A DNA stretch of 64,000 nt from Sporosarcina ureae (GTDB taxonomy: Bacteria > Bacillota > Bacilli > Bacillales_A > Planococcaceae): contig NZ_CP015348.1 of the NCBI RefSeq assembly GCF_002109325.1, positions 2,109,501 through 2,173,500 on the forward strand, read 5' to 3'. Made by a program: the position numbers and the translations under genes. A model generated the notes under the pieces. That model did not search any database. It was not told the DNA's origin and saw only the letters and a program-made list of their open reading frames with translations. Each line of letters starts with the position of its first letter. Position 1 is the stretch's first letter. Shown piece after piece: positions 1-64,000 of the stretch.

Positions 1-4
1 TGGT

Positions 5-13
5 TGCTATAAT
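5..13 (+). promoter_or_regulatory. Extended -10 promoter of glnKL
   Basis: TGCTATAAT at 5-13 is a perfect extended -10 element (TGnTATAAT). Any -35 box lies outside the window. It would start transcription near position 20, just ahead of the AGGAG ribosome site at 37-41. Confidence 0.55.
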
Positions 14-48
14 ACGTGTACGATTACTTATTTATTAGGAGCAGAATG

Positions 49-1323
49 ATGAATGTAAAATTAATGTGGCGCCAAATATATCAATCGGAAGCGGCTAGAA
101 TTGCCTTTATTGCAATCTTGACAGCTCTGACCGGCGAGTTGAAAGTGATGCCGTTTGACGACGAGATGTTCCGTTTTGCGCTGGGCGGTATAGTATTCTT
201 TTTATTAATACTTATTTATCCACCTGTCTCTATTTTGCGCACGGGATTTGTTACAGCAGTTACGGTAGTAATATTTCGTGTGATGAAGGAACTATGGCTT
301 GGTGCTGATTTGCTTGAGAGTTTACAAATGCATGTACCTGTCTTTTTGTTTTACTTTATCGTGGCGGTAGGCTGGCATTTTGTCGGTCTTGAAAAGTATA
401 AATCTTTACCACTTCGACTAGGTGCCTTAGCTTTCGTATTTGAAGTAGTGAGCAACACATCAGAGCATGCACTGCGTAACTGGTGGTTACATAGTTCACT
501 GCTTACTGGTAAGGAGTGGGGGATTCTAGTGGGGGTCGCATTATTGCGAAGTTTCTTCACGGTGGGATTATATAGTTCAGTGGCAATATCAAAAGAGAAG
601 CAGCGTGTAGAGGAGATGCTTGGGGTAGGTTCGGAGTTATATGCGGAAGCATTGTATTTACAAAAGTCCATGAACCATATAGAACAAATCACTGCATCGA
701 GTCATGATTTATATCGCAAGCTCAAAAAAGAGAATCAACCCGAACTTAGCACCCAAGCGTTACACATTGCGCAGGAGATCCATGAAGTGAAAAAGGATTC
801 TCAGCGAATTTTGGCAGGGTTATCAAAGTGGACAACACGGCAACAAGTAGAAGTGTTTTACCTGTCTGATTTACTCGATATGGTTGTCACTGCGAATGAA
901 AAGTACAGTGAAATGATCGGTAAGAAATGCACGTTGGAAACAGTAATTGATGGGGACCTTCAAACAAGCCAACATGTCCCTATGCTAGCTATATTGAATA
1001 ATTTGACAGCGAATGCTGTAGAGGCCATAGATGAAAAAGGTCAAGTACTCATTACTGTCGAAACCGATGAAGAGTGGGTGCGCTTTAGTGTATGTGACAC
1101 AGGAAAAGGAATTCCTTTTGAACATGAAGACATCATATTTGAACCAGGGTATACAACGAAATTTACAGATCAAGGAACAGCAGCAACAGGTATCGGATTA
1201 TCGCATGTCTGTGCAATTATCGAAAAAATGCAAGGTGCAATTGTGGTAAAGCGTCTCGATCAAGGACTGAATGTACTAGTGGAAATCCCTATGAAATCCA
1301 TTATGGAGGAGATAGAAGCATGA
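49..1323 (+). CDS. glnK: GlnK-type sensor histidine kinase
   Basis: Membrane sensor kinase, probably the glutamine/glutamate-responsive GlnK (YcbA) family. The first ~170 residues form several hydrophobic segments. A dimerisation/phospho-acceptor region follows with SSHDLYRKL near residue 220, then an HATPase domain with N-box NNLTANAVEA, G1 box DTGKGIP and G2 box TGIGLSHV. AGGAG at 37-41 is 7 nt from the ATG at 49 and 4 nt from an ATG at 46; either could be used, giving 424 or 425 aa. The stop overlaps the regulator start by 4 nt (ATGA), so the pair is translationally coupled. Assignment as GlnK rests on the partner being a clear YcbB-type regulator and on the downstream operator and glutamate transporter; the sensed ligand is inferred. 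Confidence 0.8.
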   Translation: MNVKLMWRQIYQSEAARIAFIAILTALTGELKVMPFDDEMFRFALGGIVFFLLILIYPPVSILRTGFVTAVTVVIFRVMKELWLGADLLESLQMHVPVFLFYFIVAVGWHFVGLEKYKSLPLRLGALAFVFEVVSNTSEHALRNWWLHSSLLTGKEWGILVGVALLRSFFTVGLYSSVAISKEKQRVEEMLGVGSELYAEALYLQKSMNHIEQITASSHDLYRKLKKENQPELSTQALHIAQEIHEVKKDSQRILAGLSKWTTRQQVEVFYLSDLLDMVVTANEKYSEMIGKKCTLETVIDGDLQTSQHVPMLAILNNLTANAVEAIDEKGQVLITVETDEEWVRFSVCDTGKGIPFEHEDIIFEPGYTTKFTDQGTAATGIGLSHVCAIIEKMQGAIVVKRLDQGLNVLVEIPMKSIMEEIEA

Positions 1324-2195
1324 GATATTTTATCGTAGATGACGACAAAGCAAGCCGTGTGATGCTGAAAAATATTTTGGCAGAGCAAGAAGGAATTGTG
1401 ATTGGTGAGGCGGAAAGTGGCGTGAAAGCCATTCCTCAAATTCTATCCTTGGTACCAGACGTCGTATTGATCGATTTATTGATGCCTGAACTTGACGGGA
1501 TCGAAACAATTCAACAGTTGAAAACACAAGGCTATAGTGGACAATTTATTATGCTGAGCCAAGTAGTGAACAAAGAAATGGTTGGCGAAGCCTATGAAGT
1601 TGGTGTCGAATTCTTCATACATAAGCCAATCAATCAAATAGAAGTGCAAAGCATCGTGCGACGTACAGCGGAACAGTTACGTCTGAAAAACTCCTTATTA
1701 ACGATTCGGGAATCGCTGGCACAATTCGGTTCTGTTGAACAACCTACAGCACAGCAATCAGTGAAAGATGTTGTTCTAAAGAAGCTACATGATATGGGAA
1801 TCTTCAGTGATAGCGCGAGTCGCGACATCGTAGCCATCATGGAAGTCTTGAACGAGCAGCGAGCTATTCAATTACCGCCTCTAAAGGAACTATATGAAGC
1901 TGCGTTGACAAAGTTGGGTGTGCCAGATGGAGACATCTCCAAAGAAAGTAAGGCGATGGAGCAAAGAATCCGACGTTCCATCCTTACGGCGATGGAACAT
2001 TTAGCATCACTTGGCGCGGTAGATTATACAATCGATGAATTCGAATACTATGCCCCACGCTTCTTTGATTTCCAAGAGATTAGTCTGAGAATGAAACAGA
2101 TTCAAGAAGAAAACTTTGAAGTCAGGCCAGTTAAAGTGAACAGTAAGAAGTTTCTGCATGTGTTATATATGGAAACAATAGAAGGACGAAAATAG
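1320..2195 (+). CDS. glnL: GlnL (YcbB)-type response regulator
   Basis: 291-aa response regulator. The N-terminal receiver has acidic residues DDD at 7-9, the phosphorylated Asp in VVLIDLLMPELDG near 52 and the switch Lys in FIHKP near 105. The remainder is the long helical YcbB-type C-terminal domain, not an OmpR or NarL helix-turn-helix, which is diagnostic of B. subtilis GlnL. Known role: GlnL binds TTTTGT-N4-TTTTGT sites and activates glutamine-use genes. Three such hexamers start 2 nt after its own stop, in front of gltT, so the regulator probably controls the adjacent glutamate symporter. Coupled to glnK by a 4-nt overlap. Confidence 0.85.
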   Translation: MRYFIVDDDKASRVMLKNILAEQEGIVIGEAESGVKAIPQILSLVPDVVLIDLLMPELDGIETIQQLKTQGYSGQFIMLSQVVNKEMVGEAYEVGVEFFIHKPINQIEVQSIVRRTAEQLRLKNSLLTIRESLAQFGSVEQPTAQQSVKDVVLKKLHDMGIFSDSASRDIVAIMEVLNEQRAIQLPPLKELYEAALTKLGVPDGDISKESKAMEQRIRRSILTAMEHLASLGAVDYTIDEFEYYAPRFFDFQEISLRMKQIQEENFEVRPVKVNSKKFLHVLYMETIEGRK

Positions 2196-2196
2196 T

Positions 2197-2222
2197 TTTT
2201 GTAGGATGTTGTAGAATTTTGT
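2197..2222 (+). promoter_or_regulatory. Triple TTTTGT-N4 GlnL operator
   Basis: TTTTGT (2197-2202), TGTTGT (2207-2212) and TTTTGT (2217-2222) repeat with an exact 10-bp period, one helical turn. This matches the published B. subtilis GlnL target TTTTGT-N4-TTTTGT, with one extra unit. It lies between glnL and gltT. Confidence 0.7.
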
Positions 2223-2253
2223 AGGGCCCCCGTAAGATATGAATAAGTTACTG

Positions 2254-2271
2254 AAGGAAAGCGTTTTCAGA
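2254..2271 (+). promoter_or_regulatory. cre-like CcpA site upstream of gltT
   Basis: AAGGAAAGCGTTTTCAGA fits the cre consensus WWTGNAARCGNWWWCAWW except at the T of TG and the last two W positions. It lies 23 bp before the gltT ATG and downstream of the probable promoter, a position typical of CcpA roadblock repression. Candidate only. Confidence 0.4.
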
Positions 2272-2293
2272 GAACATCTAAGGGGGATTATCG

Positions 2294-3583
2294 ATGAAAA
2301 AGATATTTAAATTGTCTTTGGCTTACCAAATATTAATTGGATTGGTTTTAGGTATTGCAGTCGGTGCAATCTTCTATGGTAATCCTAATGTAGAGAGATA
2401 CTTACAGCCAATCGGCACGATGTTCATCAATATGATTAAAATGATTGTGGTACCTATTATTATTTCCACGCTAGTAATCGGCGTAGCAGGTACTGGTGAT
2501 ATTAAGAAATTAGGTAAACTTGGCGGTAAAACGCTTTTATATTTTGAAATTGTAACAACGATTGCGATTATTGTGGGTCTTATGTCAGCAAATATTTTCA
2601 AGCCAGGTGAAGGCATCGATATGTCTTCTCTTGAAAAAGGTGACATCTCGCAATATGTAGAAACGACAGAAGAAGTTCAAAATGGTGGCTTCATGGATGT
2701 GCTAGTCGGCATCGTACCAAGTAATATTGTAGACTCGATGGCAAATGGCGATATGTTGCCAATCATTTTCTTCTCTGTGTTATTCGGATTAGGTGTAGCG
2801 GCAATCGGGGAGCGCGGCAAACCGGTGCTGGATGTTTTCCAAGGGGTCGCAGACGCAATGTTCTGGGTAACGAATATGATCATGAAGTTTGCACCGTTCG
2901 GCGTATTCGCGTTAATTGGTGTAACGGTATCTAAATTCGGTTTGGAATCACTCATTCCGATGGGTAAATTAATGGTTCTTGTATATGCAACGATGATATT
3001 CTTCATCATCGTCGTGTTAGGCGGGATCGCGAAGATGGTCGGCGTGAACATCTTCCACTTAATGAAAATCCTAAAGGATGAGTTAATTCTAGCATTTTCT
3101 ACATCCAGTTCAGAAACAGTGTTACCGAAAGTAATGGAGAAAATGCAAAAGTTCGGTTGTCCAAAAGACATCGTATCTTTCGTAGTACCGACTGGCTATT
3201 CGTTTAATCTAGACGGATCTACACTTTATCAGGCATTGGCGGCAATGTTTATTGCACAAATGTATGGAATCCAGTTAAGCATTACGGAACAAATTACATT
3301 GGTGTTAGTTCTGATGATTACGTCTAAAGGAATTGCGGGCGTCCCTGGTGTTTCATTCGTCGTGTTACTTGCAACGCTCGGAACAGTGGGCATTCCGCTT
3401 GAAGGATTGGCGTTCATCGCGGGTATCGACCGTTTGCTAGATATGGCACGTACAGTAGTAAACGTAGTCGGAAACGCACTTGCAACAGTAGTAATGTCGA
3501 AGTGGGAAGGTCGCTTTGGTGAGGATACTGAGAAGGTAGAACGCGAACCACAATTTGTCTTTGCAGAAGAGAAGTTAGTTTAA
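2294..3583 (+). CDS. gltT: Glutamate/aspartate:cation symporter (DAACS, GltT/GltP type)
   Basis: 429-aa dicarboxylate/amino acid:cation symporter, the length of B. subtilis GltT. It has the hydrophobic N-terminal scaffold helices, the serine-rich hairpin motif in FSTSSSETVLPK (residues ~272-283), and the conserved transport-core stretches around SFNLDGSTLYQA (~303) and SKGIAGVPG (~345). It sits in the cytoplasmic membrane and imports glutamate and/or aspartate with Na+ or H+. AAGGGGG is 7 nt before the ATG. Upstream lie the GlnL-type repeat and a cre-like site, so glutamate import is likely under GlnKL and possibly CcpA control. GltT, GltP and DctP cannot be separated with certainty by eye. 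Confidence 0.85.
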   Translation: MKKIFKLSLAYQILIGLVLGIAVGAIFYGNPNVERYLQPIGTMFINMIKMIVVPIIISTLVIGVAGTGDIKKLGKLGGKTLLYFEIVTTIAIIVGLMSANIFKPGEGIDMSSLEKGDISQYVETTEEVQNGGFMDVLVGIVPSNIVDSMANGDMLPIIFFSVLFGLGVAAIGERGKPVLDVFQGVADAMFWVTNMIMKFAPFGVFALIGVTVSKFGLESLIPMGKLMVLVYATMIFFIIVVLGGIAKMVGVNIFHLMKILKDELILAFSTSSSETVLPKVMEKMQKFGCPKDIVSFVVPTGYSFNLDGSTLYQALAAMFIAQMYGIQLSITEQITLVLVLMITSKGIAGVPGVSFVVLLATLGTVGIPLEGLAFIAGIDRLLDMARTVVNVVGNALATVVMSKWEGRFGEDTEKVEREPQFVFAEEKLV

Positions 3584-3590
3584 TGGAAGG

Positions 3591-3619
3591 CTGTCCTCGT
3601 GAGTGAGGACAGTTTTTTT
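3591..3619 (+). terminator. Terminator of gltT
   Basis: CTGTCCTC / GAGGACAG stem with a 6-nt loop followed by seven Ts. Confidence 0.9.
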
Positions 3620-3662
3620 GTGGAGTTTATGATGTCGGGCAGGCATTGTGACGGCATTCAAT

Positions 3663-3690
3663 TGTAGGAATGCTTGATTTGTTATATGAT
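3663..3690 (+). promoter_or_regulatory. Probable sigma-A promoter of proS
   Basis: TTGTAG (3663-3668), 16-bp spacer, TATGAT (3685-3690). Too little leader remains for a T-box; none was seen. Confidence 0.45.
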
Positions 3691-3742
3691 TAACAGTATG
3701 GAATAACAAGAGTGCGGTTTTTACTAAGGAGGAAATGAAGTA

Positions 3743-5179
3743 ATGAGCAATCAGCAAAATGATTTTACGAAATGGTATATCGATACAATCCAGAAAGCGG
3801 ATTTAATGGATTATACACCAGTGCGTGGATGTATCGCGTTTAAACCGGACGGCTATGAAATCTGGGAGCATATTCAGGATGAAATGAATCGTCGTTTTAA
3901 AGAGACGGGTCACCGTAACGCTTATTTCCCTATGCTAATTCCAGAGTCATTTTTCGAAAAAGAAAAAGATCATATCGAAGGATTTTCTCCAGAATTGCCA
4001 TGGGTAACAGAAGCCGCGGGCGAGAAATTGGAAGAACGTTTGGCGCTACGTCCAACGTCTGAAACGATGATTGGTCATTTGTATTCTGACTGGATTAAAA
4101 GCTATCGTGACCTTCCTGTACTGATCAACCAGTGGGCAAACGTATTCCGCTGGGAGAAAAAGACGCTACCATTCATTCGTACGTCTGAATTCTTGTGGCA
4201 AGAAGGACATACTGCACACGTAGATGAAGAAGAAGCGCGTCATGAAACGATGCAAATGCTGGAAATCTACAAAGAAGTTGTTGAAGAATTACTTGCGATT
4301 CCGGTATATGATGGTCAGAAAACACCATCTGAGCGTTTTGCGGGTGCAATTGATACATTCTCGATTGAAGCGATGATGAAAGATGGTAAGGCAGTACAAG
4401 CCGGAACTTCACATTATCTCGGCACAAAATTTGCAGAAGCATTTGATATCAAATACTTAACTAAAGAAAACAAGCACCAGTTCGTGCATACAACATCTTG
4501 GGGTACGTCAACACGCTTGATCGGCTCTGTTATCATGGTCCATGGTGACGAGCAAGGTCTTGTATTGCCTCCACGCGTTGCACCGACGCAAGTTGTGCTG
4601 ATCCCAGTTGGTCCTTGGAAGAAGAATCCGGCAATCATGGAAAAGCTGGATGAAATCTACGCTGAATTGAAGTCTAAAGGTATTCGTGTACGTCTTGATG
4701 ATTCAGACCAATCTCCAGGCTTTAAGTTTAACGAGTATGAATTAAAAGGTGTTCCGGTACGTCTAGAACTTGGACCACGTGATCTTGAAAATGATCAAGC
4801 ATTAATGAAAGCGCGTGACGGTGGCGAGAAAGTGGCTGTTAGTCTGGCTGAAGCTGTCGCGAGCATTGAGCAAGAACTACAGACGATGCAAAAGCGTTTG
4901 CTTGAAAATGCGCGTACGTTCCGTGATGAGAATTCTCATACGAACATCGATACGCTCGATGAGTTAAAGAAGCATATTGAAGATAGTGCAACTAACGAAG
5001 AGATCCCTGGTTGGATTCTTGCAGGTTGGTGTGGCGATGATGCATGTGAAGAGCATGTGAAAGATGAGACGAAGTTTACGACACGTAATATTCCGTTCGA
5101 TCCACCAGCAGAGAAGTCCACTTGTATTAATTGTGGAAATGAGTCGAAGCATACCGTTTGGTTTGCACGTTCTTACTAA
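3743..5179 (+). CDS. proS: Prolyl-tRNA synthetase, type 3 (archaeal/eukaryotic-like)
   Basis: 478-aa class II synthetase that charges tRNA-Pro in the cytoplasm. It is the short form lacking the ~180-residue INS editing domain of the ~565-aa bacterial type. Motif 2 is visible as FRWEKK..PFIRTSEFLWQEGHT (~residues 138-160), and the anticodon-binding domain follows. The C-terminal zinc-binding-like domain has Cys in WCGDDACEEH and CINCGNES and ends in the typical WFARSY. AGGAGG is 7 nt before the ATG. It is a single-gene unit between its own promoter and a strong terminator. Many Bacillota carry this type alone or beside the long form; whether the long form exists elsewhere cannot be seen here. 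Confidence 0.95.
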   Translation: MSNQQNDFTKWYIDTIQKADLMDYTPVRGCIAFKPDGYEIWEHIQDEMNRRFKETGHRNAYFPMLIPESFFEKEKDHIEGFSPELPWVTEAAGEKLEERLALRPTSETMIGHLYSDWIKSYRDLPVLINQWANVFRWEKKTLPFIRTSEFLWQEGHTAHVDEEEARHETMQMLEIYKEVVEELLAIPVYDGQKTPSERFAGAIDTFSIEAMMKDGKAVQAGTSHYLGTKFAEAFDIKYLTKENKHQFVHTTSWGTSTRLIGSVIMVHGDEQGLVLPPRVAPTQVVLIPVGPWKKNPAIMEKLDEIYAELKSKGIRVRLDDSDQSPGFKFNEYELKGVPVRLELGPRDLENDQALMKARDGGEKVAVSLAEAVASIEQELQTMQKRLLENARTFRDENSHTNIDTLDELKKHIEDSATNEEIPGWILAGWCGDDACEEHVKDETKFTTRNIPFDPPAEKSTCINCGNESKHTVWFARSY

Positions 5180-5189
5180 TAGAGAAATC

Positions 5190-5226
5190 AAAAGCTGTCC
5201 CACGAAGTTTTCGTGGGACAGCTTTT
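5190..5226 (+). terminator. Terminator of proS
   Basis: 17-bp perfect stem (AAAAGCTGTCCCACGAA and its complement) with a 3-nt loop and a T run. Confidence 0.95.
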
Positions 5227-5460
5227 TTCAGTGATGTTTAGTTGGAATGCTGTAAGAGATGACTTTGTGAGTGCGATGGGATGGAAGATTCCACTCCCAT
5301 CCTACTTTTATAATGTAGGGACTGAGAACACTTATTGCCGATAGAGTGTGGATTATGACTGTGTTTTGGATTTATTTAAGTTCAATTATAGAAGTTTAAG
5401 ATCGATCACAATCTTAACTTTAAAGCACAACAAAAAGTGTTACCCACTCGCACTGCAAGG

Positions 5461-5586
5461 GATTGGAGCGTAGGAAGGGCGACTCCCAGAGGATCAGCTC
5501 GACAGGCGAGACAACCAAGGGAGCACCGCGACTGGTTGGCTCACCGCGAGCCCTCTAGGAAAGCGTCCCTTCCGTAGCGCAAATCA
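5461..5586. repeat. Intergenic hairpin repeat, copy A
   Basis: The gene-free stretch 5227-5619 holds this dispersed repeat. Arms GGAAGGG (5474-5480) and CCCTTCC (5568-5574) pair, flanked by GATT/AATC. The core contains CGACTCCC..GGATCAGC..GACAGGCGAGAC..GCTCACCGCGAGCCC, shared with copies at 62227-62309 and 30851-30912. No ORF in it looks coding. The 5' part of the interval (about 5240-5460) is AT-rich and carries sequence related to the linkers of the other copies. Confidence 0.7.
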
Positions 5587-5619
5587 CCACCCCAACACAA
5601 ATGTCAGCCTTTTTTGATG

Positions 5620-7812
5620 TTAGTCGTCCAACTTTAACCCTTTCAACGCATCTGCGAATGGATTGTTTATCGGCTCGTCTTCGTCGTTCTTCTTCAAATA
5701 CTTCTGCACATCGCGCTTGTTTACTTTGCCTTTTGATGCTTTCTCACGCCGTTCTTTGAATACCGAGAGCTTTTCGCGGTAGCCGCATTTGCATGTGAAG
5801 ATCTGGCCATCGCCTTCACCACGAAGCTCCATCTTCTTCTTACACTGTGGACAGCGTGCGTTCGTGACGCGTGAGACGTTTTTACGATGGCCGCACTCAC
5901 GATCTTGACAGACAAGCATTTTGCCGTGTTTGCCGTTTACTTCTAGCATCGGCTTGCCACAGTCAGGACATGATTTTGTTGAGATATTATCATGCTTGAA
6001 CTTCGCTTCACTAGCTTTAATCTCCGATACAATCTCTTTCGTATAGCCTTTCATCTCATTGATGAAAGCTTTCTTTTTCAGCTGACCTTTGGCAATTTTC
6101 TCTAGTTTTAGTTCCCATTCAGCCGTTAGTAAAGGAGATTTTAGTTCATCTGGTACTAATTCGAGTAATTGTTTCCCTTTATTGGTTACGTGAATATCTT
6201 TACCACGCTTTTCAATTAGGAAAGAGTTGAATAATTTCTCGATAATGTCCGCACGTGTTGCGACCGTTCCGAGTCCGCCTGTAGATTTCAATGTGTCTGC
6301 GAGTTTCTTATCCTGTGTGCCCATATATTTCGTCGGATTTTCCATGGCGGATAAAAGAGTTGCCTCATTGAAACGAGCGGGAGGCTTTGTTTGACCGGAT
6401 GTTTCTTTAATAAGTTTGATGTCGAGCTTATCACCTGCTGTTAGTTTAGGAAGCAATTGCTCTTTTGCATCTTGTTCGATTTCATCTTCATCAAATTGGT
6501 TGTCATAGACTTCTTTCCAACCCGCGACTAGAATGGTTTTTCCGCGCGCTGTGAATTTCTCGTCTGCTATTTTTGCATGAACTGTCAGCTGTTCGTATTC
6601 ATGCGCAGGGAATAAGACAGCCAGGAATCGTTTGACGACTAAGTCATAGATTTTTCGTTCACGGTCCGATAGTTTGTCTCGCAAGACGATTTCTTCAGTC
6701 GGAATAATTGCGTGGTGATCAGATACTTTGCTGTCATCAACAAATGATTTGTTCACTTTGATCGGCTTCTTTAATATCTTGTTTGCAAGTGACCGGTATT
6801 CTCCTATGCCGACGGTCTTCAAGCGTTCAGGAAGCGTTGCAACGAGATCGCTTGAGAGGAAACGAGAATCCGTTCGTGGATAGGTCAGTATTTTATGTTG
6901 CTCATATAATTTTTGCATGATATTCAATGTGTCTTTTGCTGAGTAGCCAAACATTTTATTGGCATCTCGCTGTAATTCCGTCAGATCGTAAAGGCCTGGG
7001 GAGAATGTTTTTTTGGCTTTCTTTTCGACATTTTCAATAATTGCAGCTTTGCCGTCCGCTTTTTTGACGATAGCCGACAGTTTATCCCGATCGAATGAAC
7101 GCGTATCACCCGTTTTGGAATCTGCCCATGTCAATTTCAAGTTAGAATCGGATTGAGCCTCAATACCGTAGAATGTTTTTGGACGGAACGTATTAATTTC
7201 ATCTTCGCGCTGCGCGATGATTGCGACGACAGGCGTCTGGACGCGACCGCAGTTGAGTTGTGCATTGAATTTTGTAGTCAGGGCACGCGTAGCGTTCAGC
7301 CCGATGTACCAGTCAGCTTCAGAGCGTGCGACGGCTGCTTCGAATAGATTTTCGTAGTCTTTGCCAGGTTTTAAGTTGGCGAAACCGTCTTTAATTGCTT
7401 TGTCCGTGACGGAGGAAATCCATAGACGTTTTACTGGTTTATTGACCTTTGCCTTTTCGATAATCCAGCGTGCAACGAGTTCTCCTTCGCGTCCTGCATC
7501 TGTTCCAATAATAATATCAGAAACGTCAGGGCGTACAAGCTGCGACTTCACGGCATTGTATTGTCGGCTCGTTTGTTTGATGACCGTCAGTTTTAAATCC
7601 TCGGGCATCATAGGTAGATCATCAAGTTTCCATGTTTTATACTTTGTATCGTAGTTTTCAGGATCAGCGAGCGTCACTAAGTGTCCGAGTGCCCATGTCA
7701 CGATATATTTATCGCCTTCCAAATAGCCGTTCCCTTTTTTATTGCAGTTCAGCACACGGGCAATATCCCGTGCAACAGATGGCTTTTCCGCCAGTACTAC
7801 ACTTTTTTTCAT
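5620..7812 (-). CDS. topB: DNA topoisomerase III
   Basis: 730-aa type IA topoisomerase (B. subtilis TopB is of similar size). It removes negative supercoils and decatenates DNA through a 5'-phosphotyrosine intermediate. The toprim domain shows KPSVARDIA at the N-terminus and the metal site GTDAGREGE near residue 104. The catalytic tyrosine is in ILTYPRTDSR near residue 312. The C-terminus carries a tetracysteine CPDCGKP..CQDRECG, a second CPQCKKK..CKCG finger and a basic tail. AAGGAG lies 9 nt before the ATG on the minus strand. Divergent from yqeY, with a stable inverted repeat in its leader. No terminator hairpin of its own was seen except the repeat at 5461-5586. Confidence 0.95.
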   Translation of the reverse strand: MKKSVVLAEKPSVARDIARVLNCNKKGNGYLEGDKYIVTWALGHLVTLADPENYDTKYKTWKLDDLPMMPEDLKLTVIKQTSRQYNAVKSQLVRPDVSDIIIGTDAGREGELVARWIIEKAKVNKPVKRLWISSVTDKAIKDGFANLKPGKDYENLFEAAVARSEADWYIGLNATRALTTKFNAQLNCGRVQTPVVAIIAQREDEINTFRPKTFYGIEAQSDSNLKLTWADSKTGDTRSFDRDKLSAIVKKADGKAAIIENVEKKAKKTFSPGLYDLTELQRDANKMFGYSAKDTLNIMQKLYEQHKILTYPRTDSRFLSSDLVATLPERLKTVGIGEYRSLANKILKKPIKVNKSFVDDSKVSDHHAIIPTEEIVLRDKLSDRERKIYDLVVKRFLAVLFPAHEYEQLTVHAKIADEKFTARGKTILVAGWKEVYDNQFDEDEIEQDAKEQLLPKLTAGDKLDIKLIKETSGQTKPPARFNEATLLSAMENPTKYMGTQDKKLADTLKSTGGLGTVATRADIIEKLFNSFLIEKRGKDIHVTNKGKQLLELVPDELKSPLLTAEWELKLEKIAKGQLKKKAFINEMKGYTKEIVSEIKASEAKFKHDNISTKSCPDCGKPMLEVNGKHGKMLVCQDRECGHRKNVSRVTNARCPQCKKKMELRGEGDGQIFTCKCGYREKLSVFKERREKASKGKVNKRDVQKYLKKNDEDEPINNPFADALKGLKLDD

Positions 7813-7845
7813 ATGATAAACTCCTTTTTTATATACATATCGAAG

Positions 7846-7898
7846 AGCTCCTCCAAGCGAATAAGGTATTGGAAAACCTTATGCTATCTGAAGGAGCT
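7846..7898 (-). other. Stable inverted repeat in topB leader
   Basis: Nested palindromes: outer AGCTCCT/AGGAGCT (7846-7852 with 7892-7898) and inner ATAAGGT/ACCTTAT (7861-7867 with 7876-7882). On the minus strand it would form a branched hairpin about 35 nt before the topB start codon. There is no T run, so it is not a plain terminator. Function unknown. Confidence 0.4.
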
Positions 7899-8080
7899 AG
7901 TAGTAAAAAGTGTAAACTAGTACTTGAGTTTCGTCAATTAAGCTATATTTGATCGTCGGGAATCAATGAGGAGAATGATAGACTTATTTCAATCCCGATT
8001 CTCTTATAAGTTAAAAAACGCGACTGAGCACATACTTTTTTTGTATACTAGGCATACTACTATAGAAACGAGGGATTTCC

Positions 8081-8518
8081 ATGTCAGAATTAAAAGATCG
8101 TTTAATGGCCGATATCCGAACTGCAATGAAGGAAAAAGACACAATGAAGAAAGGTGTCATTAATTTACTGCGCGCAGGTCTACAAAATGAATCGATTGAA
8201 TTAAAGCGCGAACTGACGAAAGAAGAAGAAATCAAAATCGTTCAGCGTGAGCTTAAGCAAACAAAACAATCGCTTGATGAAGGTCTAAAAGCTAATCGTG
8301 AAGATATCGTGGAAGCAGAAAAAGCGAAAATTGCAATTGTGGAATCTTATTTGCCGAAACAGATGAATGTGGAAGAAGTAAAAGAGTTAATTGCTTCATT
8401 AGGTATTTCAAAAGAAGCGTCAATGGGTCAGACAATTGGTGTTGTAATGAAGGAAGTGGCGGGACGTGCGGAAGGAAAGACCGTATCGCAGGCCGTGAAA
8501 GAGTATTTGCAAAACTGA
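8081..8518 (+). CDS. yqeY: YqeY/GatB-related domain protein
   Basis: 145-aa cytoplasmic protein of the YqeY family (Asn/Gln amidotransferase tail-like fold). Typical N-terminus LKDRLMADIRTAMKEKD, central YLPKQMNVEEVKELI and C-terminal GRAEGKTVSQAVKEYL. The family resembles the tRNA-binding tail of GatB and is linked loosely to translation; the exact role is unknown. GAGGGA lies 7 nt before the ATG. Monocistronic: divergent from topB and closed by a terminator. In many Bacillota it follows rpsU, which is not the case here. Confidence 0.9.
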   Translation: MSELKDRLMADIRTAMKEKDTMKKGVINLLRAGLQNESIELKRELTKEEEIKIVQRELKQTKQSLDEGLKANREDIVEAEKAKIAIVESYLPKQMNVEEVKELIASLGISKEASMGQTIGVVMKEVAGRAEGKTVSQAVKEYLQN

Positions 8519-8531
8519 ATTATGGATAAAG

Positions 8532-8568
8532 AGCCGGTTGACATAAGTTACTTGTCGACCGGCTTTTT
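8532..8568 (+). terminator. Terminator of yqeY inside a convergent gene
   Basis: AGCCGGTTGACA / TGTCGACCGGCT stem (one G-T pair), 9-nt loop, five Ts. The 3' arm overlaps the last codons of the convergent lipoprotein gene (8548-9171). Confidence 0.9.
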
Positions 8569-9171
8569 CGCGTTTGTAAATGAAGCGCGTAATATATATA
8601 CTACATCGTATTCTTTTAATTCATCCAAGTAATCATCTTTTTGTTCGTAGAAATCACTGGACAATGCACTAGTCGGTGATCCTGCCGTCGTGGAAGTATA
8701 AATGAGACCTGCCAACAACATGTTATCTGAAAGTGGCAATCCTTCTTGCGGATTTGTGTTGAACAGTGACGCCATGTCCTTTAACTCTTCCAACTCTTCC
8801 TGATTACTGACACTTGCGGAACCTTTTGCATCACTTACACTCGCGGAGAATAATAGTTCCTGTTCGAGTGTTTGTGTGACTGTCATGATGATACTACCTT
8901 TCGTAGATTCGCCAGGCAAAGGAGTTTTTAACTCGCTTATAGGCTCAGCCACTAATTTTCCTTTTTCGTACTTTTCCACCCAAAGAGAAACGTCCGTATA
9001 CGTCTGATCTGCTGTGTAATCGAACACAAACGCTGTGTTTGTTGCTGTTTCAAGTATTTGTTTTTCACGATCTGTAAGTTCAGGTATCGTCAATTTATTC
9101 GTGTCGGTTGCAGCACATGCACTGAGAACTAATAGGCAGCTTAAAATCATTATACTTGTCCATTTTTTCAT
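8548..9171 (-). CDS. Putative lipoprotein, unknown function
   Basis: 207-aa protein with a short signal peptide and lipobox LSAC (Cys ~19), so it is expected to be lipid-anchored on the outer membrane face. The mature part is acidic and Ser/Thr-rich with no motif I recognise. AAGGAGG is 8 nt before the ATG. A minus-strand TATAAT at 9198-9203 is a good -10. It converges on yqeY, and its final codons form part of the yqeY terminator stem. No partner gene is adjacent. Confidence 0.8.
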   Translation of the reverse strand: MKKWTSIMILSCLLVLSACAATDTNKLTIPELTDREKQILETATNTAFVFDYTADQTYTDVSLWVEKYEKGKLVAEPISELKTPLPGESTKGSIIMTVTQTLEQELLFSASVSDAKGSASVSNQEELEELKDMASLFNTNPQEGLPLSDNMLLAGLIYTSTTAGSPTSALSSDFYEQKDDYLDELKEYDVVYILRASFTNAKKPVDK

Positions 9172-9584
9172 CGCCTAGGCCTCCTTCTCTATATAATTCA
9201 TTATAGCATTTTACCGTACTGCCCGTAATAGTTACGTGTTTTTATAGCTTTTAATATAAATGTGTCCAAATTTATCGAATAAGTAATACTTGAATATAAA
9301 AGACATAAAAGTTCGGATGGATATTATGGAATTGAAATGACTGTTACATCATATGTAATATAGTGTTTCCAAGGTTTTATCCATTTTAATTTTGAGAAAA
9401 CGCCACAAATTCAAAGGATGAATTGAATGGATTTATTAGATGTTTTATTATAATTTAAAATAAAAAAGATATTTATTTTATAGACCAATCTTTACTATTT
9501 AATAAAACATGATAATGTTGAAAGAGAACAGCCTGCTTGCTTGCTAATAGAAAAGTAGGTAAATGATAAAATGGAGTGGTAATT
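9172..9584. other. AT-rich intergenic region
   Basis: About 410 bp of AT-rich DNA between two divergent genes. It holds the lipoprotein -10 (minus TATAAT, 9198-9203) and an uncertain TTGAAA at 9518 that could serve the acyl-CoA dehydrogenase. An eight-codon ORF with a weak ribosome site at 9427-9453 is not called a gene. No RNA motif was recognised. Confidence 0.5.
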
Positions 9585-10817
9585 TTGTTAAAAAGTGCTA
9601 TGATGGAAAAACAAAAACAACAAGATGGAATTATGCAAATTCCTGAATGGTGGACTTGTCCAGAAGGGCATGAAGAATTACAAAAAGCTGCACATGCGTT
9701 AGGCAAGAAAGAATTGCTGCCGCGTGCACTTATTTCTGATCAAGAGAGAAGTTATCCACGTGAAAGTTTACGTGAAGTTGCGAAGTCTGGTTATTCGGCT
9801 GTTACCATCCCGGTTGAAGCGGGTGGTCTGAAAGACGGATTCACAGCATTTGCAGTACTTTCCGAAAGCTTTGCGCATTATTGCCCATCTACGACGATGT
9901 GCTGGGTTATGCATATGACTACAGCACATACGATCTATGAAGCGGGAACAGAAGAACAGCGTCAGCGTCTATTACCACGCTTGCGTGAAGGACAAATCGG
10001 TGGCCTAGCGTTTAGTGAACGAGCGACAGGGGGTCACTTCTGGAATATCGGTAGTAAAGCGATACGAAATGAAAATGGTTACTTGCTGGACGCTGAAAAG
10101 TCATTCGTCACAAGTGGTGGAGAAGCAGACTTTTATTTAGTTGCAACGACATCTCCTGAAACGGATAATCCGGATAATTTAATGTTTTTATTGGTCGAAA
10201 ATGATCAGCCGGGAGTTGAAGCATTCCCGTTCGATGCAATGGGATTACGCGGAAACGCAAGTGGTCCGATGAACTTTAAAGATGTGCAAGTAGCTCTTGA
10301 AAACCGTATTGGTGGCGAAGGTGGCATGGGTTATTTCAACGATAACACAATCGACCCTCTTTTCTTACTAGGTTCAGCAGCTTGTTGGGTTGGTATTGCA
10401 CAAGGCGCTTTGAATATGGCTACAGACGGTGCTAAACGCAGAGTCCACGCAGATACAGGATCATCTGTTACAGATTATCAAGTGATTCGTCATGAGTTGG
10501 CGAAGGCGCAGATTAAAGTAGATAGCGCACGTAGTATGTTGTATCGTACAGCAGAAGCGCTAGATCGTTGCAATACGGAAGGCAAAGAGTTATCCGAGTG
10601 TTTGTACCCGTTATGGCAGTTGAAGACGCATGCGGCAGACATGGTAATTGATGTTACCAATATGGCGTTGCAAGTGTCAGGTGGCCGCGGTTATATGACA
10701 GGCCAAGTGGAAAAGTTCGTGCGTGACGGGCGTGCTGGTGCAATCATGGGACCAACAAACGAAGTGCTGCGCGAATGGATCGGTCGTACAATGATAGAAG
10801 TTCCTTGGATGGATTAA
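9585..10817 (+). CDS. Acyl-CoA dehydrogenase family flavoprotein
   Basis: About 410-aa FAD-dependent acyl-CoA dehydrogenase; the family introduces the C2-C3 double bond during beta-oxidation. Visible are the FAD/substrate region GGLAFSERATGGHF (~residues 140-155), the central beta domain (SFVTSGGEADFYLVA, DAMGLRGNASGP), and a C-terminal helical domain ending QVSGGRGYM..FVRDGRAGAIMGPTNEVLREWIG. Start chosen at TTG 9585 because GGAGTGGT sits just upstream; GTG 9576 and ATG 9600 are alternatives. Monocistronic with a strong terminator and no beta-oxidation partners nearby, so the acyl substrate cannot be told. Confidence 0.85.
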   Translation: MLKSAMMEKQKQQDGIMQIPEWWTCPEGHEELQKAAHALGKKELLPRALISDQERSYPRESLREVAKSGYSAVTIPVEAGGLKDGFTAFAVLSESFAHYCPSTTMCWVMHMTTAHTIYEAGTEEQRQRLLPRLREGQIGGLAFSERATGGHFWNIGSKAIRNENGYLLDAEKSFVTSGGEADFYLVATTSPETDNPDNLMFLLVENDQPGVEAFPFDAMGLRGNASGPMNFKDVQVALENRIGGEGGMGYFNDNTIDPLFLLGSAACWVGIAQGALNMATDGAKRRVHADTGSSVTDYQVIRHELAKAQIKVDSARSMLYRTAEALDRCNTEGKELSECLYPLWQLKTHAADMVIDVTNMALQVSGGRGYMTGQVEKFVRDGRAGAIMGPTNEVLREWIGRTMIEVPWMD

Positions 10818-10826
10818 TTAAATCAA

Positions 10827-10871
10827 AAAAAACAGTCACCGTAGATTTTTATCTGCTGGTGACTGTTTTTT
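10827..10871 (+). terminator. Bidirectional terminator
   Basis: AAAAAACAGTCACC / GGTGACTGTTTTTT with an inner GTAGAT/ATCTGC stem. The T and A runs suit both the dehydrogenase gene and the convergent ABC operon. Confidence 0.9.
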
Positions 10872-10937
10872 ATTTAGGCGTAGAAGTGAAAGGCAAGTAG
10901 GTAGCGTTTCACCTTTCACTTTTGATTCTTTCTATCT

Positions 10938-12455
10938 TCACTTCAACAAACCTTGTTCTTTCAAGAATGCTTCTGCTACTTCGTCAGCTTTCGCACCTTC
11001 AGAGTTCACTTGGTAGTTCATCTCGCGCATTTCATCGTCTGTTACGATTCCTGCAAGACTGTTTAACGCATCTTCGAGTTCAGGATACTTCTTCAGCGTA
11101 TCTTTTCGAAGTAGCGGTGCGCCTTGGTATGGCGGGAATAGTTCTTTATCATCTTCGAGCACCGTCATATCATATTCCCGAAGTTCGCTGTCAGTCGAGT
11201 AGGCATCCATCAAGTTGATTTCGCCTGCTTCGATTGCTTGATAGCGTAGTTTCGGTTCCATTGTTTTAATGGAGGAAAACGTTATGCCGTAAAGCTTTTG
11301 AATTCCAAGATAGCCATCTTCACGATCGTTAAACTCCAGTGTAAATCCTGCTTTTACTGCATTTTCCACAGAAGCTAGATCGGACATCGTTTTTAGCCCG
11401 TACTCTTCTTGGAATGCTTTGGAAACAGCGAGAGTATAGGTGTTATTGAACGACATCGGTGTCATAAGTGTCATATCAAACTGTTCATCAAGTCCTTTTC
11501 GTGCTTGCTCATATACTTCATCGCGGTCATTGCTGACGGCTTCTTCTTTCAAGAACTCCGATATAGCAGTGCCTGTAAATTCAGGATACAAATCAATGCT
11601 TCCTGACTTCAACGCATTAAATACAAATGAAGTTTTGCCGAGCCCTGGCTTTAATTCGACAGATAAATCTGTTTGGTCTTCGATCAACAACTTGTACATA
11701 TTAATAAGAATTTCAGGTTCTGCACCAAGTTTTGCTCCTATCACTAATTCGTCCTTCTTGCTGCCTCCTATGAATGGTGCGGCAATCATCAAGACGGCGG
11801 CAATCACAAAAATTGTAAATGCCGTAATGGCTTTTTTGAATGAAAGACCTTCAAATATCTTCAATACGAAATCAAAGAACAATGCGAGTAATGCGGCTGG
11901 TATTGCACCTAGTATGATTAACGAAGGATTATTCCGATCAATTCCGAGTAATATTAAATCTCCGAGTCCACCTGCACCAATCAATGCTGCAAGTGTCGCA
12001 GTTCCGATGATGAGCACCATCGATGTACGGATACCCGCCATAATGATCGGCATGGCTAGTGGTAATTCGACTTTCATTAATCGTTTTCGCGTGTTCATGC
12101 CCATTGCGGTAGCAGCTTCGCGAAGGGAAGGGTCGACTTCTTTAATACCGGTATACGTATTGCGTAAAATAGGCAGCAATGCATAAACTACTAGCGCAAT
12201 GATGGCCGGCACTTTTCCGATGCCGAATAGTGGGATCAATAACCCTAGAAGTGCCAGTGAAGGTATCGTCTGCATCACAGCACTCACTCCGATGACAGAT
12301 TCCGCTATTTTTCGCCGATTGGTTAAATAAATCCCCAATGGCACAGCGATCAGCACAGCAATGAGTAAGGAAATTAATGAAATCTGAATATGTTCAATGA
12401 GTGCTTCAAGTAATTGTCCACGACGGTCTTGGAAAACATCAAGGAAATTATTCAT
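10938..12455 (-). CDS. Fused ABC permease-substrate-binding protein (OpuF/BilE/EgtU type)
   Basis: 505-aa fusion. Residues 1-215 are an OpuBB/OpuCB-like permease (TM helices, PSLALLGLLIP, and the coupling-loop pattern EAATAMGM). After a TM linker (~220-235), residues 240-505 form an extracellular OpuAC-like binding domain (KLGAEPEILINMYKLL, KSGSIDLYPEFTGTA, TLEFNDREDGYLG). The architecture matches OpuFB, Listeria BilEB and the ergothioneine importer EgtU, whose S. aureus homologue is almost the same length. Substrate (betaine-type osmolyte, bile-linked or ergothioneine) cannot be decided by eye. Overlaps the ATPase gene by 8 nt, so the two are coupled. Confidence 0.85.
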   Translation of the reverse strand: MNNFLDVFQDRRGQLLEALIEHIQISLISLLIAVLIAVPLGIYLTNRRKIAESVIGVSAVMQTIPSLALLGLLIPLFGIGKVPAIIALVVYALLPILRNTYTGIKEVDPSLREAATAMGMNTRKRLMKVELPLAMPIIMAGIRTSMVLIIGTATLAALIGAGGLGDLILLGIDRNNPSLIILGAIPAALLALFFDFVLKIFEGLSFKKAITAFTIFVIAAVLMIAAPFIGGSKKDELVIGAKLGAEPEILINMYKLLIEDQTDLSVELKPGLGKTSFVFNALKSGSIDLYPEFTGTAISEFLKEEAVSNDRDEVYEQARKGLDEQFDMTLMTPMSFNNTYTLAVSKAFQEEYGLKTMSDLASVENAVKAGFTLEFNDREDGYLGIQKLYGITFSSIKTMEPKLRYQAIEAGEINLMDAYSTDSELREYDMTVLEDDKELFPPYQGAPLLRKDTLKKYPELEDALNSLAGIVTDDEMREMNYQVNSEGAKADEVAEAFLKEQGLLK

Positions 12456-13398
12456 TGGATGCTCCTCCCTTCACCGCTTGTTCAGCCAAGAAACGAAGAA
12501 TACCTTCTCGGGTAACCATTCCAATCACTTGTCCATCCTGTTGGATCGCCACTTGATCTTCCGAAGCCAAAAACTGAAGCAATGGGCCCCATTCGGAATT
12601 AATTGGAATTGCAAAGGATAGTGACAGATCTGTTGGAATATCTTCTATATGGTCCCTGATAGAAAATGTTTGTGCAGCAGCGGAAGCTGTAAATTCACGT
12701 ACGAACGGTGAAGCAGGTTGAATGAGAATTTTCTGAGGTGTATCTACCTGTTCGATTTTTCCTTCGTTCATGATGCAGACACGATCCCCTAGTTTAAACG
12801 CTTCCTGTAAATCATGCGTTACGAATACAATGGTCTTTTGGATTCTGCGCTGTAATTCAAGCAAATCATCCTGTAGCTTCAAACGGCTGATTGGATCTAA
12901 TGCGCTGAATGGCTCATCCATCAATAGAATCTCGGGATCTGCAGCAAGTGCACGCACCACACCCACCCGTTGTTGTTGACCACCGGACAGTTCATTCGGT
13001 TTACGCTTCCTATAAACATCGGGATCGAGACCAACCATTTCAAGTAATTCAGTTACACGTTCACGGACTTTCTTTTTCTTCCAACCGACGAGTTCGGGTA
13101 CAACTGCAATATTTTCTTCAATCGTCATATGAGGGAATAAAGCGATTTGCTGTAGCACATAGCCTATTTGCCAGCGCAGCTCATGGATTGGGTAGTCGCT
13201 AATCCTCTTATCGTCAAGCCAAATTGTTCCTTTTGTAAGTGGGATGAGCCTGTTGATCATCTTGAGTGTTGTGGTTTTTCCGCAACCACTGGGTCCGACC
13301 AAAACAAGAAACTCTCCCCGTTTAATTTCTAGATTCACTGAATTCACGACTAAATGCGACATATCATAACTCTTTGAGACTTCTTCAAAACGAATCAT
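12448..13398 (-). CDS. ABC importer ATPase with CBS-like tail (OpuFA/EgtUA type)
   Basis: 316-aa ATP-binding subunit for the adjacent fused permease. Walker A GPSGCGKTT (~residues 36-44), Q-loop YVLQQ, signature LSGGQQQR, Walker B ILLMDEP and switch His in VFVTHD. Residues ~235-316 form a single CBS-like module (QDGQVIGMVTREGILRFL), as in OpuA/OpuC ATPases that sense ionic strength or nucleotides. The start is the ATG at 13398, 7 nt after GGAGG; an upstream in-frame ATG abuts the ribosome site. First gene of a two-gene operon read leftward. Confidence 0.9.
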   Translation of the reverse strand: MIRFEEVSKSYDMSHLVVNSVNLEIKRGEFLVLVGPSGCGKTTTLKMINRLIPLTKGTIWLDDKRISDYPIHELRWQIGYVLQQIALFPHMTIEENIAVVPELVGWKKKKVRERVTELLEMVGLDPDVYRKRKPNELSGGQQQRVGVVRALAADPEILLMDEPFSALDPISRLKLQDDLLELQRRIQKTIVFVTHDLQEAFKLGDRVCIMNEGKIEQVDTPQKILIQPASPFVREFTASAAAQTFSIRDHIEDIPTDLSLSFAIPINSEWGPLLQFLASEDQVAIQQDGQVIGMVTREGILRFLAEQAVKGGASNE

Positions 13399-13500
13399 TA
13401 ACATCCCTCCTTTGTTGTTATAATTTTCACATATCACCAGAAAAATAGAAAGTTATATCACTTTAAACAGAATAATAAAAGTTGTGAAGTGTAATATGCT

Positions 13501-13520
13501 GTTCATTCTCCGTTCATCTT
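13501..13520 (+). promoter_or_regulatory. HssR-like direct repeat before hrtBA-like genes
   Basis: GTTCATTCT and GTTCATCTT, separated by CC, resemble the HssR target GTTCATATT-N2-GTTCATATT with seven of nine matches per half and the same 2-nt spacing. TATAAG at 13533-13538 is a plausible -10, with the second half-site occupying the -35 position, as expected for an OmpR-type activator. Confidence 0.55.
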
Positions 13521-13566
13521 CACAAGATACGATATAAGTATAAAGAAAAATACGGAGGCGCTCGAT

Positions 13567-14598
13567 ATGAAAATCGCGTGGAAAGAAATGAAGAAAAGTA
13601 AAGCAAAGTTCTTGATTCTAGGATCCATCATATTCTTAGTCAGTTTTTTGACATTTATTATTTCAGGATTAGCGAATGGATTATCACAGGACAACGCGGC
13701 GTTGATCAAAGATTTACCGCAAGGGCAGTTTTATTTGGATAAGGATGCAGACAGTACGTATAATCTTTCAAAAATAGATGCAGAAGTACAGAAACAAATT
13801 CTCATCGATCAACCCGATGCAACTGCATTTTCGGTTCAGATGGGCTTTGTCAATGATTCGGAAGACAAACAGCATAGTGTTGCGTTCGTTGCATCTACCG
13901 GCTCGCAGCTGTTTGAAAACGTCAAAGAAGGCGAGATTGTACTGGATAGTACATTGAAAGAAGAGGGCATTAAAGTTGGGGATGTCTTAACAAATAATCA
14001 ATTTAGCGGTGAATTCGTCGTCAAAGGGTTCGTTGACCAGCAAAAATATAGTCACGCACCTGTCGCATTCATCGACATGACTAACTATCAAGAAATCTAT
14101 CGTGTAATGGAAATGCAGACGATTTTCATTCCAGGCAAAGATACATCAACACTAAGTGCACTAGATTCATTCTCTAATAAAGAATTTCTGAATGCCATTC
14201 CAAGTTACAGTGCGGAACAGATGTCGTTGAATATGATTGTTTGGTTCCTTGTAATCATCAGCGGTATGTTGTTTGCGATTTTCTTCTATATGATGAACGT
14301 GCAAAAAATTGGTTTGTACGGAATATTAAAAGCAATCGGCATGAAGACTATGTCATTATTTAAGATGATTTGGTATCAAATGCTTGTGATTACAGCTATT
14401 TCACTCGTGCTTTCCATTGCGCTCAGCCAAGCATTTAGCTTTATTGCCCCTGATGGCATGCCATTCCATTTAACAATGGATACCGTATTGATGCTGTCCG
14501 CAGTATTTATGGTAGTCGGTTTTATAGGAGCAACAATTTCTGGATTCCAAGTGAAAAGAATCGAACCGCTACAAGCGATTCAACAAGGAGAGATGTAA
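13567..14598 (+). CDS. hrtB: HrtB-like ABC transporter permease (heme efflux)
   Basis: 343-aa FtsX/MacB-type permease: one N-terminal TM helix (residues ~17-38), a large extracellular domain (~40-220), then three TM helices. The stretch IPSYSAEQMSLNM followed by YMMNVQKIGLYGILKAIGMK closely resembles staphylococcal HrtB. HrtAB expels toxic heme or porphyrin from the membrane. ATG follows GGAGG (gene end to ATPase start is 1 nt). An HssR-like direct repeat precedes the gene, supporting heme-responsive control, but no hssRS pair is adjacent. A general peptide or lipid exporter is the alternative. Confidence 0.7.
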   Translation: MKIAWKEMKKSKAKFLILGSIIFLVSFLTFIISGLANGLSQDNAALIKDLPQGQFYLDKDADSTYNLSKIDAEVQKQILIDQPDATAFSVQMGFVNDSEDKQHSVAFVASTGSQLFENVKEGEIVLDSTLKEEGIKVGDVLTNNQFSGEFVVKGFVDQQKYSHAPVAFIDMTNYQEIYRVMEMQTIFIPGKDTSTLSALDSFSNKEFLNAIPSYSAEQMSLNMIVWFLVIISGMLFAIFFYMMNVQKIGLYGILKAIGMKTMSLFKMIWYQMLVITAISLVLSIALSQAFSFIAPDGMPFHLTMDTVLMLSAVFMVVGFIGATISGFQVKRIEPLQAIQQGEM

Positions 14599-14599
14599 T

Positions 14600-15277
14600 A
14601 TGTCTACCTTTACAATTGACGAAGTGAAAAAAACATTTTCTAACGGTGAAATTGAAGAAGTAGTATTAAAGGGTGTAAATTTATCGTTAAAAGAAGGAGA
14701 GATCACAGCGTTGGTCGGCCCTTCAGGTTCTGGTAAATCTACCATTCTGACGATTGCAGCTGGATTGCAGAAAGCTTCCGGTGGTGAGATTTTATTCGAA
14801 GGAAAAGACATGACTAAAATGAGCCAAGAAGAAATTCGTCATATACGTGCGACAGACTTTGGATTTGTTTTTCAGTCTTCTCACCTAGTTCCGTTCCTAA
14901 CCGTAGAAGAGCAATTAGAGTTGATGCTCGATGTATCGGAAACGAAAATGAGTAAAAAAGAGCAGACTACAGCCATAGCAGATATTTTAAAGTTAGTCGA
15001 TATGGAACACCGTAAAGATGCGTATCCTTCTTCGTTATCTGGGGGAGAACGTCAGCGTGTGGCAATTGCGCGTGCAATCATTCATCGTCCTAAAATCTTA
15101 TTTGCGGATGAACCAACAGCAAGTCTTGATACTAAACGCTCAAAAAGTGTCATGGAATTACTGCAGGAATTAACGCGTACACTGAATTTAACGACGCTGA
15201 TGGTGACGCATGATGAAGAAATGCTTCCTTACGCAGATCGTATTATTACGATGCGTGACGGCTATATCGTGGAATGA
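14600..15277 (+). CDS. hrtA: HrtA-like ABC transporter ATPase
   Basis: 225-aa ATPase of the MacB/LolD/HrtA class. Walker A GPSGSGKST, Q-loop FVFQSSH, signature LSGGERQR, Walker B ILFADEP and switch region LMVTHDEE. It starts 1 nt after the permease stop with AAGGAGA 8 nt upstream, so it is coupled to it. It energises the HrtB-like permease. The gene order permease-ATPase is the reverse of S. aureus hrtAB. Confidence 0.75.
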   Translation: MSTFTIDEVKKTFSNGEIEEVVLKGVNLSLKEGEITALVGPSGSGKSTILTIAAGLQKASGGEILFEGKDMTKMSQEEIRHIRATDFGFVFQSSHLVPFLTVEEQLELMLDVSETKMSKKEQTTAIADILKLVDMEHRKDAYPSSLSGGERQRVAIARAIIHRPKILFADEPTASLDTKRSKSVMELLQELTRTLNLTTLMVTHDEEMLPYADRIITMRDGYIVE

Positions 15278-15278
15278 A

Positions 15279-15397
15279 TGTGCAAGTGACTTGGCAACAT
15301 ATGTCCTATCAAAAAAATGCCGCGATCAAATTAAAGATGGAACGATCAACTGGGACGAAGTATTAGCGAAACCTGAAAAGAAACAAGCTCTTCAACG
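15279..15397 (+). pseudogene. Possible gene remnant with coding character
   Basis: One open frame after the hrtA stop encodes a hydrophilic stretch including DQIKDGTINWDEVLAKPEKK and then runs into a terminator. It has no start codon or ribosome site. Its composition looks like the C-terminus of a real protein, so it may be the tail of a deleted gene. It could also be chance. Confidence 0.25.
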
Positions 15398-15429
15398 CGT
15401 CTGTCACATAAAGTGGCAGGCGTTTTTTT
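15398..15429 (+). terminator. Terminator after hrtBA
   Basis: CGTCTGTCAC / GTGGCAGGCG stem (two wobble pairs), 5-nt loop, seven Ts. Confidence 0.85.
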
Positions 15430-15475
15430 CTGTGGTAAACTAGTGGAATATAGAACAGAAAAGGGGAAGATATCC

Positions 15476-16105
15476 ATGCAATCACCATTTACATTTGTAC
15501 ACACTGCACCGACGAATGTCTCAGGAAAAATGCCTGCACTATTTTTACTTCATGGAATGGGGAGTCATGAAGAAGACTTGCCGCAGTTAGTCAAAGACTT
15601 TAAAGAAACACATCATATTTTCAGTTTAAGAGGACCCGTCGTACATGCACCAGGCTATGCATTCTTCACGATTGAAGAAGAGGGCAGACCAGAACGGAAT
15701 GTATTTGATAAAGTATTAGTTTATATTCAATCATTTATTCGCGAAGCCATCCAGGAGTACGATCTTGATCCAGAACGTTTAACAGTCGTTGGTTTTAGCC
15801 AAGGAGCCGTGTTAGCACAAGCACTTGGATTAACTCTGATCCCATCACTTCGTGGCGTAGTAGCCCTTAGCGGGTATGTACCCGATTTCGTAAAAAATGA
15901 ATATGCTATACAATCAGTAGAAAATCAGCAAATATTCATTTCTCATGGCGACTTTGATTATGTAATTCCTTCCCAATCAGGAGTCGAAAGCAAGGAATAT
16001 TTCGAATCACTCGGTGCGGATGTAACATTCAAGACCTATCAAGACGGACATGGAGTTACACCCGAAAATCAACGAGACTTGGTGACGTTTATTCAGTCAC
16101 TATAA
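15476..16105 (+). CDS. Phospholipase/carboxylesterase-family alpha/beta hydrolase
   Basis: 209-aa serine hydrolase of the small carboxylesterase/MhqD-YodD type. The nucleophile elbow is GFSQG (Ser ~108), the acid is in HGDFDYVIP (~163) and the catalytic His in YQDGHG (~191); the oxyanion loop is LLHGMGSHEEDL (~23-34). Cytoplasmic, no signal peptide. AAGGGGA is 8 nt before the ATG. First of three same-strand genes spaced 12 nt or overlapping. The natural ester substrate is unknown; relatives respond to quinone stress, but no MhqR site was recognised here. Confidence 0.8.
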   Translation: MQSPFTFVHTAPTNVSGKMPALFLLHGMGSHEEDLPQLVKDFKETHHIFSLRGPVVHAPGYAFFTIEEEGRPERNVFDKVLVYIQSFIREAIQEYDLDPERLTVVGFSQGAVLAQALGLTLIPSLRGVVALSGYVPDFVKNEYAIQSVENQQIFISHGDFDYVIPSQSGVESKEYFESLGADVTFKTYQDGHGVTPENQRDLVTFIQSL

Positions 16106-16117
16106 GGAGTTGGTCCG

Positions 16118-17005
16118 ATGAAGATTAAACCGTTTTGGGCAATTTTATTGGTAATTGTGCTTATTTGGGCTGGTAATTATATATACGCGGAAAAACATAA
16201 GCTCAAGCATCCGGTCTTTCTAAATCACTATCTGGATTTAAACGCGGACTACGAACAGTATATTCCGTTTTATTTTATTACAAATAAAGAAGATACGTCT
16301 TTCATTCAAACGGTAGAATTAGGAAGTATTCGTGGAATGCCAGATCAATTCCGTGGAGATAATGGAATAGAAGAAATGGAGCAATTCGGTAGGTATTCGC
16401 TAAAGAGAGTGTATATCCAATTTAATCCTGAAACATATGTGACTCCCAGTGAGACGAAGAAGTTCGATGAAATGACGGTCTACTTCTCGGAAAATCATAC
16501 AACGAACTATCCAATAGGGCGAATCGTTTTCCAACCCGAAAAAGAAGAGCGGAATCCTTTGTCGTTTAAGTCGGGCTCATCCGGTGAGTACACAGAGACA
16601 CGTCTGAATGTGACAGAAGCATTAGCACTAGAATCAGTAAGTACGGCATTTGATGACGCATTACAAGATCGATTTCACATCAAATTGCAAAATGCAAATA
16701 GTAATGAAACCGTACAACCCAATCCAGTAATAGAAAACGCCGAGTGGAATAAAGCGACAGGTAGTGATGTGCGTGAGGTGAATTTTCCTTTGCATTTGGA
16801 TAAAAGTGACTGGCTGACCGTGAAAAGTTATGCTGATCCTTCACTGCATGCCGCCATGGACGTGAAGATTAATTTGTCTGGTACGACGGAAACCGGCAAA
16901 CCATTTACTGCACAAGTCGGTCATCTCCAGTACGAACCGGATTTGACGAAAGATTCCATTCAACAAATTATTGACGAGCGAGTGGAGGTGGCCCATCATG
17001 AATAA
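16118..17005 (+). CDS. Membrane-anchored extracellular protein, unknown
   Basis: 295-aa protein with one N-terminal TM helix (residues ~7-24) and a long, probably extracytoplasmic beta-rich part. I do not recognise a family. AAGGAG lies 9 nt before the ATG. It begins 12 nt after the esterase gene and overlaps the next membrane-protein gene by 8 nt, so the three probably form one operon. The next gene may encode its membrane partner. Confidence 0.75.
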   Translation: MKIKPFWAILLVIVLIWAGNYIYAEKHKLKHPVFLNHYLDLNADYEQYIPFYFITNKEDTSFIQTVELGSIRGMPDQFRGDNGIEEMEQFGRYSLKRVYIQFNPETYVTPSETKKFDEMTVYFSENHTTNYPIGRIVFQPEKEERNPLSFKSGSSGEYTETRLNVTEALALESVSTAFDDALQDRFHIKLQNANSNETVQPNPVIENAEWNKATGSDVREVNFPLHLDKSDWLTVKSYADPSLHAAMDVKINLSGTTETGKPFTAQVGHLQYEPDLTKDSIQQIIDERVEVAHHE

Positions 17006-17564
17006 AGCATTCAGGCTATTTTTCTGGGGCTATCTCTTCGTATTCTTTCGTTTACAAATAGGTATCGACATACTAGCAGCACCGATCGGTTACTATATGA
17101 TTTATTCGGGAGCAGGACTACTTGCCGAACGATTTCCGATAGCGAAAAAAGTGGAACTTACTGCGTTTATTGGCATGTTGATTTCAGTGCCTGGTGTTTT
17201 TGTGAACTTAGGCGAAGTCACAAGTGGTGGTTGGACGTTGTATGCAGAATTCCTCTTCGTCTGGAAAGTAATCGTTGTATATTACTTGTTCAGTACTTGG
17301 AAATCCATGACACAACAAACCGGTCAAGCGCATATTCGTAATCGTCTACACATGTCCTATATTTGGTATGTGAGTATTAATTTCTTGATGATGCTGATGA
17401 CTGCATTTTCATTGAACTTTGGCGATCATGCTTTTTCCACACTTTTTATCGCGACTAGTTTTGCAGTTGTGGCGATGGATATTATTCTTCTATTCCTTAT
17501 CGCAGCTTTGCGTAGAGTGGATTGGTTAGAATATGAAACAAACAAGACTTCACTAATTCAGTGA
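16998..17564 (+). CDS. Small multi-pass membrane protein, unknown
   Basis: 188-aa protein with about five TM helices and short loops. No family recognised. Start chosen at ATG 16998 because GGAGGTGG precedes it by 6 nt; an upstream in-frame codon at 16971 has no ribosome site. Overlaps the preceding gene by 8 nt. Its stop codon lies inside its own terminator hairpin. Confidence 0.75.
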   Translation: MNKAFRLFFWGYLFVFFRLQIGIDILAAPIGYYMIYSGAGLLAERFPIAKKVELTAFIGMLISVPGVFVNLGEVTSGGWTLYAEFLFVWKVIVVYYLFSTWKSMTQQTGQAHIRNRLHMSYIWYVSINFLMMLMTAFSLNFGDHAFSTLFIATSFAVVAMDIILLFLIAALRRVDWLEYETNKTSLIQ

Positions 17565-17580
17565 TGTCTTGTTTGTTTTT
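17540..17580 (+). terminator. Terminator overlapping the preceding ORF end
   Basis: AAACAAGACTTCACT / AGTGATGTCTTGTTT (one mismatch), followed by G and five Ts. The left arm is coding sequence. Confidence 0.85.
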
Positions 17581-17617
17581 CAAATCAATATCTAGTTAAT
17601 CAACATTGTTCCCTTTA

Positions 17618-18520
17618 TTACACCCGTTTTAACCGCGTTCTAGTTCTCATCGCAAACCGTTGCAACATGGCAGGCCAAGTCATCCCGAACAATACCAAGA
17701 ATATTCCAAGAAACTGCAGCAGCGTTAGTCTTTCACCAAGCAGCAACATCGAAGCGATAATTGCCACGGGTAACTCCACAGCACTCAAAATGGAAGACAT
17801 ACCGGCGCCCACTTTCGGCACTCCGACTGAAAACAGAAATATAGGTAGAACAATGCCAAACACACCTAAAATAGCACCGTAAATCCATAATCCATCGCCT
17901 AGCATTCCATTCCATAAAATTTCCGGAGACTGGAAAAATGTAATCGCGATTGCTGCATAAAATGACATCAAAAACAACCGCGTCACGACATCCATCCCAG
18001 GAACGGGCTTTTGATTTGCCGTGACGAATGCAGCGAAACTAAATGCCGCAGCAATTCCCCATGCCCATCCTTGCCACGGAATATCATTCAAGTCCACATC
18101 GATCAAACCTGCAGCTAGAATGGTCCCGCCAAATAAAAACAGAAGTGATACAACTTCGGACTGTTTTGGTAAACGCTTGGCTAATACACACTCATACAAC
18201 ATACCGATCCATGTGAATTGAAACAATAGGACAACTGCTAGTGATGCAGGCATATACTCTACCGATTTACCGTATACGGTGCCAGTAATCGCAGTAAATA
18301 ATCCTGCAATCAACACTGGAAAACTACCGCGAAATATTGGTTTAGAGCGTTTAACAACAATAAATATAACAAGTGCCAAAAGAAATCCTGTATAATATTG
18401 GCTCGTCACTGCTTCTGAAGCGGTGAAGCCGTCTTGAATTGCTAATTTAATAATCGTCGATAAAATTCCATAACTCGCAGCCCCAAATACAACGAGCAGC
18501 GGATACATCCACGGTTTCAT
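17618..18520 (-). CDS. EamA/DMT-family transporter
   Basis: 300-aa protein with ten hydrophobic segments arranged as two EamA repeats of five, typical of drug/metabolite exporters. The ATG at 18520 follows GGAGG by 8 nt; the longer ORF start is unsupported. Substrate unknown. Converges on the previous operon, whose terminator lies between them. Three further DMT-type genes occur in the window (27310, 28266, 34122). Confidence 0.85.
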   Translation of the reverse strand: MKPWMYPLLVVFGAASYGILSTIIKLAIQDGFTASEAVTSQYYTGFLLALVIFIVVKRSKPIFRGSFPVLIAGLFTAITGTVYGKSVEYMPASLAVVLLFQFTWIGMLYECVLAKRLPKQSEVVSLLFLFGGTILAAGLIDVDLNDIPWQGWAWGIAAAFSFAAFVTANQKPVPGMDVVTRLFLMSFYAAIAITFFQSPEILWNGMLGDGLWIYGAILGVFGIVLPIFLFSVGVPKVGAGMSSILSAVELPVAIIASMLLLGERLTLLQFLGIFLVLFGMTWPAMLQRFAMRTRTRLKRV

Positions 18521-18635
18521 GTACACAACCTCCATTTCCATCGGATCATAGTATATCACGGAAATGGTCTTTCAGATTGTGTATTATCCGTCTCATTTCC
18601 CGGGAAATATCGATAACTACTGCGAATGAATGTGG

Positions 18636-18672
18636 AAAAGCCGTACAATGCAATTTGCACCGTACGACTTTT
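18636..18672 (-). terminator. Terminator of the DUF3243 unit
   Basis: AAAAG-CGTAC-TGCA stem with mirror arms and an AT loop; on the minus strand it ends in TTTT. Confidence 0.75.
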
Positions 18673-18681
18673 ATTGGCAAA

Positions 18682-18921
18682 TCAGTGGGGTGCGCCGTAG
18701 TCATCCGACGAGCTGCCGCCACTTAAGCGAGGGGAGTGGTTGATCTTTTCCTTCATCATATCTTTTCTTTGGTCGGGCAACGAGATGGAATCGACCGTTT
18801 GCATATCTTCATGCAAATCGAACAGACTAACTGTATTCGTTCGTAGATTTTCGGGATGTGTTTGAATCAGACGATACGTATTCGGATGATAGTGAGGGGC
18901 ACTATTTTCTTTAGATACCAT
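18682..18921 (-). CDS. Small hydrophilic protein, unknown
   Basis: 79-aa soluble protein rich in His, Asp and Ser, with no recognised domain. GGAGGCG is 8 nt before the ATG. It lies 16 nt after the DUF3243 gene and shares its terminator, so the two form an operon. Probably a stress or sporulation-related small protein by context; this is a guess. Confidence 0.65.
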   Translation of the reverse strand: MVSKENSAPHYHPNTYRLIQTHPENLRTNTVSLFDLHEDMQTVDSISLPDQRKDMMKEKINHSPRLSGGSSSDDYGAPH

Positions 18922-18937
18922 ATCAAATCGCCTCCTA

Positions 18938-19243
18938 TTATGCTTGACGAACCATTTTTAGAAGCATATGCGCCAAGGTATGTTGCTCTTCTTTAGAACC
19001 TGAATCCCATAACTCCTGCAATAAATACTGTTCACGGTTACGAGGCTCTTCATTGCGTGATAAATAATTGGCAATAAACGCAGTCGTTTTCGCCAACTGC
19101 TCATCGCTTAAGCCAAGACTTTCACCTTTTTCTACTTTGTCAGCAAGATAACCTTTAAAATGATTGAAGTTCTGCAAAATTTGCTCTTTCTTTTCCTCAC
19201 CCATTTTCGAGATTTCGGCTTCTACGTTGTCTTTTACTCCCAC
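18938..19243 (-). CDS. DUF3243 family protein (YmfJ-like)
   Basis: 101-aa helical protein. The core (HFKGYLADKVEKGESLGLSD and LQELWDSGSKEEQHTLAHML) matches the DUF3243 pattern of B. subtilis YmfJ, whose function is unknown. Starts with GTG, AAGGAG 10 nt upstream. Heads a two-gene unit. Confidence 0.8.
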   Translation of the reverse strand: MGVKDNVEAEISKMGEEKKEQILQNFNHFKGYLADKVEKGESLGLSDEQLAKTTAFIANYLSRNEEPRNREQYLLQELWDSGSKEEQHTLAHMLLKMVRQA

Positions 19244-19338
19244 TACTCAACCACTCCTTTTCATCGTGATAACTTTAGCTTGTGCAAGGAGTGAAGAACT
19301 ATGCATGTGTTAGTTATATGTAAAGTATGTTAAACCAT

Positions 19339-19364
19339 GTGTGAAAATAGTCCTCGATGGGTAG
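19339..19364 (+). promoter_or_regulatory. Sigma-B-like promoter of yflT homologue
   Basis: GTGTGA - 14 bp - GGGTAG, against consensus GTTTAA-N12-15-GGGTAT. It lies 36 bp before the start of a general-stress protein gene. Confidence 0.5.
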
Positions 19365-19400
19365 AAGTAAAGCAGAGTGTTAACAAAAGGAGGTGCAAAA

Positions 19401-19874
19401 ATGGCTGATAAACAATATGTGGGTACGTTTCACTCTCTCGATAATGTCCTTTATAAAATAACGGAACTTGAAGCGCAAGGTTTTAAAAAGAATCATATGT
19501 GTGCAGTTTCCAACGTGCGCGATGATTTAAAGGTTCTAGAAAGTGATTCTGAAATCGAGTTGATCGGTATTCAAGAAGGTTCGCTATGGGATCATACGCG
19601 TCGGTTGTTCAATAGTAAGGACGAAATGTTAACGATATTTATTAAAATGGGTTTTTCGAAGCAAGAATCAAAAACATTCTATAATGATTTAAAAGAAGGC
19701 GGTATTGCCTTGTTTGTCGATCATTTAACAGATGGGGAACGGGCGGAATCTGTAGACTTGCATGATAGTGCTGGACAGCAAACGGATAGCGGTGAAAGTC
19801 TGGATGGTGATCCAAATGAAGAAGTAGGGAATCCTATTCCAAATAGTCCTCGAATAGATACAGACCAGTTGTGA
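19401..19874 (+). CDS. YflT-type general stress protein
   Basis: 157-aa soluble protein with an N-terminal general stress protein 17M (YflT) domain: the pattern KQYVGTFHSLDNVLYKITEL at residues 4-23, then a predicted alpha/beta fold to ~110. An acidic Ser/Gly/Pro-rich tail follows (~120-157). B. subtilis YflT is a sigma-B protein of unknown function. AAAGGAGGTG precedes the ATG at 19401. A sigma-B-like promoter is visible upstream and a strong terminator downstream. Confidence 0.75.
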   Translation: MADKQYVGTFHSLDNVLYKITELEAQGFKKNHMCAVSNVRDDLKVLESDSEIELIGIQEGSLWDHTRRLFNSKDEMLTIFIKMGFSKQESKTFYNDLKEGGIALFVDHLTDGERAESVDLHDSAGQQTDSGESLDGDPNEEVGNPIPNSPRIDTDQL

Positions 19875-19917
19875 AAAAGAAGGATCTCCCATTGTAATGG
19901 AAGATCCTTCTTTTTTT
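19875..19917 (+). terminator. Terminator of yflT homologue
   Basis: AAAAAGAAGGATCT stem with an inner CCATT/AATGG extension and seven Ts. Confidence 0.9.
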
Positions 19918-19924
19918 GTGTGCG

Positions 19925-19955
19925 TGAAAAAGCCTGCTGATTGAGCAGCAGGCTT
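19925..19955 (-). terminator. Terminator of csbD homologue
   Basis: AAGCCTGCTG / CAGCAGGCTT stem, 6-nt loop; T run on the minus strand. Confidence 0.9.
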
Positions 19956-19967
19956 ACTGTACTTATA

Positions 19968-20177
19968 TTACTTTTCAGGATGCGCTTCGTCATCGCTGAA
20001 GTGTTCTTTCGCTTCACCAATTTTTTCTTGTGCAGCGCCTTTTGCTTTATCCCATTTACCTTCAGCTTGCATTTTTGTATTATCGGTTAAATCGCCAACT
20101 GTATCTTTTACGCTACCTTTAAGTTTGTTTCCCATGCCTTTTAATTTATCTTCTGTACCATGATCATTGTTACTCAT
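19968..20177 (-). CDS. CsbD-like stress protein
   Basis: 69-aa, highly charged CsbD-family protein with the repeated KLKG..K..VGDLT pattern. The family is induced by sigma-B in B. subtilis and has no defined biochemical role. CGGAGGAG is 6 nt before the ATG. A near-perfect sigma-B promoter lies 33 bp upstream and a terminator follows, so it is monocistronic. Confidence 0.9.
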   Translation of the reverse strand: MSNNDHGTEDKLKGMGNKLKGSVKDTVGDLTDNTKMQAEGKWDKAKGAAQEKIGEAKEHFSDDEAHPEK

Positions 20178-20209
20178 ACTATCTCCTCCGTTTCGTTGTT
20201 ACTATATAA

Positions 20210-20234
20210 ATACCCACTTTTCGAACGTGAAAAC
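20210..20234 (-). promoter_or_regulatory. Sigma-B promoter of csbD homologue
   Basis: On the minus strand GTTTTC - 13 bp - GGGTAT; the -10 is perfect. Confidence 0.75.
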
Positions 20235-20264
20235 ATGTTTTTATAAACGCCACATATTGGGAAG

Positions 20265-20291
20265 AACCGGAAACCTTTTTAGGCTCCGGTT
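20265..20291 (-). terminator. Probable terminator of the 40-aa protein gene
   Basis: AACCGGA-CCT / AGG-TCCGGTT hairpin with an interrupted pyrimidine tail on the minus strand. Confidence 0.45.
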
Positions 20292-20316
20292 TTCAAGTGT
20301 CTGCAAATGTCTGGCA

Positions 20317-20439
20317 TTACGGTTTACTGTTCATTCCTGCAAGGTGACTAAATTGCTCCATAAGTTTTTCCCGTGACTGCTTATTTCGCATGATATATAG
20401 TGCGCCAAGTCCGACAGCTGTCATCGCCATTTTGTTCAT
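20317..20439 (-). CDS. Very small membrane-associated protein (40 aa)
   Basis: A 40-codon ORF with GGAGGTG 9 nt before its ATG: an N-terminal hydrophobic stretch MAMTAVGLGALYIM, then a basic amphipathic tail (RNKQSREKLMEQF). It resembles small DUF3918/YrzQ-like proteins, but that link is tentative. It lies between the csbD homologue and the divergent MFS gene, with a hairpin downstream. Support is the strong ribosome site and the biased composition. Confidence 0.6.
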   Translation of the reverse strand: MNKMAMTAVGLGALYIMRNKQSREKLMEQFSHLAGMNSKP

Positions 20440-20594
20440 TTGTCCAACACCTCCGACATACAGTATGGTGCATATTCCGTGTAATATACAAAAAACTAAA
20501 TATAAAGCAATTGCTTATCTGATTATTTCCTGTTTAATTGACGTTATGATGATATAATTCCAGTATTCGCATTAAACGGACAGGAAGTGTCAAC

Positions 20595-21791
20595 ATGAAT
20601 ATACAAGCTAAATCGACAATTCGTGACTTACGATTTTGGCGGATTGTCATTGGTCTCGGTATCGCATCTGTGCTAATCTTTGCTGCGATGTATGCCATCC
20701 AACCTTTATTGCCTATATTAACAAAGCAATTTAACGTTTCTGTATCCACTGCGAGTTTGGCCATGTCCATCAACACCATCGGACTTATTTTAGGGCTTGT
20801 AGTTCTGGGGTTTTATTCCGATCGTCTTGGTAGATCCGTTTTTGTGAAAGTATCCATTTTACTTACTGCGCTTTTATTCATTCCGATGTTTTTGACTAAC
20901 TCTTTCACTGTCATACTCATACTGCGATTCCTGCAGGGCTTTGCTATGTCTGGGGTACTTGCGGCAGCACTTGCTTATATCAATGAAGAAATCCATGAAC
21001 GGTCTGTTAGTTTGGCGACTGCGTTATATATTTCATTTAATGGGACAGGAGGCATGCTCGGACGTTTTGTGACAGGTTATTTGGCGGAACGCTGGTCGTG
21101 GGAACTATCGCTTCAGTTATTAACTGTTGTCGGCATAGTGGTGTTTGCTATCTTGCTGTTCTTCTTGCCAAAATCTGCGTACTTCGAGCCAAGTGTAGAG
21201 TCGATAAAAAAGGATATTCAGGGCTTCGGCTATCATTTGAAGAATCCTACCTTGCTCGTTGTTTTTGGCTTGGGTATTGTGCTACAACTCAGCTTCACGG
21301 GCATGTGGACGTTCCTACCGTTTCATTTAACTGCATCACCTTTTAGTCTGACGCTGGATGAAGTGTCTTATATCTACTTTGCCTATGCATTTGGTATTAT
21401 CGGCGCTCCAATGGCTGGTTCAATTGCAGTCAAGTATGGTATGAATACTGTGCGCTTTACGGGTGTCCTCTTGTTGGCTATCGGTTGCCTTCTGACTATT
21501 GCCGTCAAATTACCTTTGATTATTATCGGATATTGTATAATTTGTTTAGGCTTCTTTTCAGCTCACTCTTTGACGGCGGCTTCAGTCAGCAAGGAGGCGA
21601 CGCATCATAAAGGAAGTGCGGCGAGTCTATACTTGGTATCTTATTATGTAGGTATGGCAGCGGGTAGTACGCTTGTAACGCCGTTGTGGCAATTTGCGGG
21701 TTGGACTGGACTTGCGATGTTTTCGGCTGTCGTACCGGTCGTCTACGTATTGATGATCCGCTTGCGGCGAAAGGTGTTAAGTCGTGCGTGA
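20595..21791 (+). CDS. MFS transporter (YnfM-like)
   Basis: 398-aa major facilitator with 12 hydrophobic segments. The loop 2-3 motif is GFYSDRLGRS (~residues 74-83) and motif C-like glycines appear in TM5 (FNGTGGMLGRFVTGYLAERW). This arrangement resembles the YnfM/Bcr-type drug and sugar efflux group. AGGAAGTG precedes the ATG. No adjacent regulator, so the substrate is unknown. The 260-bp gap after it contains an inverted repeat TTTTCTAAT..ATTAGAGAAAA (about 21917-21955) but no ORF. Confidence 0.85.
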   Translation: MNIQAKSTIRDLRFWRIVIGLGIASVLIFAAMYAIQPLLPILTKQFNVSVSTASLAMSINTIGLILGLVVLGFYSDRLGRSVFVKVSILLTALLFIPMFLTNSFTVILILRFLQGFAMSGVLAAALAYINEEIHERSVSLATALYISFNGTGGMLGRFVTGYLAERWSWELSLQLLTVVGIVVFAILLFFLPKSAYFEPSVESIKKDIQGFGYHLKNPTLLVVFGLGIVLQLSFTGMWTFLPFHLTASPFSLTLDEVSYIYFAYAFGIIGAPMAGSIAVKYGMNTVRFTGVLLLAIGCLLTIAVKLPLIIIGYCIICLGFFSAHSLTAASVSKEATHHKGSAASLYLVSYYVGMAAGSTLVTPLWQFAGWTGLAMFSAVVPVVYVLMIRLRRKVLSRA

Positions 21792-22051
21792 AGAGTAAAC
21801 TGGATGCAAGTTGTTATCCAAGTATCACTTATTTATCATAATTTAGTAGGTTTGAAAAAGTTTATATGTAGGGAAAACAAAAGAAGTACAAGTAGCGAGC
21901 CAGTGACTTTTCTAATACAAAGCCATGTGCTAAATTAGAGAAAAACCTGTGATTATACTATCGAAGTAGCTTGGTTGGTTTTCGACATAGAGAGCTCTAC
22001 AACGTATACTTAAGCTAACTACATAAAATTTTACGGAAGGGACGTGAAGCT

Positions 22052-23131
22052 TTGACGAAAAAGGTATGGTTTCAGGTCGGTGTCGGCGTCTTATTGGCGC
22101 TATTGATCACCAAGTACTTTTTAGAAGTAAATTATATTTTTAAGCCTGTTGGTATTATCTTACAGACTATTATTATGCCATTGATCTTTGGCGGACTTCT
22201 TTATTATATTACAGTACCCATTCAACATTACTTGGAAAAGAAGAACATGCCGCGATGGGGAAGTATCATTACGATTATGCTTATACTTGTAGCTGTTATT
22301 TGGATTTTAGTTGCAATTATTGGTCCAATGGTTACGAAACAAGTGAATAACTTAGTGGATAATGGTCCTACTCTTACTCGCCAAATTGAGCAACTGAAAG
22401 ATCAAGTTCTTAACGAAAAAGATAATCTCCCTGAAGGATTGCAGGATTCTTTGAATTCGGCAGTTGAATCGATTCAAACGTTCGCAGTAACATTTGGAAA
22501 GTGGCTCGTACAATTTGTTCAATCATTCATCCAGGCTGTAGCTTTACTCTTGCTCGTGCCGTTCTTCTTCCTGTTTATGTTGAAGGATCATGAAAAATTG
22601 GCGCCAAGAATTTACAATCTGTTTTCGGGAAAACGACGTTTATGGGTGAAGAAAACTTTAGAGGATATTGATCACGTATTACGTTCGTATATTCAAGGAC
22701 AATTATTGATTAGTGCAATATTGGCAACACTTATTTTAATTGGGTACTCCATTATCGGATTGCAGTATGCTTTATTGTTGGCAATTCTAGCGTTGTTCAT
22801 GAATATTATTCCGTTTATCGGGCCATGGATTGCGGTAGCGCCTGCTGTAATAATTGCGTATTTACAGGAACCGAAGTTAGTTATTTGGGTCGGAGTCGTT
22901 ACGTTGGTCGCACAGCAAATCGACAGTAACTTAATTACGCCGAACGTCATGGGGAAGTCTCTTGATATTCATCCACTGACCATCATTACGGTGTTGCTAG
23001 TAGCGGGAAGTCTCGCAGGATTCCTAGGCATCCTAGTAGCTGTACCTGCTTATGCGGTAGGTAAAGTCATTGTGCAAAACATCTATGAAATGCGAAAAGA
23101 AATTAGTGAAGCCGCCACGAAGAACGTATAG
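22052..23131 (+). CDS. AI-2E family (UPF0118) membrane protein
   Basis: 359-aa protein of the AI-2E/PerM family. Two N-terminal TM pairs, an extracytoplasmic coiled stretch (NNLVDNGPTLTRQIEQLKDQ, ~100-150), and the hallmark C-terminal half with FMNIIPFIGPWIAVAPAVI (~residues 248-266) and LITPNVMGKSLDIHPL (~294-309). Some members export AI-2, others act in Na+/H+ homeostasis; which applies is unknown. Starts with TTG, AAGGGACGTG upstream. Followed by its own terminator. Confidence 0.85.
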   Translation: MTKKVWFQVGVGVLLALLITKYFLEVNYIFKPVGIILQTIIMPLIFGGLLYYITVPIQHYLEKKNMPRWGSIITIMLILVAVIWILVAIIGPMVTKQVNNLVDNGPTLTRQIEQLKDQVLNEKDNLPEGLQDSLNSAVESIQTFAVTFGKWLVQFVQSFIQAVALLLLVPFFFLFMLKDHEKLAPRIYNLFSGKRRLWVKKTLEDIDHVLRSYIQGQLLISAILATLILIGYSIIGLQYALLLAILALFMNIIPFIGPWIAVAPAVIIAYLQEPKLVIWVGVVTLVAQQIDSNLITPNVMGKSLDIHPLTIITVLLVAGSLAGFLGILVAVPAYAVGKVIVQNIYEMRKEISEAATKNV

Positions 23132-23141
23132 CGGCGAACCG

Positions 23142-23171
23142 GCCTTCTAGTCTTCGGACTGGAAGGTTTTT
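23142..23171 (+). terminator. Terminator of AI-2E family gene
   Basis: CCTTCTAGTC / GACTGGAAGG with a stable TTCG loop and six Ts. Confidence 0.95.
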
Positions 23172-23227
23172 TGGTGAATAATTAAAACAAAATTGCACAT
23201 CCTAACGAAAACGAGAGGATGTAGCAT

Positions 23228-23506
23228 ATGCTGACGGAATTTCCCGTTATTCATACCAATGTGTGGGATGCGATATGGGGTGTGCCAGTCGTTTTGATTG
23301 TGGTACTGCTTGCTAAGTGGTTATTTAAAGTACCGCTTACTTGGCTCTCGACGGTATCCACAGTAGTTGCGCTCGGCTTGTCGATATTTATTAGCCATCC
23401 GAAAAACTTATCTGCCGGAATCTTCATGGGATTTTTTTATAGTGGTGCGGCAATGGGGATCATCTATTCGATCAAACAATCCTATCATGCCTATCGTAAA
23501 CGTTAA
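23228..23506 (+). CDS. Small membrane protein, unknown
   Basis: 92-aa protein with three hydrophobic segments and a basic C-terminus (KQSYHAYRKR). AGAGGATG precedes the ATG by 7 nt. Its stop lies at the edge of a terminator. No recognised domain or neighbour link. Confidence 0.65.
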   Translation: MLTEFPVIHTNVWDAIWGVPVVLIVVLLAKWLFKVPLTWLSTVSTVVALGLSIFISHPKNLSAGIFMGFFYSGAAMGIIYSIKQSYHAYRKR

Positions 23507-23544
23507 AAGCAGGCCTTCGCGTAATGAGCGAAAGCCTGCTTTTT
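23506..23544 (+). terminator. Bidirectional terminator
   Basis: AAAGCAGGCCTTCGC / GCGAAAGCCTGCTTT (one mismatch), then Ts. It sits between convergent genes and touches both stop codons. Confidence 0.9.
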
Positions 23545-24251
23545 CATGGTAATGGACAAAATCCACAGCGCATCAATCCTGGTACATCTTTAGAAAAACA
23601 ACAAGTTTTGCGGACAGTGGTGTTTAATAAAGCGGACGGTTCTGATCCATTCAAATAGCTTGCGAAACGTGAGTGATCGGCGATACCCGTCCATGTGGTG
23701 TCGTCTTTTAGTATGTCTAAATCTTCTCTCGCTTCCATTTCCGATCCAGGATCAGACAATAGCACATGATACTGCCATAGCCAGAAGCCGAAGATGTTTT
23801 CCCATAAGGTTAAGGGAGATACGGAGACAGCTGTACGCAATGACGCAATCACTGCGTGTGCATCATCCAGAATCTGTCTAATATGCGATTGGCGATCTTC
23901 GTCATCAATCATTTCCCAATCTGAGCTATCTGCAAAAGTGCTGATCGTTTTATTGCCGAACTCTTCTAGAGCGCCAAATTGTAAATCTTCCGCTGATCCG
24001 TTCCACATTTCGTCATACGCAGCGAGATTATACAACTGCATAGCGAAAAACATACCGAGTCTGCGAACGAAGAACGAAGTAGCGACGACTTCATTTGGAC
24101 TTTGACTGACGGTTTGGATCACTTGTACAATACTCTGTACTTTCGAAGGGTCCAGGACATCCGCTAGTGTAAAGACGGGATGTGCTGGTGGATTCAGGTA
24201 GATGCTGTAACTATTCAATTCTCTGATTTGGTCTGATGTAAGTGTAGTCAT
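23544..24251 (-). CDS. FhuF-like [2Fe-2S] siderophore-iron reductase family protein
   Basis: 235-aa protein ending with CC-x10-C-x2-C (CCFSKDVPGLMRCGFC), the four-cysteine [2Fe-2S] signature of FhuF ferric-siderophore reductases. The rest is helical with WENIFGFWLWQYHVLL at ~150, as in the IucA/FhuF-like fold. Likely role: release of iron from siderophores by reduction in the cytoplasm. The start is ATG 24251; there is no ribosome site, and a good promoter (TTGTTT-N17-TATACT) ends only 6 nt before the ATG, so the message is probably leaderless. The longer ORF upstream is non-coding in appearance. Divergent from an ABC operon whose link to iron is not evident. Confidence 0.75.
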   Translation of the reverse strand: MTTLTSDQIRELNSYSIYLNPPAHPVFTLADVLDPSKVQSIVQVIQTVSQSPNEVVATSFFVRRLGMFFAMQLYNLAAYDEMWNGSAEDLQFGALEEFGNKTISTFADSSDWEMIDDEDRQSHIRQILDDAHAVIASLRTAVSVSPLTLWENIFGFWLWQYHVLLSDPGSEMEAREDLDILKDDTTWTGIADHSRFASYLNGSEPSALLNTTVRKTCCFSKDVPGLMRCGFCPLP

Positions 24252-24257
24252 GGTTTC

Positions 24258-24286
24258 AGTATAATCAATTATTTTGATAGAAACAA
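24258..24286 (-). promoter_or_regulatory. Promoter giving a leaderless fhuF-like mRNA
   Basis: Minus strand TTGTTT (24286-24281), 17-bp spacer, TATACT (24263-24258), then 6 nt to the ATG. The expected start site falls at or next to the start codon. An ATAAT/ATTAT dyad overlaps the -10, but its spacing does not fit a canonical Fur box. Confidence 0.65.
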
Positions 24287-24358
24287 CTTGAATGCTATGC
24301 CTGCCCAACCAGTTTCCTAGGCCTTTACATACAATAGGCAGTGAAGAGGTGGTGAAGG

Positions 24359-25177
24359 GTGGAGACCCAAGAATTGGCTCGTAATGAATCATTTGAGGTG
24401 GAGCAAAGAGAATGGAAGATGCGGCAACGTAAAGAACGCGGCAAGCAGTTGCTGACGATTGTGTCGCCGATCTTCTTGCTAGTATTATGGGAAATAATGT
24501 CGAGAACAGGTTTCTTGGATATTCGTTTTTTCCCACCGCCTAGTACAATTGTGCAAACTTTCTATGACATGATTGTGAGCGGTGCGATGGCGAAGCATGT
24601 TGGCGTATCGTTGTATCGAATATTCATCGGATTTCTGGCAGGTGTAATACCAGGTGTTATTGTCGGTTTGCTGATGGGATTATATTCACCGATCCGGCAT
24701 TTTGTACAGCCGATTGTTATGGCGCTTATGCCTATTCCGACATTGGCGTTATTGCCGATCATTATTATTTTATTCGGAATCGGGGATTTGTCGAAAGTCG
24801 TGACGATTGCAGGCAGTGTGTTTTTCCCAGTTGTGATCAACACAGCAGCAGGTGTACTGAACATTGATAAGATTTATTTGGATGTTGCGAGTAACTATCA
24901 AACGAGCCAGTGGAATTTCTTCTTCAAAATTGCCCTTCCCGGTGCGTTGCCTGTCATGCTCGAAGGAATCCAGATGGGGCAGGCGATTGCGTTGTTGACG
25001 ATTGTGGCGGCAGAGATGATGGGAGCGACTTCAGGGATTGGTTATTTGATATGGACGTCCTATAAGGCCTTTTTATTACCCGAAATGTATGTGGGATTAA
25101 TTCTGATCTCATTTTTCGGTTATTTATTCTCGCTTTTACTGCGTGCGCTTCAAAATAAGTTACTGCCATGGAGGTGA
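24359..25177 (+). CDS. ABC importer permease (NitT/TauT/SsuC type)
   Basis: 272-aa permease with a long hydrophilic N-terminus and six TM helices. The BPD coupling region is around DVASNYQTSQWNFFFKIALP (~residues 181-200), and RFFPPPSTIV after TM1 is typical of SsuC/TauC/ThiY-linked permeases. Start chosen at GTG 24359 behind AGAGGTGGTG. First gene of a permease-ATPase-binding-protein operon. Substrates in this family include sulfonates, nitrate, thiamine precursors and riboflavin; none can be assigned. Confidence 0.85.
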   Translation: METQELARNESFEVEQREWKMRQRKERGKQLLTIVSPIFLLVLWEIMSRTGFLDIRFFPPPSTIVQTFYDMIVSGAMAKHVGVSLYRIFIGFLAGVIPGVIVGLLMGLYSPIRHFVQPIVMALMPIPTLALLPIIIILFGIGDLSKVVTIAGSVFFPVVINTAAGVLNIDKIYLDVASNYQTSQWNFFFKIALPGALPVMLEGIQMGQAIALLTIVAAEMMGATSGIGYLIWTSYKAFLLPEMYVGLILISFFGYLFSLLLRALQNKLLPWR

Positions 25178-25182
25178 GGGAA

Positions 25183-25962
25183 ATGGAGGGGAAGCCTAAA
25201 ATTTCAGTAGATGGATTAATGAAATCCTTTTATAAGAAACAAGACAGTGTCGTCGCGCTTGAGAATATTTCCATGACTGTAAAAGACGGTGAGTTCGTTT
25301 GTATAGTCGGACCGAGTGGATGTGGCAAGACGACATTACTGCGGATTCTTGCTGGACTTGAACAACCAAGTGTTGGCACTTTTACGATTGAAACAGAATC
25401 GAATGATCGGCCTCTGCAATCAATGGTCTTCCAAGAACGTGGGGTTATTCCATGGCTGACGGTACGCGAAAACGTCGCCTTTGGTTTGAAGATGCGTAAT
25501 TTGCCGAAAGCATTCATTGCTGAACGAACGGACTTTTATTTGAAGAAGACGGGATTGGAGCGATTCGCTTCGCTATATCCAAAGGAATTGTCTGGCGGAA
25601 TGAAACAACGGGTGAGTATTGCCAGGGCATTCGCAAACGATCCGGAGATTCTATTGATGGATGAACCGTTTGGCGCGCTCGATGAACAGAATCGCTTTAT
25701 TTTGCAGGAAGAGTTATTGAGTATTTGGGCAGAGACGAAAAAGACGGTGTTGTTCATTACGCATAGTATCGATGAAGCATTGTTGTTAAGTGATCGAATT
25801 CTATTGATGGGCGCACAGCCAGGAAAAATTATCGAAGAGATTATCATTGATAAACCTAGACCGAGAAAGATGGAAGATATTCGGAAAGATCCTGAAATGG
25901 CAGCGAAATTCATTGAGATTTGGCATCACTTGCAAGAAGAAGTACTGAAATCGAGAGAATAA
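25183..25962 (+). CDS. ABC importer ATPase (SsuB/TauB type)
   Basis: 259-aa ATPase with Walker A GPSGCGKTT, Q-loop MVFQE, signature LSGGMKQR, Walker B ILLMDEP and switch FITHS. The ATG at 25183 lies 6 nt after GGAGGTG, which itself overlaps the end of the permease gene; an in-frame ATG at 25168 is less well placed. It powers the adjacent permease. Same operon as its neighbours. Confidence 0.9.
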   Translation: MEGKPKISVDGLMKSFYKKQDSVVALENISMTVKDGEFVCIVGPSGCGKTTLLRILAGLEQPSVGTFTIETESNDRPLQSMVFQERGVIPWLTVRENVAFGLKMRNLPKAFIAERTDFYLKKTGLERFASLYPKELSGGMKQRVSIARAFANDPEILLMDEPFGALDEQNRFILQEELLSIWAETKKTVLFITHSIDEALLLSDRILLMGAQPGKIIEEIIIDKPRPRKMEDIRKDPEMAAKFIEIWHHLQEEVLKSRE

Positions 25963-25982
25963 ATGATAAAAGGAGAGATGAT

Positions 25983-27065
25983 GTGGGGAAGTGGATGAAA
26001 AAGGCAGGTTTATTCAGCGTATTGTCAGTTGTATTGATAATGGGTGCGTGCTCTCCAAAAGAAGTTGTGAAGCCTGTAGCGAACGATGATAAGCCTATAT
26101 CCGGTGACTTAGCTCCGCTTGAAAAGCAGGCGAAGGTATTCATTGCGGAAGATGGGGCTGCTTCTGGAGCAGGTTTCTATATTGCGAAGGAAAAGGGTTA
26201 TTTTGACGACTATAATATACGTGTAGATTTTGCGGACTTTGCCAACAGCGATGATATGTTACCTGCACTAGCTGCCGGAGAAGTGGATATCGCGGGTGGC
26301 GTTTCTACAGCATCATTCTTCAACGCGATTGCCCAAGGAATCGATGTTCGGATTATCGCAGATAAAGGACATAATATGCTTGGCAAGTCCTACTTCAGTT
26401 TCGTCATTGGTAATCATATGGTTGATGAAATCAAGGAGTACAGCGACTTCAAAGGAAAGAAAATTGCTGTGTCATCAAGGAATTCGATTGATGGGTATAT
26501 CTATGAAGAAATGTTAAAGCACGCAGGTTTGACAGAAGACGATGTGGAATATGTCCATATCGCAGACTTTGGTGCGATGCTTGGAGCAATTGATTCAGGA
26601 ACAATTGATGCTGCATTGAACATTGAACCATTGATCGCACAAGGAATCCACAAAGGTTTCCACGTACGCTTCGGGGACGCGACAGACTATGCACCCGAGT
26701 CTCAGATCGCCATGGTATTGGCTTCACCGCAGTTCATGGCCAATAAAGATCTATCGGTGCGCTTCATGGCAGCCTACCTTAAAGGAGTGCGTGACTACAA
26801 CGACGCGTTCTTTAAGGATCAAGGAAAAGATGAAATTATCGACATCATGGTGAAACATACGGCTTTGAAGGATCATGAATTATGGGAGAGAGTATTCGTA
26901 ACAGGGCTCGATCCGAACGGTAAGATGTTCATCGACGATATTAAGAAGCAGTATGAGATGTACAAAGCTAATGGCGCTATACGTGGGGAAATCGACTTTG
27001 ACAAGTCTGTAGATCCATCGCTAGTCGAGCGTGCTATTAAGGAGATAGGGTTATATGAAGAGTGA
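25983..27065 (+). CDS. ABC substrate-binding lipoprotein (NMT1/SsuA-like)
   Basis: 360-aa lipoprotein. Starting at GTG 25983 (7 nt after AGGAG) gives a signal peptide with KWMKK and lipobox IMGAC (Cys ~22); an upstream ORF start would bury the signal. The mature part is an NMT1/SsuA-like fold: AGFYIAKEKGYFDDY (~59-73), LPALAAGEVDIAGG and FKGKKIAVS. It delivers a small ligand to the preceding permease and ATPase. The ligand is unknown. Followed by a terminator. Confidence 0.85.
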   Translation: MGKWMKKAGLFSVLSVVLIMGACSPKEVVKPVANDDKPISGDLAPLEKQAKVFIAEDGAASGAGFYIAKEKGYFDDYNIRVDFADFANSDDMLPALAAGEVDIAGGVSTASFFNAIAQGIDVRIIADKGHNMLGKSYFSFVIGNHMVDEIKEYSDFKGKKIAVSSRNSIDGYIYEEMLKHAGLTEDDVEYVHIADFGAMLGAIDSGTIDAALNIEPLIAQGIHKGFHVRFGDATDYAPESQIAMVLASPQFMANKDLSVRFMAAYLKGVRDYNDAFFKDQGKDEIIDIMVKHTALKDHELWERVFVTGLDPNGKMFIDDIKKQYEMYKANGAIRGEIDFDKSVDPSLVERAIKEIGLYEE

Positions 27066-27076
27066 TAGGTAGACAG

Positions 27077-27121
27077 CTGTCCAGGAAGTCATGATGGGTG
27101 TGACTTCATGGACAGTTTTTT
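27077..27121 (+). terminator. Terminator of the NitT/TauT-type ABC operon
   Basis: CTGTCCA-GAAGTCA / TGACTTC-TGGACAG stem and six Ts. Confidence 0.9.
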
Positions 27122-27133
27122 GATGTGGAATTA

Positions 27134-27212
27134 GATAGGCTGGCAGGAGGATTAGCGCTCGGACGTGTTTCGGATGGGACGCCAGCTGGAGCTTCCATCC
27201 CATCACACTCAC
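27134..27212. repeat. Degenerate copy of the hairpin repeat (copy B)
   Basis: Contains the 3' end module (CCAGCTGGAGCTTCCATCCC, then CACACTCAC) shared with the repeats at 30903-30912 and 62288-62310, but the 5' arm is mostly lost. Confidence 0.5.
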
Positions 27213-27309
27213 AATGTCCCTTACCATTCGCAAAAGAAGCTCCAATTACAAATTCATCTATAATCTGACAGAAATTCGTGCTAGAATAATACGACTGACT
27301 AGCGGAAGC

Positions 27310-28215
27310 ATGGTGAAAGAAATGAGAAAATACATAGGCGAAATAGGATTGACAATCACCGCCATCATCTGGGGTAGCGGCTTTGTGATGAGCGCGCTCG
27401 CTTTGGACTACTACACACCGTATCAAATCTTAGCAGTACGCTTCACAATTGGCGCACTATTACTAGCACTCGTATTCCACAAGCGGCTACGCCAACTAAA
27501 CAAATCCATACTATGGCAAGGAACAGTGCTCGGGATCTTGCTGTACGCAGCATTTGCCCTGCAAACAGTAGGACTTCAATTCACAACACCTTCAAAAAAT
27601 GCCTTTCTAACGGGTGTGAATGTAGTGATTGTACCGTTTATCGCATTTATCCTATATAAGCGAAAGCTCGACAAATTTGAGTTAGGTGGTGCCGTTTTGG
27701 CACTCATCGGAGTAGCAGTATTATCGTTGCAGTGGTCTTCAAGCATAAATATAGGAGACCTGCTGACACTTGGTTGCGCCGTGATGTTCGCATTCCATAT
27801 CTTCTACACAGGACGATTCGTCAGTTCGGTGGATCCTATTTTGCTGACATTATTGCAAATGACGGTTGCCGCGGTGATCAGCTGTATCACGGTCATTGTA
27901 ATAGGTGAGACTTCATTCTCGATGGATTCGGCAGCCTTAAGTTCAGTATTGTACTTGGCAGTATTCTCGACGACACTAGCATTTTTGATGCAAACCGTTG
28001 CACAGAAGCATCTGTCGGAAACGAAGGCTGCTATTATTTTGTCAACGGAGTCCGTGTGGGGGATGGTCTTTTCCGTGGCCCTAGCTTACGAATTACTGAC
28101 ATTTCGAATGTTTCTCGGCGCATTGATTATCTTTATCGCCATTTTATTATCTGAAGTCAGACCGCAATTATTGCGAAAGCGCATCCCACCACAAATTAAA
28201 GAACGTAAAATATGA
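27310..28215 (+). CDS. EamA/DMT-family transporter
   Basis: 301-aa, ten-TM protein with two EamA repeats: AIIWGSGFVMSALALDYY at the start and LQTVGLQFTTPSKNAFLTGV in the first repeat, as in YdcZ/RhaT-like exporters. Start at ATG 27310 (or ATG 27322); neither has a strong ribosome site. A TATAAT lies at 27259-27264. Substrate unknown. Confidence 0.8.
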   Translation: MVKEMRKYIGEIGLTITAIIWGSGFVMSALALDYYTPYQILAVRFTIGALLLALVFHKRLRQLNKSILWQGTVLGILLYAAFALQTVGLQFTTPSKNAFLTGVNVVIVPFIAFILYKRKLDKFELGGAVLALIGVAVLSLQWSSSINIGDLLTLGCAVMFAFHIFYTGRFVSSVDPILLTLLQMTVAAVISCITVIVIGETSFSMDSAALSSVLYLAVFSTTLAFLMQTVAQKHLSETKAAIILSTESVWGMVFSVALAYELLTFRMFLGALIIFIAILLSEVRPQLLRKRIPPQIKERKI

Positions 28216-28216
28216 A

Positions 28217-28265
28217 AAAAAGGGTTGTCCAACGGGTCATAAACTGACTATGGGACAACCCTTTT
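28217..28265 (+). terminator. Bidirectional terminator
   Basis: AAAAAGGGTTGTCC / GGGACAACCCTTTT between convergent transporter genes. Confidence 0.9.
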
Positions 28266-29219
28266 CTATGGATTTTTAGTAGCCAATGCAGTTTGATAAC
28301 TATGCAACGACATGCCGCCGATAATTACTAGCACGCCTACTAATGAAAGAACGCCAGGTAATGGCAAGCTTAGCAACAACATCTCACCAAGCATGGCGAA
28401 AATTAATTCGACAGACTGCGTAGCTTCAACTGCCGCTAGTTTTCCTTGATCATGTTGCACCATATCGGTTGCCATGAAGAAGAGAGAGGTGGCTATAACG
28501 CCTGAACTCACCGAGACAATCAATGACTGCACCACTTGGCTTGTAGAAGGCAATCCGACCGTCGACCAAGCATATAACGCAAGGATTAACCAAATCGGTA
28601 TCGTCATCAGTGTCATCGCAAGTACACGTTGGAACATATCAAGACGTCCGCCTACTAGGTTCATCATTTTTCGATTACCAAGTGGATAGGCGAATGCTGC
28701 AATGACAAGCGGCAACGTACCGAACATAATAGTTTTCGTCGATACGCTACTCGCATGTGGAATCTGGATCAACACGACACCCACGAAGATGACCAATGAA
28801 ATTACCAACGATGCTGCAGGAATACGGTGGCGGATTGTGCGGAATCCCCCTGTTTCCGTCTTCGCTTGGAACGTGAAGAAGGGTGCTAGCAAAACCCCAG
28901 CCACAATCGTCATTTGCCATGTTCCTGCAACAAGCCATCCCGGACTATAGCCAGCTGAAAACGTCAGCGGACCATAGAATAGAACGAATGCGACGAAACT
29001 CCAAATGAAAAAGGACCAGGGGGCAACAGTCATTCCCCGTTTGACGCCATGCAATCCTCTACGCATCGCTACAATGACGAGTAGAAATGGAACCATGAAG
29101 AAATAGCGCAGTGAAGCACTCCACATCCAGCTACCGCCATCCAGTTCCATGGATCGATTCAATACAAATGTCACCGCAAAGAATAGTGCGGATAAAATGC
29201 CAATCCAAATTGCTTTCAT
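28266..29219 (-). CDS. Multidrug-resistance-efflux (EmrE-like DMT) membrane protein
   Basis: 317-aa protein with about ten TM helices, of the DMT superfamily group annotated as multidrug resistance efflux transporter. Motifs NRSMELDGGSWMWSASLRYF near the start and AVEATQSVELIFAMLGEM near residue 265 fit this group. It starts 4 nt after the pepT stop with only a weak ribosome site, so it probably depends on translational coupling to pepT. Substrate unknown. Confidence 0.75.
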   Translation of the reverse strand: MKAIWIGILSALFFAVTFVLNRSMELDGGSWMWSASLRYFFMVPFLLVIVAMRRGLHGVKRGMTVAPWSFFIWSFVAFVLFYGPLTFSAGYSPGWLVAGTWQMTIVAGVLLAPFFTFQAKTETGGFRTIRHRIPAASLVISLVIFVGVVLIQIPHASSVSTKTIMFGTLPLVIAAFAYPLGNRKMMNLVGGRLDMFQRVLAMTLMTIPIWLILALYAWSTVGLPSTSQVVQSLIVSVSSGVIATSLFFMATDMVQHDQGKLAAVEATQSVELIFAMLGEMLLLSLPLPGVLSLVGVLVIIGGMSLHSYQTALATKNP

Positions 29220-29223
29220 ACGC

Positions 29224-30450
29224 TTAACCGCGTTGTTCTTGAAGTTTCAATGTCTCGATAATAACTTGTGTAGCTTTCACCATATTGTCTGCTGAGATGA
29301 ATTCGTATTTACCGTGGTAATTTTCGCCGCCCGTAAAGATATTTGGCGTTGGCATTCCCATGTAGGAAAGTTGGGAACCATCTGTACCCCCACGAATGGG
29401 TGCGATTTTCGGTTCAATATCAAGACTCCGATAGACATCCGCTACTACATCGACGATTTCCATTACAGGCGTAATTTTCTCACCCATATTGAAGTACTGA
29501 TCCGTTACTGTTAGCTCTACCGCATGTTGACCGTACTTTTCCTGAAGCTGTGTAGCAGTATCTTGTACAAGTTGCTTGCGAGCTTCAAAAGAATCTCTAT
29601 CAAAGTCACGGATAATATATTGGTAGGTCGTTTTTTCTACAGAACCATCGATATTCATTAAGTGAATGAAGCCTTCATAATGCTCCGTTTCCTGCGGAAT
29701 TTCGTGTTGTGGCATTGCTTGCTGGAATTCTGCCGCGATTAGCAAGGAGTTGACCATTTTATCTTTAGCTGTTCCTGGGTGGACATTCGCACCGTGGAAA
29801 ATCACTTCAACACCTGCCGCGTTAAAACTTTCATACTGTAGTTCCCCAAGTGGTCCGCCGTCCATTGTATAAGCAAAGTCAGCGCCAAAACGTTCTACGT
29901 CAAACTTATGTGGACCAAGCCCAATTTCTTCGTCAGGTGTGAAGCCTATGCGTACCTTCCCGTGTTTGATTTCAGGATGCTCGACTAAATAGTGCATCGC
30001 TGTCATGATTTCCGCGATTCCAGCTTTATCGTCAGCACCTAGTAAAGTTGTGCCATCTGTCGTAATCAGGGTATGGCCAATGTAGTTGTTGAGCTCTGGA
30101 AATGCTTGTACGCTCATAATTGTTGATTCGTTTAATGAGATGTCCTTACCGTCATAGTTATCAATACGTTGTGGGTTGACGTTCGTACCCGTGTAGTCAG
30201 GAGCTGTGTCGATATGCGCCAAGAAGCCGACCGTTGGTAATTGTTTTTCCGTGTTTGATGGCAGCGTACCAAATAGGTAGCCGTTTTCGTCGACTGAGAT
30301 GTCTTCGAGACCAATATCAGTCATCTCTTTTTCGAGTACCCGCAACAGGTCCCATTGTTTTTCTGTGGACGGTGTTGTGTCCGAAGTAGCGTCGGATTGT
30401 GTGTCGATTTTAGCGTAGCGTGTGAGTCGTTCGATTAGTTCTTCTTTCAT
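29224..30450 (-). CDS. pepT: Peptidase T (tripeptidase)
   Basis: 408-aa M20 zinc tripeptidase, the usual PepT length; removes N-terminal residues from tripeptides in the cytoplasm. Metal and catalytic residues are seen in [10 protein letters not shown] (His/Asp near 80), [13 protein letters not shown] (~138), TPDEEIG (~174), TMDGG (~196) and a C-terminal [20 protein letters not shown] precedes the ATG on the minus strand. First gene of a two-gene unit with the EmrE-like exporter. Confidence 0.95.
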
Positions 30451-30528
30451 AAAGCAAGCTCCTCTCCAAGATGCGAATTAATGTTTTCATTTTAACAGAA
30501 GGGTGTGAAAATTACGCTTAAAAGGAAT

Positions 30529-30556
30529 AAAAAAAGAACCGAGAATTTCGGTTCTT
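30529..30556 (-). terminator. Terminator upstream of pepT
   Basis: On the minus strand AAGAACCGA / TCGGTTCTT stem followed by seven Ts. It insulates pepT from transcripts of the hutG-gltS unit. Confidence 0.8.
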
Positions 30557-30584
30557 GGGGAATTATAAAGGTTTAGTTAGTGTT

Positions 30585-30730
30585 GGGGATGGGGTTTGCG
30601 CTCTAGGCGGGTCGCCGCTCCTTGTGCAAAGATTTGCACCAAACGCTTCGCTATTACTCGCAAAAGCCGTCCATCGCTACGGCTCTCGCTCGAATCCCTT
30701 GCATAGCAAGTGGTTGAAACTTACCGCTCA
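30585..30730. repeat. Intergenic repeat module (copy C)
   Basis: Part of the gene-free stretch 30557-30963. A ~43-bp segment (about 30621-30663, GTGCAAA..GCACC..AACGCTTCGCT..TTACTCGCAA) recurs at about 62045-62086. With copy D it forms a composite of about 340 bp that resembles the composite at 61955-62309. Confidence 0.6.
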
Positions 30731-30850
30731 TTATTAAAATTAGTTTTGATCTAGACCTTGATCTGTCATTGAACTTAAATAAGTTGAAACACAACAATAA
30801 TTCACACACTATCTACAATGAGCGATATAAGTATCCCCACTTGGTAAGTA

Positions 30851-30912
30851 GGATTGAAGCGGAAGCTCGGGCCACGCCCTCAGGAAAGCGTCTCCAGCTG
30901 GAGCTTCAATCC
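30851..30912. repeat. Hairpin repeat, short copy D
   Basis: GGATTGAAGC (30851-30860) pairs with GCTTCAATCC (30903-30912). The core is a shortened version of the repeat at 62227-62309. The A-T pair in the stem replaces the G-C pair of that copy, a compensatory change. Confidence 0.7.
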
Positions 30913-30963
30913 CTTCGCACTCACTAATTAGCTTACATCTTTAAAGTGTTTAATTTACGACAA

Positions 30964-32138
30964 TCAAGCAAATATATTAATCGTAGTGATGATGATCGGC
31001 ATCGAGACGACGTCTATGAGGAAGGCGCCTACGATGGGGACGATCAAGAAGGCCTTGCGTGACGGACCATAGCGTCCTGTGACGGCTGCCATGTTCGCCA
31101 TCGCATTTGGCGTCGCACCCAAACTATGGCCTGCGAAACCAGCGATCATAACGGCTGCGTCGTAATCCTTACCGAGCAAACGGAACAGGACGAAGATCGC
31201 AAACAACGCGACGAAGATCACTTGTACAAAGACGATCAGCAACAATGGAAGTGCCAAATCTGCAACTTCCCACAGCTTGATGCTCATTAACGCCATCGAT
31301 AAGAAAATACCGAGTGAAACGTCGCCGATCAAATTGATGCTTGTCATATGAACCGCATCTTCCTTCACGCGATCCACAATATTACGAACGATAACTGCAA
31401 CGAACATCGCGCCTACATAACCTGGCATGACGAAACCAGTGGCACTAGAGAACAGATCCCCGATAAATGTACCGCCTGCGATACAAAGAGTAATCAATAA
31501 CGTCTGTGTTAGGAAGTTATCTGTGTTGATTGGTTTTTCCAATGATTCCACGGAATATGCTTTTTCATGCTCGACTTCCGTAGATTTTAAATCATATTTA
31601 TTGATCAAGTATTTAACGATTGGACCACCGATTAGACCGCCTGCTACGAGTCCGAAGGTTGCTGCTGCAATACCAACGGATAGGGCTGAATCAATCCCAA
31701 GGCTCTCTAATGTTTCCCCGTAAGCAGTAGCACCACCGTGTCCGCCTTCCATCGAGACAGCGCCAGCCATCATACCGATCAACGGGTGTAATCCAAATAT
31801 ATAGGACATGGATACACCAATGACGTTTTGGATCAGTGCTAAGAAGCCACAAGCTACCCAGTAGATCATCAATAGCTTTCCGCCTAGACGAATCAAACGG
31901 AAACTAGCACCCAGACCGACTGTTGTGAAAAATGTCAGCATGAATAGATTTTGCAATGAAGTATCTAAAGAAAAACTCACTAAATCAAAGTACTTCAAAA
32001 TAGTCGCTAAAAACGCGAAACAGGGGCAGGGATACAGAATTTCTGGAGAAAGCCGACTTTACGGACTAACATCGTACCCAGTGTTAGGAGAGCTAACGCT
32101 AAAAACAGCGTAGAAATTTGATTTAGCTCAATTGTCAT
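30964..32138 (-). pseudogene. gltS: gltS-type Na+/glutamate symporter, frameshifted
   Basis: The true start is ATG 32138, overlapping the hutG stop (ATGA) with GGGAGGT just upstream. It encodes MTIELNQISTLFLALALL and then KFCIPAPV before running into a stop. The rest of GltS (FAFLATILKYF onward, 344 aa) is open in another frame. GltS family members read IPxPVxGGLL at this point, so about 16 nt coding for the VGGLL part are missing at ~32020. The downstream part looks intact: MEGGHGGATAYG, CIAGGTFIGD and AGHSLGATPNAMANM. The 344-aa ORF would need a TTG start without a ribosome site, so I call the gene broken. It once imported glutamate. Confidence 0.75.
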
Positions 32139-33094
32139 GTGATTCGACCTCCCAGCAATGCAAAGATTGCTTCATTTGTAAGATAGGCCCCCAGCTTAAC
32201 CGTTTGATTATGATGATCAAGTGACGGATTTATTTCGGAAATGTCGAATGAAAGTGTTTTCTCATGCGATGCCACCGTTTGAATGAAAGAGCGTACAATC
32301 AACGGATCTAATCCGAAGGGAGATGGCGCACTTACACCTGGAGCGAACGCAGAATTCAGGACATCCGAGCACAATGTTAACAAAATAGCGTCTTGTTTAT
32401 CAATGAATAACTGTATTTTTTGCAATGTATCATCTAAAGGACTTGTCGAAATTTCTTGTTCTGTGACATATGTCACGCCTTTTGCATCGGCTTCTGCGAA
32501 TAATGCGTCTGTATTGCCAAATTCTTGAATACCTAGCACAAGGTAGTCAACATGCGGATCGGCGTCGAGCATCTGCTTGAACATCGTGCCTGAAGAAGGT
32601 TGTTCATCGTAGCCACGCAAGTCGAAGTGAGCATCAATATTTATTACACCAAGTTTTGCGTCAGGGCCTAGGAAGTCTCGAACTCCTGTATAATGACCGT
32701 AAGCGGTTTCATGTCCGCCACCTAAAATAACGGGTTTCGTATGATGGAGAAGGCTCTTTTGAACGACTGTGCCTAATTCAGCTTGCGCTTGTTCTAGCTG
32801 ACCGTGCTCACATATGACAGTGCCTACATCAATTATTTGACGGTCAGCAGGCAAACGCCAAGGTAGTTTCGCTAGTTCGTTACGTAGGGCATTCGGTCCT
32901 TCTGCAGCACCGAGTCTGCCATTATTTCGACGTACACCTTCTTCTGAAGAAAATCCGATGAGGGTACATGTTTTATTGGTAGCGCTTTCTTTTAATTCGG
33001 AAAATTGGATGATTTGATGCATTCGGAATGCAGCTCTGTCGGTCTCACTATCGGTACGACCTGACCAGTATTTTTCATTTGATGGAATTAACAA
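32135..33094 (-). CDS. hutG: Formimidoylglutamase (HutG, staphylococcal type)
   Basis: 319-aa ureohydrolase of the arginase/agmatinase superfamily that hydrolyses N-formimidoyl-glutamate to glutamate and formamide, the last step of histidine breakdown. Mn ligands: GGGHETAYGHY (~residue 123), NIDAHFDLR (~153) and the third site LCSDVLNSAFAPG (~243). The Cys-x-Asp form at the third site is also found in S. aureus HutG as I recall it. N-terminus YWSGRTDSETD is typical of that type. Starts with TTG behind AAGGGTGA. Coupled to gltS by a 4-nt overlap; a divergent LysR gene probably regulates both. No other hut genes are in the window. Confidence 0.85.
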   Translation of the reverse strand: MLIPSNEKYWSGRTDSETDRAAFRMHQIIQFSELKESATNKTCTLIGFSSEEGVRRNNGRLGAAEGPNALRNELAKLPWRLPADRQIIDVGTVICEHGQLEQAQAELGTVVQKSLLHHTKPVILGGGHETAYGHYTGVRDFLGPDAKLGVINIDAHFDLRGYDEQPSSGTMFKQMLDADPHVDYLVLGIQEFGNTDALFAEADAKGVTYVTEQEISTSPLDDTLQKIQLFIDKQDAILLTLCSDVLNSAFAPGVSAPSPFGLDPLIVRSFIQTVASHEKTLSFDISEINPSLDHHNQTVKLGAYLTNEAIFALLGGRIT

Positions 33095-33137
33095 TATACT
33101 TCACCCTTTCCAACGTGATATTCTTACTATACTGGTT

Positions 33138-33159
33138 TGTATTTATTAATTCTAATACA
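33138..33159. promoter_or_regulatory. LysR-type operator in hutG-lysR intergenic region
   Basis: Perfect dyad TGTATT-N10-AATACA. It overlaps the likely -35 of a minus-strand promoter (TTAGAA-N18-TATAGT) for hutG, as expected for a LysR activator that also represses its own divergent gene. Confidence 0.5.
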
Positions 33160-33207
33160 TGTTTTTCATATATTCATGCATGCAGGCTATAAGTGGAGGT
33201 GAGATGA

Positions 33208-34125
33208 ATGGAATTCAAGCAATTGCAGTATTTTGTCATGGTGGTGCAGCAATCCAGCTTTTCTGAAGCGGCTAAAAAACTTCATCTTTCGCAGCCTTCG
33301 CTCAGCAAAGCGATCAAGAATTTGGAGTTAGAAGTCGGATTTCAGTTACTCGAACGAACGACTAAACGTGTCCAACTAACGGAATCAGGTAGCGTAATTT
33401 ATGAGCGTGCCTTGCAAATTTTTCATGAGGCAGATATTTTACAACAAGAGATTAAAGAGGTGAAGTGGACAGGCAATGGAAGTGTGCAGATCGGGATGAT
33501 TGAATCCGTGAAGAATTGGCTTCCTTCTATATTACTTGCATATCGCCAGGAGTTTCCATCGATGCATGTGAAGTTAATAGAAGTATTAGGCCGTGGAGAT
33601 GTTGAGCGAGCGCTCCGTCAGTACGCTGTCCATGTCTGTTTAACCAATCAATTTATAGAAGCTTCGGATATTGTCTCGATACCTTTGTATCGAGAGCAAT
33701 TAGCAGTTGTCATGCATCCTGAACATCGTCTGGCGAGCAAGGATTCCATTACGCTAGCCGACTTAGAAGATGAGGCATTCATTGTCACGAGTGTTGGGTT
33801 GCAAACGAGACAAGATATATTTGCTGCGTTTGCCGAAGAAGGCGTGCGAATGAATATATGTTACGAAGTAGAGCGCTTTGAAACGATTGTAGAACTTGTA
33901 CGGGAGAATATTGGAATTTCGATTATTCCACAAAAGTATTTTGCGCACGGGCCTGATCCGACCATTGTCATTAAAACAACCAATTCAAAGACGTTAGCCC
34001 GTACAGTGTATCTAACTTATTTGGAAAAGCGTTATATGCCACCAGCTATTGAGGTGTTGATCGATAGTATGCAAATGCGGCGAGATTCCTCTGTAAAGTC
34101 GAAAGAGGGAGGGGAAACTGAATGA
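33208..34125 (+). CDS. LysR-family transcriptional regulator (probable hut regulator)
   Basis: 305-aa LysR regulator. N-terminal winged HTH with FSEAAKKLHLSQPSLSKAIKNLE (residues ~17-39) and an effector-binding domain from ~90. GGAGGTGAG precedes the ATG. It is divergent from hutG, with a LysR-type dyad between them, so it probably senses a histidine-degradation intermediate or glutamate, as proposed for staphylococcal HutR. Overlaps the following EamA gene by 4 nt (ATGA). Confidence 0.85.
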   Translation: MEFKQLQYFVMVVQQSSFSEAAKKLHLSQPSLSKAIKNLELEVGFQLLERTTKRVQLTESGSVIYERALQIFHEADILQQEIKEVKWTGNGSVQIGMIESVKNWLPSILLAYRQEFPSMHVKLIEVLGRGDVERALRQYAVHVCLTNQFIEASDIVSIPLYREQLAVVMHPEHRLASKDSITLADLEDEAFIVTSVGLQTRQDIFAAFAEEGVRMNICYEVERFETIVELVRENIGISIIPQKYFAHGPDPTIVIKTTNSKTLARTVYLTYLEKRYMPPAIEVLIDSMQMRRDSSVKSKEGGETE

Positions 34126-35009
34126 ATAAATTTTTATTCGGCATATTAGTCGTTATTACGACCGCTTTAATGGGCTCGTCATTTGCTATTGGGAAAATTG
34201 GATTGGAATACTCTTCACCGCTGTTGCTAGTGGCAATGCGGTTTACGATTGCAGGCGTCATCATGGCCGTGGTAGTAAAGATATTAAAAAAACCACACCC
34301 GAAAACATTTGGAGAGTGGAAGTGGCTTGTGCTGATTGGTTCATTGCAGACAGCTGCGGTCATGGGATGTATATTTATGGCGCTTCGGACGATCACGTCA
34401 GGTGAAACATCTATTTTAACATTTACAAATCCGTTGCTTGTCGTTGTCATCGGGACGCTAGTATTGAAAATACATTACCGCTTGCAACAATGGATTGGTG
34501 TTGTTTGTGGTTTGTTTGGGGTATTCATTACAATGGGCGGTCATTTAGACTGGAAGATTGGTACAGTGTTAGGGTTTTTATCTGCTGTAGCGTGGGCTTG
34601 TGCGACATTGCTCGTCAAAGTACATGGGCATCGTTTTGATACGTGGGTAATGACTGCATATCAAATGCTATTTGGCGGATTGATCTTATTTGTAGCGAGT
34701 TATGTACTTGAAGAACCGTTTTTCATAGCGAATCCATTGTCATTAGCGATTTTAGGATGGCTTGCGATTGCCGCATCCATTGTACAGTTTTCTATTTGGT
34801 TTTATTTATTACAGACAGGAAATCCCGAGAGAACGAGTGCGTTTTTGTTTTTGGCACCATTCTTCGGGACGTTGTCGGGATGGGTTCTGTTGGATGAGAA
34901 GTTATCCATGTCATTGATTTTAGGAGGTATGCTCATCAGTTTGGGAATATTCCTCGTGAACTGGCGTAGCAAACGAGAGCTTAGAAGAGGACTAGTTGAC
35001 TTGCCATAG
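34122..35009 (+). CDS. EamA/DMT-family transporter
   Basis: 295-aa, ten-TM EamA exporter (TTALMGSSFAIGKIGLEY; second repeat SAVAWACATLLVKVHGH). Translationally coupled to the LysR gene by ATGA. Because it shares the regulator's transcript, it may export an amino acid or related metabolite, but the substrate is unknown. Its 3' end overlaps a convergent LysR remnant by 18 nt. Confidence 0.85.
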   Translation: MNKFLFGILVVITTALMGSSFAIGKIGLEYSSPLLLVAMRFTIAGVIMAVVVKILKKPHPKTFGEWKWLVLIGSLQTAAVMGCIFMALRTITSGETSILTFTNPLLVVVIGTLVLKIHYRLQQWIGVVCGLFGVFITMGGHLDWKIGTVLGFLSAVAWACATLLVKVHGHRFDTWVMTAYQMLFGGLILFVASYVLEEPFFIANPLSLAILGWLAIAASIVQFSIWFYLLQTGNPERTSAFLFLAPFFGTLSGWVLLDEKLSMSLILGGMLISLGIFLVNWRSKRELRRGLVDLP

Positions 35010-35663
35010 ACGACAATAAGCTTGAAGCTCGCTGAGAAATGCTTGGACTTCATTCGTCTTAGAACGAGTGCCTGTATAAAAAGCACGTTTAATTGGCGCG
35101 ACTTTATAATCCAATATGGTTAGATCACCTTGTGCGAGCTCCTGTTTGGAACTGTGGCGCGACAAAATAGCGATGCCCAGCCCGCTAAGAACGGCTTGTT
35201 TGATACTTTCTGGCGAGCTCATAATAGTAGGCTGTACTTGGACTCCATACTGTTTAAGCGATTGATCAATTAATAGACGACTAGGATCTTCCGTATCAGG
35301 TAAAATCCAATGTGTATTTTGCAAATCTAGGATAGACGAGCTTCTCTTACGTGCAAGTGGGTGTGTAGCAGAGGCAATAAGTACTAGTTCGTCTTGCATA
35401 AATGCTTCAGCCGATGGTAGGTTGTCCAGTTCACTGCAACCAACGTCGACTTTATGGCTTTTCAGTAATCGCGCAATGTCAGAAGAAGGAGCAGTTGTTA
35501 GTTCGAGCCGCATATCGGGATACTTCGCGTGTAGACGAGTGAGTACGTCTGGTAAAATAGCTTGCGAAATAACTGGTGAAGCACCAATACGTAAAGTTCC
35601 TTTTAGTGAGGTTGTTTGCGTTAAATCTATATTTGTATGATTAATCAAATCAATCATCTCCAA
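34992..35663 (-). pseudogene. LysR-family regulator remnant lacking its DNA-binding domain
   Basis: The ORF encodes only the linker helix end and the effector domain (GTLRIGASPVISQAILPDVL and QAVLSGLGIAILSRH), about 220 aa. The N-terminal ~70-85 residues with the winged HTH are absent. Upstream in frame there is a TAA, and no other frame in 35664-35750 encodes an HTH. No ribosome site precedes the ORF, and a terminator separates it from the upstream DUF2187 gene. Most likely a decayed gene; a free effector domain is the unlikely alternative. Confidence 0.75.
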
Positions 35664-35712
35664 TACACATTTTTATAGTGAATGACTTGTAGTTGTGACT
35701 GGTTTTTTTGTG

Positions 35713-35742
35713 AAAAAATAGCCTTGCAATAATCTGCAAGGC
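35713..35742 (-). terminator. Terminator of DUF2187 gene
   Basis: GCCTTGCA / TGCAAGGC stem; six Ts on the minus strand. Confidence 0.9.
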
Positions 35743-35755
35743 ATCGAACACACCA

Positions 35756-35977
35756 TTATTGAACTGTATAATTTTTGTGTGCGACGACAGTCATGTTGGA
35801 AGCTGCTCCAATATTTTCAGCGTCTTGTTCAGAAATTTTTACAATGACGGAGTTTTCAAGGATTTTGTGTATAGTCCCGGAAACTTCATAATCATTACGG
35901 TTGAAAGATATGACTTCGTCTACATACCGTGATGCTACAAAATCAGAAACTGGACGATCTTTTCGTGGGAATGCCAA
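35756..35977 (-). CDS. DUF2187 (YkvS-like) small protein
   Basis: 73-aa protein with a KOW-like beta-barrel pattern: VDEVISFNRNDYEVSGTIHKI, then NSVIVKI and VVAHKNY, as in YkvS-type DUF2187 proteins of unknown function. Start chosen at TTG 35977, 9 nt after AAGGAG; the longer ORF start abuts the ribosome site. Monocistronic, with an extended -10 promoter and a terminator. Confidence 0.75.
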   Translation of the reverse strand: MAFPRKDRPVSDFVASRYVDEVISFNRNDYEVSGTIHKILENSVIVKISEQDAENIGAASNMTVVAHKNYTVQ

Positions 35978-36069
35978 TCGAATCAACTCCTTCAGTAGTG
36001 TGGAATTTAGTCTGTCGCAATTTGTCAGTAAAACAAAACGGAAAATGCGTACAATAGCTTACTAGATCT

Positions 36070-36078
36070 AGTATAACA
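36070..36078 (-). promoter_or_regulatory. Extended -10 promoter of DUF2187 gene
   Basis: TGTTATACT on the minus strand (TGnTATACT). No good -35, as is usual for extended -10 promoters. Confidence 0.5.
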
Positions 36079-36215
36079 CATTTCGGGAAATTATTCATCA
36101 TACTAGAACTTTGTCGATTGGGCAAGTATTTTGTATAATCATTTGATGAAGTAGAAAGTATTGATCGTTATAGATAGAAGCTGACGTGATATACTACATC
36201 ATATAAATCAATTGG

Positions 36216-36244
36216 TTGACATTATACCTCTGGGGGTATATTAT
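36216..36244 (+). promoter_or_regulatory. cstR promoter with embedded operator 1
   Basis: TTGACA (36216-36221), 17-bp spacer, TATTAT (36239-36244). The spacer holds TATACCTCTGGGGGTATA (36223-36240), a CsoR/CstR-type GC-rich dyad with TATACC/GGTATA arms. The repressor would block RNA polymerase directly. Confidence 0.8.
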
Positions 36245-36272
36245 TAGGATAACATATAGGAGGTTGAGCGAT

Positions 36273-36536
36273 ATGGAGTATGATGACAAAGTCAAAAATC
36301 GTTTGAAGCGTCTAGAGGGTCAAATCAAAGGCGTCTTGCGTATGATGGAAGAGGGCAAGGACTGTAAAGAAGTGATCACGCAATTATCAGCCAGTCGTTC
36401 TGCTATTGATCGTACAATTGGCGTAATCGTTAGTTCCAACTTGATTGCCTGTATTGAAAACTTAGACGAAGCAGATGAACGCACACATGAATCTATTATT
36501 AGTGAAGCCGTGGATCTTCTAGTAAAGAGTCGATGA
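36273..36536 (+). CDS. cstR: CstR-type persulfide-sensing repressor (CsoR family)
   Basis: 87-aa all-helical DUF156/CsoR-family repressor. Cysteines fall at positions 31 and 60, exactly those used by S. aureus CstR to form di- and trisulfide bridges. The CsoR copper-ligand His is replaced by Asn56 (SSNLIAC), so copper sensing is unlikely. AGGAGGT precedes the ATG at 36273. It heads a sulfide-detoxification cluster and has operator dyads in front of itself, DsrE and the TusA-rhodanese gene. Hydropersulfides should derepress all three. Confidence 0.9.
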   Translation: MEYDDKVKNRLKRLEGQIKGVLRMMEEGKDCKEVITQLSASRSAIDRTIGVIVSSNLIACIENLDEADERTHESIISEAVDLLVKSR

Positions 36537-36561
36537 GCAACATCACTTGACTCTTTTTTTT
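36524..36561 (+). terminator. Terminator/attenuator after cstR
   Basis: AAAGAGTC / GACTCTTT with an inner GATG/CATC stem and an eight-T run. The cstR stop lies within the hairpin. Downstream genes have their own promoter/operator. Confidence 0.8.
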
Positions 36562-36567
36562 ATAGCA

Positions 36568-36590
36568 TATAATATACCCCCATAGGTATT
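36568..36590 (+). promoter_or_regulatory. CstR operator 2 with -10 element
   Basis: TATACCCCCATAGGTATT (36573-36590), directly after TATAAT (36568-36573); TTGACT at 36547 is a suboptimally spaced -35. Same arms as operator 1. Confidence 0.7.
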
Positions 36591-36626
36591 TAGCAAAATG
36601 ATTTTCAAATAGAAGGAGACGAGAGC

Positions 36627-37106
36627 ATGACAGAGCAAAAGAAAACAACGATTGTATTATTTAGTGGGGATTACGATAAAGTGATGGCGGCTTATATTAT
36701 CGCGAACGGCGCAGCGGCATATGATCATGAAGTAACAATTTTCCATACGTTTTGGGGATTGAACGCATTGCGCAAAGATGAACCGATTAAAAGTAATAAA
36801 AGTTTCATTGAAAAGGCGTTCGGTAAAATGATGCCGCGTGGAGCAGATAAAATGGGATTATCGCAAATGAACTTTGCAGGAATGGGTCCTAAGATGATCA
36901 AGCAAGTAATGAAAAAGCATAACGCGATGACATTACCACAACTGATCGATATGGCAATAGAGCAGGACGTACGATTGATTGCCTGTACGATGACAATGGA
37001 TTTGCTAGGACTGAATGAAGGAGAGCTTCTACAAGAAGTGGAGTATGGCGGTGTGGCAGCTTACTTAGGTGAGGCGCAAGATGGTCAAGTGAACTTGTTT
37101 ATTTAA
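36627..37106 (+). CDS. DsrE/DsrF-like sulfur carrier protein
   Basis: 159-aa DsrE-family (DrsE2-like) protein with the conserved Cys in LIACTMTMDLLG (residues ~117-128). Such proteins relay persulfide sulfur together with TusA and rhodanese; in S. aureus CstA the DsrE domain is fused to those, here it is a separate gene. An N-terminal IVLFSGDYDKVMAAYIIANG strand-turn-helix fits the fold. AGAAGGAG upstream. Controlled by operator 2. Confidence 0.85.
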   Translation: MTEQKKTTIVLFSGDYDKVMAAYIIANGAAAYDHEVTIFHTFWGLNALRKDEPIKSNKSFIEKAFGKMMPRGADKMGLSQMNFAGMGPKMIKQVMKKHNAMTLPQLIDMAIEQDVRLIACTMTMDLLGLNEGELLQEVEYGGVAAYLGEAQDGQVNLFI

Positions 37107-37122
37107 TTTTTTTATACAAATG

Positions 37123-37140
37123 AATACCCCCGGGTGTATA
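37123..37140 (+). promoter_or_regulatory. CstR operator 3
   Basis: AATACCCCCGGGTGTATA, a third GC-rich dyad of the same design, ends next to the GGAGGAG ribosome site of the TusA-rhodanese gene. No clear promoter was found with it, so it may act as a roadblock or serve an unseen start. Confidence 0.6.
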
Positions 37141-37151
37141 GGAGGAGTACA

Positions 37152-37730
37152 ATGATTCAGTCAGATAACGTGTTAGATGCAAAAGGGCTTGCTTGTCCAA
37201 TGCCGATTGTGAGGACGAGAAAGATGATGAAAGAGATGGATGACGGTCAAGTGCTCGAAGTCCAGTCGACAGATTCAGGGACCACGGCAGATTTACAGGC
37301 ATGGGCGGAAAGTGTGGGGCATCAATACGTCGGTAATGTGAAAGAAGCTGATGTATGGCGCCACTTCGTACGAAAAGCGGGTCAGGAAGATCAGTCACAA
37401 AAAGAATATCCAGTTACAGTCGACAATAATGAGTTGTTAGATCAACTGCAACACCCTGATGCTGTGTTACTAGACGTTCGCGAAGAAGCAGAATACGCAT
37501 TTGCTCATATACCTGGTGCCCTATCCATACCTCTTGGCCAATTGGATGAACGAATGTCGTACTTCAGTAAAGACAAGAAGCTCTTCGTTGTATGCCGAAC
37601 AGGTAACCGCAGTGATATGGCATGTCAAAAACTAGTGGCAAAGGGTTTTGAAGATGTCACGAATGTAATTCCTGGTATGTCAAAATGGAATGGTGAAATA
37701 GAAAATACAGTAGGGGGTATGAATAAATGA
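37152..37730 (+). CDS. TusA-rhodanese fusion sulfurtransferase (CstA-like)
   Basis: 192-aa two-domain protein. Residues ~5-75 are TusA ([17 protein letters not shown] with the CPxP sulfur-carrying Cys). Residues ~95-190 are a rhodanese domain with active-site loop VVCRTGNRS. It moves persulfide sulfur in the cytoplasm. The domain pair is related to CstA, which also includes DsrE; here DsrE is the preceding gene. GGAGGAG is 4 nt before the ATG. Overlaps the next gene by 4 nt. Confidence 0.85.
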
Positions 37731-38848
37731 GAATCATTCAATCAAGTGAAGTAGCAAAGCGCGTTATTGCGAAAGAGTCATTATTCATTTTGGATGTTCG
37801 AAATGAAACTGCATTTGAAGATTGGAAAATCGAAGGTGACCAAGTGCGCTATTTAAACGTACCGTACTTTGATTTATTGGATGGCATCGAAGAAATTGAA
37901 GACCAATTGCCAAAAGATGAGGAGATCCTAGTAGTCTGTGCTAAAGAAGGTTCGTCCGTCATGGTGGCGGAAATCCTTGAAGAAGCAGGCTATTCAGTAG
38001 GCTATCTTTCAGGAGGAATGAAAGCGTGGAGCGAGTATTTGGAGCCGGTGAAGATTGCCGATTTGAAATCAGGTGGTGAGCTCTATCAATTCGTCCGTCT
38101 TGGTAAAGGGTGTCTTTCCTATATGGTCATATCAGGCGGAGAAGCGGCAATCATTGACGCGACGCGGATGACAGATGTGTTTATGGACTTTGCTACGCAA
38201 CGCGGTGTGAAGATCACAAATGTACTCGATACGCACTTGCATGCGGATCACATTTCAGGTGGTCGTCAGATTGCAAAAGCAACGGGGGCAACGTACTGGC
38301 TACCGCCAAAAGATGCAGAAGAAGTCGTATTTGAATATGCTGCATTAGAAGGCGATACGTCGATTCAAGTAGGTGATACTAAAATTGATATTCAAGCACT
38401 TTATTCGCCAGGACACACTATTGGTTCGACTTCATTTATTGTCGATGATAGCTATTTGATGACCGGTGATATTCTGTTCATTGATTCGATTGGACGTCCG
38501 GATTTGGCAGGATTGGCAGAAGATTGGGTAGGCGACTTACGTGAGTCCTTGTATAGTCGTTATAAAGAATTGTCAGAAGAACTAACGGTTTTACCGGCTC
38601 ACTTCATGATTATAGATGAGTTGAATGAAGACGGCAGCGTGTCGGAAAAGCTTGGCGTGTTGTATAAGCAAAACCACGGCTTGAGCATTGAAGATGAAAA
38701 AGAGTTCAGAGAATTAGTCACGGGGAACTTGCCTCCGCAACCGAACGCGTATCAGGAAATACGACAGATGAATATGGGGAAAATCCAACCTGACGAAGAA
38801 ACGCAACGTGAGATGGAGATTGGCCCGAATCGCTGTGCGGTACGGTAA
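37727..38848 (+). CDS. Rhodanese-MBL persulfide dioxygenase/sulfurtransferase (CstB-like)
   Basis: 373-aa protein. Residues 1-~105 are a rhodanese-like domain (FILDVRNE.., loop VVCAKEGSS). Residues ~115-373 are a metallo-beta-lactamase-fold ETHE1-type dioxygenase with iron ligands in THLHADH (~168-174), SPGHT (~227) and LTGD-like MTGD (~244), then LPAHF. It oxidises persulfide to sulfite or thiosulfate. In S. aureus CstB the MBL domain comes first; here the rhodanese domain is N-terminal. ATGA overlap with the preceding gene. Confidence 0.85.
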
Positions 38849-38905
38849 ATAGTTATATTAAATCAGCTGTAAAACAATAACCCACATTAAAAGGAGAAGA
38901 TAAAT

Positions 38906-39133
38906 ATGAGTTCAACAACATTTTTAGACGCAAAAGGGCTGGCGTGTCCAATGCCGATCGTACGTGCAAAGAAAGCAATGAAGGATATGCAAACAGGAGA
39001 TGTTCTGGAGATTCATACGACAGACAAAGGATCGGTATCCGACCTGACAGCATGGGCGGCTTCTGGTAATCATGAAATAAAAGACCAGCAACAAGAGTCC
39101 GATGTCTTTAAATTTTGGATCCAAAAAGGGTAA
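38906..39133 (+). CDS. TusA family sulfur carrier
   Basis: 75-aa TusA/SirA-like protein with [19 protein letters not shown]; the Cys of CPMP carries persulfide. Nearly identical in this part to the TusA domain of the fusion at 37152, suggesting local duplication. AAGGAGAAG precedes the ATG. Follows the CstB-like gene after 57 nt. Confidence 0.9.
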   Translation: MSSTTFLDAKGLACPMPIVRAKKAMKDMQTGDVLEIHTTDKGSVSDLTAWAASGNHEIKDQQQESDVFKFWIQKG

Positions 39134-39190
39134 ACTTAGGGTAGAGGGAATGGCTGTCTCCCTCTTTCATCAGGAAGAAGGGAGAACATC

Positions 39191-39967
39191 ATGACCATTC
39201 CATTTATTATTACGATCTTCCTCATTGGACTCGTCGGCTCGTTCCTTTCCGGAATGATGGGAATCGGGGGCGCGATTGTCAAATATCCAATGTTGTTATT
39301 TATTCCTGCACTACTTGGTTTTACTGCGTTTACACCACATGAAGTAGCTGGTATAACTGCAGTTGAAGTATTCTTTGCGTCACTTTCAGGAGTTTTGGCG
39401 TACCGAAAAAGTAATCTGATTTTGAAGCCACTTGTTCTTTATATGGGGATTAGTGTGTTGATCGGCAGTGTGATCGGCGGTGCAGGTTCCAGCATGCTAT
39501 CAGAAGCGACTGTAAATATCGTCTATGGTATTCTGGCTGTGCTTGCGGCAATTATGATGTTTATTCCGAAAAAGGGGTTGGATGATCAGCCGATTGAAGA
39601 AATTACATTTAATCGCATCATAGCTTCCAGTGCGGCATTCATTGTTGGATTGGCAGCGGGAATCGTTGGAGCTGGTGGTGCATTTATCATGGTACCGATT
39701 ATGCTCGTCATCCTAAAGATCCCAACACGCGTTACAATTGCTACATCATTGGCCATCACATTACTATCATCAGTAGGTTCGGCGTCAGGTAAATTCTTCA
39801 CTGGGCAAGTGCCGTACGGACCTGCTCTCGTTATGATAATCGCAAGCATTATCGCAGCTCCAATCGGTGTGAAAGTCAGCCGTAGAGTAAACACCAAAGT
39901 CCTACAAAGCATCCTTGCCGTTCTCATTATGGCATCGGCCGTGAAGATTTGGTGGGATATATTCTAA
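39191..39967 (+). CDS. TauE/SafE family sulfite/organosulfonate exporter
   Basis: 258-aa membrane protein with eight or so TM helices and two related halves (SFLSGMMGIGGAIVKYPMLLF; GLAAGIVGAGGAFIMVPIMLVI), characteristic of TauE. In cst operons it probably exports sulfite made by the persulfide dioxygenase. AGAAGGGAG precedes the ATG. Last gene of the CstR-controlled cluster, closed by a terminator. Confidence 0.9.
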   Translation: MTIPFIITIFLIGLVGSFLSGMMGIGGAIVKYPMLLFIPALLGFTAFTPHEVAGITAVEVFFASLSGVLAYRKSNLILKPLVLYMGISVLIGSVIGGAGSSMLSEATVNIVYGILAVLAAIMMFIPKKGLDDQPIEEITFNRIIASSAAFIVGLAAGIVGAGGAFIMVPIMLVILKIPTRVTIATSLAITLLSSVGSASGKFFTGQVPYGPALVMIIASIIAAPIGVKVSRRVNTKVLQSILAVLIMASAVKIWWDIF

Positions 39968-39977
39968 TAAAATCAAC

Positions 39978-40020
39978 ATCGCCAGAACATCGTTCATTGA
40001 ACATGTTTCTGGCGATTTTT
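39978..40020 (+). terminator. Terminator of the cst-like cluster
   Basis: ATCGCCAGAA / TTCTGGCGAT stem with an inner CAT/ATG, then five Ts. Confidence 0.9.
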
Positions 40021-40146
40021 AGTGAAGTGGCAAGTGGAAAAACTTCACACGTCACTAACATTAGATTAACGGTGGTTTCACTGTTCCATTTTTCATGTCA
40101 ACATGTCAAAACTTATACTAATTTCAAAACATTCTATTAAATTACC

Positions 40147-40175
40147 TTGCAATAGACTCGGAATAGCCGTATACT
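40147..40175 (+). promoter_or_regulatory. Promoter of SAM-riboswitch metY transcript
   Basis: TTGCAA (40147-40152), 17-bp spacer, TATACT (40170-40175). Confidence 0.75.
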
Positions 40176-40205
40176 ATTTTTCAACGATGGAAAACGAATA
40201 GACAC

Positions 40206-40312
40206 ACTCTTATCAAGAGCGGCGGAGGGATTAGGCCCTGTGATGCCCGGCAACCGGCGAAAGCAAAGGTGCTACTTCCTACAAACTATAAGTAGTTTGG
40301 AAGATAAGGGAG
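40206..40312 (+). ncRNA. SAM-I (S-box) riboswitch aptamer
   Basis: The S-box hallmark CTCTTATCAAGAGCGGCGGA followed by GGGATTAGGCCC, GATGCCCGGCAACC and GCAAAGGTGC is present in order. P1 forms between CTTATC (40209-40214) and GATAAG (40302-40307). A terminator follows at 40330. With SAM bound, transcription of metY should stop. Confidence 0.97.
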
Positions 40313-40329
40313 GAATAAGCGAAAGCGCA

Positions 40330-40360
40330 GCCCTCTTCTTATTAGGAAGAAGGGTTTTTT
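40330..40360 (+). terminator. SAM riboswitch terminator
   Basis: GCCCTCTTCTT..AGGAAGAAGGG hairpin (minor mismatch) and six Ts, just after the aptamer. Confidence 0.85.
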
Positions 40361-40366
40361 GTGTAC

Positions 40367-40530
40367 CTAAGTGCCCTCTTGCACTTTTCTTGTGTCTAGT
40401 TCCAGAGGGCAGCTGCTCGGGACGTTTCGGTCTAAACGAAAAGGAGAAGAACACTCCTTTGCGTTCAGCCCTCCAACGCCTGTCGCAGCTAAGCGCCCTC
40501 TGCCGCTTTTCGAGTGTTCCATCGATACAT
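40367..40530. repeat. 121-bp-type structured repeat in the metY leader
   Basis: CTAAGTGCCCTC at 40367 and CTAAGCGCCCTC at 40489 are 122 bp apart. They belong to the repeat family at 63194-63475 (CTAAGCGCCACCTTTCACTTTTGTGTCATCCAGTT-type). The first unit pairs GCCCTC with GAGGGC. It lies between the riboswitch terminator and the metY ribosome site, so every full-length transcript carries it. Confidence 0.7.
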
Positions 40531-40550
40531 GATAAAAAAGGGGAATGGTT

Positions 40551-41831
40551 ATGACGAATTTACAGCCAGAAACGATTTTATTACATGGAGGGCAAAAGCC
40601 GGATCCGGAGTCGGGTTCACGTGCGTTGCCAATTCATCGTACGACTTCTTATGTATTCAGAGACACGGAACATGCTCAAAACTTATTTGCCTTAAAAGAA
40701 GCAGGCAATATCTATACACGTATCACGAACCCGACAGTAGCTGTTTTCGAAGAGCGCGTTGCACAGCTTGAAGGAGGGACTGCGGCGGTTGCGTTGTCTT
40801 CCGGAATGGCGGCCATTGCGTTCTCTATTATGAACATTGCCGAAGCTGGCGATGAAATTGTTGCAGCTAGCAATCTGTACGGTGGTACATACAACTTATT
40901 CGCTGTGACATTACCGCGTTACGGTATTACTGTAAAGTTTGTTGATGCTTCTGACCCGAAGAATTTTGAAGCAGCCATTACGGATAAAACAAAAGCCTTG
41001 TTTGCAGAAACTATCGGTAACCCAAGCTTGCAGGTTCTGGATGTGGAAGCTGTTGCGAATATCGCGCATGAAAATGGGATTCCATTGCTTGTCGATAATA
41101 CATTCCCATCTCCATATGGCTCGAATCCGATTGAATTCGGTGCGGACGTTGTTATTCATTCAGCAACGAAATGGATTGGTGGGCATGGTACGACAATTGG
41201 TGGAGTAGCGGTCGATGCAGGTAAATTTGACTGGACGCAAGGAAGATTCCCTGGGTTCACAGAGCCTGATGAGTCTTACCATGGCTTACGTTACGGTATC
41301 GACACTGCAGCGGCTGCTTTCGCAACAAAACTGCGTGTGCAATTGCTAAGAGACTTTGGTCCATGTCTAGCTCCTGACAGTGCATTCAACTTGTTGCAAG
41401 GCCTAGAAACACTTCATTTACGCGTACCTCGCCACAATGAAAATGCGCAGAAAGTGGCGGCATTCCTGCAAGGTCATGATGCAGTAGAATGGGTGACATA
41501 TACGGGTCTTGAAGATCATCCTACAGCGGAACTGGCTACTAAACACTTGAAGAACGGGTACGGCTCCATCATTGTATTTGGAATAAAAGGTGGTCGCGAT
41601 GCAGGTCGCGAAGTTATCGATAATGTGGAGATTTGGTCTCATGTCGCGAACGTTGGGGATGCAAAGTCGTTGATCATCCATCCAGCTTCGACTACACATC
41701 AACAGTTATCGGCAGAGGATTTGAAAAACTCGGGTGTAAGCGAAGAACTAATCCGTCTATCAGTCGGATTGGAATCGGCAGAGGATATTATTGCGGATTT
41801 GAAACAAGCAATTGAAAAAGCATCAAATTGA
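40551..41831 (+). CDS. metY: O-acetylhomoserine sulfhydrylase (MetY)
   Basis: 426-aa PLP enzyme of the Cys/Met metabolism family that joins sulfide to O-acetylhomoserine, giving homocysteine. The ~425-430-aa length and the extra insert around GHGTTIGGVAVDAGKF separate MetY from the ~380-aa MetB/MetC enzymes. The PLP lysine is in HSATKWIGG (~residue 206), with phosphate-binding SSGMAA (~86). Start is ATG 40551, 7 nt after AAAAAGGGG; ATG 40545 is too close. Controlled by the SAM riboswitch. Its position beside the sulfide-detox cluster suggests paired use and disposal of sulfide. Confidence 0.95.
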   Translation: MTNLQPETILLHGGQKPDPESGSRALPIHRTTSYVFRDTEHAQNLFALKEAGNIYTRITNPTVAVFEERVAQLEGGTAAVALSSGMAAIAFSIMNIAEAGDEIVAASNLYGGTYNLFAVTLPRYGITVKFVDASDPKNFEAAITDKTKALFAETIGNPSLQVLDVEAVANIAHENGIPLLVDNTFPSPYGSNPIEFGADVVIHSATKWIGGHGTTIGGVAVDAGKFDWTQGRFPGFTEPDESYHGLRYGIDTAAAAFATKLRVQLLRDFGPCLAPDSAFNLLQGLETLHLRVPRHNENAQKVAAFLQGHDAVEWVTYTGLEDHPTAELATKHLKNGYGSIIVFGIKGGRDAGREVIDNVEIWSHVANVGDAKSLIIHPASTTHQQLSAEDLKNSGVSEELIRLSVGLESAEDIIADLKQAIEKASN

Positions 41832-41837
41832 TATACA

Positions 41838-41880
41838 AAAAAGGAACACCTCGCAAATTTGCGTTGGTGTTCCTTTTTTT
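41838..41880 (+). terminator. Bidirectional terminator
   Basis: AAAAAGGAACACC / GGTGTTCCTTTTT with an inner CGCAAATTTGCG palindrome; serves metY and the convergent BCCT gene. Confidence 0.95.
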
Positions 41881-43369
41881 ACTTGCGTTTTATTCGTTTT
41901 CGTTCGTCCTTCAATGATTTGAACAGGGAAGTAACCATCATAATCAGTATAATGGAGAATGGCAAAGCGGCAATAATAATGACGTTTTGCAATGCGTCCA
42001 ATCCACCCACATAAAGTAGGATAATTGCGATGGAAGATTGAATGACACCCCATACAATTTTTAAATTATTAGGTGGAGTCAATGAACCGTACGACGACTG
42101 CATGCCGAGTACAAATGTAGCCGAATCCGCTGAAGTAATGAAGAATGATGTAATCAGCAAGATGGCGATGATGGAAATCACAAATGACCAAGGTAGTCCA
42201 CTGAACATCTCAAAGATTGTCAGTTCAGTTGCGCTTGAAGCCAGGTCGATAATGCCTGCTTTTTGTGTTTCGATCGCTGTAGTACCGAATGCTGCGAACC
42301 AAACCATACTCAATACTGTAGGTACAACGAGTACGCCAATCATGAACTCGCGAATCGTTCTGCCTTTTGAAACGCGTGCAATGAACATACCGACAAATGG
42401 TGACCAAGCTATCCACCAAGACCAGTAGAAAAGCGTCCAGTCATTGAGCCATGAGCGATTTTCAGGCGTCAGCGGTGCTGTACGGAAACTCATTCGAATC
42501 AGATGTTCCAAGTACCCTCCGATAGAATCAGTGAACATGTTGAAGATTAATAATGTTGGGCCGAGCGCGATAATGAAGATTAACAAAGCTAATGCCAATA
42601 TCATATTGGTATTGGATAAAATCCTTATTCCTTTTCCAAGTCCACTCCATGCGGAAATCATGAATAATACCGTCACTATTGCGATGATGACGAACTGTGA
42701 CCAGAATCCAATTGGGATATTGAATAAGTAATTGAGTCCGGCGTTAATCTGAACCGCACCGAATCCAAGTGATGTAGCTACACCAAAAACAGTAGCGAAT
42801 ATCGCGAATACGTCAATAACCGTCCCTAGTTTTCCGTCCACACGGTCACCAAAGATTGGACGAAGTGTTGCGGAGATTAAGCCGGGTTGCCCTTTACGGA
42901 ACTGGAAGTACGCTAATGCTAAAGCCGTCATACCGTAAACGGACCACGCATGGAATCCCCAGTGGAAAAATGTTTCGCGCATTGCTTCTTTATAAGCGGC
43001 TTTCGTTTCAGGAGCTGTTGTAGCAGGGTCTACTGCATAATGCGATAGTGGTTCTGCTGCCCCATAGAATACAAGACCGATCCCCATACCTGCTGAAAAT
43101 AACATAGCAAGCCATGAAAATAATGAAAATTGTGGTCTATCCGTATCTTTCCCCAATCGGATTCTACCGATCGGACTGAATATTAAATATACTGAAACGA
43201 AGAACAACATGGAAACAGTTAGTAAATAGTACCAACCAAATGAATTTGAAATAAAGTTCTTTATAGTAGATGTGATTTCTTCGAAGTGCACGGGCGCAAT
43301 CACGCCGTAACCGACTGCCAATACGACAGCCACTAACGTAATATAGAATGATATCGATACTTTTTTCAT
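41879..43369 (-). CDS. BCCT family glycine betaine/osmolyte transporter
   Basis: 496-aa betaine-choline-carnitine transporter with 12 TM helices. The Na+/substrate motif GMGIGLVFYGAAEP (~residues 94-107) and the family signature WSWWIAWSPFVGMFIARVSKGRT (~316-338) are clear, as in OpuD/BetL. It imports compatible solutes with Na+. AAGGAGG precedes the ATG on the minus strand. A sigma-B-type promoter lies 85 bp upstream, consistent with induction by salt or general stress. Confidence 0.92.
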   Translation of the reverse strand: MKKVSISFYITLVAVVLAVGYGVIAPVHFEEITSTIKNFISNSFGWYYLLTVSMLFFVSVYLIFSPIGRIRLGKDTDRPQFSLFSWLAMLFSAGMGIGLVFYGAAEPLSHYAVDPATTAPETKAAYKEAMRETFFHWGFHAWSVYGMTALALAYFQFRKGQPGLISATLRPIFGDRVDGKLGTVIDVFAIFATVFGVATSLGFGAVQINAGLNYLFNIPIGFWSQFVIIAIVTVLFMISAWSGLGKGIRILSNTNMILALALLIFIIALGPTLLIFNMFTDSIGGYLEHLIRMSFRTAPLTPENRSWLNDWTLFYWSWWIAWSPFVGMFIARVSKGRTIREFMIGVLVVPTVLSMVWFAAFGTTAIETQKAGIIDLASSATELTIFEMFSGLPWSFVISIIAILLITSFFITSADSATFVLGMQSSYGSLTPPNNLKIVWGVIQSSIAIILLYVGGLDALQNVIIIAALPFSIILIMMVTSLFKSLKDERKRIKRK

Positions 43370-43453
43370 ATGTCCTCCTTATATTTCATGTAGTCCCACG
43401 TTGGAGCTGAATAATTGCATCGTCTTCGTAAAATTACAGACATACACTTAACA

Positions 43454-43478
43454 CTACCCACATTCGTAGCGTGTAAAC
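43454..43478 (-). promoter_or_regulatory. Sigma-B-like promoter of BCCT transporter
   Basis: Minus strand GTTTAC - 13 bp - GGGTAG; five of six consensus bases at each element. The rest of the gap 43370-43731 is AT-rich and holds the promoter of the divergent small gene (TGTTATACT near 43691-43699). Confidence 0.65.
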
Positions 43479-43731
43479 GTTAAAATTTTTACATGTCCTT
43501 TACGGTCTTATTACTACAATGATTCATAGTAAGAAAAATTTTTCTCACGCACAGATGCGGGATTCGACTATATACTGGATTATTTTTACGGAACTTCGTG
43601 TCGGATGCATTGTGACAGTGTACAACACTTGGTGAAGAATTTCCACGTATAGCAGTGTGTAGTGTTCGTGTAACGTAGAAAGTACAGCCGTGTTATACTA
43701 AAGAAACAAAAGATATGAGGAGGAGACTACC

Positions 43732-43908
43732 ATGCAATATTCACAACCTAAAATGCTTCAGCTTGTAAAACATAGTCCCGAGTTGAACAGACGTTTGAAA
43801 GAAATCATGAAAGAACACGAACTTGAAAAAAGCTTTGCTTTAAAAGCACTCTATCACGCAGAAGTGAAAGACGGCGGAGTGTACCAGCGAGATTATCAGG
43901 AACTGTAA
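43732..43908 (+). CDS. Small soluble protein, unknown (58 aa)
   Basis: 58-codon ORF with AGGAGGAG 6 nt before its ATG, an extended -10 (TGTTATACT) about 33 bp upstream and its own terminator. The sequence is charged and helical (PELNRRLKEIMKEHELEKSF) with no Cys and no TM segment. No family recognised. The complete promoter-to-terminator unit makes it a convincing gene. Confidence 0.75.
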   Translation: MQYSQPKMLQLVKHSPELNRRLKEIMKEHELEKSFALKALYHAEVKDGGVYQRDYQEL

Positions 43909-43952
43909 GCTTTTACTCGATGATATGGCTTGAAATAAAATAAACAGTATTC

Positions 43953-43992
43953 AAAAAAAGACCAATGAAAGAAATCTTTCATTGGTCTTTTA
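43953..43992 (+). terminator. Terminator of the 58-aa protein gene
   Basis: AAAAGACCAATGAAAGA / TCTTTCATTGGTCTTTT, perfect stem with a 2-nt core loop. Confidence 0.95.
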
Positions 43993-44033
43993 TACTATTC
44001 TTTTAAAATAACCAAAAGTAGCAAGCAAGCTTG

Positions 44034-44042
44034 TGATATACT
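44034..44042 (+). promoter_or_regulatory. Extended -10 promoter of the B12 operon
   Basis: TGATATACT (TGnTATACT), about 28 bp before the riboswitch. No convincing -35. Confidence 0.55.
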
Positions 44043-44069
44043 ATTGTAAAATTGAATAGAATATTTTGG

Positions 44070-44265
44070 TTCTTTACATTACTGTAAAGATGAAAAAGGA
44101 AACAGGTGAAATTCCTGTACGGTCCGGCCACTGTAAATGGGAAGTATCTTCAGAATACCACTGGTGAAAAACTGGGAAGGTTGAAGATGTGATGATCCAT
44201 AAGTCAGGAGACTTGCCAAAATAACATGCGTTACGCCTCCCAGGAAGAGGTATGCATATTGTATT
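44070..44265 (+). ncRNA. Cobalamin (adenosylcobalamin) riboswitch
   Basis: Conserved elements in order: ACAGGTGAAATTCCTGTACGG (44102-44122), CCGGCCACTGTAA (44123-44136) and the B12 box AAGTCAGGAGACTTGCC (44201-44217), followed by a small hairpin region (GCGTTACGCCTCCC..GGAAGAGG). A terminator lies ~45 nt downstream. Cobalamin binding should switch the operon off. Confidence 0.95.
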
Positions 44266-44306
44266 GGATGTAATAAGTTAGTAGCTGAAGTCCGTCTATA
44301 CATAGT

Positions 44307-44340
44307 GCCCTTGTCTCTTTCTGGAGGCAAGGGCTTTTTT
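44307..44340 (+). terminator. Cobalamin riboswitch terminator
   Basis: GCCCTTG / CAAGGGC stem, 14-nt loop, six Ts; 39 nt before the first start codon. Confidence 0.9.
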
Positions 44341-44378
44341 GTGTTCAATTTACCAAACTAGGACGAGGGGGAATTGAT

Positions 44379-46508
44379 TTGTTTAAGCGTTATGTATCCA
44401 TCATGGCAAGTGTTTTACTAGCAGTAACGATGCTGTTACCTGGAAGTAGTTCAGTTGCTTTAGCTAATACGGAGGTTCAGCAGACTAACACGAGCATGCA
44501 AGCTGCTACTTATACGATAGATATAGAAGTAGAAGGCTTAGCGGGTGTGATTTTAAAGGAACCGATTCAAATTACAGAGGGACAAAATGCATTAGATGCG
44601 CTGAAGAAAGCATTGGATAGTAAAAGCATAGACTACTCAATCACAGAAAGTGAATGGGGAGCTTATGTATCTTCTATTAATAATGAAGAAGCAGGTTCTT
44701 TAGGACATTGGGATGGCTGGATGTACTCGGTTAACGGTAAGGAACCAAATGTCGGTGCATCGGCTTACGTACTAGAGCAACAAGACAAATTACGCTTCTA
44801 TTATGGACGTTACGCAAGTTTATCTACGTCTGGAAGTATCCAGACAGGCTCAGATTCATCAATTACGGTAAATTTAAAAGGCGATACGTTTACTGATCAT
44901 GCAACGAATCCAACAAATTGGGTTAGCAATCAGTCGAATGTGGAAATCATTTCAATTACGAAAAAATCAAATCAACAAGTAGTCATTCAATTCAAAGGAA
45001 CATTAGAACAAGGATTCTTTCAAATTACTCCTATAGACAAGGTGACAGTAGGGGGAAAAGCGAATTCATTAACTGTTGAAGTTACTGAGGAATTAACACG
45101 AACTCAAGATGCAATTCAAAAAGCGGCAAAACAAATGATGCAAGGTCCAATCCAAAGTGAATGGGAAGCAATTGGATTAACAAAAGCGGGTTTTGATATT
45201 CACGCTGATTATGAAGAATCATTTTATAGTAACTTTGAGGATCAAATCTTAAAGAAAACAGGAAAAGGTCGTCTGAAAATAACGGATGTTGAAAGAATAG
45301 CAATGGCTGCCGTCGCTATTGGAAAAGATCCAAAGAATGTAAAGCAATTTGACTTAATCGAGAAGATTTACAACAGTGAAAACTGGACTTACCTAGACTC
45401 TGATAGCATGACGTATCAAGGTAATAATGGTCCAATCTTTGCACTCATTGCATTGGATACAAAAAACTATTCCGTACCAGAGAATGCCCGTTGGAATCGT
45501 GAAAAGATTGTTGCTGAGCTATTGAGAACACAATTAGTAGATGGATCATGGAGTCTTGCAAATGATCCTCCAGGAAAGACTAGCTATGACATTACTGCCA
45601 TGGCGCTAATAGGATTGGCTCCTTATACGGATCAACCCGCTGTTAAAAATGCAGTGGAACAGGCAGTAAACTTTTTATCAAAGAACCAAGGTGCAACTGG
45701 CGGGTTTAATGAGGAGTTTGTAGGCGGTATTTCAAGTGAAGCTACTTCACAAGTGATTATCGGATTAACAGCAAATAACATTAATCCACAAAGTGAAAAG
45801 TTCACTAAGAATGGTATCAACTTGATCGATCATCTTTTAAGCTTCCAAGCTGAGGATGGTGGTTTCAAACATACAATTGGTGAAAAGGGTTCAAATGGTA
45901 TGGCAACTGAGCAGGCACTACAAGGTTTAGTTGCGTATGACTTATTTACAAAAGGTGAAGGACGTCTATATGACTTTTCGAAAGAAATTTCACAGACCAA
46001 CCCTGAAATTGAACAAAATACGGCTATATTAAAAGGTCTATTGAATGGTAGTCTATTAAACATTCAGAAGAGTAAAGATAATATTTGGTCTCCTATAGCA
46101 CTTGAAAATGCACAAGCCAAAGAAGGATACTTCATCGTTCAAGCTGGAGAAAATGGTACTAAAAAAGAAGTGAAAGTACCGAATGGAACGAAAAAAGTAT
46201 TCTTAGTCGATAACGATCGTTCATATAAGGATTTCGATATTGCTGTAGTTACGCCGAACAAACCATGGACAATCACATTTAATGAAACGGTAAAGGATTC
46301 AGTAGATAACCTTTCAAAAATCTACGTTGAAGATATCCAAGGTAGTAAAGTTCCAGTAAATGTAACGGCGAATGGAAATAAAGTGACTGTTACACCGCAA
46401 TCGAACTATACAAGTGGACGACTTTATTCATTATTTATTGTTGAACCGGTATCGGATAAAGATACAACACTTAAACAAGCAACACGTAAACTATTCATCA
46501 TCCAATAA
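44379..46508 (+). CDS. Secreted intrinsic-factor-like protein (DUF4430 + alpha6/alpha6 toroid)
   Basis: 709-aa secreted protein. Signal peptide 1-29 (cleavage after VALA). Residues ~45-150 are DUF4430, the transcobalamin beta-domain fold (ITEGQNALDALKKAL, WDGWMYSVNGKEPNVGASAY). Residues ~240-540 form an alpha6/alpha6 toroid with repeated motifs (SMTYQGNNGPIFALIALDT, SYDITAMALIGLAPYTDQPA, SSEATSQVIIGLTANN, GMATEQALQGLVAYDLF). Residues ~570-709 are an Ig/SbsA-like domain. Human intrinsic factor and transcobalamin use the same two folds, toroid first. TTG start behind GAGGGGG. First gene after the cobalamin riboswitch; probably captures B12. No cell-wall anchor is seen, so it may be released or held by the C-terminal domain. 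Confidence 0.85.
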   Translation: MFKRYVSIMASVLLAVTMLLPGSSSVALANTEVQQTNTSMQAATYTIDIEVEGLAGVILKEPIQITEGQNALDALKKALDSKSIDYSITESEWGAYVSSINNEEAGSLGHWDGWMYSVNGKEPNVGASAYVLEQQDKLRFYYGRYASLSTSGSIQTGSDSSITVNLKGDTFTDHATNPTNWVSNQSNVEIISITKKSNQQVVIQFKGTLEQGFFQITPIDKVTVGGKANSLTVEVTEELTRTQDAIQKAAKQMMQGPIQSEWEAIGLTKAGFDIHADYEESFYSNFEDQILKKTGKGRLKITDVERIAMAAVAIGKDPKNVKQFDLIEKIYNSENWTYLDSDSMTYQGNNGPIFALIALDTKNYSVPENARWNREKIVAELLRTQLVDGSWSLANDPPGKTSYDITAMALIGLAPYTDQPAVKNAVEQAVNFLSKNQGATGGFNEEFVGGISSEATSQVIIGLTANNINPQSEKFTKNGINLIDHLLSFQAEDGGFKHTIGEKGSNGMATEQALQGLVAYDLFTKGEGRLYDFSKEISQTNPEIEQNTAILKGLLNGSLLNIQKSKDNIWSPIALENAQAKEGYFIVQAGENGTKKEVKVPNGTKKVFLVDNDRSYKDFDIAVVTPNKPWTITFNETVKDSVDNLSKIYVEDIQGSKVPVNVTANGNKVTVTPQSNYTSGRLYSLFIVEPVSDKDTTLKQATRKLFIIQ

Positions 46509-46545
46509 GACACTTTTTAAAAGAAGAACATAGGAGGTATGCGTT

Positions 46546-48930
46546 ATTTCTATCATCAAAAATTTCACGAAAATAACAGCAGCATTCGCATTGGCGAGTG
46601 CAGCTGTCCTCATGCCGATTGCTCCTTCATTTGCAGAGCAACCGACGCCGATCTATGAAAATCAATCTACACAGACATTACAGCACTCTATTACCATCTC
46701 TTCTACAGAGATACCGATGCCTCTTTCTACTGTGGAAGTCCATGAAGGTGACACAGTTCTAAGCGTATTAAAACGCAGCGTAAAGGCTAACGACATAAAA
46801 ATGAAATATAGAGGCGGCGATGGCGAGACCGCTTATGTTGAATCAATTAATGAAGTAGCAGAATTCGACCGCGGACAAGGCAGCGGCTGGATGTACAGCG
46901 TCAACGGTACCTTCCCGAATCGTGGAGCCGGTGTCATTAAGCTTATCCCTGGCGATAAAGTGGAATGGAAATATACGACGGATTTAGGTAAGGATCTAAA
47001 CGCGGATCTATTCCCGTTCCGTGAAGACTTGGAGCCTAAGATTTCAGTATCAGGAGTGACTTCCGGAACAACCGTTACGAAGTCTACTCTTTCCTTCCAA
47101 GTGAACGCAGCTAGTTATTTCGGCACAGCACTTCAGCCGACTGCTACTGTAAATGGTAAGCAAACAGTTGTGACGGGAAATACAGTAAACGCAGTATTGC
47201 AAAATGGTGAGAATACTATCGTTTTGAAGGCGACGGATGCGAAGAATGATTCGGTTACGAAAACAATGAAGGTTACGTACGCGCCAACTGCGAAACCTGA
47301 ACCGAACCCTTCACCAAATCCAAACCCAAACCCAGTACCAAACCCAAACCCACCAACGGAGCCACCGGTAGTGAAGCCAGAACCGGAAACACCGTCTGCT
47401 AAAGATTATGCTCAGCTTGTCACTTCAGCAATCGACAAGGCAAGTGCGCAGATGCTTTCTAGTTCGATCGAAAGTGAATGGCAGGCAATCGGACTTGTGA
47501 AAGCAGGTAAGAAAGTTCCGGCTTCTTATAATAAAGCGTTCTATGAAAACCTGAAGGATCAAGTGACGAGCCGATCTGGCAAAGGTCGCATGAAGATTAC
47601 GGATGTAGAACGTTTAGCGATGGCAGCCGCAGCAATCGGTATTGATCCGATGAACGCAGACGGCAAAGGATTTAATTTAATTGATAAAATCTTAAATAGT
47701 GAAAAGCATTTGACAGGCGCAGATAGCCTGACGTATCAAGGGAATAACGGTATTATCTTCGCGTTAATTGCATTGGATACTAGAAATTATCAAGTGCCGA
47801 GCCATTCGAAATGGACGCGTGAAAGTCTAGTTGCAGAACTATTGAAACATCAGAAAGACGATGGTTCATGGAGCCTGTCAACGAGTAAAGAAGGATCAAC
47901 GAGCTATGATATTACGGCAATGGCGTTAATCGGAATTGCACCGTATACCGATCAGCCGAAAGTTCGTCAAGCGATGGACCGGGCAGTGAAGTTCTTGGCG
48001 GATGCACAAGGTCCAACAGGTGGTTTTGATGAAGCATTTGTTGGTGGTATTTCCAGTGAAGCGACGTCACAAGTCATTATCGGCTTGACTGCGAATCAAA
48101 TCGATCCACGTATGCCCATGTTTACAAAGAACGGCATTAACTTGATCGATCACCTATTGAGTTTCCAGACATCTGACGGTGGATTCCAGCATACAGCGGG
48201 TGATAGCCGATCGAATAGCATGGCCACAGAGCAAGCTTTGCAAGCATTAGTAGCATTTGATTTATTCACGAAAAATAAAGGTGTATTGTACGACTTCAAA
48301 GATGTACCGGTTCTTCCGGCACCAAAGCCAGATCCTGAACCAACACCTAACCCAGATCCGAAACCAGAACCAGAACCAGAACCCACTCCAACTCCACAGT
48401 TTACGGATGTTACAGGGCACTGGGCAAATGAATATATTAATCAGGCGGTTGAGCAAGGAATCGTAAGCGGTTATGAGGATCATACGTTCAAGCCGAATCA
48501 ATCATTGACGCGTGCTCAAGCGGTATCTATTATTGTGCGGGCGTTGGACTTGAAGACGGATAAGAAAGCACCATTCTTGGATACGCAAAATTATGCGTCA
48601 AGCACGCAAGCACAAATTGCGGCTGCCTACCATAATGGTATTGTGAATGGAAAAGACGGTAAATTTATGCCGGCACAAAAAGTAACGCGTGCTCAAATGG
48701 CATTGATGTTATTCCGTGCGTATGAAGTGAAGAATGGTGAAGCGTATACGATTAAGCAAGTAGCGCCTTTCCGTGATATTCATTCATACAATATGGAAGC
48801 GATACGGGCGATGACGATGCTATATGATTTGAATATGGCTAAGGGAGAAAAAGGCAACTTCATGCCAAATAACTCTACGTCTCGTGCACATGCAGTAAAA
48901 ATGTTAATCGAGTTTTTGAATACAAAATGA
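46546..48930 (+). CDS. SLH-anchored intrinsic-factor-like protein; apparent AUU start
   Basis: About 794-aa paralogue of the preceding gene product. Domains: signal peptide (1-31, SIIKNFTK..., cut after SFA), DUF4430 (~45-150, GSGWMYSVNGTFPNRGAG), an Ig-like domain (~165-245), a Pro/Asn-rich linker, the alpha6/alpha6 toroid (~290-590, very close to the first protein), a second Pro/Glu linker and three SLH repeats (~630-794) that bind secondary cell-wall polymer. The only well-placed initiation site is ATT at 46546, 8 nt after AGGAGG; ATG 46539 is out of frame and TTG 46591 would cut into the signal peptide. No terminator separates it from the first gene, so both obey the cobalamin riboswitch. 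Confidence 0.85.
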   Translation: MSIIKNFTKITAAFALASAAVLMPIAPSFAEQPTPIYENQSTQTLQHSITISSTEIPMPLSTVEVHEGDTVLSVLKRSVKANDIKMKYRGGDGETAYVESINEVAEFDRGQGSGWMYSVNGTFPNRGAGVIKLIPGDKVEWKYTTDLGKDLNADLFPFREDLEPKISVSGVTSGTTVTKSTLSFQVNAASYFGTALQPTATVNGKQTVVTGNTVNAVLQNGENTIVLKATDAKNDSVTKTMKVTYAPTAKPEPNPSPNPNPNPVPNPNPPTEPPVVKPEPETPSAKDYAQLVTSAIDKASAQMLSSSIESEWQAIGLVKAGKKVPASYNKAFYENLKDQVTSRSGKGRMKITDVERLAMAAAAIGIDPMNADGKGFNLIDKILNSEKHLTGADSLTYQGNNGIIFALIALDTRNYQVPSHSKWTRESLVAELLKHQKDDGSWSLSTSKEGSTSYDITAMALIGIAPYTDQPKVRQAMDRAVKFLADAQGPTGGFDEAFVGGISSEATSQVIIGLTANQIDPRMPMFTKNGINLIDHLLSFQTSDGGFQHTAGDSRSNSMATEQALQALVAFDLFTKNKGVLYDFKDVPVLPAPKPDPEPTPNPDPKPEPEPEPTPTPQFTDVTGHWANEYINQAVEQGIVSGYEDHTFKPNQSLTRAQAVSIIVRALDLKTDKKAPFLDTQNYASSTQAQIAAAYHNGIVNGKDGKFMPAQKVTRAQMALMLFRAYEVKNGEAYTIKQVAPFRDIHSYNMEAIRAMTMLYDLNMAKGEKGNFMPNNSTSRAHAVKMLIEFLNTK

Positions 48931-48936
48931 TCAGGC

Positions 48937-48963
48937 AATCTTGCATCCACGTGGTGCAAGATT
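48937..48963 (+). terminator. Intra-operon hairpin
   Basis: AATCTTGCA / TGCAAGATT, 9-nt loop, weak tail without a T run. Probably a partial terminator or RNA-stability element that lowers ECF expression relative to the surface proteins. Confidence 0.4.
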
Positions 48964-49007
48964 ATCTGTCTTTATCGTAGATTGTGTGGAGAGAGAGGGG
49001 AAGGGCT

Positions 49008-49886
49008 GTGGGCAATGGAATACAGGCAATTCACCCTTTCGTAATGTTTTTCTATTATATTTGCATAGGATTTTTTGCGATGTTTTTTAACCACCCGCTC
49101 TTTTTGCTGGGGGGCAGTCTTTCATTGATTGCAGTCAATTTATCACATGACGGCGGTCGAGCTATGAAGCAGTGGGCACCGTTGATGATCGTGATGACGG
49201 TAGTTATTATTGTGATCAATCCGTTCATTAATTCAAGAGGGACGCATGTGTGGTTTTATATTTTCAGGAAACAAGTGACGTACGAAGCGACGCTATATGG
49301 TGTCGTGACGGCACTGTCGCTGTTGATGATACTGCTAGTCTTCGTTTCGCTAAACAATGTGTTGAATGGCAATAAATTATTATACATATTTGCAAGAATC
49401 TTACCACGTACCGCTTTTTTGATTATGATGTCGATTCGTTTCGTACCGTTATTGAAAAGACGTTTAACGGAAATACAGGATGTACAACGGTTGAAAGGAA
49501 TGACTATGACACAAGGGACGTTGCGTGAAAGAGCAAAGAGTGGCATGTCGATGTTGCAAATTCTATTGTCGTGGTCATTGGAAGAAGCTGTAGAAACAGC
49601 AGATTCGATGAAAGCAAGAGGCTATGGTTTAGGTAAACGACGACCTTATATCCCCTATCGCATGACGAAATCTGATACGTACTGGTTGAGCTATTTAGTT
49701 TTATTTTTTGCTTTATGTGTCACGGGTGGGTTGATGGGGTTTGGAAAAATCATGATTTATCCGGAACTAGGTACATTGCATTTGTCGTTCTCTGATTGGA
49801 TAGTATTCATTTGCGGAATGGCCATTGCGTTGTTTCCAGTATTTGTAGAGGGGAGAGAACAACTGAAATGGAATTATTCAATTTGA
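49008..49886 (+). CDS. ecfT: ECF transporter T component (EcfT/CbiQ family)
   Basis: 292-aa transmembrane coupling subunit with five to six TM helices. The cytoplasmic coupling motifs include ADSMKARGYG (~residues 195-204), carrying the Ala-Arg-Gly signature that docks on the ATPases; the first arm is around RFVPLLKRRLTEIQDVQRLKG. GTG 49008 follows AGGGGAAGGG; the longer ORF start is unsupported. Lies 77 nt after the SLH protein gene and overlaps the ATPase gene by 19 nt. Inferred job: energy coupling for vitamin B12 uptake. Confidence 0.88.
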   Translation: MGNGIQAIHPFVMFFYYICIGFFAMFFNHPLFLLGGSLSLIAVNLSHDGGRAMKQWAPLMIVMTVVIIVINPFINSRGTHVWFYIFRKQVTYEATLYGVVTALSLLMILLVFVSLNNVLNGNKLLYIFARILPRTAFLIMMSIRFVPLLKRRLTEIQDVQRLKGMTMTQGTLRERAKSGMSMLQILLSWSLEEAVETADSMKARGYGLGKRRPYIPYRMTKSDTYWLSYLVLFFALCVTGGLMGFGKIMIYPELGTLHLSFSDWIVFICGMAIALFPVFVEGREQLKWNYSI

Positions 49887-51541
49887 AGCACGTCTCGTTT
49901 TCTTTTCCTACTACAGATCAGCAAGTGCTATCGGACGTTACACTTTCCGTTAATGAAGGGGAATTCCTCGTTATTGGCGGTGCTAGTGGCAGTGGCAAGA
50001 CGACTTTATTGAAACTGCTGAAGAGGGAATTGACGCCTGTCGGGAAGCTCGAAGGTGATATTTTGTATAAAAATAAACCGATCAGCGAGTGGGAAGAGAG
50101 GCAGATGGTCGAACAAGTAGGCTATGTGTTCCAAGATCCGGACAATCAAATCATCATGGATGAAGTGATGCAGGAGATTGTCTTTGGGCTAGAAAATTTA
50201 GGGTGTTCAACGTTTGAAATGCGCAAGCGTGTAGCGGAAATGGTGCATTTTTTCGGAGTAGAGGGCTTGTTGAATGCAAAACCTTCCGAGTTGTCTGGTG
50301 GCCAGAAGCAATTATTGAATCTATTATCCGTACTGCTCATGAAGCCTCGTGTACTATTACTCGATGAACCGACATCACAACTTGATCCGGTGGCAGCAAA
50401 AGAATTAGTGCTGATGCTGGAACGATTGAATAAAGAAGCTGGTATGACAATCGTATTGGTGGAGCATCGTTTGGAAGAATTATATGCAGTGGCAGATCGT
50501 GTCGTTTTGATGGAATCAGGAAAGATTCGATATGAAGGGAATAGTCGACAAGTGATCGGTAATCTGTACGCAGAGGAAGCGTCGCAGTTCTTTCCGTATG
50601 TACCTGCTTTTGCACGGCTTTATATGGAATTTGAAGAAAATCCCGTTGTCTCTGCAATACCGCTTACGGTGAAAGAATGTAAACAGTGGATTGGCCGGGA
50701 AGAGCGGCAGATCGTGCCTGTTGAATTGCAATCTATCCTATCTAAGAAGCAAATAATACTTGAAATGGATGATGTGTTTTTCCAATATCAAAAGAAAGCG
50801 CCTTTTATCTTGAAGAGTTTTACGTTGCGCATCCAAAAAGGCCAGTTCTTTGCGATGGTCGGAGGAAATGGTAGCGGGAAGACGACTGCATTACGTGCAG
50901 GTCTTGGCAGTATTAAACCACAGCGAGGTAAGGTGCGTTTACTTGGGCAAGACATGAAGAAGATGAAGGATTCTGAGTGGCTTGGGAAAATTGCCTACTT
51001 ACCGCAAAATCCGCGAACGTATTTTGTTCAGCAAACGATTGAAGAAGAGATGCAAACGATTGGGGAGCGCTTAAAGCTATCCGATACGAAAGAACGTATG
51101 AACCGTCTGCTTGAGTCGTTTGGGATTTCCCATTTACGTGCGCGTCATCCGTATGATTGTTCAGGTGGCGAAGTTCAGAAAGCGGCCCTTGCCTGTATTC
51201 TGATGGGTGAGCCTGAAATGTTGTTCATTGATGAGCCGACTAAGGGGATGGATCCAGTGTCTAAACGACATCTCGGCGAGTTATTATATGGGTTGCAGCA
51301 AGACGGACTGACTATTTTCATGGTGACACATGATATCGGCTTTGCAGCGAGTTATGCAGAGCGATGTGCGATGATGTTCGACGGTGAAATAGCAGCAGAC
51401 GGTACACCAGATGAATTATTCAAAGGCAATTATTTCTACACGACGGCGATTAATCGAGCGACAAGGGAAACTAGGCGGCCGGAAGTGTTGACGTATGAGG
51501 AGGCTGCTGCCACATGGGGCGTTCGCGAAAGTACTTATTGA
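49868..51541 (+). CDS. ecfA: ECF transporter fused double ATPase (EcfA-EcfA')
   Basis: 557-aa protein with two complete ABC domains. Domain 1: Walker A GGASGSGKTT (~38-47), signature LSGGQKQ, Walker B VLLLDEP. Domain 2 (from ~300): Walker A GGNGSGKTT, signature CSGGEVQ, Walker B MLFIDEP. Fused ATPases of this kind serve dedicated (group I-like) ECF importers. ATG 49868 follows GAGGGGAGAG. Overlaps both neighbours (19 nt with ecfT, 28 nt with the S component), so the three are tightly coupled. Confidence 0.9.
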   Translation: MELFNLKHVSFSFPTTDQQVLSDVTLSVNEGEFLVIGGASGSGKTTLLKLLKRELTPVGKLEGDILYKNKPISEWEERQMVEQVGYVFQDPDNQIIMDEVMQEIVFGLENLGCSTFEMRKRVAEMVHFFGVEGLLNAKPSELSGGQKQLLNLLSVLLMKPRVLLLDEPTSQLDPVAAKELVLMLERLNKEAGMTIVLVEHRLEELYAVADRVVLMESGKIRYEGNSRQVIGNLYAEEASQFFPYVPAFARLYMEFEENPVVSAIPLTVKECKQWIGREERQIVPVELQSILSKKQIILEMDDVFFQYQKKAPFILKSFTLRIQKGQFFAMVGGNGSGKTTALRAGLGSIKPQRGKVRLLGQDMKKMKDSEWLGKIAYLPQNPRTYFVQQTIEEEMQTIGERLKLSDTKERMNRLLESFGISHLRARHPYDCSGGEVQKAALACILMGEPEMLFIDEPTKGMDPVSKRHLGELLYGLQQDGLTIFMVTHDIGFAASYAERCAMMFDGEIAADGTPDELFKGNYFYTTAINRATRETRRPEVLTYEEAAATWGVRESTY

Positions 51542-52212
51542 TAGTATCGGTCATATTATTGGCGTTACTCGTGATTTCAATTGTTTTCTTTCATTATAAA
51601 GCCTATCTTCTATTGAGTATGATTATGATTGCGGCGATTATGATACCTTTCTTTGCTCGTTTTGAGTGGCGGGATGTAGGGGGAAGGGAAGTCGTTTTAC
51701 TAGCCATGATGGCAGCTATTGCAGCAGTCGGGCGCGTGCCATTTGCAGGACTTCCGAGTATCCAACCGACTTCATTTATTATCATTATGGCAGGATTGGT
51801 TTTTGGGGCGGAGTCGGGCTTTATCGTTGGAGCAGTGGCGGCGATTGTTTCGAATTTCTTCCTAGGACAAGGTCCATGGACGCCTTGGCAGATGTACGGA
51901 TGGGGCATGATGGGGATGACAGCCGGATTATTGCGTAACACGTCATGGATGAAAACATTATGGGGGAAATGTACATTTGGTTTCATCTGGGGCTATATTT
52001 TCGGTTGGATCATGAATATGTGGGTGATTGTTGGAAATATCGAAGCGCTGACGTGGAGTTATGTCGTTGGAATCTTCGTTTCGAGTATCTACTTTGACTT
52101 GGCGCATGCTGTATCGAATGTATTTTTCATTGTAGTGTTTAGTGCCAGTTGGATGAAGATCTTGCGACGAATTCAGGGGAAGTATGGATTGTTGCAGGAA
52201 CAGCCTGGATAG
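51514..52212 (+). CDS. ECF transporter S component, predicted cobalamin-specific
   Basis: 232-aa integral membrane protein with six or more TM helices. Recognisable S-component features: a two-helix N-terminal extension, then LLAMMAAIAAVGRVPFAGLP with the Ala-rich interface helix (~residues 64-83), FGAESGFIVGAVAAIVSNFFLGQGPWTPWQM (~108-138). It binds the vitamin. Cobalamin specificity is inferred from the riboswitch and the B12-binding-type surface proteins in the same operon, and is compatible with the predicted CblT group. AGGAGG precedes the ATG by 10 nt. Confidence 0.8.
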   Translation: MGRSRKYLLIVSVILLALLVISIVFFHYKAYLLLSMIMIAAIMIPFFARFEWRDVGGREVVLLAMMAAIAAVGRVPFAGLPSIQPTSFIIIMAGLVFGAESGFIVGAVAAIVSNFFLGQGPWTPWQMYGWGMMGMTAGLLRNTSWMKTLWGKCTFGFIWGYIFGWIMNMWVIVGNIEALTWSYVVGIFVSSIYFDLAHAVSNVFFIVVFSASWMKILRRIQGKYGLLQEQPG

Positions 52213-52242
52213 GAAAGGCTGAGACAAAACCTAATGAAATAG

Positions 52243-52292
52243 AAAAACCGCGTGAATCCAATTTACCAGCACATTGGGTTCACGCGGTTTTT
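52243..52292 (+). terminator. Terminator of the B12 operon
   Basis: AAAAACCGCGTGAA-CCAAT / ATTGG-TTCACGCGGTTTTT, a long stem with T and A runs on both sides. Confidence 0.95.
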
Positions 52293-52377
52293 ATTTTGGT
52301 CCTTTTACTTGGAATAGATTTTCTGCTTAGGTCTCAGCACTTTCAAAATGACGATTTACTAGTGCTACATTCTAAAT

Positions 52378-52572
52378 TTAAGGATGATTAATCGGGTGAT
52401 CCTCTTCAGTCAATGGATTCTTTTTTGCATTGGCATTTTTCTTCTTGGCCGCGTCGTTTTGTCCGACTACATCAAAATCATCGGGACTCAGGTCATAACC
52501 GAAACCATATTCCTCACGCATGTTGTTAGTATTGTTCTTGCTGTTCTTGTTGTTCTTGTTCTTGTTTGGCAT
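52378..52572 (-). CDS. Small Asn/Lys-rich protein, unknown
   Basis: 64-aa hydrophilic protein with low-complexity N-terminal NKNKNNKNSKNNTNN and an acidic middle (YGFGYDLSPDDFDVVG). The composition recalls small spore proteins, but no family was identified. GGAGGTG is 6 nt before the ATG on the minus strand; the longer ORF start is unsupported. Converges on the B12 operon terminator. Confidence 0.6.
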   Translation of the reverse strand: MPNKNKNNKNSKNNTNNMREEYGFGYDLSPDDFDVVGQNDAAKKKNANAKKNPLTEEDHPINHP

Positions 52573-52628
52573 GTTTGTCACCTCCGTTATAGAAGTGTGG
52601 CTCGTTTTTGAAGGATTATGCATGGGCT

Positions 52629-52760
52629 ATGAGCGGTTAACGACGCGCAATGAGCGGTTACTGGTCGTCTATGATCAGTTAAACGGATCTATGAGCGTTA
52701 GCGCACTGGCTATGATCACTTGCAGGTTTCTAAGAGCGGATGCGGCAAAGCAATGAGCGC
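52629..52760. repeat. Seven-unit, 21-bp phased tandem repeat
   Basis: ATGAGCGGTTA-type cores start at 52629, 52650, 52671, 52691, 52712, 52732 and 52753, so the period is 20-21 bp (two helical turns). Cores vary (ATGATCAGTTA, ATGAGCGTTA, ATGATCACTT, AAGAGCGGAT). The array lies ~100 bp before a response regulator gene. Confidence 0.75.
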
Positions 52761-52867
52761 AAAGAATTTCATTCGAAAACTTCTTAAGAATTTCTTCATA
52801 TTTATCCTCGTTCTTTGTTAAGAGTTGGGTGATAGAATGAAGTTATTAGTGAGACGGGGTGACGGAC

Positions 52868-53557
52868 GTGGCGGAATTTACAGTGTTGGTCGCGGATGAT
52901 GATAAGGAAATTCGTGATGGAATTGAGATTTATTTGAAAAATGAAGGATATCATGTGTTGAAGGCGGAAGATGGACTAGAGGCATTGGCGTTACTACAAA
53001 ATAATGAAATTCATTTGTTGATATTGGATATTATGATGCCGAATATGGATGGGATAACGGCGACGTTCAAAATACGGGAAATGCAAAATATTCCGATCAT
53101 CATGCTAAGTGCGAAAGCGGAAGACTCGGATAAGATTCACGGACTTTCGGTTGGCGCTGACGATTATGTCACGAAGCCGTTTCATCCATTGGAACTCATG
53201 GCACGCGTGAAATCGCATCTTCGCCGATATATACGGCTTGGGACGTATGAAGGACAGAAAGTGATTGAAGTCAATGGTCTCGTCTTAAATGAAGAGGCGA
53301 AGGAGTTGACGGTGGATGGGACACCGGTTCGGCTGACTCCTATTGAGTTCAAGATTACGGAACTTCTTATGAAACATCCAGGACGTGTGTTTTCGATCAA
53401 TGAAATATATGAACGCGTATGGAATGAACAAGCGTATAACGCGGAAAATATAGTGGCGGTGCATATTCGGAAAATCCGGGAGAAGATTGAAGTAGATCCG
53501 AAAAATCCGCGTTACGTGAAGGTGGTGTGGGGTGTTGGCTATAAAATCGAGAAATAA
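52868..53557 (+). CDS. OmpR/VanR-type response regulator
   Basis: 229-aa regulator: receiver domain (acidic DDD near 10-12, phospho-Asp in LLILDIMMPNMDG ~52, Lys in DDYVTKPF ~102) and a C-terminal winged helix (LTPIEFKITELLMKHPGRVF, HIRKIREKIE, VWGVGYKIEK). VanR-like. GTG 52868 follows GGGGTGA; GTG 52859 is an alternative. Its cognate kinase is the interrupted gene downstream. The signal is unknown; kinases of this type often sit in envelope-stress systems. Confidence 0.85.
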   Translation: MAEFTVLVADDDKEIRDGIEIYLKNEGYHVLKAEDGLEALALLQNNEIHLLILDIMMPNMDGITATFKIREMQNIPIIMLSAKAEDSDKIHGLSVGADDYVTKPFHPLELMARVKSHLRRYIRLGTYEGQKVIEVNGLVLNEEAKELTVDGTPVRLTPIEFKITELLMKHPGRVFSINEIYERVWNEQAYNAENIVAVHIRKIREKIEVDPKNPRYVKVVWGVGYKIEK

Positions 53558-53714
53558 AAGTGGAATAGTTTGGTCACTGTTTGCGATTGCGCTCGCATTC
53601 TGCACTCTTATATACTGTGCTTCATTTACGATTGATTTATTCATCAACGGTTTGGATCGAATAAGTTTAGCTACCGATTACTTTGTACGAATTATAAGGG
53701 GAGGAAACGCGTGA
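53532..53714 (+). CDS. Small membrane protein between regulator and kinase
   Basis: 60-aa ORF starting TTG behind AAGGTGGTG, overlapping the regulator end by 26 nt and ending TGATG on the kinase start. A basic N-terminus (AIKSRNKSG) precedes one strong TM helix (IVWSLFAIALAFCTLIYCASF). The double coupling suggests real translation; it could be a kinase accessory protein. It could also be a non-coding overlap. Confidence 0.45.
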   Translation: MLAIKSRNKSGIVWSLFAIALAFCTLIYCASFTIDLFINGLDRISLATDYFVRIIRGGNA

Positions 53715-55908
53715 TGAATAAAAATATAAAGCTACTCATTTGGTCAGCGCTTGTGACGCTTGTGTTAATCGCATTGCCGTCTATCATTCATTATGGACCG
53801 CAGTTGATTGGGAAATCGTTTACTGATCAAGATGACTTTAAATATCGAATGGAGCAAGTGTACACGAATCTGTCTGAGTCTACTCTGAATCCCGTAGACT
53901 TGAAAAAGATGGAGAAGGAACTATATGTCTCAGATGGTGACATCAGTGAGTATCGCGAGCGATATGGTACGCTACCTGAACAGCTGGACAATATCCAGCA
54001 ACAGTATGCAGATAAGATCACAGAAGCAAAAAAGATCAAAACGAAACATTGCTGTTAGCGCTCGTCAAGGAGCGGAATATCAAGCTAGATGATATTAAGA
54101 AGAACTTTGAAAGCGATAGTTATGTAAAAGATAAAATTCGTGCGGAAAAAGCTCAAAAGCTAGAGCGCGCAATAAATGAAACGCAAAATTATCAAGAAAC
54201 GAATATTCCAATCGCCTATGACCTAGTCAACACAGAAACAGGCGAACGGTTTACTAGAGGTGATGTCGAAGTGACGTCGCTGTTCACGGAACAATTCAAC
54301 GATGCACGAGGTTATTTTAAAGCAGATTCAGCTCAGTTTGATAATGGATATGAATACCCAATGGAGGAAGGAATATCATTTTCCGACGAGGAGATTGCGA
54401 CGATCAGCAATCCTCCGCAATATTTTGAAGGGACTATTATTATTCCATCAGATGCAGCTGTGTTAGGTTCGCTTGCGGAAGAAAACGATAACTTTATACG
54501 TGGGAAGTATATGATCTATGCGCTGTGGGTTATAGGAGCATTAGCGCTGGTGGCGTTGTTCACAGTTATGAAGTTCCGCAAAGAATGGGTGCTTGAGTCG
54601 CGATTCGCAACGATGTATAGTCGTTGGAAAATAGATGTGAAAGTAATCCTGTTGTTGCTGACGGGAAGTATATTGGCTCTTTATATACAATCGGCTATTT
54701 ACAATGCAATGTATCAATTAACCAGTTTACGACTAGGTGTCATAGGGAACGTGATCGTTAGTTTTGTGCTATTGGGTATTCTATTTACTGCGTTACTGGC
54801 ATTCCAAGCGACTCATCTAGTTGAACAATATCGGAAGTCCGGAGCACTAGAAAGAGCGTTTCGAGAAAGCTATAGTATGCAATTCATCCGTGATGTACGG
54901 GATGTATTCAGCAACCGGTCGATCGGTATCCAGCTGTCCTTACTACTCGTTATATTTTTCCTAGCCGGAATAGGGTTCGTAGGTGGGTTCATGGATCCGG
55001 CGCTCATTGTCATTTACATTTTTTGTGTACTGTTTGTTGCCATACCTGCCTTATTTATTTTTGTAAGAAGGGCAGCCTATTTGAATCGGATATTGGCTGC
55101 GACAAATGATATGGCGGCGGGTCACCTGACGCAGGCGATTCCGGTCAAGGGCAAGTCGCAACTTGCGAAACACGCAGCTAATTTGAATAATTTACGTGAA
55201 GGTGTGCGAGTCTCAATTAATGAGCAAGCAAAAAGTGAACGCTTGAAAACGGAATTGATCACGAATGTTAGTCATGATTTACGAACACCGCTTACTTCTA
55301 TTATTACGTATACGGATTTATTGAAAGACGAAACGTTGTCGTCAGAAGACCGTGCGAAGTATGTCGGCATTCTAGATCAGAAATCACAGCGCTTGAAAAC
55401 GCTTATTGAAGATTTATTTGAAGTCTCGAAAATGGCAAGTGGTAATTTGGAAATGGTCAAGCAACGTGTGGACTTGAATCAGTTGATGCAACAGGCATTG
55501 GCGGAACATGCGGAAGAGTTTGTTAAGCAAGATTTGCACATTCGAACTATTTTACCTGACGAACCGGTCTTTGCGATGGTAGACGGTCAAAAATGGTGGA
55601 GAGTGCTCGACAATCTGCTTGTCAATGTGTGGAAATATTCATTGCCAGGAACGAGAGTGTACGTCAATCTCCAGCAAGTTGGATCAAACGCACGCATTAT
55701 CTTAAAAAACGTCGCTAGATATGAGCTGGGAGATAATACAGATGAGTTATTCGAGCGCTTTAAACGGGGCGATGAATCTAGACAAACGGAAGGTTCTGGT
55801 CTAGGATTGGCAATTGCGCAATCTATTGTCGAGCTACATGGAGGACGAATGGAAGTGGAAGTCGACGGAGATTTGTTCAAAGTAACGATTGATATCATCG
55901 GTAGTTAA
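53714..55908 (+). pseudogene. VanS-like sensor histidine kinase split by a -1 shift at A_AAA_AAG
   Basis: ATG 53714 follows GGGGAGG. The first frame gives a TM helix and an extracytoplasmic segment, then stops at 54058. The rest (54049 onward, 619 aa) is in the -1 frame: further sensor region, six or more TM helices, HAMP-like AATNDMAAGHLTQAI, H-box NVSHDLRTPLTS, N-box DNLLVNVWKY and G2 GSGLGLAIA. The two halves join if the frame moves -1 at 54028-54034, which is exactly A_AAA_AAG in the zero frame, giving KKDQNETLLLALVKER. Either one A was lost from the run, or the heptamer is a programmed or transcriptional slip site. Confidence 0.75.
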
Positions 55909-55914
55909 ATGGAC

Positions 55915-55956
55915 ACAGAACAGGATGGGAGGAAATTCCTGTTTTGTTCTGTTTTT
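55915..55956 (+). terminator. Terminator of the two-component unit
   Basis: ACAGAACA / TGTTCTGT outer stem with an inner AGGA/TCCT and a bulge, then Ts. Confidence 0.65.
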
Positions 55957-55975
55957 AAAATTTTAAAAGGATTAC

Positions 55976-56001
55976 GTTTTGTTTGTGGCGAATAAGGGTA
56001 A
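55976..56001 (+). promoter_or_regulatory. Sigma-B-like promoter
   Basis: GTTTTG - 14 bp - GGGTAA, 56 bp before the start of the following small gene. Confidence 0.45.
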
Positions 56002-56056
56002 GTATAGGGAGTGCAGTCTATCTATTATTGACCGCATGAAAGGGAGGAATGGTTAT

Positions 56057-56419
56057 ATGACAATCGTTGATGGAAAGTATCCAAACAAAAGAGATCTAAC
56101 TCCAAAAGTTAAAGAGATGGATGAACAAACAGATGCAGTTGAAGGCGTAGTAGTACCTGATGAATTGCCACTTGCGGATCCAGCAGATTCTGATTCAAGC
56201 GAATCGTTCAGGGAAAACGCTCAAGATGACTCAGGAGAACATAAACCATCCGCTTACAGTCAAAATAAATCACCGAGCCAAAACTATCATGATCTGACAC
56301 CGGGTGAGAAATTCCCTTATGGAGATCAGGAAGAATATAATCGTGAATACAACACCGAAGCGCATGACCAGTGGAATCAGCATAAAAATATCAAAAAGCA
56401 AGAAGAAAATCAATCGTAA
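56057..56419 (+). CDS. Hydrophilic acidic protein, unknown
   Basis: 120-aa, strongly charged, probably disordered protein (DQEEYNREYNTEAHDQWNQH) with no TM segment or Cys. AAAGGGAGG is 9 nt before ATG 56057; the longer ORF start is not supported. A sigma-B-like promoter precedes it and a short terminator follows. Possibly a general-stress or sporulation protein. Confidence 0.65.
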   Translation: MTIVDGKYPNKRDLTPKVKEMDEQTDAVEGVVVPDELPLADPADSDSSESFRENAQDDSGEHKPSAYSQNKSPSQNYHDLTPGEKFPYGDQEEYNREYNTEAHDQWNQHKNIKKQEENQS

Positions 56420-56422
56420 AGT

Positions 56423-56450
56423 CAGCCTGCCTAAGTGCAAGGCTGTTTTT
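56423..56450 (+). terminator. Terminator
   Basis: CAGCC-TGC / GCAAGGCTG hairpin with five Ts. Confidence 0.7.
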
Positions 56451-56474
56451 AGATTAGAAGAAGAGGTGGAATGA

Positions 56475-56936
56475 ATGGGTGCATTGCAACAGTTTTCAAT
56501 GGCAAGAGGGTTTACATTAGGCCTCATTAAACGAGCGGATGAACATGCGTGGGACGCTCAACCTGAAGGCTTTTCTAATACCGTTCAATGGAATGTAGGA
56601 CATATTTATTCATTGACTGAGGATCTTCTTAACCGTTCAATGAATGACTACCCAGTCGATAAGTTGGAATGGGCAGAGTTTTTTGCGCCAGGAACGAGTC
56701 CATCTACTTGGCCAAGCAGTCCTCCAGCAAAAGAGGAGTTAATCGTTGCGATGAAAGGTCAAGGCAAGCGGATTTCGCAACTGAGCGAACTACAGCTAAC
56801 GCATCGATTGAACACACCCATTTCTATCGGCAAGTTCATTACGTTGGAAACCGTCGATGAAGTTCTGCAGTTTCTAACATGGCATGAAGGTATGCATGCC
56901 GGTTTGATTGATGGCCTACTTAAGGCAAATAAATAA
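56475..56936 (+). CDS. DinB-superfamily protein
   Basis: 153-aa four-helix-bundle protein of the DinB/YfiT family. Likely metal-binding histidines occur in NVGHIYS (~residue 43) and WHEGMHAG (~138-145). Members are metal-dependent thiol S-transferases or of unknown function; bacillithiol transferases are one group. Cytoplasmic. AGAGGTGG precedes the ATG. Own terminator downstream. Confidence 0.8.
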   Translation: MGALQQFSMARGFTLGLIKRADEHAWDAQPEGFSNTVQWNVGHIYSLTEDLLNRSMNDYPVDKLEWAEFFAPGTSPSTWPSSPPAKEELIVAMKGQGKRISQLSELQLTHRLNTPISIGKFITLETVDEVLQFLTWHEGMHAGLIDGLLKANK

Positions 56937-56946
56937 AATTAAATAT

Positions 56947-56989
56947 AGCTGTTCAGGAGATCGTAATGGATTTCTTGAACAGCTTTTTT
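56947..56989 (+). terminator. Terminator of dinB-like gene
   Basis: AGCTGTTCA / TGAACAGCT with an inner loop and six Ts. Confidence 0.9.
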
Positions 56990-57029
56990 GTGTTGAGTTA
57001 GGGATTTATTCAAATAGTAGGTAAGAAGC

Positions 57030-57215
57030 AAGTCCATTGTCCCCACTACGGCGCTGGTGGATGGCTTTCGCGAGGAGCCGTAGACAGGAAGTGCGCCTGT
57101 CTTTGTCTCCTCGCTACGCCTACCACAGCAGGCTCATGGCTGAAGGCAATCCCCCACGTGCCTGCGCGAATCCAGAAAGCAGACGCTCCCTGACTTCATA
57201 ACCCAACAACCAGTC
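57030..57215. repeat. GC-richer intergenic repeat (copy E)
   Basis: The gene-free stretch 56990-57405 starts with this GC-rich block, which has internal complementarity (GAGGAGCCGTAGACAGG..CTGTCTTTGTCTCCTCGCTACG) and resembles the cores of the other dispersed repeats. 57216-57300 looks non-coding. The LiaR-like palindrome follows. Confidence 0.5.
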
Positions 57216-57306
57216 GAGCCACGCCCCAAAAATAAGTATCAAAAACCCGCAAACACATCGTCAAAGTCCTTCCACCAAACCTTTCCTAGTTTCGATACCT
57301 ACTCAC

Positions 57307-57326
57307 ACTCAGCCTTAAGTCTGAGT
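57307..57326. promoter_or_regulatory. Putative LiaR operator before liaI
   Basis: ACTCAGCCTTAAGTCTGAGT, a 20-bp near-perfect palindrome (one mismatched pair), 80 bp before the liaI ATG. A TATAAA lies at 57369-57374. B. subtilis LiaR activates PliaI from an inverted repeat in a similar place. Confidence 0.6.
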
Positions 57327-57405
57327 TAGAAATCCGCTATGGGACCGTCGGAGAAAGCGGGAATTCATTATAAACTAAGGTTACAAATGAAGGGAGGACA
57401 TCAAC

Positions 57406-57750
57406 ATGAAGAAAATTGGTTTATTCTTGCTCGGCATTATCGCAGGCCTGGCAGCCGTATTGAATCTTGGATCCATCGTCGTGCTAGCTGTCACAGGGGC
57501 AATCGCGCTCGTTAGCTACCACTACTGGAGAAAGAGTCACTCGATGTTCGCGAAAGTATTTTGGATGACAGTCCTGGTTATTAGCGTCATCAGCTCAATT
57601 TCAAACGTCGGTGCATTCATCGGTATCATCGCAGTAATTGGAATCTACTACGTATACCGCAAGTGGAACGACCGTAACGTAAACCCGAACGTCATTTCGG
57701 ATGATCCATTCACAAACTTTGAACGCCAGTGGAACGAACTTACAAAATAA
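57406..57750 (+). CDS. liaI: LiaI-like membrane protein
   Basis: 114-aa protein with about four TM helices and a hydrophilic tail (VISDDPFTNFERQWNELTK). In lia operons this small membrane protein anchors or recruits the PspA homologue LiaH to the membrane under envelope stress. GAAGGGAGG precedes the ATG. First gene of liaI-H-F-S-R; liaG is absent. Assigned mainly by position and topology. Confidence 0.75.
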   Translation: MKKIGLFLLGIIAGLAAVLNLGSIVVLAVTGAIALVSYHYWRKSHSMFAKVFWMTVLVISVISSISNVGAFIGIIAVIGIYYVYRKWNDRNVNPNVISDDPFTNFERQWNELTK

Positions 57751-57765
57751 AAGGAGAGATGCAGT

Positions 57766-58398
57766 ATGAACGCATTTTGGCATAGAGTAAAATATACCGT
57801 ACAAGAAGATCTCAATAAGTGGATGGACAAGCCACAAAGGAAAGAAAACCCGCTAGAAATGCTCAATCAATATTTTCTGGATGCGCAAAAGCAGACTGCG
57901 GAAATTGGTAAGTTGTTGGAACGTCAAGGGAAACTGAAAGAGGAATTGGAAAATGAACGTCAGGATGCAGAGTTAATGGCGATGAAGCGTCGTCATCAAT
58001 TAGAACTTGCTGAGGAGACGGGAGAAGCTGAATTAATTACGTTTGCGCAAGAAGAAGTGGAAGCGTATGAAGGACGGGTAGCGCGTTTATCGGCAAGCAT
58101 TCAAGATGCTACACAAGAATTGCTTTCATTGGAACGGAAATTCGAAGAGATGAAGCACCGTGTGAAGGACATGCGTGTTCGTCAACTGCAATTGATGGGC
58201 AAAGAGAACGTTACGCGTGCGAAGGAAAAGATGGATCGTTTTGTTAAGCCGGATCAATCATTTTCCACACTCGATGACTTGCATTCATACATCGAAAACC
58301 TGGGTAGTGGCAGAAGAACGACGCAATCCCACTCATCGATGGAACAACGATTAGATTCATTAGAGAAATCTAACGCAAAAACTCAAGATATTGTGTAA
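57766..58398 (+). CDS. liaH: PspA/IM30 family protein LiaH
   Basis: 210-aa phage-shock-protein-A homologue; a long antiparallel coiled coil spans ~residues 25-165 (QTAEIGKLLERQGKLKEELE, ERKFEEMKHRVKDM). It forms oligomers that protect damaged membrane. AAAGGAGAG precedes the ATG by 7 nt. Starts 15 nt after liaI. A hairpin without a T run follows and may reduce read-through into liaF, as in B. subtilis. Confidence 0.9.
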   Translation: MNAFWHRVKYTVQEDLNKWMDKPQRKENPLEMLNQYFLDAQKQTAEIGKLLERQGKLKEELENERQDAELMAMKRRHQLELAEETGEAELITFAQEEVEAYEGRVARLSASIQDATQELLSLERKFEEMKHRVKDMRVRQLQLMGKENVTRAKEKMDRFVKPDQSFSTLDDLHSYIENLGSGRRTTQSHSSMEQRLDSLEKSNAKTQDIV

Positions 58399-58404
58399 AC
58401 TGTA

Positions 58405-58427
58405 AGAGGAAGCATCACGCTTCCTCT
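58405..58427 (+). terminator. Hairpin between liaH and liaF
   Basis: AGAGGAAGC / GCTTCCTCT, 5-nt loop, no T run; likely partial terminator or processing site. Confidence 0.5.
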
Positions 58428-58448
58428 ATCGAGAAGGGAGAGAATGGA

Positions 58449-59150
58449 ATGGCTAAAAGGGATTCAACTAAAGTTTCGGTCTACTTGCTTGCTCTATTGG
58501 CGATTGCTTTCGTCGAATCGATACTGTTTTCAAATGGCAATTTCATCTTCCTCCTTCTCGGTTGGGTATTTCTTGATTATGGATATCGGAAACGCGGAAA
58601 GTGGACAGCGATAACAGGAATTGTTTTCATCGTCATTGCGCTCCTGACATTGTGGAGTGTGCGACTGCTGATTTTAGTAATTGTCTTGTATATTATTATG
58701 AAATTATGGAGAGGCACGCCTGCTAGCGAAGTGTTCGGTAATCTACAGAAACCGAGAGAGAGACGGTCGCAAGGTTTGTGGAGAAATCGATTGTTTTCCA
58801 TACAGTCAACACCGCTTTCGACGTACGAGTGGGAAGACGTGCATATGCAAGGTTTTTTCGGCGATGTACATGTCGATGTAACGGATACGGTCTTGCCAAG
58901 AGGAGCTTCGTTCATTTCGATTCGGCAAATCTTCGGGAAGGTTCTGATTGAATTGCCCTATGATATTCCGGTTCGAATTCATTATGCAACATTATACGGC
59001 GAAGCAGAACTTCTAGGAAATGCACCGCAGCAGCTATTCAATGAAAGCGTGCAAGCGTATGATGGATATGAAACGAAGCGTCCGAATGATCCTGAGTTGA
59101 TTATTTCGGTATTCACTTGGATTGGTGATGTGGAGGTGCGTAGAAAATGA
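58449..59150 (+). CDS. liaF: LiaF family negative regulator of LiaS
   Basis: 233-aa protein: four hydrophobic helices in the N-terminal half and a C-terminal beta-helical domain (MQGFFGDVHVDVTDTVLPRG, IRQIFGKVLIELP) typical of LiaF/VraT cell-wall-active-antibiotic response proteins. LiaF holds the kinase LiaS inactive until the envelope is stressed. GGGAGAG precedes the ATG. Its stop overlaps the liaS start (ATGA). Confidence 0.9.
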   Translation: MAKRDSTKVSVYLLALLAIAFVESILFSNGNFIFLLLGWVFLDYGYRKRGKWTAITGIVFIVIALLTLWSVRLLILVIVLYIIMKLWRGTPASEVFGNLQKPRERRSQGLWRNRLFSIQSTPLSTYEWEDVHMQGFFGDVHVDVTDTVLPRGASFISIRQIFGKVLIELPYDIPVRIHYATLYGEAELLGNAPQQLFNESVQAYDGYETKRPNDPELIISVFTWIGDVEVRRK

Positions 59151-60189
59151 AGGCAATCATTGGTCGCACCATTCTATTGACGTTAACATTCAGCGCAATC
59201 GTCGCGGTCTTTTTCTATTTTTCATTGATGTCACACTCGTAGAATATCAGTATTTGTTGTTCAATATGGAAGCTGCGGATATGCCCCTCATAGCTTGGTT
59301 ATTTTCGACGATTTTCATTATTAGCTTGGTAATTGCGGGTTGGATTGGCCAGAATGGCAGAACAAAAGAGAATATTATCATCGGGAAATTACAGGATCTT
59401 TACGCAAAGCAGGAATTTACGAAGTCGAATAAAGTGAAGAGGAAGACTAACCGCTCGATTGAACAACTATACGAGGTACTAGAAGCGCAGCGAAATAGTT
59501 TGCGCCGTATTACGGATGAACGAGTAGAGACGCAAGACAAACTCATTCAGGAACGTATAATACAAGAGCGCCAGCGATTAGCAAGGGAGTTGCATGACTC
59601 AGTGTCCCAGCAATTGTTCGCGGCTTCGATGCTATTGTCGGCACTTGCGGAACAGGCAGAAGAAGGTCCGATTCACAAGCCGTTATTGCAAGTGGAGAAA
59701 ATGGTTCAGCAAGCACAACTGGAAATGCGTGCGTTGCTTCTTCATTTACGTCCGGCTGCTCTGCATAATCAGACGCTTGCGAAAGGTCTGGAAGAATTAT
59801 TAAGTGAATTACAGCAAAAAGTGACGTTTGATATTACACATCGTTTAGAGGATATCGAGTTGTCTAAAGGCGCGGAAGATCATTTATTCCGGATTGCTCA
59901 GGAAACGTTATCGAATACGCTTCGTCACGCAAAAGCGACAGAAGTGGAGATTTTATTAATCGAACGAGATGGGCTGGCGATTTTACGCGTGCAGGATAAT
60001 GGCGTCGGATTTAAGCAAGATGACGGCAAAGGCGGTTCGTACGGTTTGCAGAACGTAAAAGAGCGTGCGATTGAGATTGGCGGTAGTTGTAAGATTGTCT
60101 CGGTACCATCTCAAGGGACGATTGTGGAAGTGAAGTTACCGATTTTGAAAGGGGAGCTGGCGGATGATTCGAGTGCTGTTGGTGGATGA
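59147..60189 (+). pseudogene. liaS: LiaS sensor kinase, frameshifted in the N-terminal region
   Basis: The proper start is ATG 59147 (GGAGGTG upstream, ATGA overlap with liaF). It encodes MKAIIGRTILLTLTFSAIVA and stops at TAG 59240. The remaining protein is open in the -1 frame: IDVTLVEYQYLLFN, a second TM, dimerisation motif ERQRLARELHDSVSQQLFA (HisKA_3), and HATPase motifs LFRIAQETLSNTLRHAKA and DNGVGF. Adding one T to the TTTTT run near 59218-59222 would restore YFFIDVTLVEY. It should phosphorylate LiaR. A true mutation would leave liaR without its kinase; a sequencing error in the run is equally possible. Confidence 0.75.
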
Positions 60190-60796
60190 TCATGAAATGG
60201 TGCGCATTGGCGTATCGACGTATTTGCAAATGCAACCGGATATCGAAGTGATTGCGGAAGCAGAGAATGGCCAGATCGGAGTAGTGAAAGCGCTGGATTT
60301 GCGACCGGATATTATTTTAATGGACATGGTTATGCCAGTCATGAACGGTGCTGAAGCGACGGCTGCGATTATCGAGAAATGGCCAGAAGCGAAAGTGATT
60401 ATTGTCACCAGTTTCCTTGATGATGATAAATTATATCCTGCACTTGAAGCGGGAGCTGTCAGTTATATTTTGAAGACGTCTAATGCGAAACGTGTGGCAG
60501 ATGCTATTCGAGATACAGTGCAAGGACAAACGGTGCTTGAGCCTGAAGTGACATCGAAAATGATGACGAAGATGCGCGGTGGTCAAACACATGCCTTGCA
60601 TGAAGATTTAACCGACCGCGAGCTGGAAGTGTTGTTATTATTAGCTAAGGGCAAATCCAATCAGGAAATAGCGGATGAACTGTTCATCGCGTTAAAAACT
60701 GTGAAGACCCATGTCAGTAATCTATTATCCAAATTGGAAGTTCAAGACCGCACACAGGCGGTTATTTATGCGTTTCAAAATAAATTAACGAATTGA
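60164..60796 (+). CDS. liaR: LiaR response regulator (NarL family)
   Basis: 210-aa regulator. Receiver: VDDHEMVR at the start, phospho-Asp in [13 protein letters not shown] (~54), switch Thr/Lys in VTSF and SYILKTS. C-terminal LuxR-type [26 protein letters not shown].. with [14 protein letters not shown]. Activates its own operon through the palindrome before liaI. AAGGGGAG precedes the ATG; overlaps the liaS end by 26 nt. Confidence 0.92.
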
Positions 60797-60844
60797 TAGT
60801 CTACAAGTAGAAGTCGCCACATATGAGTAGATAGACGGTGAAGT

Positions 60845-60995
60845 TGTGGATAAGCATTGATTTCGGCAGGAATAAACTGAAATTACGAACTTCTCCACAA
60901 ACTATCCACGCGCAATGTGTATAAGTATTCAGTTATATGCAAAATAAAAAAGTATGTACATGTGGATAGAAATATTTTTTGGAAACTTATCCACT
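60845..60995. promoter_or_regulatory. DnaA-box cluster between liaR and uppP
   Basis: Six sites resembling TTATCCACA within 151 bp: TGTGGATAA 60845 (minus, perfect), TTCTCCACA 60891, CTATCCACG 60902 (two mismatches), TGTGTATAA 60916 (minus), TGTGGATAG 60961 (minus) and TTATCCACT 60987. dnaA/dnaN are absent, so this is not oriC; it resembles the dispersed DnaA-box clusters of B. subtilis. Confidence 0.6.
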
Positions 60996-61070
60996 GTTTG
61001 TGTCGTCATGGTAGACTGTATAACAGAAAATAGAATAGCAGAAGGACAGCCTTCGCGGAAAGAGAGTCAT

Positions 61071-61901
61071 ATGGAATTATTTGATTTAATTAAAGCGTTG
61101 ATTTTAGGGTTCGTAGAAGGAATGACTGAATTCGCACCCGTATCTTCAACAGGTCATTTGATTATTGTTGATGATATGTGGCTGAAGACGGAAGAGTTCT
61201 TAGGAAAGTATCCTGCCATTACATTTAAGATTGTGATTCAGCTCGGATCCATACTAGCTGTAGTCGTTGTATTTTGGAAACGGTTATTTAGTTTAGTCGG
61301 TTTGTATAAAGTAGATAGCAATGTCAAGATGAGTGAGCGTTTCAATTTGCTTCACGTTATCGTAGGCATGTTGCCGGCTGTCATTTTCGGTTTTGCGTTT
61401 AAGGACTTGATCGATGATTATTTATTCGGCGTGGAAACAGTTATTTTTGCGCTAGTCGCCGGTGCATTTTTGATGATTGCAGCGGATAAGTTTGGACCGA
61501 AAAATCCAAGTGTGGTGTCATTGGATCAGATTACATACAGACAGGCATTCACAGTTGGGCTTGTTCAGTGTTTGTCGTTGTGGCCAGGATTTTCCCGTTC
61601 GGGAGCGACGATTTCCGGCGGTGTGTTGTTCGGGATGAATCATCGGACAGCAGCTGATTTCACGTTTATCATGGCGGTTCCGATCATGATGGGCGCGAGT
61701 CTTGTGTCGGTGTTGAAGAACTGGGAGTATATGTCGATGGATGACATTGGTTTTTACGTGGTTGGTTTCTTGAGTGCGTTTGTGTTCGCACTGATTTCAA
61801 TCCGTTTCTTCCTGAAATTGATTTCGAAAGTCAAGTTGATGCCGTTTGCGATTTATCGTATCGTGCTAGCAGTGATTTTGGCTGCAATTGTGTTTTTATA
61901 A
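61071..61901 (+). CDS. uppP: Undecaprenyl-diphosphatase (UppP/BacA)
   Basis: 276-aa membrane phosphatase that recycles undecaprenyl pyrophosphate for cell-wall synthesis; overexpression gives bacitracin resistance. Signature 1 EGMTEFAPVSSTGHLII (~residues 17-33) and signature 2 LSLWPGFSRSGATISGG (~161-177) are both present. ATG 61071 follows GGAAAGAGAG; the upstream extension covers the DnaA boxes and looks non-coding. It lies next to lia, the bacitracin-responsive system, but has its own spacer. Confidence 0.93.
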   Translation: MELFDLIKALILGFVEGMTEFAPVSSTGHLIIVDDMWLKTEEFLGKYPAITFKIVIQLGSILAVVVVFWKRLFSLVGLYKVDSNVKMSERFNLLHVIVGMLPAVIFGFAFKDLIDDYLFGVETVIFALVAGAFLMIAADKFGPKNPSVVSLDQITYRQAFTVGLVQCLSLWPGFSRSGATISGGVLFGMNHRTAADFTFIMAVPIMMGASLVSVLKNWEYMSMDDIGFYVVGFLSAFVFALISIRFFLKLISKVKLMPFAIYRIVLAVILAAIVFL

Positions 61902-61907
61902 GAAGTT

Positions 61908-61945
61908 AGACGACCTTTGCGTAAGTGGCAGAGGTCGTCTTTTTT
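61908..61945 (+). terminator. Terminator of uppP
   Basis: AGACGACCTTTGC / GCAGAGGTCGTCT (one mismatch), six Ts. Confidence 0.95.
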
Positions 61946-61954
61946 ATGGGATGA

Positions 61955-62090
61955 AATAGATAGGCTGGCGGGGGATAGGGGAAGGGATTTGCGCTTCGGA
62001 GGGGACGCATTTCCTGAGGGTTCGCGATGAGCCAACTGTTCGCTAGTGCAAAAATGTGCTCCTAACGCTTCGCTTTTACTCGCAATGTGA
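61955..62090. repeat. Intergenic repeat module (copy F)
   Basis: Start of the gene-free stretch 61946-62368. About 62045-62086 repeats the segment at 30621-30663 (GTGCAAA..AACGCTTCGCT..TTACTCGCAA). It continues through an AT-rich linker (ATAAGTTTAAGGAAAACAAT, cf. 30778-30800) into copy G. Confidence 0.6.
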
Positions 62091-62226
62091 GTGGGTGATA
62101 GTTATCAAAGTTCATTAAAGTATGTGTTGTAAACATTTCTGTTTTTGACCTTAGATAAGTTTAAGGAAAACAATAATTTACATTCTACTGCTAGTGAGTG
62201 TTCTAAATCCTTCTACTATAAAAGTA

Positions 62227-62309
62227 GGATGGAAGCGGAAGTTGGCGGCGACTCCCGATGGCTCACCGCGGGCCCATGGGAAAGCGTCCGCCAACTGGAG
62301 CTTCCATCC
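62227..62309. repeat. Hairpin repeat, best copy (copy G)
   Basis: GGATGGAAGC (62227-62236) pairs with GCTTCCATCC (62300-62309) and GTTGGCGG (62241-62248) with CCGCCAAC (62288-62295). The loop has CGACTCCC..GGCTCACCGCGGGCCC..GGAAAGCG. Stem bases differ from copies A and D but stay complementary. Confidence 0.8.
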
Positions 62310-62368
62310 CCTCGTACTCTCAAACTTACTTACCACTCCTAAGCGCTTACTAATTTACTCCCCTATTC

Positions 62369-63106
62369 TTAAAGCATTGTATACTTCTTCCCAACTTCCG
62401 CAATCTCCGCTGAACCACTAAACGTTTTTCCTGCTTCATTCAATATCTCATTGATATCACCATGATGCGGCAAGTGGGTGAGGATGAGCTGCCCTACTTC
62501 GGCTTGCTGCGCCAGTGCGCCTGCTTGACTACCTGCCATGTGACCCGGTGACTTACCTAGATGCTCTTCGTACAGGTTAGCTTCGCAGAATAGAATGTCC
62601 GCGTGTTGTGCGAAAGGCACGAGCTTGTCCGACCATTCCGTATCTGCCGTGAAAACTACTGACTTGTCATCCACTGTGAACTTCATTGCGAGGCAGTAGA
62701 CCGGATGGATTGTCGGACAAAACGTAACCGTAAATGGACCAATTTGAACGGATTCATTTTCCCGAATTTCGATACCTTGCGTTTGTTCTTTATACGTTAA
62801 CTTCGCAAATTCTTTCCTATTCCGCGCATGACTATAAATCGGTAGTGGTGGGGAAGGTTGTCCTAAGTAGTATTGAATCAATCGGCTATATTGCAGGCTT
62901 CCTATGTCTGCGATGTGATCCGCGTGGTAATGGCTGATGACCACTGCATCGAGTTGGTCGAGTTCGATGTAATTTTGCAAGGAAGATAGTACGCCGCTGC
63001 CGCAGTCGAAAAGGCAATGGAATCCTTCGTGTTCAATGAGAAATGAAGAGGTGGCGCTACTTGCTTTTGGATAGCCGCCCCAGATACCTAATGGGATGAT
63101 GTTCAT
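62369..63106 (-). CDS. MBL-fold metallohydrolase (YhfI-like)
   Basis: 245-aa metallo-beta-lactamase-fold hydrolase. Metal ligands: SHYHADHIADIG (~residues 59-70, HxHxDH), His in TIHPVYC (~135), Asp in FTADTEWS (~155) and a late LTHLPHHG (~215). It resembles B. subtilis YhfI and short tRNase Z-like proteins but lacks an exosite arm. Substrate unknown. AGGAGG is 7 nt before the ATG on the minus strand. Monocistronic. Confidence 0.85.
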   Translation of the reverse strand: MNIIPLGIWGGYPKASSATSSFLIEHEGFHCLFDCGSGVLSSLQNYIELDQLDAVVISHYHADHIADIGSLQYSRLIQYYLGQPSPPLPIYSHARNRKEFAKLTYKEQTQGIEIRENESVQIGPFTVTFCPTIHPVYCLAMKFTVDDKSVVFTADTEWSDKLVPFAQHADILFCEANLYEEHLGKSPGHMAGSQAGALAQQAEVGQLILTHLPHHGDINEILNEAGKTFSGSAEIAEVGKKYTML

Positions 63107-63193
63107 GTGAATTCCTCCTGTTTGGTTGTTTTAGTATGTTCATTGTAAGTGAAGGATGGGTAAATGTCGTAAAAGTATGTGTTTTTGAGGATA

Positions 63194-63475
63194 CCGACTC
63201 TAAGCGCCACCTTTCACTTTTGTGTCATCCAGTTCCAGGTGGCAGAGTCTCGGGTCATAAGTCAAAGCTGCTGTGCGGCAAAAAACGCCGCTTCGCATCT
63301 TCGCCTTATGCCTGCCGACTCTAAGCGCCACCTTTCACTTTTGTGTCATCCAGTTGCAGCGGCTAGGATCTCGGGTCATAAGTCGTGCTGGTCATGAGGC
63401 AAAGAGCGCCTCAAGTCCAGCCCGTCTTATGCCTGTCGATCCTGACGAGCCGCTTCCACTTTTGGTTCATCCATG
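63194..63475. repeat. 121-bp tandem repeat array (2.3 units)
   Basis: Units begin at 63194, 63315 and 63436, exactly 121 bp apart; the third is cut short. Each opens CGACTCTAAGCGCCACC-like, continues TTTCACTTTTGTGTCATCCA and later CTCGGGTCATAAG..CTTATGCC. In unit 1 GCCACCT pairs with AGGTGGC, and GGTCATAAG with CTTATGCC. The same family sits at 40367-40530. The gene-free region 63107-63510 contains only this array plus short flanks. Confidence 0.85.
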
Positions 63476-63510
63476 CGATAATAGAGAAAATACACTTTGA
63501 GGATGACGAT

Positions 63511-64000
63511 ATGAGTAAATTAGTTGAAATACAGTTGAATGCACAGGGCACGGTGGCTTTGAAGAAGGGGTATCCGTTGGTTTTGAAGGATGCTGTGATG
63601 AGTAGTGAGATTCAGGCGAAGGAAGGTAGTTTGATTCGTCTGACGGATCGGTATCATAAGTATTTGGCTACGGGGTATTATGGAATTCAAAATAAAGGAA
63701 TCGGCTGGGTGCTGACTTCGAATGAAAGAGAAGAGATCGATTTTGATTTCTTTGATCAAAAAATGGCAACGGCTTTTGAACGACGTGAGGTATACGCGGA
63801 AGATCCGGATACGACGGCTTATCGTTTGTTCAATGGAGAAGGCGATGGAATTGGTGGTTTGACGATTGATTTCTTCGACGGTTATTACATGGTCAGCTGG
63901 TATAGTGAAGGTATTTATGCGTTCCGTCACCACGTCTATAATGTGTTGGACAAGCGTGGCGATTATAAAGCAGTCTATGAGAAGAAGCGCTTTGATTCGA
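63511..64000 (+). CDS. Class I SAM-dependent rRNA methyltransferase, N-terminal part (YwbD/RlmI-like)
   Basis: Open from ATG 63511 to the window end (163 codons). The N-terminus is a PUA-like RNA-binding domain (ALKKGYPLVLKDAVMSSEIQ, SLIRLTDRYHKYLATGYY), followed by the start of the methyltransferase core LFNGEGDGIGGLTIDFFDGY. This matches the RlmI/YwbD family of 23S rRNA cytosine-C5 methyltransferases (~390 aa), so over half is missing beyond the edge. GAGGATG precedes the ATG. The catalytic region is not visible. Confidence 0.85.
   Translation, partial: MSKLVEIQLNAQGTVALKKGYPLVLKDAVMSSEIQAKEGSLIRLTDRYHKYLATGYYGIQNKGIGWVLTSNEREEIDFDFFDQKMATAFERREVYAEDPDTTAYRLFNGEGDGIGGLTIDFFDGYYMVSWYSEGIYAFRHHVYNVLDKRGDYKAVYEKKRFDS

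Follow-up and report, generated by a model that had tools for sequence, protein, structure and literature searches.

We identified an operon in a soil bacterium of the Sporosarcina ureae group that is very probably a B12-repressed system for the capture and import of corrinoids. It occupies positions 44050-52300 of the window, the 64,000-nucleotide stretch of DNA that was analysed, and consists of a cobalamin riboswitch, genes for two secreted proteins (P1 and P2), ecfT, a gene for a fused EcfA-EcfA', a gene for an S component, and a terminator. As an earlier note on this DNA had described, the whole set lies on the + strand with overlaps in the ECF part, where the EcfA start overlaps the EcfT end and the S start overlaps the EcfA end. 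The idea of such a capture-and-import operon is not itself new (Burroughs et al. 2007; PMC1796856), and the present operon is a well-preserved example of the B12-scavenging system first proposed in that year. What is new here is the link of DUF4430/toroid operons to the riboswitch and to CbrT, together with a DUF4430 lipoprotein gene that usually precedes ecfT (absent in this operon) and a conserved ATT start codon. We found no account of DUF4430 genes with cobalamin riboswitches, of the CbrT link, or of experimental tests of these bacterial proteins in the open-licence PubMed Central literature.

Leader and terminators

The cobalamin aptamer (RF00174) spans 44050-44234 on the + strand and matches the full length of the model with 119 bits (E 3.1e-29), well above the gathering score of 31.5 bits. 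RNA folding predicts an expression platform directly downstream. An intrinsic terminator with a 12-pair stem followed by T6 lies at 44307-44334 (+), and an antiterminator fold at 44235-44328 (+) excludes it, since bases of the terminator stem pair there with those just after the aptamer. The antiterminator is the minimum free energy (MFE) structure of 44235-44345 (-38 kcal/mol, z -3.7). Because the two folds compete for the same bases, the leader resembles a transcription attenuator. The MFE structure of the leader is also the antiterminator in two related loci (L098 and L099), and it is the terminator instead in two others (L100 and L101). The riboswitch and leader terminator of the earlier note are thus both present.

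A single strong terminator had been claimed for the end of the operon. The final hairpin is indeed found at approximately 52247-52296 (+), where folding of the region gives -31 kcal/mol (z -6.4), and it was picked up by folding after being missed by a consensus terminator scan. However, a second hairpin lies between P2 and ecfT at 48937-48963 (+), with a weak T run rather than a proper one, so the operon may contain more than one terminator.

The secreted proteins

P1 (44379-46508, +) begins with a TTG codon and, by Pfam, a toroid HMM, and an AlphaFold2 model, consists of a DUF4430 domain (approximately residues 68-143; 61 bits by Pfam), a linker, an alpha/alpha toroid (approximately residues 244-537 by the toroid HMM, seen in Pfam below the cut-off only), and a Big_5 domain (27 bits). 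P2 (46546-48930, +) combines a DUF4430 domain (74 bits by Pfam), a toroid that is again below the cut-off, and three SLH domains (99 bits), which Pfam resolves as two stretches and our own SLH model as three. The most likely start of P2 is an ATT codon, a rare choice, at 46546, as judged from conservation and a ribosome binding site: the codon is preceded by AGGAGG at 46532-46537, and the start is conserved in four other Sporosarcina loci. If ATG, GTG, and TTG alone are allowed, the start moves to 46591.

A signal peptide is seen by eye in both proteins, in keeping with the claim that two secreted DUF4430 and toroid proteins are encoded. Their location at the surface, which had also been claimed, agrees with the SLH domains of P2; for P1, Pfam shows no anchor. 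The AlphaFold2 model of P1 (pLDDT 83, pTM 0.61) contains a toroid of 13 helices at high confidence; however, its pTM and low-confidence linkers leave the mutual placement of the two domains unfixed.

Kinship with animal B12 carriers

The DUF4430 model (pLDDT 90) was compared with structures of the PDB only, using Foldseek. It matches 19 chains at E<=0.001, and 17 of these are transcobalamin, haptocorrin, or intrinsic factor; the other two are the bacterial 3u7z. TM scores to the animal carriers range from 0.68 to 0.78 (normalised by query), the value for the human transcobalamin beta domain (5no0) being 0.78. The predicted model is therefore a transcobalamin-type beta domain with a beta-grasp fold, and a predicted fold unlike transcobalamin, which by the earlier note would have spoken against its reading, is not what the DUF4430 model shows. 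The earlier note called the proteins analogues of the animal carriers. However, judging from the model, the beta domain looks homologous to that of the carriers and not merely analogous. According to PMC5599065 and the title of 5np4, the human transcobalamin beta domain binds cyanocobalamin by itself.

This kinship is visible only by structure comparison. Sequence alone reveals no relationship to animal carriers for whole P1, the toroid, or DUF4430; with the DUF4430 profile, no animal carrier appears at E<=1. A search with the P1 model as a whole lists transcobalamin, often over approximately 105 columns consistent with the beta domain, beside cyclases and complement proteins. Both domain orders occur in the set of 79 related loci described below: 68 toroids have a DUF4430 domain within 260 residues before them and 43 within 260 residues after them.

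The ECF importer

The T component, EcfT (49008-49886, +), belongs to the CbiQ family (PF02361, 41.7 bits) and probably starts at GTG 49008, based on comparison with L099 and L100, the longest frame beginning at 48984. The fused double ATPase EcfA-EcfA' (49868-51541, +) contains two ABC_tran stretches, with both TIGR04520 and TIGR04521 above cut-off. Its start is probably ATG 49868 by comparison with relatives, within a longest frame from 49796. The S component (51514-52212, +) matches PF12822 (ECF_trnsprt) with 44 bits. The set of T component, two ATPase domains, and S component claimed by the earlier note is thus complete.

The S component is of the CbrT type. Its sequence matches 6fnp_A by phmmer (E 1.1e-12), and a profile search with its family identifies CbrT as the closest solved relative (6fnp_A, E 3.6e-27), followed by 4hzu_S at E 4.7e-4. 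The 6FNP structure is ECF-CbrT, which is reported in PMC5997447 to carry both cobalamin (Cbl) and cobinamide (Cbi).

Conservation of the riboswitch association

We examined two sets of loci, which overlap in that at least six of the second set (L098, L099, L100, L103, L130, and L134) are also family loci. Gene counts in both are lower bounds because some loci are cut by a contig end or flank limit. Across the 38 family genomes, 53 of the 56 DUF4430 clusters have a same-strand cobalamin aptamer no more than 6.1 kb upstream (31 among the matches listed and 22 of the 25 others), with per-genome aptamer counts being lower bounds as not all candidates were scored everywhere. The remaining three clusters (L066, L067, and L074) have no aptamer by Rfam and only chance-level matches to R1, a riboswitch model that we built from 28 aptamers, 27 of them from family loci. 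R1 is biased, since it was trained on aptamers near DUF4430 genes and contains only 19 pairs.

The second set consists of 79 loci from Bacillota, the best of 281 confirmed relatives. These were found with a closer family alignment, the first alignment being too divergent for the scan; a contig scan with P1 alone gave no confirmed relative. An aptamer lies within 410 nt in 64 of the 79 loci, namely 63 in which it is upstream of a DUF4430 or toroid gene and one (L150) added by Rfam. It precedes the first available DUF4430/toroid gene in 61 of those 63, and every aptamer match in the scan (68 of 68) has the same orientation as the toroid gene it was matched to. L154 carries its aptamer before the last DUF4430 gene only.

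Among the 15 loci outside this count, three have an aptamer farther off (787, 2428, and 6535 nt), and in L171 the sole aptamer follows the genes. No upstream aptamer is visible in L102, L156, and L166 (contig end) or L164 and L165 (flank limit) because the first DUF4430/toroid gene lies within 300 nt of the edge. An Rfam recheck of eight loci with a weak R1 match or none at E<=0.1 was positive for L150 and empty for L166 and for L116, L127, L144, L152, L155, and L167. Five of the latter six aptamer-less loci also have no ecfT in the available DNA. EcfT and EcfA are present together in at least 66 of the 79 loci, and the S component in at least 65. The association is not a matter of chance, and the homologous operons lie overwhelmingly under cobalamin riboswitches rather than consistently under a different one, which by the earlier note would have spoken against its reading.

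Apparent domain transfer between operon members

The gene directly preceding ecfT in relatives is usually that of a DUF4430 lipoprotein, which is missing in the present operon; 41 of the 54 beta-only proteins in this position have a lipobox-like motif. In addition, the toroid and the beta domain are often encoded by separate genes in relatives. In a tree of 66 DUF4430 domains taken from 28 selected loci of the second set, plus those of P1 and P2, the P2 beta domain groups with those of the lipoproteins (95/91, 17 rows) and the P1 beta domain with the wall type (97/89, 20 rows), from few columns and with bootstrap values that have not settled. From this grouping, a membrane-type DUF4430 domain appears to have been transferred to the S-layer protein, with loss of the lipoprotein.

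PMC5599065 reports that the domains of human transcobalamin, when produced separately, come together on Cbl, and according to PMC11107200 the animal carriers release B12 only after proteolysis. We tentatively propose that the bacterial proteins form a split, reusable transcobalamin in which B12 acts as glue. S-layer toroids would pair in trans with the beta domains of membrane lipoproteins to enclose B12, and at the CbrT-type S component the pair would open again with no need for proteolysis. The operon would retain both wall- and membrane-type beta domains, and the S. ureae group would have shifted the membrane type onto the S-layer toroid protein as the lipoprotein was lost.

Probable function of the operon

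The genome of this organism contains no match to CbiC, and its best match to CbiF reaches 165 bits against a cut-off of 260, so none qualifies. Judged on these two genes, the host lacks key B12 synthesis genes. It does encode four B12-binding domains above cut-off and a separate riboswitch-linked BtuF/FecCD/ABC operon, so the DUF4430-ECF operon would not be its only B12 route.

Based on the computed aptamer, the two leader folds, the domain content, the beta-domain fold of the predicted model, the kinship to CbrT, and the conserved association, we envisage the following mechanism. At low intracellular cobalamin the antiterminator would form and the operon be transcribed, while at high cobalamin the aptamer would favour the terminator and turn it off, the usual sense of such a switch. 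P1 and P2 would be exported, P2 being held in the wall by its SLH domains, and DUF4430 and the toroid would capture the ligand, cobalamin or cobinamide, within the cell wall or close to it. The ligand would then pass to the CbrT-type S component, and EcfT and the double EcfA would drive it across the membrane.

It is possible, though rather doubtful, that the imported substrate is not cobalamin but cobinamide or another corrinoid, incomplete or alternative, which the host would remodel. Riboswitch-linked salvage genes of the CbiB, CobU, and CbiZ type are found beside the BtuF/FecCD-type genes, Cbi is a substrate of ECF-CbrT along with Cbl (PMC5997447), and binding of Cbi is reported for the beta domain of transcobalamin (PMC5599065). 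However, the salvage genes are in another operon, and we saw no sequence feature that favours Cbi over Cbl. As substrates, the two need not be mutually exclusive.

Cobalamin riboswitches also control cobalt importers, for example a cobalt ECF importer in C. difficile (PMC11477304), and therefore the riboswitch by itself does not identify the substrate. Although EcfT carries the Pfam label CbiQ, 'cobalt transport protein', import of cobalt by this operon is very unlikely. The S component matches CbrT, none of the five operon proteins matches CbiM or CbiN in Pfam, and a metal would need no transcobalamin-type trap. In a genome with neither CbiC nor a qualifying CbiF, cobalt for corrin synthesis would also be of little use. 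We therefore rejected this reading.

The best solved relatives of the toroid profile, which finds no transcobalamin at E<=0.1, are squalene-hopene cyclases, and the toroid proteins could be enzymes of the squalene-hopene or class II terpene cyclase kind acting on lipids or the wall, with an indirect link to B12. This reading was rejected as extremely improbable, since DxDD, the catalytic motif of class II terpene cyclases, is absent from all 56 aligned toroids (its middle Asp is invariant). In addition, these seemingly secreted proteins occur under cobalamin riboswitches and have a transcobalamin-type beta domain either in the same chain or encoded next to them.

The reading of the earlier note, a B12 capture-and-import operon, is thus supported in part, by the DUF4430 fold, the CbrT kinship of the S component, and the riboswitch association, with B12 binding and hand-over to the S component as putative steps. 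Its analogy with the animal carriers gives way to an apparent homology of the beta domain, and its central idea was in print in 2007. If this reading is true, many Gram-positives would catch B12 in the cell wall ahead of an ECF importer, with proteins related to those that, when they fail, give rise to pernicious anaemia in people. This would have a bearing on the competition for B12 in soils and in the gut, and bacterial proteins could stand in for intrinsic factor. It would also become possible to test, with purified proteins, the proposal of 2007 that animals acquired their carriers from Gram-positives.

Comparison with known systems

Burroughs, Balaji, Iyer, and Aravind (2007; PMC1796856) described secreted proteins of low-GC Gram-positives with an SLBB beta domain and a toroid, encoded in operons with CbiO/CbiQ and a second paralogue. 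They noted that the hosts usually lack key B12 synthesis genes, suggested that these systems scavenge B12, and traced the animal carriers back to such proteins. The present operon likewise combines secreted proteins (judged by eye) of this architecture, a second paralogue, CbiO, and CbiQ, and from the fold match we infer that the SLBB domain of that clade and DUF4430 are the same domain. The terms 'riboswitch' and 'S-layer' do not occur in the main text of that paper by term search. Beyond its account are the CbrT-type S component, the counts for the riboswitch association, the forms with a lipoprotein or with SLH domains, and the apparent transfer of a domain between operon members.

Animal intrinsic factor, transcobalamin, and haptocorrin share the predicted beta-domain fold and its partnership with an alpha/alpha toroid. 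However, their toroid-first, beta-last order is reversed in P1 and P2, where the beta domain is N-terminal, and in many bacterial relatives the two domains are separate polypeptides. Additionally, the bacterial toroid is nearer to squalene-hopene cyclases by sequence and is not recognisable as transcobalamin.

The ECF-CbrT transporter of Lactobacillus delbrueckii (6FNP; PMC5997447) has the same S family, an EcfT, and two ATPase domains. There cbrT is reported to sit in an nrdJ-cbrS-cbrT-pduO cluster, whereas here the S component belongs to a dedicated operon, which also supplies a fused double ATPase and the extracellular proteins. The surface lipoproteins of Bacteroides (PMC6143338) embody the same functional idea, a surface protein that traps B12 for a transporter; that system is Gram-negative, and the likeness drawn here is one of function only.

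Operon structure and leader

The window occupies G000:C1:2109501-2173500 (G000:C1 being the in-genome handle of its contig) in a 3.38 Mb genome. Judged by sequence, the host belongs to the S. ureae group within Sporosarcina; the P2 toroid is 89-98% identical to those of the closest named loci, from two S. ureae records and Sporosarcina sp. P32b. The operon is headed by a cobalamin aptamer (RF00174, 119 bits), and the leader that follows can adopt two alternative folds with overlapping bases, either an antiterminator directly 3' of the aptamer or an intrinsic terminator. The genes are, in order, P1 (44379..46508, +), P2 (46546..48930, +), ecfT, a fused double ecfA and an S component, after which a strong terminator hairpin closes the operon. 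P1 consists of a signal peptide, DUF4430, a linker, a toroid and Big_5, and P2 of a signal peptide, DUF4430, a linker, a toroid and three SLH domains, both signal peptides being recognized by eye. The earlier note's riboswitch with terminator, its two secreted DUF4430-toroid proteins (secretion read by eye), EcfT, fused double ATPase and S component, and its strong end terminator are all present.

P2 apparently starts at a rare ATT (at 46546, in the stretch 46546-46591), where AGGAGG is followed after 8 nt by the ATT and then a full signal peptide. No in-frame ATG, GTG or TTG occurs at this position or just upstream, and the window shares the ATT with four further loci of Sporosarcina (L098-L101). 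An 11-pair hairpin without a clear T run lies between P2 and ecfT (48937-48963) and possibly tunes how much transporter is made relative to the surface proteins. Elsewhere in the window is a SAM riboswitch (40207-40310, +; 84.9 bits).

Cobalamin aptamers and transporter genes in related loci

The earlier note proposed looking for cobalamin riboswitches on other DUF4430-toroid operons beside ECF genes, and these proved to be the rule in two sets that share at least six loci. DUF4430 is found in 38 of the 121 genomes of the family set, in 56 clusters. A same-strand cobalamin aptamer lies at most 6.1 kb upstream in 53 of the 56 (31 among the matches listed, and a further 22 from Rfam applied to the other 25); Rfam detected none upstream of L066, L067 and L074. 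The 38 genomes contain at least 246 aptamer matches, about 6.5 per genome, at which density our own arithmetic gives a chance expectation of well under one of the 56 clusters. These loci contain relatives of ecfT (47), ecfA (48) and the S component (35).

The 79 loci of the wider set, the best of 281, come from Bacilli and Clostridia according to their record titles and have DUF4430 in 77, ecfT in 66, ecfA in 67 and S in 65; toroid, T, A and S occur together in 64. R1, a riboswitch model built here from 28 aptamers near DUF4430 genes, was run over both strands of 1.33 Mb and gave 68 matches at E<=0.1, spread over 67 loci. Every one has the same orientation as the matched toroid gene. By R1, 63 loci have an aptamer no more than 410 nt upstream of a DUF4430 or toroid gene; L150, added by Rfam, makes this 64 of 79. 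In 61 of the 63, that gene is the first DUF4430 or toroid gene in the sequence covered. In three of the other 15 loci the aptamer is more distant, in L171 it stands behind the genes, and five loci run off the available sequence. Rfam detected no aptamer in the remaining six, five of which also lack ecfT in the sequence covered.

The S-component profile (45 rows) matched 6fnp_A in the PDB at E 3.6e-27, and the second-ranked chain reached 4.7e-4; 6fnp is ECF-CbrT, according to PMC5997447. The S component is apparently fused to an ECF ATPase in L150, L155 and L170, which have single frames of 837-912 residues in clostridial metagenome genomes.

Fold of the beta domain and toroid

Profile searches retrieved no animal B12 carriers by sequence: DUF4430 gave only a weak match to 3u7z and chance-level matches, and the toroid matched squalene-hopene cyclases, TEP1 and alpha-2-macroglobulin. 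By its motif the toroid would not be a functional class II cyclase: DxDD is missing in 56 of 56 toroids, in which the middle Asp is invariant. An AlphaFold2 model of the P2 DUF4430 (pLDDT 90) matched 19 PDB chains at E<=0.001, with the next match at E 0.07. Seventeen of the 19 are transcobalamin, haptocorrin or intrinsic factor, which bears out the claimed kinship with the transcobalamin beta domain at the level of the predicted model; the other two belong to 3u7z, a bacterial protein. The P1 model (pLDDT 83, pTM 0.61) gives both the DUF4430 and the helical toroid with confidence, and the linkers between them, and hence any closure of the beta domain onto the toroid, with little certainty.

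Two apparent types of beta domain

Relatives usually begin with one or more toroid proteins, which may or may not include DUF4430 and SLH; a DUF4430-only protein comes next, and ecfT, ecfA and S follow in that order. The DUF4430-only gene directly precedes ecfT in 55 of 66 loci with ecfT. Among 54 such proteins the domain lies near the C-terminal end. A lipobox-like motif occurs in 41 of them and a hydrophobic N-terminal stretch in 12 others; one has neither. No DUF4430-only gene precedes ecfT in the window or its three S. ureae-group relatives (L098-L100), and S. obsidiansis (L101) has both a DUF4430-only protein and a DUF4430 in its P2. In a tree of 68 DUF4430 domains, made up of the two in the window and 66 taken from 28 chosen loci, the P2 domain falls among the lipoprotein domains (95/91) and the P1 domain among the wall domains (97/89), with few columns and unsettled bootstraps. 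We would read this as the copying of a membrane-type DUF4430 into the S-layer protein, followed by loss of the lipoprotein in the S. ureae group.

In Filibacter (L073, 8447-13360, -; and L103) one 1637-residue frame unites the domain kinds of P1 and of P2 (DUF4430 twice, toroid and SLH three times each), an arrangement consistent with cooperation between P1 and P2. A 2063-residue toroid/SLH protein of Calidifontibacillus (L128) has ten DUF4430 domains.

B12 physiology of the host

The genome contains eight cobalamin aptamers above the Rfam score. One leads a second DUF4430-toroid-ECF operon (G000:C1:322000-336500; L042/L043), encoding DUF4430 (691 aa), toroid-only (611 aa) and DUF4430 (184 aa) proteins, EcfT and EcfA. 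No S component was seen in it; downstream are genes like those for MoxR-type ATPase, DUF58 and transglutaminase proteins (named by eye). Aptamers also precede cobalamin-independent methionine synthase, class I ribonucleotide reductase, a Peripla_BP_2 protein (L180) and a Peripla_BP_2/FecCD/ABC-CbiZ cluster with CbiB and CobU; with the window's operon, these account for six of the eight. Another (G000:C1:1368032-1368222; L177, 533-723; 114 bits) is followed by no same-strand frame above 98 codons for 3.4 kb, and by opposite-strand frames resembling ABC transporter genes; it is possibly an orphan switch or the driver of an antisense RNA. Four B12-binding domains score above cut-off, CbiC is absent and CbiF is below cut-off. 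On the evidence of these two biosynthesis genes, the host seems to use and salvage B12 and not to make it.

Comparison with known systems

The accessible part of Burroughs et al. 2007 (PMC1796856) describes secreted SLBB-toroid proteins of low-GC Gram-positives, in paralogue pairs and in operons with CbiO and CbiQ. It notes that the hosts lack B12 synthesis, and proposes B12 scavenging and gene transfer to animals. The earlier note thus rediscovered an idea already in print. Neither the literature searched nor that part of PMC1796856 was found to mention the connection to the riboswitch, that to CbrT or the split into wall and lipoprotein forms, and the literature searched yielded no bench test of such systems. 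The window's operon, which is real and conserved, belongs to a kind predicted in 2007, and its most probable role is the capture and import of B12 or a corrinoid.

Human transcobalamin domains expressed apart bind more loosely and assemble on Cbl (PMC5599065). Reversible B12 capture would be well served by the bacterial habit of dividing toroid and beta domain between two chains, of which the wall carries one and the membrane the other. A membrane-tethered beta-domain partner is missing from the window's own operon; the 184-residue DUF4430 protein of the second operon, with an N-terminal hydrophobic stretch recognized by eye, could serve as one. Animal carriers release B12 only after proteolysis (PMC11107200). 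Release in this way would be a waste in a bacterium that supplies a transporter.
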